Positions 1 to 10,743 of a stretch of 10,743 bases of DNA are shown in pieces (the first letter of the stretch is position 1; the number at the start of each line of letters is the position of its first letter). Location of the stretch: the NCBI GenBank assembly GCA_023251275.1, contig JAHEZC010000036.1:1-10743 (forward strand). Reading direction: 5' to 3'. Below the pieces are notes generated by a model. The model made no database searches, was not told the DNA's origin, and was given only the letters and a program-made list of their open reading frames with translations. The position numbers and the translations under genes were made by a program. The DNA comes from Parafilimonas sp. (lineage in GTDB: Bacteria; Bacteroidota; Bacteroidia; Chitinophagales; Chitinophagaceae).

Positions 1-553
1 AAAAACGAATGCCGAGTTTTTGTGCTTTTGCACCGATATCATTGAACTCATCTGCTATTCGTTTGTAACCATCGAGGTTTTGCCTTTCTTCCTGTGGTAT
101 AGCTGCAAGTCCTGCATATTGCTGGCCCAGTATGTGTGCCGATTCTGCCGTTTCACCTAAACGATTGCGCAGCGTATCCAGACCCACATGCATGGCAGGA
201 GTGCTGAGGCCATTCTGGTCGAGTATTGCTTTCACTTCTTTCGCAGTATGACCAAAATAGCCGCTGCCGCTAAAACCGAGCGACGGTGTTACGGAGCTCC
301 AGAAATCTTTATCCCGTTGCGTGCTGAACGGATAAGGACTGAAAAGTTCCAACTCCTTATAACCGATTTGCGCCAGCATTTGCAGCGTGCCTTCAAAATC
401 CTGCTCAAGTAATTTTGGAATCGAAAAAAGCTGGATGCCGATCCTGTCAATTTTTGATTTTGGTGATACAGATGCCATTAATGAGGAAGTGGAGATCATG
501 CTTCCTGCGGCAGCAACTGCGGATGTTTTGAGAAATCTGCGCCTGTTGATCAT
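1..553 (-). CDS. Tat-exported sugar phosphate isomerase/epimerase-like TIM-barrel protein (3' end beyond window)
   Basis: The minus strand reads open from an ATG at 553-551 to the window edge, giving the first 184 residues; the C-terminal part is missing. The N-terminus NRRRFLK (residues 3-9), followed by an Ala-rich hydrophobic stretch to about residue 28, is a twin-arginine signal, so export to the periplasm is expected. From residue 37 the text (RIGIQLFSIPKLLEQDFEGT, then IGYKELELF at 63-71) is the typical first strand and helix of xylose-isomerase-like TIM barrels (AP_endonuc_2 / IolE family). A second strand with PAMHVG lies at 119-124. Members isomerise or epimerise sugars or act as keto-sugar dehydratases; the substrate cannot be told from this half. 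No Shine-Dalgarno site is visible. A weak -7 candidate (TACTTTTA, 584-577) lies about 24 bp upstream. Fold and Tat signal are confident; the exact reaction is unknown. Confidence 0.85.
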   Translation of the reverse strand, partial: MINRRRFLKTSAVAAAGSMISTSSLMASVSPKSKIDRIGIQLFSIPKLLEQDFEGTLQMLAQIGYKELELFSPYPFSTQRDKDFWSSVTPSLGFSGSGYFGHTAKEVKAILDQNGLSTPAMHVGLDTLRNRLGETAESAHILGQQYAGLAAIPQEERQNLDGYKRIADEFNDIGAKAQKLGIRF

Positions 554-648
554 GACAGTATGTTTAAATTATTGAGTAAAAGTAAAAAACTTCTTTACCG
601 TAAAATAAAATAAATGGATGCAGGGAACTGCTTAAATTTTCCGGAATA

Positions 649-753
649 GAACACGGATGAGACGGATTTGAAAGATTTGCACAGATAATATCTTTGATTA
701 TTCTGCCTGATTGACGCAGTCGGACAGGTGTTTAATCGGCGTCATCAGTATTC
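649..753. repeat. degenerate ~105-bp inverted-repeat element in the intergenic spacer
   Basis: The spacer 554-802 has no coding signal, but its middle is bounded by arms at 649-668 and 734-753 that are reverse complements at 15 of 20 positions (left arm starts GAACACGGATGAGACGG, right arm ends CATCAGTATTC). A smaller inner inverted repeat (AGATAAT ... ATTATTCT) lies around 694-716, so the whole could fold into an imperfect hairpin. The wording (acacggatga, acggattt, atttgcacagat, aatcggcgtcatcag) resembles interspersed intergenic repeats I associate with Bacteroidota genomes; that link is from memory. No target-site duplication or transposase is evident, so it may be a decayed non-autonomous element or a folded RNA-level repeat. 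Confidence 0.4.
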
Positions 754-802
754 CTGTTTTTCCTTTTGAAAAAGTTTCAACATAAGAATAAACAGTTGTG
801 TA

Positions 803-1468
803 TTAAGAGTGGAGCTGTTGTTGTTGCCCATTATTATCAATAAATTTTATTGACAAAGGAAAAACTCCGCAGGGAATATTGGTCGGATACCAGTTTCGAT
901 ACTCGGGTACAATAATGAATAATCCTTCATCGTCCCCGATCGCCCTGAATTGAAGCATGGGCGGTTGTTTATCAAAATAAGTAAGATGATATTTTTCCAA
1001 CATGCTGTTTACACAATCATTATATTTTGTCGCGGGATATACAATGCCTATCTCACTTATATTTCGTAATTGTTTTGAAGAGAAAGGTTCATCCGTAAGA
1101 TCATGCAGGTCAAACCGGGCAATGAACTCAACAATATTTCCTGCGGGATCAATAAAGTAAACCGATTTAGCATGCCACCCGCTGAAGTCGGCGATATAGC
1201 TTTTGTAATCGTCTATCCATAAAATTTCAACCTTGTTTTGCAGCCAGGCTAAGGCTTCATCAATTTTATTGGAAGGAATATCAAAGGCAAAATGATAAAA
1301 AGGGTTTTCACGGCTCTTGGTTTTTTCAAAAATCAAAACAGAACTTCCTATTATAACACTTATGCTTCCAGAATTGATTTCCAGTGTTTCCAGTTCCAAT
1401 AAATCTTTATAAAAAATGCGAAGAGACAAAAGATGATTGGTGAGTAATTTTATTTCTTTGATCTGCAT
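803..1468 (-). CDS. VOC/glyoxalase-fold protein, two-module, function unknown
   Basis: This 221-residue protein has two vicinal-oxygen-chelate (beta-alpha-beta-beta-beta) modules, roughly residues 1-118 and 135-212. Module 1 starts IKEIKLLTNHLLSLRIFYKDLL (3-24, the helix ending in the usual FY). It carries FYHFAFDIP (57-65, with H59 at a common metal-ligand place) and ends SVYFIDPAGNIVEFIAR (102-118, with E114 at the standard last ligand place). Module 2 starts ISEIGIVYP (137-145) but ends PLSIKFID without the usual final Glu. The family includes glyoxalases, ring-cleaving dioxygenases and antibiotic-binding resistance proteins; nothing here picks one. No signal peptide, so cytoplasmic. The gene starts 88 bp downstream of the serine hydrolase gene on the same strand and may be cotranscribed with it. 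The C-terminal end is Gln-rich (QQQQ). Confidence 0.8.
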   Translation of the reverse strand: MQIKEIKLLTNHLLSLRIFYKDLLELETLEINSGSISVIIGSSVLIFEKTKSRENPFYHFAFDIPSNKIDEALAWLQNKVEILWIDDYKSYIADFSGWHAKSVYFIDPAGNIVEFIARFDLHDLTDEPFSSKQLRNISEIGIVYPATKYNDCVNSMLEKYHLTYFDKQPPMLQFRAIGDDEGLFIIVPEYRNWYPTNIPCGVFPLSIKFIDNNGQQQQLHS

Positions 1469-1556
1469 GTACTTCGCTTTAAAATTTGATGAAAGTTATC
1501 ATAGGTACAAAATTTATTCAAAAAACATAGAGCCTTTTCTGTCATCTGTTTTTAAG

Positions 1557-2615
1557 CTAAAGAAAAAAACCATCCACCTTATCAAGAAAACGTTCATCAC
1601 TCATACCTGACCTGTTAAACATAATCACACTGCCTTTCTTTCTTCCGGGATAAATTCTCATTTCGCAATAATAACCGCCACCACCGCCTGCATGCGTGAA
1701 ATATGTATTGCCATTCAAATTTCCTTTGAACCAGGATAAGCACATGCCGGTATGCATGCCTGATGATAAAAAATTTTCAGTAAAAAGCATTTGCTTAAAT
1801 TCATTATTCAAAAAAACGCAATCTTCTTTCAGCCACTGCTGCACATATTTTACAAAACCGTTGATGCTGCCGATCAGCCCTCCATAAGAAATTCCATTCA
1901 CATAAAAAGGACGAAATGGTATCCATCCATTTTCGGGAGCATCTGTATATTTCTTTTTATCCATCATAAAGCCGAGCAGAAAATTCATTAGGCTAAATCT
2001 TCTTTGATATCCTGTTGCATGATGGGAAAAATGGGGAATGATAAAATCTATTTCTGATGAAGCAATGCCTGCTTTTTGTAAAATGGATTCGCGTATAAAT
2101 TCACTGTATTCTATTTCTGATACATCTTCAATCATCTGCCCGAGCAATACATATCCAAGATTGGAATAAGAAAATTTTTCTCCCGGGTTTGATCTCAGTT
2201 TATTGTGTCTTTTAAAAACCTCGCTGAAAAATTTGTTGCGGTCAAAGCTGTTTTGCTCTGATAAAAGATGAATCCATTTTAATGGCAATGGATTGGGCAA
2301 GCCTGCTGTGTGTGTAAGCAATTGCCTGACAGTGAAATCCTGTTCATATTCAATGGATGGAAGATATTTTTTTGCCGGTTCATCCAGATTTATTTTTTCA
2401 TGCTGCGCTAATTGAAGGATGGCTGTTGCAGTAAATGTTTTGGTAACAGAATAAGCATTGAAAGTAGTGAAGTTGTTTGCAGAAATTTTTTGTGCTATAT
2501 CTGCAAGTCCATTATTATATTGAAATATAATCCTGTCGTTGTCAAAAAATTGATAAATAACTGAAGGAGTTTTATTATTATCAATTTGCTTATCCAGAAT
2601 TTTTTCAACAGTCAT
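1557..2615 (-). CDS. beta-lactamase-family serine hydrolase (class C / esterase-like)
   Basis: A 352-residue member of the Beta-lactamase (PF00144) superfamily, which includes AmpC-type enzymes, DD-peptidases, esterases and aminohydrolases. The catalytic motifs are visible in order: SVTK at 56-59 (nucleophile S56, K59), YSN at 150-152 (general base Y150), and HAG at 308-310 in place of the KTG/HTG triad. The FTVRQLLTHTAGLP segment (94-107) is a family hallmark, as is SNPGEKFSYSNLGYVLLG (142-159). Motif HAG is followed by an unusual run of glycines (GGGGG, 310-314). There is no N-terminal signal peptide (MTVEKILDKQ), so it is probably cytoplasmic, which argues against a cell-wall or secreted beta-lactamase role and favours an esterase/amidohydrolase. 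It begins 22 bp after the SDR gene stop, so the two are probably one transcript. The substrate cannot be named. Confidence 0.92.
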   Translation of the reverse strand: MTVEKILDKQIDNNKTPSVIYQFFDNDRIIFQYNNGLADIAQKISANNFTTFNAYSVTKTFTATAILQLAQHEKINLDEPAKKYLPSIEYEQDFTVRQLLTHTAGLPNPLPLKWIHLLSEQNSFDRNKFFSEVFKRHNKLRSNPGEKFSYSNLGYVLLGQMIEDVSEIEYSEFIRESILQKAGIASSEIDFIIPHFSHHATGYQRRFSLMNFLLGFMMDKKKYTDAPENGWIPFRPFYVNGISYGGLIGSINGFVKYVQQWLKEDCVFLNNEFKQMLFTENFLSSGMHTGMCLSWFKGNLNGNTYFTHAGGGGGYYCEMRIYPGRKKGSVIMFNRSGMSDERFLDKVDGFFL

Positions 2616-2637
2616 GCTGCAAAAGTGAAGAAAAAAT

Positions 2638-3327
2638 CTAAGCGTTATTATACACTTTATACACCGGTTCTCTCAGCGGCAATCCTTTTTCACTGCATAT
2701 AAATTCCAATAGATCAGCAAGCTGCTCCGGCTTCACCCAATTATCCGGATTTGCGTCGGGCATGCTGCTCCTGTTGATAGCAGTATCAATGGTACTGGGC
2801 ACCACAACAGATGCAACTATATTGCTTCCTTTGTTTTCTTCATTGATAAACTCTGCCAGCTTAAACAATAAAGATTTAGTTAATGCGTATGCTGCCAGGC
2901 TTTTGCCCTGTACAGGATTTATTGCCGGCCTTGCGCCGATGAAAACCAAACGCCCATAGCCATTTTGCTGCATGTGCGCTATCAATGGGCGGGAAACAAA
3001 ATATGCAGTTTCAAAATTGAGAGAAAATTGTTTTTGAATATCTGCACCCGATGTTGCAGTTACATTTCCCATTGCAAAACCTCCTACCAACAGTAAAGCT
3101 CCATCTACTTTTCCGTGCTTTGCAATCACATCATTCACGAAATCTGCCGTTTCATTTTCATTCGTGAGGTTGACAGAACGGAATTCAAAATTTGAATTGC
3201 TCTCTGCAAAATCAAGATGATCTTTTTTTGCGTCAACTGCAACCACAGAATAACCTTCTTCAAGGAATTTTTTAACAGCGGCTGTTCCGAGATTTCCATT
3301 TGCACCTGTGATAATAACTGTCTTCAT
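2638..3327 (-). CDS. short-chain dehydrogenase/reductase, dihydropteridine-reductase-like
   Basis: A 229-residue Rossmann-fold SDR. The cofactor motif TGANGNLG is at 7-14, and D32 at the end of strand 2 suggests NAD(H) rather than NADP(H). The active-site YxxxK is Y147-K151. The usual catalytic Ser before it is absent: the segment reads FIGARPAI (129-136). That Gly-Ala arrangement, together with LLVGGFAMGN (79-88) and the C-terminal VPSTIDTAINRSSMPDANP (176-194), closely follows quinoid dihydropteridine reductase (QDPR), whose matching segments I recall as AGAKAAL, VAGGWAGGN and LPVTLDTPMNRKSMPEAD. QDPR regenerates tetrahydropterin for aromatic amino acid hydroxylases. Length is also near that of QDPR. 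It leads the minus-strand cluster and diverges from the TetR gene, with a promoter-like TAATTTTG at 3352-3345. SDR assignment is near certain; the pterin substrate is inferred. Confidence 0.88.
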   Translation of the reverse strand: MKTVIITGANGNLGTAAVKKFLEEGYSVVAVDAKKDHLDFAESNSNFEFRSVNLTNENETADFVNDVIAKHGKVDGALLLVGGFAMGNVTATSGADIQKQFSLNFETAYFVSRPLIAHMQQNGYGRLVFIGARPAINPVQGKSLAAYALTKSLLFKLAEFINEENKGSNIVASVVVPSTIDTAINRSSMPDANPDNWVKPEQLADLLEFICSEKGLPLREPVYKVYNNA

Positions 3328-3344
3328 ATTTTTTATTTATGCCA

Positions 3345-3352
3345 CAAAATTA
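3345..3352 (-). promoter_or_regulatory. candidate -7 promoter box for the SDR operon
   Basis: On the minus strand 3352-3345 reads TAATTTTG, an exact match to the Bacteroidota -7 element TAnnTTTG, ending 17 bp before the SDR start codon. No clear TTTG -33 box is found 17-20 bp upstream, so the promoter may need an activator or be weak. The palindrome at 3355-3363 would lie in the spacer between the two boxes. Confidence 0.45.
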
Positions 3353-3354
3353 AA

Positions 3355-3363
3355 CCTATTAGG
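3355..3363. promoter_or_regulatory. palindrome in the SDR promoter spacer (possible operator)
   Basis: CCTATTAGG is a perfect odd palindrome (CCTA-T-TAGG); allowing one mismatch per arm it extends to 15 bp (3352-3366). It lies 2 bp upstream of the SDR -7 box, where a bound repressor would block RNA polymerase. The sequence differs from the TTAACC/GGTTAA sites near tetR, so a different regulator would be expected. Confidence 0.35.
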
Positions 3364-3373
3364 CTTTTATTGC

Positions 3374-3387
3374 GTCGGCTTGCCGAC
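3374..3387. repeat. GC-rich inverted repeat GTCGGC-TT-GCCGAC in the divergent spacer
   Basis: Six-base arms match perfectly across a 2-bp centre. It stands out as a GC island in otherwise AT-rich spacer DNA between the SDR and TetR genes. The 2-nt centre is too tight for a good RNA hairpin and no T-tract follows on either strand, so a protein-binding site is more likely than a terminator. Confidence 0.4.
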
Positions 3388-3440
3388 ATTATGGAATACT
3401 TTTTAAAAACTATAAAAAAATCCTCAATGTTAAAAAAAAT

Positions 3441-3470
3441 TTTGCAGGTAAATCAAATTTTCTACTTTTG
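3441..3470 (+). promoter_or_regulatory. Bacteroidota-type promoter for tetR and probably the exporter operon
   Basis: TTTG at 3441-3444, an 18-bp spacer, then TACTTTTG at 3463-3470 gives a full match to TTTG-N17-20-TAnnTTTG. Transcription would start around 3475, inside the operator that directly follows, leaving a leader of under 20 nt before the ATG at 3492. Confidence 0.68.
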
Positions 3471-3486
3471 TTGACCATTCGGTTAA
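3471..3486. promoter_or_regulatory. predicted TetR operator 1 (TTGACC-ATTC-GGTTAA)
   Basis: A 16-bp inverted repeat with 6-bp arms (one mismatch) and a 4-bp centre starts immediately after the -7 box of the tetR promoter, so it covers the expected start point. It matches operator 2 at 4125-4140 at 13 of 16 positions with the same spacing. Autorepression by the TetR protein encoded next to it is the simplest reading. A further half-site GGTTAAA at 3494-3500 overlaps the tetR start codon. Confidence 0.65.
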
Positions 3487-3491
3487 ACTAT

Positions 3492-4109
3492 ATGGTTAAA
3501 AAAAGTATAGACCTCAGTACAGAGGAAAAGATATTGCAGGGAGCGAGGAAAGTCTTTATGACAAAGGGCATGACAGGGGCCCGCATGCAGGATATTGCTG
3601 ATGAAGCAGGCATCAATAAATCCCTGCTGCATTACTACTTCCGGGATAAGGATAAATTATTTGAAATGATTTTCCTGAAAGAAGCACAAAAGTTCTTTCC
3701 CAGGATCAACATGATATTTGAGTCGGGTATTCCGCTCTTTGAAAAAATACAAAGATTTGTTCATGAGTATATTGATGAAATGCAGCAAAACCCTTACCTG
3801 CCCTGGTTTGTACTCAATGAAATACACCGTGATCCGGAAAACTTCTTATATAAAGTCTGGGGAAAGGATAACCTGCCGAGACCGCAGAAATTTCTGGAAC
3901 AAATTGAGCAGGAAGTAAAAAAAGGAACCATCAAAAGAATCAGCCCGCTGCATTTGCTGATGAACCTGCTATCCATGACAATATTTCCATTTGTAGCCAG
4001 GCCAATGATGGAACGTAATCTTGGGCTTGACGAATTGCAATTCAGGGCTGTCATGGAGCAAAGAAAGCAGGAGATACCTAAGTTTATCATTGACTCAATT
4101 AAAAAGTAA
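3492..4109 (+). CDS. TetR-family transcriptional regulator of the exporter
   Basis: A 205-residue TetR/AcrR repressor. The DNA-binding domain spans about 9-55: EEKILQGARKVFMTKGM forms helix 1, and MQDIADEAGINKSLLHYYF (32-50) holds the helix-turn-helix with the family-typical LLHYYFRDKDKLF. The helical C-terminal half (56-205) would bind a ligand and dimerise; FPFVARPMM (165-173) lies in a late helix. The start at ATG 3492 is chosen over an in-frame TTG at 3468, because the TTG lies in the -7 box and its extra residues would overlap the operator. The gene is flanked by two matching inverted repeats and followed 33 bp later by the exporter genes, so it most likely represses itself and them until a substrate of the pump binds. 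In E. coli the analogous ybhGFSR genes are controlled by the TetR protein CecR (YbiH). The inducer is unknown. Confidence 0.95.
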   Translation: MVKKSIDLSTEEKILQGARKVFMTKGMTGARMQDIADEAGINKSLLHYYFRDKDKLFEMIFLKEAQKFFPRINMIFESGIPLFEKIQRFVHEYIDEMQQNPYLPWFVLNEIHRDPENFLYKVWGKDNLPRPQKFLEQIEQEVKKGTIKRISPLHLLMNLLSMTIFPFVARPMMERNLGLDELQFRAVMEQRKQEIPKFIIDSIKK

Positions 4110-4114
4110 TTTTT
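4083..4114 (+). promoter_or_regulatory. weak internal promoter candidate before the TolC-like gene
   Basis: TTTA at 4083-4086, a 20-bp spacer and TAATTTTT at 4107-4114 (the latter starting in the tetR stop codon) match TTTG-N-TAnnTTTG with one mismatch in each box. A start around 4119-4121 would lie just before operator 2, mirroring the arrangement at tetR. In such AT-rich DNA this could be chance; read-through from the tetR promoter is the alternative. Confidence 0.28.
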
Positions 4115-4124
4115 TATTTAAAAA

Positions 4125-4140
4125 TTAACCAGGCGGTTAA
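4125..4140. promoter_or_regulatory. predicted TetR operator 2 (TTAACC-AGGC-GGTTAA)
   Basis: A perfect 6-bp inverted repeat around a 4-bp centre sits in the 33-bp gap between tetR and the TolC-like gene, ending 2 bp before the first ATG of the latter. It shares arm sequence and spacing with operator 1. Bound repressor here would stop initiation from a nearby promoter or block read-through into the pump genes. Confidence 0.7.
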
Positions 4141-4142
4141 AA

Positions 4143-5408
4143 ATGATTTGTATGAAAAAATGGTTATTTATTTTCCTGATAACGGGCACCAAAGTTTTTG
4201 GCCAGTCATTTACTTTAGAAAAGATAAATGAATTGGCAAAACAGAATTTCCCGCTCATAAAGCAGCAGGACCTCGTGAATCAAACCAGGGACATCTCTGT
4301 TGAAAACCTGCAGAAAAATTTTCTTCCTCAATTTAAGTTAAGCGGACAAGCCACTTACCAGTCTGCCGTTACAGAACTGAAAATCCCCATACAGGGTGTA
4401 CATATTGAGACGTTGAATAAAGATCAGTACAAGGTGCTTGCCGATGTGAACCAGTTGATTTATGACGGAGGTGTGATAAAACAACAGAAAGAAATACAGC
4501 AACTGAATGCAGATGTTCAGCAGCAACAGATAGAAGTCGAATTTCACCAGTTAAGAGACCGTATTAACCAGCTTTATTTAAGTGTACTTTACCTCGATGA
4601 ACAATTAAAACAATCCGGTTTGGTAAAAGAAAACATTCAAACCGGGATTAAGTCAATAGAAGCGCAGGTGAATAATGGTGTGGCATTTAAATCGAATCTG
4701 AATCTGCTGAAAGCACAATTGCTGCAGACCGATCAGCGGACAACAGAACTCCTGGCCACCCGCAAAGGTCTGCTCGAAACGATTGGCTTATTCATCAATC
4801 AGCCTGTAAATGAACGGGCAGTTTTTGAAAAACCAATACCCGGTAATACCATTGATACACTTACTATCCAAAGGCCAGAACTGCAGTTGTATTCAGCACA
4901 GCAAAAATTATACAGCGAGCAGAACAAGCTGATTGATGCAAAAAATTCTCCCAAAGCGAGTTTATTTTTTCAGGGCGGTTATGGCAGGCCCGGCCTGAAT
5001 TTTCTTGAAAACAAATTTGACTTCTTCTATACGACCGGCATCCTTTTTAACTGGTCATTGGGCGGATTATATACCTCAAAAAAAGAAAAAGCACAGGTGC
5101 AGATTAACAACAGGATGGTAGATGTGCAAAAAGATCTGTTCCTCCTTAATACAAATGCCCAATTAAAACAACAGGGATCAGAAATTGACAAAATGCAGCA
5201 GCTTGTTTCGCAGGATGATGCTATCATTGACCTTCGGAACAAAGTAACCGAAGCTGCGAAAGCACAACTTGAAAATGGCGTCATTACGGCCAATGACTAC
5301 CTGCAGCAGGTAAATGCTGAAGACCAGGCAAGACAGACGAAGATCACACACGAATTGCAATTACTGCAGGCAAAAATTAATTATCAAACAATATCAGGCA
5401 ACAAATAG
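4143..5408 (+). CDS. TolC-like outer membrane efflux protein
   Basis: A 421-residue outer membrane factor (OEP, PF02321 type), the exit duct of the tripartite pump. A signal peptide covers MKKWLFIFLITGTKVFGQ (residues 4-21) and is followed by SFTLEKINELAKQNFPLI, the usual start of the first repeat. Two repeats are visible: long Gln-rich coiled-coil helices (about 108-215 and 313-420) alternate with beta segments (KLSGQATYQSA near 65-75; ASLFFQGGYGRPGLN 272-286, and GILFNWSLGGLY 299-310). That pattern builds a trimeric barrel plus periplasmic alpha tunnel. ATG 4152 (MKKWLF) is an equally likely start and gives a more typical signal peptide; 4143 lies only 2 bp past operator 2. The protein is near the short end for the family, as is common in Bacteroidota. 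The adaptor gene follows after 9 bp, so the channel is dedicated to this pump. Confidence 0.93.
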   Translation: MICMKKWLFIFLITGTKVFGQSFTLEKINELAKQNFPLIKQQDLVNQTRDISVENLQKNFLPQFKLSGQATYQSAVTELKIPIQGVHIETLNKDQYKVLADVNQLIYDGGVIKQQKEIQQLNADVQQQQIEVEFHQLRDRINQLYLSVLYLDEQLKQSGLVKENIQTGIKSIEAQVNNGVAFKSNLNLLKAQLLQTDQRTTELLATRKGLLETIGLFINQPVNERAVFEKPIPGNTIDTLTIQRPELQLYSAQQKLYSEQNKLIDAKNSPKASLFFQGGYGRPGLNFLENKFDFFYTTGILFNWSLGGLYTSKKEKAQVQINNRMVDVQKDLFLLNTNAQLKQQGSEIDKMQQLVSQDDAIIDLRNKVTEAAKAQLENGVITANDYLQQVNAEDQARQTKITHELQLLQAKINYQTISGNK

Positions 5409-5417
5409 AAAAGCATT

Positions 5418-6359
5418 ATGAAGACGAATCATTCTATCATCACTACGGCAGTTTTATTTTTATTCACTGCCTGTCACCAAAGCGAAAATAAATTTGATGC
5501 ATCAGGAACCTTTGAAGCGGATGAGGTAATCGTGTCATCAGAAATTTCAGGCAAGCTTCTTTCCTTTAATGTAAGTGAAGGAGCAGCACTTGCAAAAGAC
5601 AGTGTAATTGGCTTCATTGATGCCACTAATCTTTCCTTACAGAAAGAACAGGTAGAGGCAAGCATCAATGCATTGAGTGAGAAAACGGCTGATGTAACGC
5701 CACAGGTTGAGCTATTGGAAAATCAATTATCAGTTCAGCAATCACAGTTGGATAATTTGAAACATGAAAAGGCAAGGATTGAAAATCTTTTAAAAGCTGA
5801 TGCTGCCACCGGTAAACAACTCGATGATATTAATTCGCAGGTTGATATGTCGGAAAAGCAAATGGCTGTAACCCGCCAGCAGATTGCGGTACAGCGTAAT
5901 AACATATCCACGCAAAACAGGAGCATTTTAAGCGAAGCGGAACCATTGGAAAAAAGAGTCGCTCAATTACAGGACCAGGTGCAACGTTCCAATATTATGA
6001 ATCCAATTTCCGGAACGGTGCTTACAAAGTATGCACAGGCAGGGGAAATAACTGCTGCAGGAAAGGCTTTGTATAAGATTGCTGATCTGTCTTCCTTAAA
6101 TCTTCGTGCTTATATTACCGGCACACAGTTGTCGCAGGTGAAATTAAATCAGGTGGTAAAAGTGATGATTGATGATGGCGCAGATAAATACAAAGAATAC
6201 CCCGGAGTAATAACATGGATTTCAGATAAAGCGGAATTTACTCCCAAAACAATTCAAACAAAAGAAGAAAGAGCCAATCTGGTGTATGCTTTAAAAATAA
6301 ATGTAAAGAATGATGGCTTTCTTAAAATAGGAATGTTTGGTGAAGTGTTGTTAAAATAA
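5418..6359 (+). CDS. HlyD/YbhG-like membrane fusion lipoprotein (periplasmic adaptor)
   Basis: A 313-residue adaptor linking the inner membrane ABC transporter to the TolC-like duct. The N-terminus has a hydrophobic stretch ending FTAC with C19 as the lipidation site, so it is a lipoprotein rather than a single-pass membrane protein. Then come a first lipoyl half (about 33-68, VSSEISGKLLSFNVSEG), a long coiled-coil hairpin (about 72-190, rich in Gln, Glu, Leu), the second lipoyl half beginning NIMNPISGTVLTKYAQAGE (192-210), and a beta-barrel domain (226-312). The segment AEFTPKTIQTKEERANLVY (272-290) is characteristic of adaptors paired with YbhF/DrrA-type ABC-2 exporters such as E. coli YbhG. 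It lies 9 bp after the channel gene and 4 bp before the first ATPase gene, so stoichiometric co-expression is expected. Confidence 0.93.
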   Translation: MKTNHSIITTAVLFLFTACHQSENKFDASGTFEADEVIVSSEISGKLLSFNVSEGAALAKDSVIGFIDATNLSLQKEQVEASINALSEKTADVTPQVELLENQLSVQQSQLDNLKHEKARIENLLKADAATGKQLDDINSQVDMSEKQMAVTRQQIAVQRNNISTQNRSILSEAEPLEKRVAQLQDQVQRSNIMNPISGTVLTKYAQAGEITAAGKALYKIADLSSLNLRAYITGTQLSQVKLNQVVKVMIDDGADKYKEYPGVITWISDKAEFTPKTIQTKEERANLVYALKINVKNDGFLKIGMFGEVLLK

Positions 6360-6363
6360 AGAC

Positions 6364-7281
6364 ATGAGTGCAGTTATAGTTGAAAACATTATTAAGACTT
6401 ACGGTGCAAAAAAAAATGTTGTCACGGCATTGAATGATATTTCTTTTGAAGTAAAGAAGGGAGAACTGTTTGGAATAATTGGCCCCGATGGTGCAGGCAA
6501 AACTTCCCTGTTCAGAATTTTAACTACGTTGTTAATTGCAGATAAAGGAAAAGCAGCCGTGGATGGTTTTGATGTGGTGAAAGATTATAAGGAGATAAGA
6601 AAAAGGGTGGGATACATGCCGGGAAAATTTTCTTTATACCAGGATTTGAGTGTAGAAGAAAACCTGGAATTTTTTGCTACCATTTTCAATACTTCCATTG
6701 AACAGAATTATGATTTGATCAAAGATATTTACCGGCAGATAGAACCCTTTAAAAAAAGAAAAGCCGGCAAACTTTCCGGAGGTATGAAACAAAAACTGGC
6801 ATTGAGTTGTGCCTTGATTCACCGCCCTTCTGTTTTGTTTTTGGATGAACCCACAACAGGTGTAGATGCTGTTTCCCGTAAAGAGTTTTGGGAAATGCTG
6901 AAAAAACTGAAAGAGCAGGGCATTACCATTCTTGTTTCGACTCCTTATATGGATGAAGCTGGTTTGTGCGACGAGGTGGCATTGATTCAAACGGGTAAGA
7001 TTCTTTCCATCAATACTCCGCAGGGAATTATAAAAGATTTTAAAAAACCGCTCTGGGCTGTTAAATCATCTGATATGCTGAGACTTTTGAATGAAATGCA
7101 GGCGCTGGATGATGTAGAAGATATTTACCCTTTTGGCGAATACCATCATGTATTACTTAAAAAAGAATACGGCAGGGAACAGTTGGTGCAATGGATTAGA
7201 AATTATTCGCATGAAGATGCAGTAGTACAAAAAGTGGAACCGGATATAGAAGATTGTTTTATCTCTTTGATGAAAAATTAA
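6364..7281 (+). CDS. ABC-2 exporter ATPase A (YbhF N-terminal-half type, degenerate Q- and H-loops)
   Basis: A 305-residue nucleotide-binding subunit. Walker A is GPDGAGKTS (40-48, Asp where Asn is usual). The Q-loop reads GYMPGKFSLY (83-92), with Gly87 where Gln is expected. The signature is LSGGM (137-141), Walker B is VLFLDEP (157-163, E162 present), the D-loop is GVDAV (166-170), and the H-loop reads STPYMDEA (192-199), with Pro194 instead of the switch His. It therefore offers an intact signature but a poor nucleotide site of its own. A C-terminal extension (about 221-305) ending EDCFISLM matches the linker between the two halves of E. coli YbhF as I recall it. The ATPase B gene starts 2 bp after its stop, which implies a heterodimer of the two proteins. 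Substrate is unknown; relatives export drugs, cations or lipids. Confidence 0.95.
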   Translation: MSAVIVENIIKTYGAKKNVVTALNDISFEVKKGELFGIIGPDGAGKTSLFRILTTLLIADKGKAAVDGFDVVKDYKEIRKRVGYMPGKFSLYQDLSVEENLEFFATIFNTSIEQNYDLIKDIYRQIEPFKKRKAGKLSGGMKQKLALSCALIHRPSVLFLDEPTTGVDAVSRKEFWEMLKKLKEQGITILVSTPYMDEAGLCDEVALIQTGKILSINTPQGIIKDFKKPLWAVKSSDMLRLLNEMQALDDVEDIYPFGEYHHVLLKKEYGREQLVQWIRNYSHEDAVVQKVEPDIEDCFISLMKN

Positions 7282-7283
7282 TT

Positions 7284-8030
7284 ATGGCAAATGATAAAGT
7301 GATAACGGCAGATAAATTAACCAAGCGCTTTGGTGATTTCGTAGCAGTAGATAGAATAAGTTTTGAGGTAAATAAAGGAGAGATATTTGGTTTTTTGGGC
7401 GCCAATGGGGCAGGCAAAACAACTGCCATGCGGATGCTGTGCGGATTATCAATGCCTACGTCTGGTGAAGCATCAGTGGCGGGGTTTGATGTATATAAAG
7501 AAAATGAAAAAATAAAAAAGAACATTGGCTACATGAGTCAGAAATTTTCTTTGTACGATGATTTAACGGTGAAGGAAAATATGCGGTTCTATGGTGGTAT
7601 TTATGGAATGAGTAATAAGTTCATCAAAGAAAAAACTGCATTCATTCTCGAATATCTTCACCTGCAAAGTGAAGCGGATAAACTGGTAAAATCACTGCCC
7701 TTAGGATGGAAACAAAAGCTCGCTTTTTCTGTAGCTATTTTTCACGAGCCCGGTATTGTTTTTTTAGATGAACCAACGGGTGGTGTGGACCCTGTTACAA
7801 GAAGAGAATTCTGGAATATGATTTACAACGCATCAGATACAGGCATTACCATTTTTGTAACAACGCATTATATGGATGAAGCAGAGTATTGTAACAGGGT
7901 GAGTATAATGGTGGACGGAAGAATTGATGCATTGGATACACCGGCAGCATTAAAGAAAACCTATGAAGCTGCTTCCATGGATGAAGTCTTTTTAAAGCTG
8001 GCACGGAAAGCAAAAAGGAGTGCGGATTAG
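7284..8030 (+). CDS. ABC-2 exporter ATPase B (YbhF C-terminal-half type, degenerate signature)
   Basis: A 248-residue nucleotide-binding subunit. Walker A GANGAGKTT (39-47), Q-loop GYMSQKFSLY (82-91, Q86), Walker B IVFLDEP (158-164, E163) and H-loop TTHYMDEA (193-200, H195) are all canonical. The signature is instead LPLGW (138-142) where LSGGQ is expected. This is the mirror image of its neighbour, so in a heterodimer its Walker site would be closed by the good LSGGM of ATPase A and should be the hydrolytic one. ATG 7284 is chosen over an in-frame ATG at 7254, because the family motif ITADKLTKRFG begins right after the later start and the earlier one would add residues overlapping the end of the previous gene. 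It ends SMDEVFLKLARK, typical of this class. Confidence 0.95.
   Translation: MANDKVITADKLTKRFGDFVAVDRISFEVNKGEIFGFLGANGAGKTTAMRMLCGLSMPTSGEASVAGFDVYKENEKIKKNIGYMSQKFSLYDDLTVKENMRFYGGIYGMSNKFIKEKTAFILEYLHLQSEADKLVKSLPLGWKQKLAFSVAIFHEPGIVFLDEPTGGVDPVTRREFWNMIYNASDTGITIFVTTHYMDEAEYCNRVSIMVDGRIDALDTPAALKKTYEAASMDEVFLKLARKAKRSAD
8015..8020 (+). promoter_or_regulatory. Shine-Dalgarno AAGGAG deciding the permease 1 start
   Basis: AAGGAG lies inside the end of the ATPase B gene, 11 nt before ATG 8032. Clear Shine-Dalgarno sites are rare in this window, and this one supports ATG 8032 rather than the in-frame GTG at 8020. Confidence 0.5.
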
Positions 8031-8031
8031 T

Positions 8032-9138
8032 ATGAAACAATTTTTTTCATTTGTAAAGAAGGAGTTTTATCATATCTGGCGGGATAAGCGCACTATGTTT
8101 ATTCTCTTAGGCATGCCCATCGTACAAATTATAATTTTTGGTTTTGCATTGACCAATGAAGTAAAGAATGCAAAAATTGCTGTACTCGATAATTCAAAAG
8201 ATGAAGCTTCTTTATCATTGATCAGTCAAATAGATGCGAGCCGTTATTTTGAATTAGAAAAAAACCTGCATTCTTATACAGAAATCGAAACAGAATTTCG
8301 CCGGGGGAAAATAAAATTAGCTCTTGTAATACCACAACATTTTGCCGAAGACATTCAGCATCTGCACAAAACACAGGTGCAATTGATTGCTGATGCTTCT
8401 GACCCAAATGTAGCCAATACCTTAACGAATTATGCTGCGTCTGTCATCATGGATTACCAGAAACGGATCACCAACGACAAAAAATTACCTTATACAATTG
8501 ATACAGAACTGAGGATGTTATATAACCCGCAATTAAAAGGCGCTTACAATTTTGTTCCGGGCGTGATGGCCATGGTGCTTTTGTTGGTCTGTACGATGAT
8601 GACTGCTATCACTATTGTAAAAGAGAAGGAAATGGGCACTATGGAAGTGATGCTGGTATCACCCATGAAGCCCCAAATGATTGTATTGGCAAAAGCTGTT
8701 CCTTATCTTGTTTTATCTGCTGTAAATATTGCAAGTATTTTATTGCTGAGTGTGTTTGTGCTGGAAGTGCCTATCAATGGCAGCCTGGTGTTATTGGTTT
8801 TTGAAAGTATTTTGTTTACACTGGTATCACTTTCACTTGGATTATTGATTTCTTCCGGCGCAGAGTCGCAACAAACAGCTATGTTTATTTCACTGATAGC
8901 ATTGTTTCTTCCGACAATTATGCTGAGCGGGTTTATGTTTCCTATTGAAAATATGCCATTGCCATTAAGAGTTATATCGAATATAGTTCCTGCAAAATGG
9001 TACTACAGCATTGTGAAATCAGTGATGATAAAAGGCACAGGATTGTACGTCATCTGGAAAGAAACCCTGATACTCTTTGGTATGATGATTTTCTTTTTAA
9101 CACTCGCGATTAAAAAATTTAAAATACGATTGGCATGA
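8032..9138 (+). CDS. ABC-2 type permease 1 (YbhS/YbhR-like)
   Basis: A 368-residue inner membrane subunit of the ABC2_membrane_3 (PF12698) type. It begins with the amphipathic helix and motif VKKEFYHIWRDKRTMF (8-23), then TM1 (about 23-41). A roughly 130-residue periplasmic domain (43-173) includes KIAVLDNSKDEASLSLI and DASDPNVANT. Five more TM helices follow at about 174-196, 222-244, 252-274, 284-304 and 338-360. The conserved loop IVKEKEMGTMEVMLVSP (195-211) contacts the ATPases. The FLPTIMLSGFMFPIENMP stretch (292-309) is a family hallmark also found in E. coli YbhS. The gene starts 1 bp after the ATPase B stop and overlaps the next permease gene by 4 nt (ATGA), so the two permeases are translated together and probably form a heterodimeric channel for an unknown substrate. 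Confidence 0.93.
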   Translation: MKQFFSFVKKEFYHIWRDKRTMFILLGMPIVQIIIFGFALTNEVKNAKIAVLDNSKDEASLSLISQIDASRYFELEKNLHSYTEIETEFRRGKIKLALVIPQHFAEDIQHLHKTQVQLIADASDPNVANTLTNYAASVIMDYQKRITNDKKLPYTIDTELRMLYNPQLKGAYNFVPGVMAMVLLLVCTMMTAITIVKEKEMGTMEVMLVSPMKPQMIVLAKAVPYLVLSAVNIASILLLSVFVLEVPINGSLVLLVFESILFTLVSLSLGLLISSGAESQQTAMFISLIALFLPTIMLSGFMFPIENMPLPLRVISNIVPAKWYYSIVKSVMIKGTGLYVIWKETLILFGMMIFFLTLAIKKFKIRLA

Positions 9139-10253
9139 GGTCACTAAGATTTCTGTTGCAGAAAGAATTCAGGCAAATATTCCGCGACCCGGCTATATTA
9201 AGAGTAATATTCATTATGCCGGTGATACAACTATTGATCCTTCCCTGGGCGGCAGATTACGAAATGAAAGATATCCGGCTGAGTGTAATTGACCAGGACC
9301 ATTCATCGTATTCACAAAAACTCATTTCAAAAATTACTTCTTCCGGTTATTTTATTTTAAACGATAATTCTGCATCCTATAAAGATGCTTTAAATGAAAT
9401 TGAACATGACTATTCAGACCTGGTATTGGAAATTCCGCCTTCATTTGAAAAGAACCTGGTAAAAGAAGATGAATCAAAATTGTTTATGGCATTGAATGCG
9501 ATCAATGGAGTTAAAGCAAATCTTGGTGGCGCTTATTTACGAAGCATCATCCAGGATTTTAATAAAGAAGTAAGATTGGAGTGGATTCAATTCCCCCGGT
9601 TTAACCCCGAACTATCTATTGAAGTCACTTCATCCAACTGGTTTAACCCATTGATGAACTATAAATATTTTATGGTGCCCGGTATATTGGTGATACTTCT
9701 CACGATGGTTGGTTCAAACCTTGCGGCAGCAAATATTGTAAAAGAAAAAGAAATCGGAACTATAGAGCAGATCAATGTAACACCGATCAAGAAATATCAT
9801 TTTATCCTCGGCAAACTGATACCCTTCTGGATTTTAGGATTGGTAATATTAACGTTTGGATTAACGATTGCGAGGTTTGCCTATGGTATAATTCCGGCGG
9901 GAAGTTTTTTAACCATTTATATTTTCGCAGCAGTTTATTTGCTGGCAATACTTGGCCTGGGTTTATTAATTTCAACTTATGCTGCCAACCAGCAACAGTC
10001 CATGTTGCTTTCTTTTTTTATGATGATGATTTTTATTTTGCTTGGAGGATTATATACGTCAATTGACAGTATGCCTGAATGGGCGCAATGGATCACGAAA
10101 TTTAACCCCGTTTCTTATTTTATAAATGTGATGCGGATGGTGGTACTGAAGGGCAGCAGCCTTGCTGATATTAAGGAACAATTGTTTATTATGATGGGCT
10201 TTGCTATTGCATTAAATGGATGGGCAATTCTCAGTTATCACAAAAGGGCATAA
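9135..10253 (+). CDS. ABC-2 type permease 2 (YbhR/YbhS-like)
   Basis: A 372-residue paralogue of the preceding permease with the same plan: FLLQKEFRQIFRDPAILR (6-23), TM1 (about 23-40), a periplasmic domain (44-175), then TM helices near 178-198, 224-247, 258-281, 286-306 and 348-366. The coupling loop reads IVKEKEIGTIEQINVTPI (201-218), and GGLYTSIDSMPEWAQWIT (304-321) is typical of the YbhR-like partner. Only short motifs are shared with permease 1, so the pair is an old duplication rather than a recent one. Its ATG overlaps the permease 1 stop in ATGA, indicating translational coupling. It is the last gene of the exporter operon; 186 bp with no coding signal follow on the plus strand. Confidence 0.93.
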   Translation: MRSLRFLLQKEFRQIFRDPAILRVIFIMPVIQLLILPWAADYEMKDIRLSVIDQDHSSYSQKLISKITSSGYFILNDNSASYKDALNEIEHDYSDLVLEIPPSFEKNLVKEDESKLFMALNAINGVKANLGGAYLRSIIQDFNKEVRLEWIQFPRFNPELSIEVTSSNWFNPLMNYKYFMVPGILVILLTMVGSNLAAANIVKEKEIGTIEQINVTPIKKYHFILGKLIPFWILGLVILTFGLTIARFAYGIIPAGSFLTIYIFAAVYLLAILGLGLLISTYAANQQQSMLLSFFMMMIFILLGGLYTSIDSMPEWAQWITKFNPVSYFINVMRMVVLKGSSLADIKEQLFIMMGFAIALNGWAILSYHKRA

Positions 10254-10288
10254 GAAAAATCTTCGTAAAATTGGATTGCCTTTAATTA

Positions 10289-10306
10289 TCTTTTAGAAAT
10301 AAAAGA
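10289..10306 (+). terminator. weak hairpin after the exporter operon
   Basis: TCTTTTA and TAAAAGA form a perfect 7-bp stem around a GAAA tetraloop, 36 bp after the last permease stop. The stem is almost all A-T and no T-tract follows, so it is a poor intrinsic terminator. It is the only hairpin I found between the operon and the next gene. Confidence 0.2.
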
Positions 10307-10380
10307 AGAGAAGAATGATTCATGAATGTCACGAGAATGTTTTAATGAATTTGAGAAAAGTATAGCACGACAGAATTTAT

Positions 10381-10411
10381 TTTCAAAAAAAATTATTTAA
10401 AAACATTTTTG
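10381..10411 (+). promoter_or_regulatory. promoter candidate for the xylulokinase-like gene
   Basis: TTTC (10381-10384), a 19-bp spacer and CATTTTTG (10404-10411) match TTTG-N17-20-TAnnTTTG with one mismatch in each box. A start near 10416-10418 would leave a leader of about 22 nt before ATG 10440. AT-richness makes chance matches likely. Confidence 0.3.
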
Positions 10412-10439
10412 AATTATATTGACGCCCTTATATCCGGCA

Positions 10440-10743
10440 ATGCTTTTACTCGGTATTGATATTGGCACTTCCTCTGTTAAAGTTTCTGTAGTTGATTCGC
10501 AGACACAGTTGTGTATTGCATCGGCACAATATCCCGAAACTGAAGCTGCTATTATTTCCCGACATAGGGGCTGGGCCGAACAATCTCCCGAATCCTGGTG
10601 GCAATATATTTTTCATGCGCTGCAGAAAGTACATTCGACAAAGGCTTACGATCCGATGGATATAATCGCGATTGGTATAGATTACCAGATGCATGGCCTT
10701 GTGTTGGTGGATAAAAATAAAAACTCATTGCGTGATGCCATTA
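10440..10743 (+). CDS. xylB: xylulokinase-like FGGY sugar kinase (3' end beyond window)
   Basis: The plus strand is open from ATG 10440 to the window edge, giving 101 residues of the N-terminal FGGY kinase domain. LLGIDIGTSSVKVSVVD (3-19) is the family's phosphate-binding first hairpin. GWAEQSPESWW (44-54) and IAIGIDYQMHGLVLVD (76-91), followed by LRDAI, are the xylulokinase hallmarks, the QMHG carrying the substrate-contacting His85. Most xylulokinases read SGQMHG; here DYQMHG replaces the Ser-Gly. Xylulokinase phosphorylates D-xylulose to xylulose 5-phosphate with ATP in the cytoplasm, feeding the pentose phosphate pathway. It appears to be its own transcription unit, with a weak promoter candidate just upstream. 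Carbohydrate kinase is near certain; xylulose as the substrate is likely but not proven from the N-terminus alone. Confidence 0.88.
   Translation, partial: MLLLGIDIGTSSVKVSVVDSQTQLCIASAQYPETEAAIISRHRGWAEQSPESWWQYIFHALQKVHSTKAYDPMDIIAIGIDYQMHGLVLVDKNKNSLRDAI

What the first reader, a model, noticed from the sequence alone, without database searches (positions are those of the whole stretch)
6364..8030. Two exporter ATPases with complementary defects, predicting one live and one dead ATP site
ATPase A keeps the signature (LSGGM, 137-141) but has Gly87 for the Q-loop Gln, Pro194 for the H-loop His and Asp42 in Walker A. ATPase B has intact Walker A, Q86, E163 and H195, but its signature is LPLGW (138-142). 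In a head-to-tail heterodimer, the good Walker site of B meets the good signature of A, while the poor site of A meets the poor signature of B. This is the consensus/degenerate layout known from TM287/288, TAP and CFTR. As I recall, the fused E. coli YbhF shows the same division (STSYLDEA in the first half, LPLGF in the second), so it may be an under-described rule for this ABC-2 exporter family.
Basis: partly seen in the sequence, partly recalled or inferred. Interest (0 to 1): 0.7.

Follow-up and report, generated by a model that had tools for sequence, protein, structure and literature searches.

The report
Export pump with one degenerate ATP site
This bacterial export pump uses two different ATPase subunits whose defects complement each other, so that one shared ATP site looks complete and the other looks crippled; related pumps, including two from E. 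coli, show the same division of labour.

Summary
A (6364-7281) keeps LSGGM but has Asp42, Gly87 and Pro194; B (7284-8030) keeps Q86, E163 and H195 but has LPLGW. Head to tail, this gives one consensus and one degenerate ATP site.

It holds across the family. In 165 distinct complete pairs, roles set by gene order, the upstream NBD lacks the H-loop His in 165 of 165 yet keeps LSGGM and the catalytic Glu in 165 of 165. The downstream NBD keeps Gln, Glu and His in 165 of 165, while its signature grades from LSGGW (11) through xxGG (21) to loss of the second Gly (133). E. coli YbhF and RbbA fit. A-type NBDs form one clade (98/96). Natural A-B fusions exist, and one is modelled as a closed NBD dimer.

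Corrections: Asp42 is a family marker, Gln loss marks the window's subgroup only, and the Glu is kept, unlike Pdr5 and most human degenerate sites. One close A homologue of 120 has His. That site 2 is catalytically dead is inferred, not shown. The two YbhFSR papers I opened list the motifs as conserved.

The parts
3492..4109 (+). TetR-type regulator upstream of the operon
   Evidence: Pfam PF00440, E 2.4e-14; start could lie further up (TTG 3468)
4143..5408 (+). TolC-type outer membrane efflux protein
   Evidence: Pfam PF02321, two stretches, E 5.1e-18
5418..6359 (+). HlyD/YbhG-type periplasmic adaptor
   Evidence: Pfam PF13437 and PF16576; 24% identical to E. coli YbhG
6364..7281 (+). ATPase A (305 aa): Walker side of the degenerate site, signature of the consensus site
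6481..6504 (+). A Walker A GPDGAGKT (residues 40-47), Asp42 at 6487-6489
   Evidence: coordinates computed from the reading frame
6622..6624 (+). A Q-loop position 87: Gly for Gln
6772..6786 (+). A signature LSGGM (137-141), intact
6847..6849 (+). A catalytic Glu162, retained
   Evidence: Glu in 165 of 165 upstream NBDs
6943..6945 (+). A H-loop position 194: Pro for His
   Evidence: no His in 165 of 165 upstream NBDs
7284..8030 (+). ATPase B (248 aa): Walker side of the consensus site, degenerate signature
7398..7421 (+). B Walker A GANGAGKT (39-46), intact
7539..7541 (+). B Q-loop Gln86, intact
7695..7709 (+). B signature LPLGW (138-142), degenerate
7770..7772 (+). B catalytic Glu163
7866..7868 (+). 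B H-loop His195
8032..9138 (+). ABC-2 permease 1
   Evidence: Pfam PF12698, E 5.6e-51; 32% to YbhS and 30% to YbhR, tied by score
9135..10253 (+). ABC-2 permease 2
   Evidence: Pfam PF12698, E 3.1e-49; best K-12 match YbhR, 30%

Best explanation
A and B are the two unlike ATPase subunits of a TolC-dependent ABC-2 exporter of the YbhFSR/RbbA type. They pair head to tail. Site 1 (Walker A/B, Gln86, Glu163 and His195 of B with LSGGM of A) is complete and is inferred to hydrolyse ATP. Site 2 (Walker A/B of A with LPLGW of B) lacks the H-loop His, lacks the Q-loop Gln in this subgroup, and meets Pro-Leu where Ser-Gly should contact ATP; it is inferred to hold ATP and to hydrolyse it slowly or not at all, serving as a latch while site 1 drives the cycle. 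Shown: the residues, their distribution over the family, the single A clade, natural A-B fusions, the conserved operon, and a modelled closed dimer of a fused relative. Inferred: occupancy and rates of the two sites, and the transport cycle.
For: Residues. 165 of 165 distinct complete pairs, roles by gene order: upstream no His, LSGGM and Glu kept; downstream Gln, Glu, His kept; changes fall only on the site-2 halves. On the tree, site-1 catalytic positions show 0 changes, while site 2 varies at A Gln (2 changes), B signature Ser (5), second Gly (6) and last position (12), and A His is lost throughout. His versus no His needs one change on the tree; the A clade has support 98/96. A is followed by B in 78 of 80 loci; HlyD-A-B-permease-permease in 55 of 55 loci of 12 kb or more. 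Natural fusions P0067, P0071, P0091, and 115 of 118 further hits to P0071 with exactly two NBDs. Model of P0071, pLDDT 87.9, pTM 0.82, aligned over 461-469 of 486 residues to nucleotide-closed two-NBD chains.
Against: The catalytic Glu, Walker Lys and Walker B Asp of A show no change in the tree set and the Glu is kept in 165 of 165, which leaves hydrolysis at site 2 open. In 11 of 165 pairs the B signature is LSGGW, so there site 2 lacks only the His. P0099, 1 of 120 close A homologues, has His. The model is of a fused relative, without ATP, and its coordinates were not inspected; it also aligns well to a P-glycoprotein entry labelled apo (8avy, 452 residues). No biochemistry exists here.
Confidence: 0.77

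Rival explanations
1. Both sites hydrolyse ATP; the substitutions at site 2 are tolerated and the pump is functionally near-symmetric.
For: Glu, Walker Lys and Walker B Asp of A are invariant; in 11 of 165 pairs only the His is missing.
Against: No His in 165 of 165 upstream NBDs, no Gln in 114, second signature Gly lost in 133 downstream NBDs, with none of these losses on the site-1 side. From general knowledge, not from a call: the H-loop His is needed for hydrolysis in several ABC ATPases.
Confidence: 0.12
2. Site 2 does not even bind ATP; A is a structural or regulatory subunit that only lends its signature to site 1.
For: Several nucleotide-contacting residues of site 2 are changed; A carries a C-terminal stretch of about 70 residues that B lacks.
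Against: Walker A Lys kept in 164 of 164 readable upstream NBDs and Glu in 165 of 165, which suggests that nucleotide binding there is still selected.
Confidence: 0.06
3. A and B each form homodimers, or pair with other ATPases, so that the defects do not combine as proposed.
For: They are separate genes in the window; in some relatives another gene lies between them (L176).
Against: Natural fusions in A-B order, adjacency in 78 of 80 loci, and either homodimer would leave both sites faulty (A-A without His, B-B without a signature).
Confidence: 0.03
4. The pump is decaying in this genome and the odd residues are damage.
For: Several consensus residues are missing.
Against: Open frames throughout; the same residues are fixed in close relatives (Gly87 120 of 120, LPLGW 120 of 120) and the operon is conserved.
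Confidence: 0.01

Closest known systems
E. coli YbhFSR (YbhF two-NBD ATPase, YbhS/YbhR permeases, YbhG adaptor)
   Same: Same parts, same order of half-defects: LSGGM and no His in half 1, LPLGF and His in half 2
   Different: NBDs fused in one protein; half 1 keeps the Q-loop Gln; no TolC gene in the operon stretch
E. coli RbbA (with YhhJ and YhiI)
   Same: Two NBDs with LSGGM and no His (VATAYMEE) first, LPLGI and His (ISTHFMNE) second; an adaptor and a second permease next to it
   Different: NBDs fused to a permease; annotated as ribosome-associated ATPase
Human ABCA1/ABCA3/ABCA4/ABCA7
   Same: Best-scoring solved sequences for both A and B and full-length structural match of the fused relative; a subset of the human ABCA subfamily has a degenerate NBS1 (PMC7756269, section 7)
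   Different: Single-chain lipid transporters of animals; their own motifs were not scored here
Pdr5 of yeast
   Same: NBD1 gives a good signature to the live site, NBD2 a broken one (LNVEQ) to the deviant site (PMC8421411, passages)
   Different: Deviant site has Asn in place of the catalytic Glu; here the Glu is kept
TM287/288, TAP, CFTR and other type I exporters with a degenerate site
   Same: One consensus and one degenerate composite site, degenerate site always NBS1 in full-length human proteins (PMC7756269)
   Different: Signature change present in all human cases and Glu-to-Asp second most frequent; here His loss is universal, signature change is not, and Glu is never lost; permeases are of the ABC-2 kind
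B. subtilis RbsA and NupO
   Same: Fused bacterial NBDs with one degenerate site (PMC11466899, passages)
   Different: Importers; defects include a missing Walker A Lys

Membership tests
YbhFSR-type ABC-2 exporter | Two NBDs and two ABC-2 permeases in one operon | tested here: met
   PF00005 twice, PF12698 twice
YbhFSR-type ABC-2 exporter | Adaptor (YbhG-like) in the operon | tested here: met
   PF13437/PF16576; YbhG match E 2e-18, 24%
YbhFSR-type ABC-2 exporter | NBD1 groups with YbhF half 1 and NBD2 with half 2 | tested here: inconclusive
   A-type: one clade with YbhF half 1, 98/96; B-type not one clade in the best tree, one clade not rejected, p-AU 0.396
YbhFSR-type ABC-2 exporter | Exports drugs such as tetracyclines | not testable with these tools
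   Reported for E. coli (PMC7190983, abstract passage); substrate of the window's pump unknown
RbbA (NCBIfam NF033858) | Score over the curated cut-off of 1050 bits | tested here: not met
   B 300.6 bits, A 216.7 bits; the model is for a fused protein
Consensus/degenerate ABC exporter | One composite site with all catalytic motifs, the other with several altered | tested here: met
Consensus/degenerate ABC exporter | Catalytic Glu changed in the degenerate site (usual in type I exporters and Pdr5) | tested here: not met
   Glu in 165 of 165 upstream NBDs
Consensus/degenerate ABC exporter | Only one site hydrolyses ATP at a useful rate | not testable with these tools
   Needs ATPase and trapping assays
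Consensus/degenerate ABC exporter | The two NBDs form a heterodimer | tested here: inconclusive
   Natural fusions and a modelled closed dimer of a fused relative support it; no direct data on the window's pair

The most novel reading that the evidence does not exclude
A 'His-lost, Glu-kept' degenerate ATP site arose once and defines the whole split-pair/YbhF/RbbA branch of bacterial ABC-2 exporters. The switch His was lost first, at the base of the A clade; the partner's signature then changed several times; the window's subgroup lost the Q-loop Gln last. The invariant Lys and Glu on the A side mean that site 2 is kept as an ATP-holding latch, so the family is a natural graded series for asking what a degenerate site is for.
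Probability: 0.4. Interest if true: 0.65.

Novelty: new variant of a known kind. Interest (0 to 1): 0.5.

Why it matters
Degenerate ATP sites are best known from exporters such as TAP, CFTR and Pdr5, and what they are for is not settled (the review PMC7756269 calls the origin of the pattern enigmatic). Here a bacterial family with simple genetics, in split and fused forms, is asymmetric in all 165 pairs examined, with a graded series of partner signatures and a kept catalytic Glu. Because the half-defects lie on separate genes, each site can be inactivated and measured on its own. It also amends descriptions of YbhF as having its motifs conserved.

Tried and rejected
Asp42 as a defect: not used as evidence, because Asp stands there in 164 of 164 readable upstream NBDs, including those that keep the Gln. 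Q-loop loss as the general rule: rejected, 51 of 165 upstream NBDs keep Gln. A proved order of decay: not claimed as shown. LSGGW rows lie among LPGG rows in the B part of the tree, so LSGGW may be ancestral or regained; the change counts cannot tell gain from loss. B-type NBDs as one clade: not recovered in the best tree. Solved structure of YbhF or RbbA: none among the 15 sequences matching YbhF at E up to 1e-40.

Literature: searches that gave no paper on an asymmetry of YbhF or RbbA in what I saw of them were. They cover open PMC papers only. Seen: PMC7190983 (section 19 whole, passages), PMC9951867 (passages), PMC8277102 (passages; only its first 300,000 of 747,799 characters are held), PMC7756269 (section 7 whole, passages), PMC8421411 (passages), PMC11466899 (passages), PMC12169533 (outline and the start of its text in a listing). 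PMC2394750, which holds the words YbhF and degenerate, was seen only as a listing. The other papers in the listings were not opened.

Rows dropped before the count of 165: 9 loci with an incomplete NBD (L005, L029, L065, L144, L149, L159, L163, L173, L202), 12 with one NBD, 1 with three, 17 duplicates. Before that I set aside the own-genome survey L216-L245, and ten loci plus two single domains as unrelated NBDs; all 12 of these have the His. The sample was fetched by similarity to A or to YbhF and is of relatives, not of all NBD pairs. Outside the window's phylum it rests on E. coli and 16 plasmid loci, of which three were dropped as incomplete, among them the only one from Bacillota. The protein lists are the best 120 of 8000 scored, so close relatives only; the A list includes the window's own protein. 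The 42 pairs of the tree were picked by hand for spread.

Full report
Observation. They lie in a row of genes TolC - HlyD - A - B - ABC-2 permease - ABC-2 permease, with a TetR-type regulator upstream. Against E. coli K-12, A matches the first half of YbhF at 37% (184 bits; second half 180 bits), B the second half at 48% (253 bits; first half 181), the permeases YbhS/YbhR at 27-32%, and the adaptor YbhG at 24%. The best-scoring solved sequences for both ATPases are human ABCA proteins.

Close relatives. In 80 genome loci found with A, A is followed by B in 78; HlyD-A-B-permease-permease is intact in 55 of 55 loci of at least 12 kb, with TolC in front in 53. In the 120 listed (of 8000 scored) A homologues, the window's own protein included, the Q-loop residue is Gly in 120, the signature LSGGM in 120, the Glu present in 120, and the H-loop residue Pro in 117, Ala in 2 and His in 1 (P0099). 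In the 120 listed (of 8000 scored) B homologues, 120 have Gln, LPLGW, Glu and His.

Wider family. Loci came from the window's phylum, E. coli YbhF and RbbA and 17 plasmid loci: 12 Pseudomonadota, one each of Cyanobacteriota, Gemmatimonadota, Bacillota, Bacteroidota and one uncultured. Roles were assigned by gene order alone. Of 204 loci with at least one family NBD, 165 distinct complete pairs remained after 9 incomplete, 12 single, 1 triple and 17 duplicate loci were dropped. Upstream NBD: LSGGM 165, Glu 165, no His 165 (Pro 142, Ala 17, Ser 6), Asp at the third Walker A position and Walker Lys in 164 of 164 readable, Q-loop Gly 113, Gln 51, Asp 1. Downstream NBD: Gln, Glu, His and Walker Lys 165 each; signature Ser-Gly-Gly kept in 11 (all LSGGW), only Gly-Gly kept in 21, second Gly lost in 133. 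Gln loss upstream occurs only with the last class (114 of 114). E. coli RbbA, five plasmid proteins annotated RbbA and one unannotated frame like them (L164-L168, L174) show the same division.

Not chance. In the best 30 PF00005 places of the window's own genome, 20 of 21 other NBD stretches with a readable H-loop have the His (read by eye). On a 92-row tree built without the motif columns, site-1 positions show no changes (B Lys, Gln, Asp, Glu, His; A signature Leu-Ser-Gly-Gly-Met), apart from Thr/Ser swaps in Walker A that occur on both sides. Site 2 changes at A Gln (2), B signature Ser (5), second Gly (6) and last position (12), and lacks the His throughout; the Lys, Asp and Glu of A and the Leu and third-position Gly of the B signature do not change. 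Presence or absence of His needs one change on the whole tree. In a careful 71-row tree the A-type NBDs form one clade (98/96); the B-type NBDs are two groups in the best tree, though one clade is not rejected (p-AU 0.396).

Heterodimer. A and B occur fused in nature: P0067, P0071 and P0091 are A-B proteins of 486-495 aa. Of 118 further proteins listed for P0071, 115 have two NBDs and 3 have three, probably assembly artefacts. An AlphaFold2 model of P0071 from 36 sequences has pLDDT 87.9 and pTM 0.82. It aligns over 461 of 486 residues at 2.9 A with 8s7v_K, and over 462-469 residues at 3.1-3.5 A with ATP-bound ABCA7, ABCA4 and ABCA1, against 418 at 4.5 A for ABCA1 in a nanodisc (7tby). This is consistent with a closed NBD sandwich. 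The model is of a fused relative without ATP, and an apo-labelled P-glycoprotein entry also fits well (8avy).

Mechanism. Site 1 is complete. Site 2 lacks His and, in this subgroup, Gln, and faces Pro-Leu where Ser-Gly should contact ATP. The most likely reading is that site 1 hydrolyses and site 2 holds ATP. The kept Lys and Glu of A argue that nucleotide binding there is still selected and leave residual hydrolysis open. This step is inference.

Comparison. A review of degenerate sites says that they are always NBS1 in full-length human proteins, that signature changes in NBD2 occur in all of them, and that Walker B Glu-to-Asp is the second most frequent change (PMC7756269, section 7). Here the polarity is the same, but loss of the His is the universal change, the signature is intact in 11 of 165, and the Glu is never lost. 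Pdr5 has Asn for the Glu (PMC8421411, passages); B. subtilis RbsA and NupO have other defects (PMC11466899, passages). [quoted passage not shown] I found no open paper that notes the asymmetry; the searches and their limits are under Tried and rejected.

Verdict. That site 2 is catalytically dead is predicted, not shown.

Noticed in passing
P0099 (database protein): The one close A homologue of 120 with His at the H-loop (VSTHYMDE), still with Gly at the Q-loop and LSGGM.
   Followed up: no
L138:1804-4539 (E. coli K-12 rbbA): RbbA, annotated as ribosome-associated ATPase, sits beside a permease and an adaptor like YbhF and has the same split of half-defects. A paper on a ribosome-dependent ATPase of E. 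coli interacting with a membrane protein has been retracted (PMC12169533, listing and outline).
   Followed up: partly
L176:3556-4875: In this relative a 439-aa frame that looks like a TolC-type protein (by reading, not tested) lies between A and B; similar gaps between the two NBD genes occur in many of L177-L212.
   Followed up: partly
L175:3897-4496: In a Mucilaginibacter plasmid a glutathione peroxidase gene is inserted between the adaptor and A, and a phospholipase gene follows the permeases.
   Followed up: no
G000 contig C595 (L235): Another two-NBD protein of the same genome: its first half lacks the catalytic Glu (LDLPF) and the H-loop His, its second half has LAEGQ.
   Followed up: no
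window 6364-7281: A has a C-terminal stretch of about 70 residues beyond the NBD; B lacks it, and the Bacteroides-type fusions run from NBD1 to NBD2 with only a short linker.
   Followed up: no
L159, L163, L173: Plasmid homologues with interrupted or shortened NBD frames; described only and left out of the counts.
   Followed up: no
window 803-3327 (minus strand): Upstream neighbours: a short-chain dehydrogenase (2638-3327), a beta-lactamase-fold protein (1557-2615, PF00144) and a 221-aa protein with no Pfam match (803-1468).
   Followed up: no
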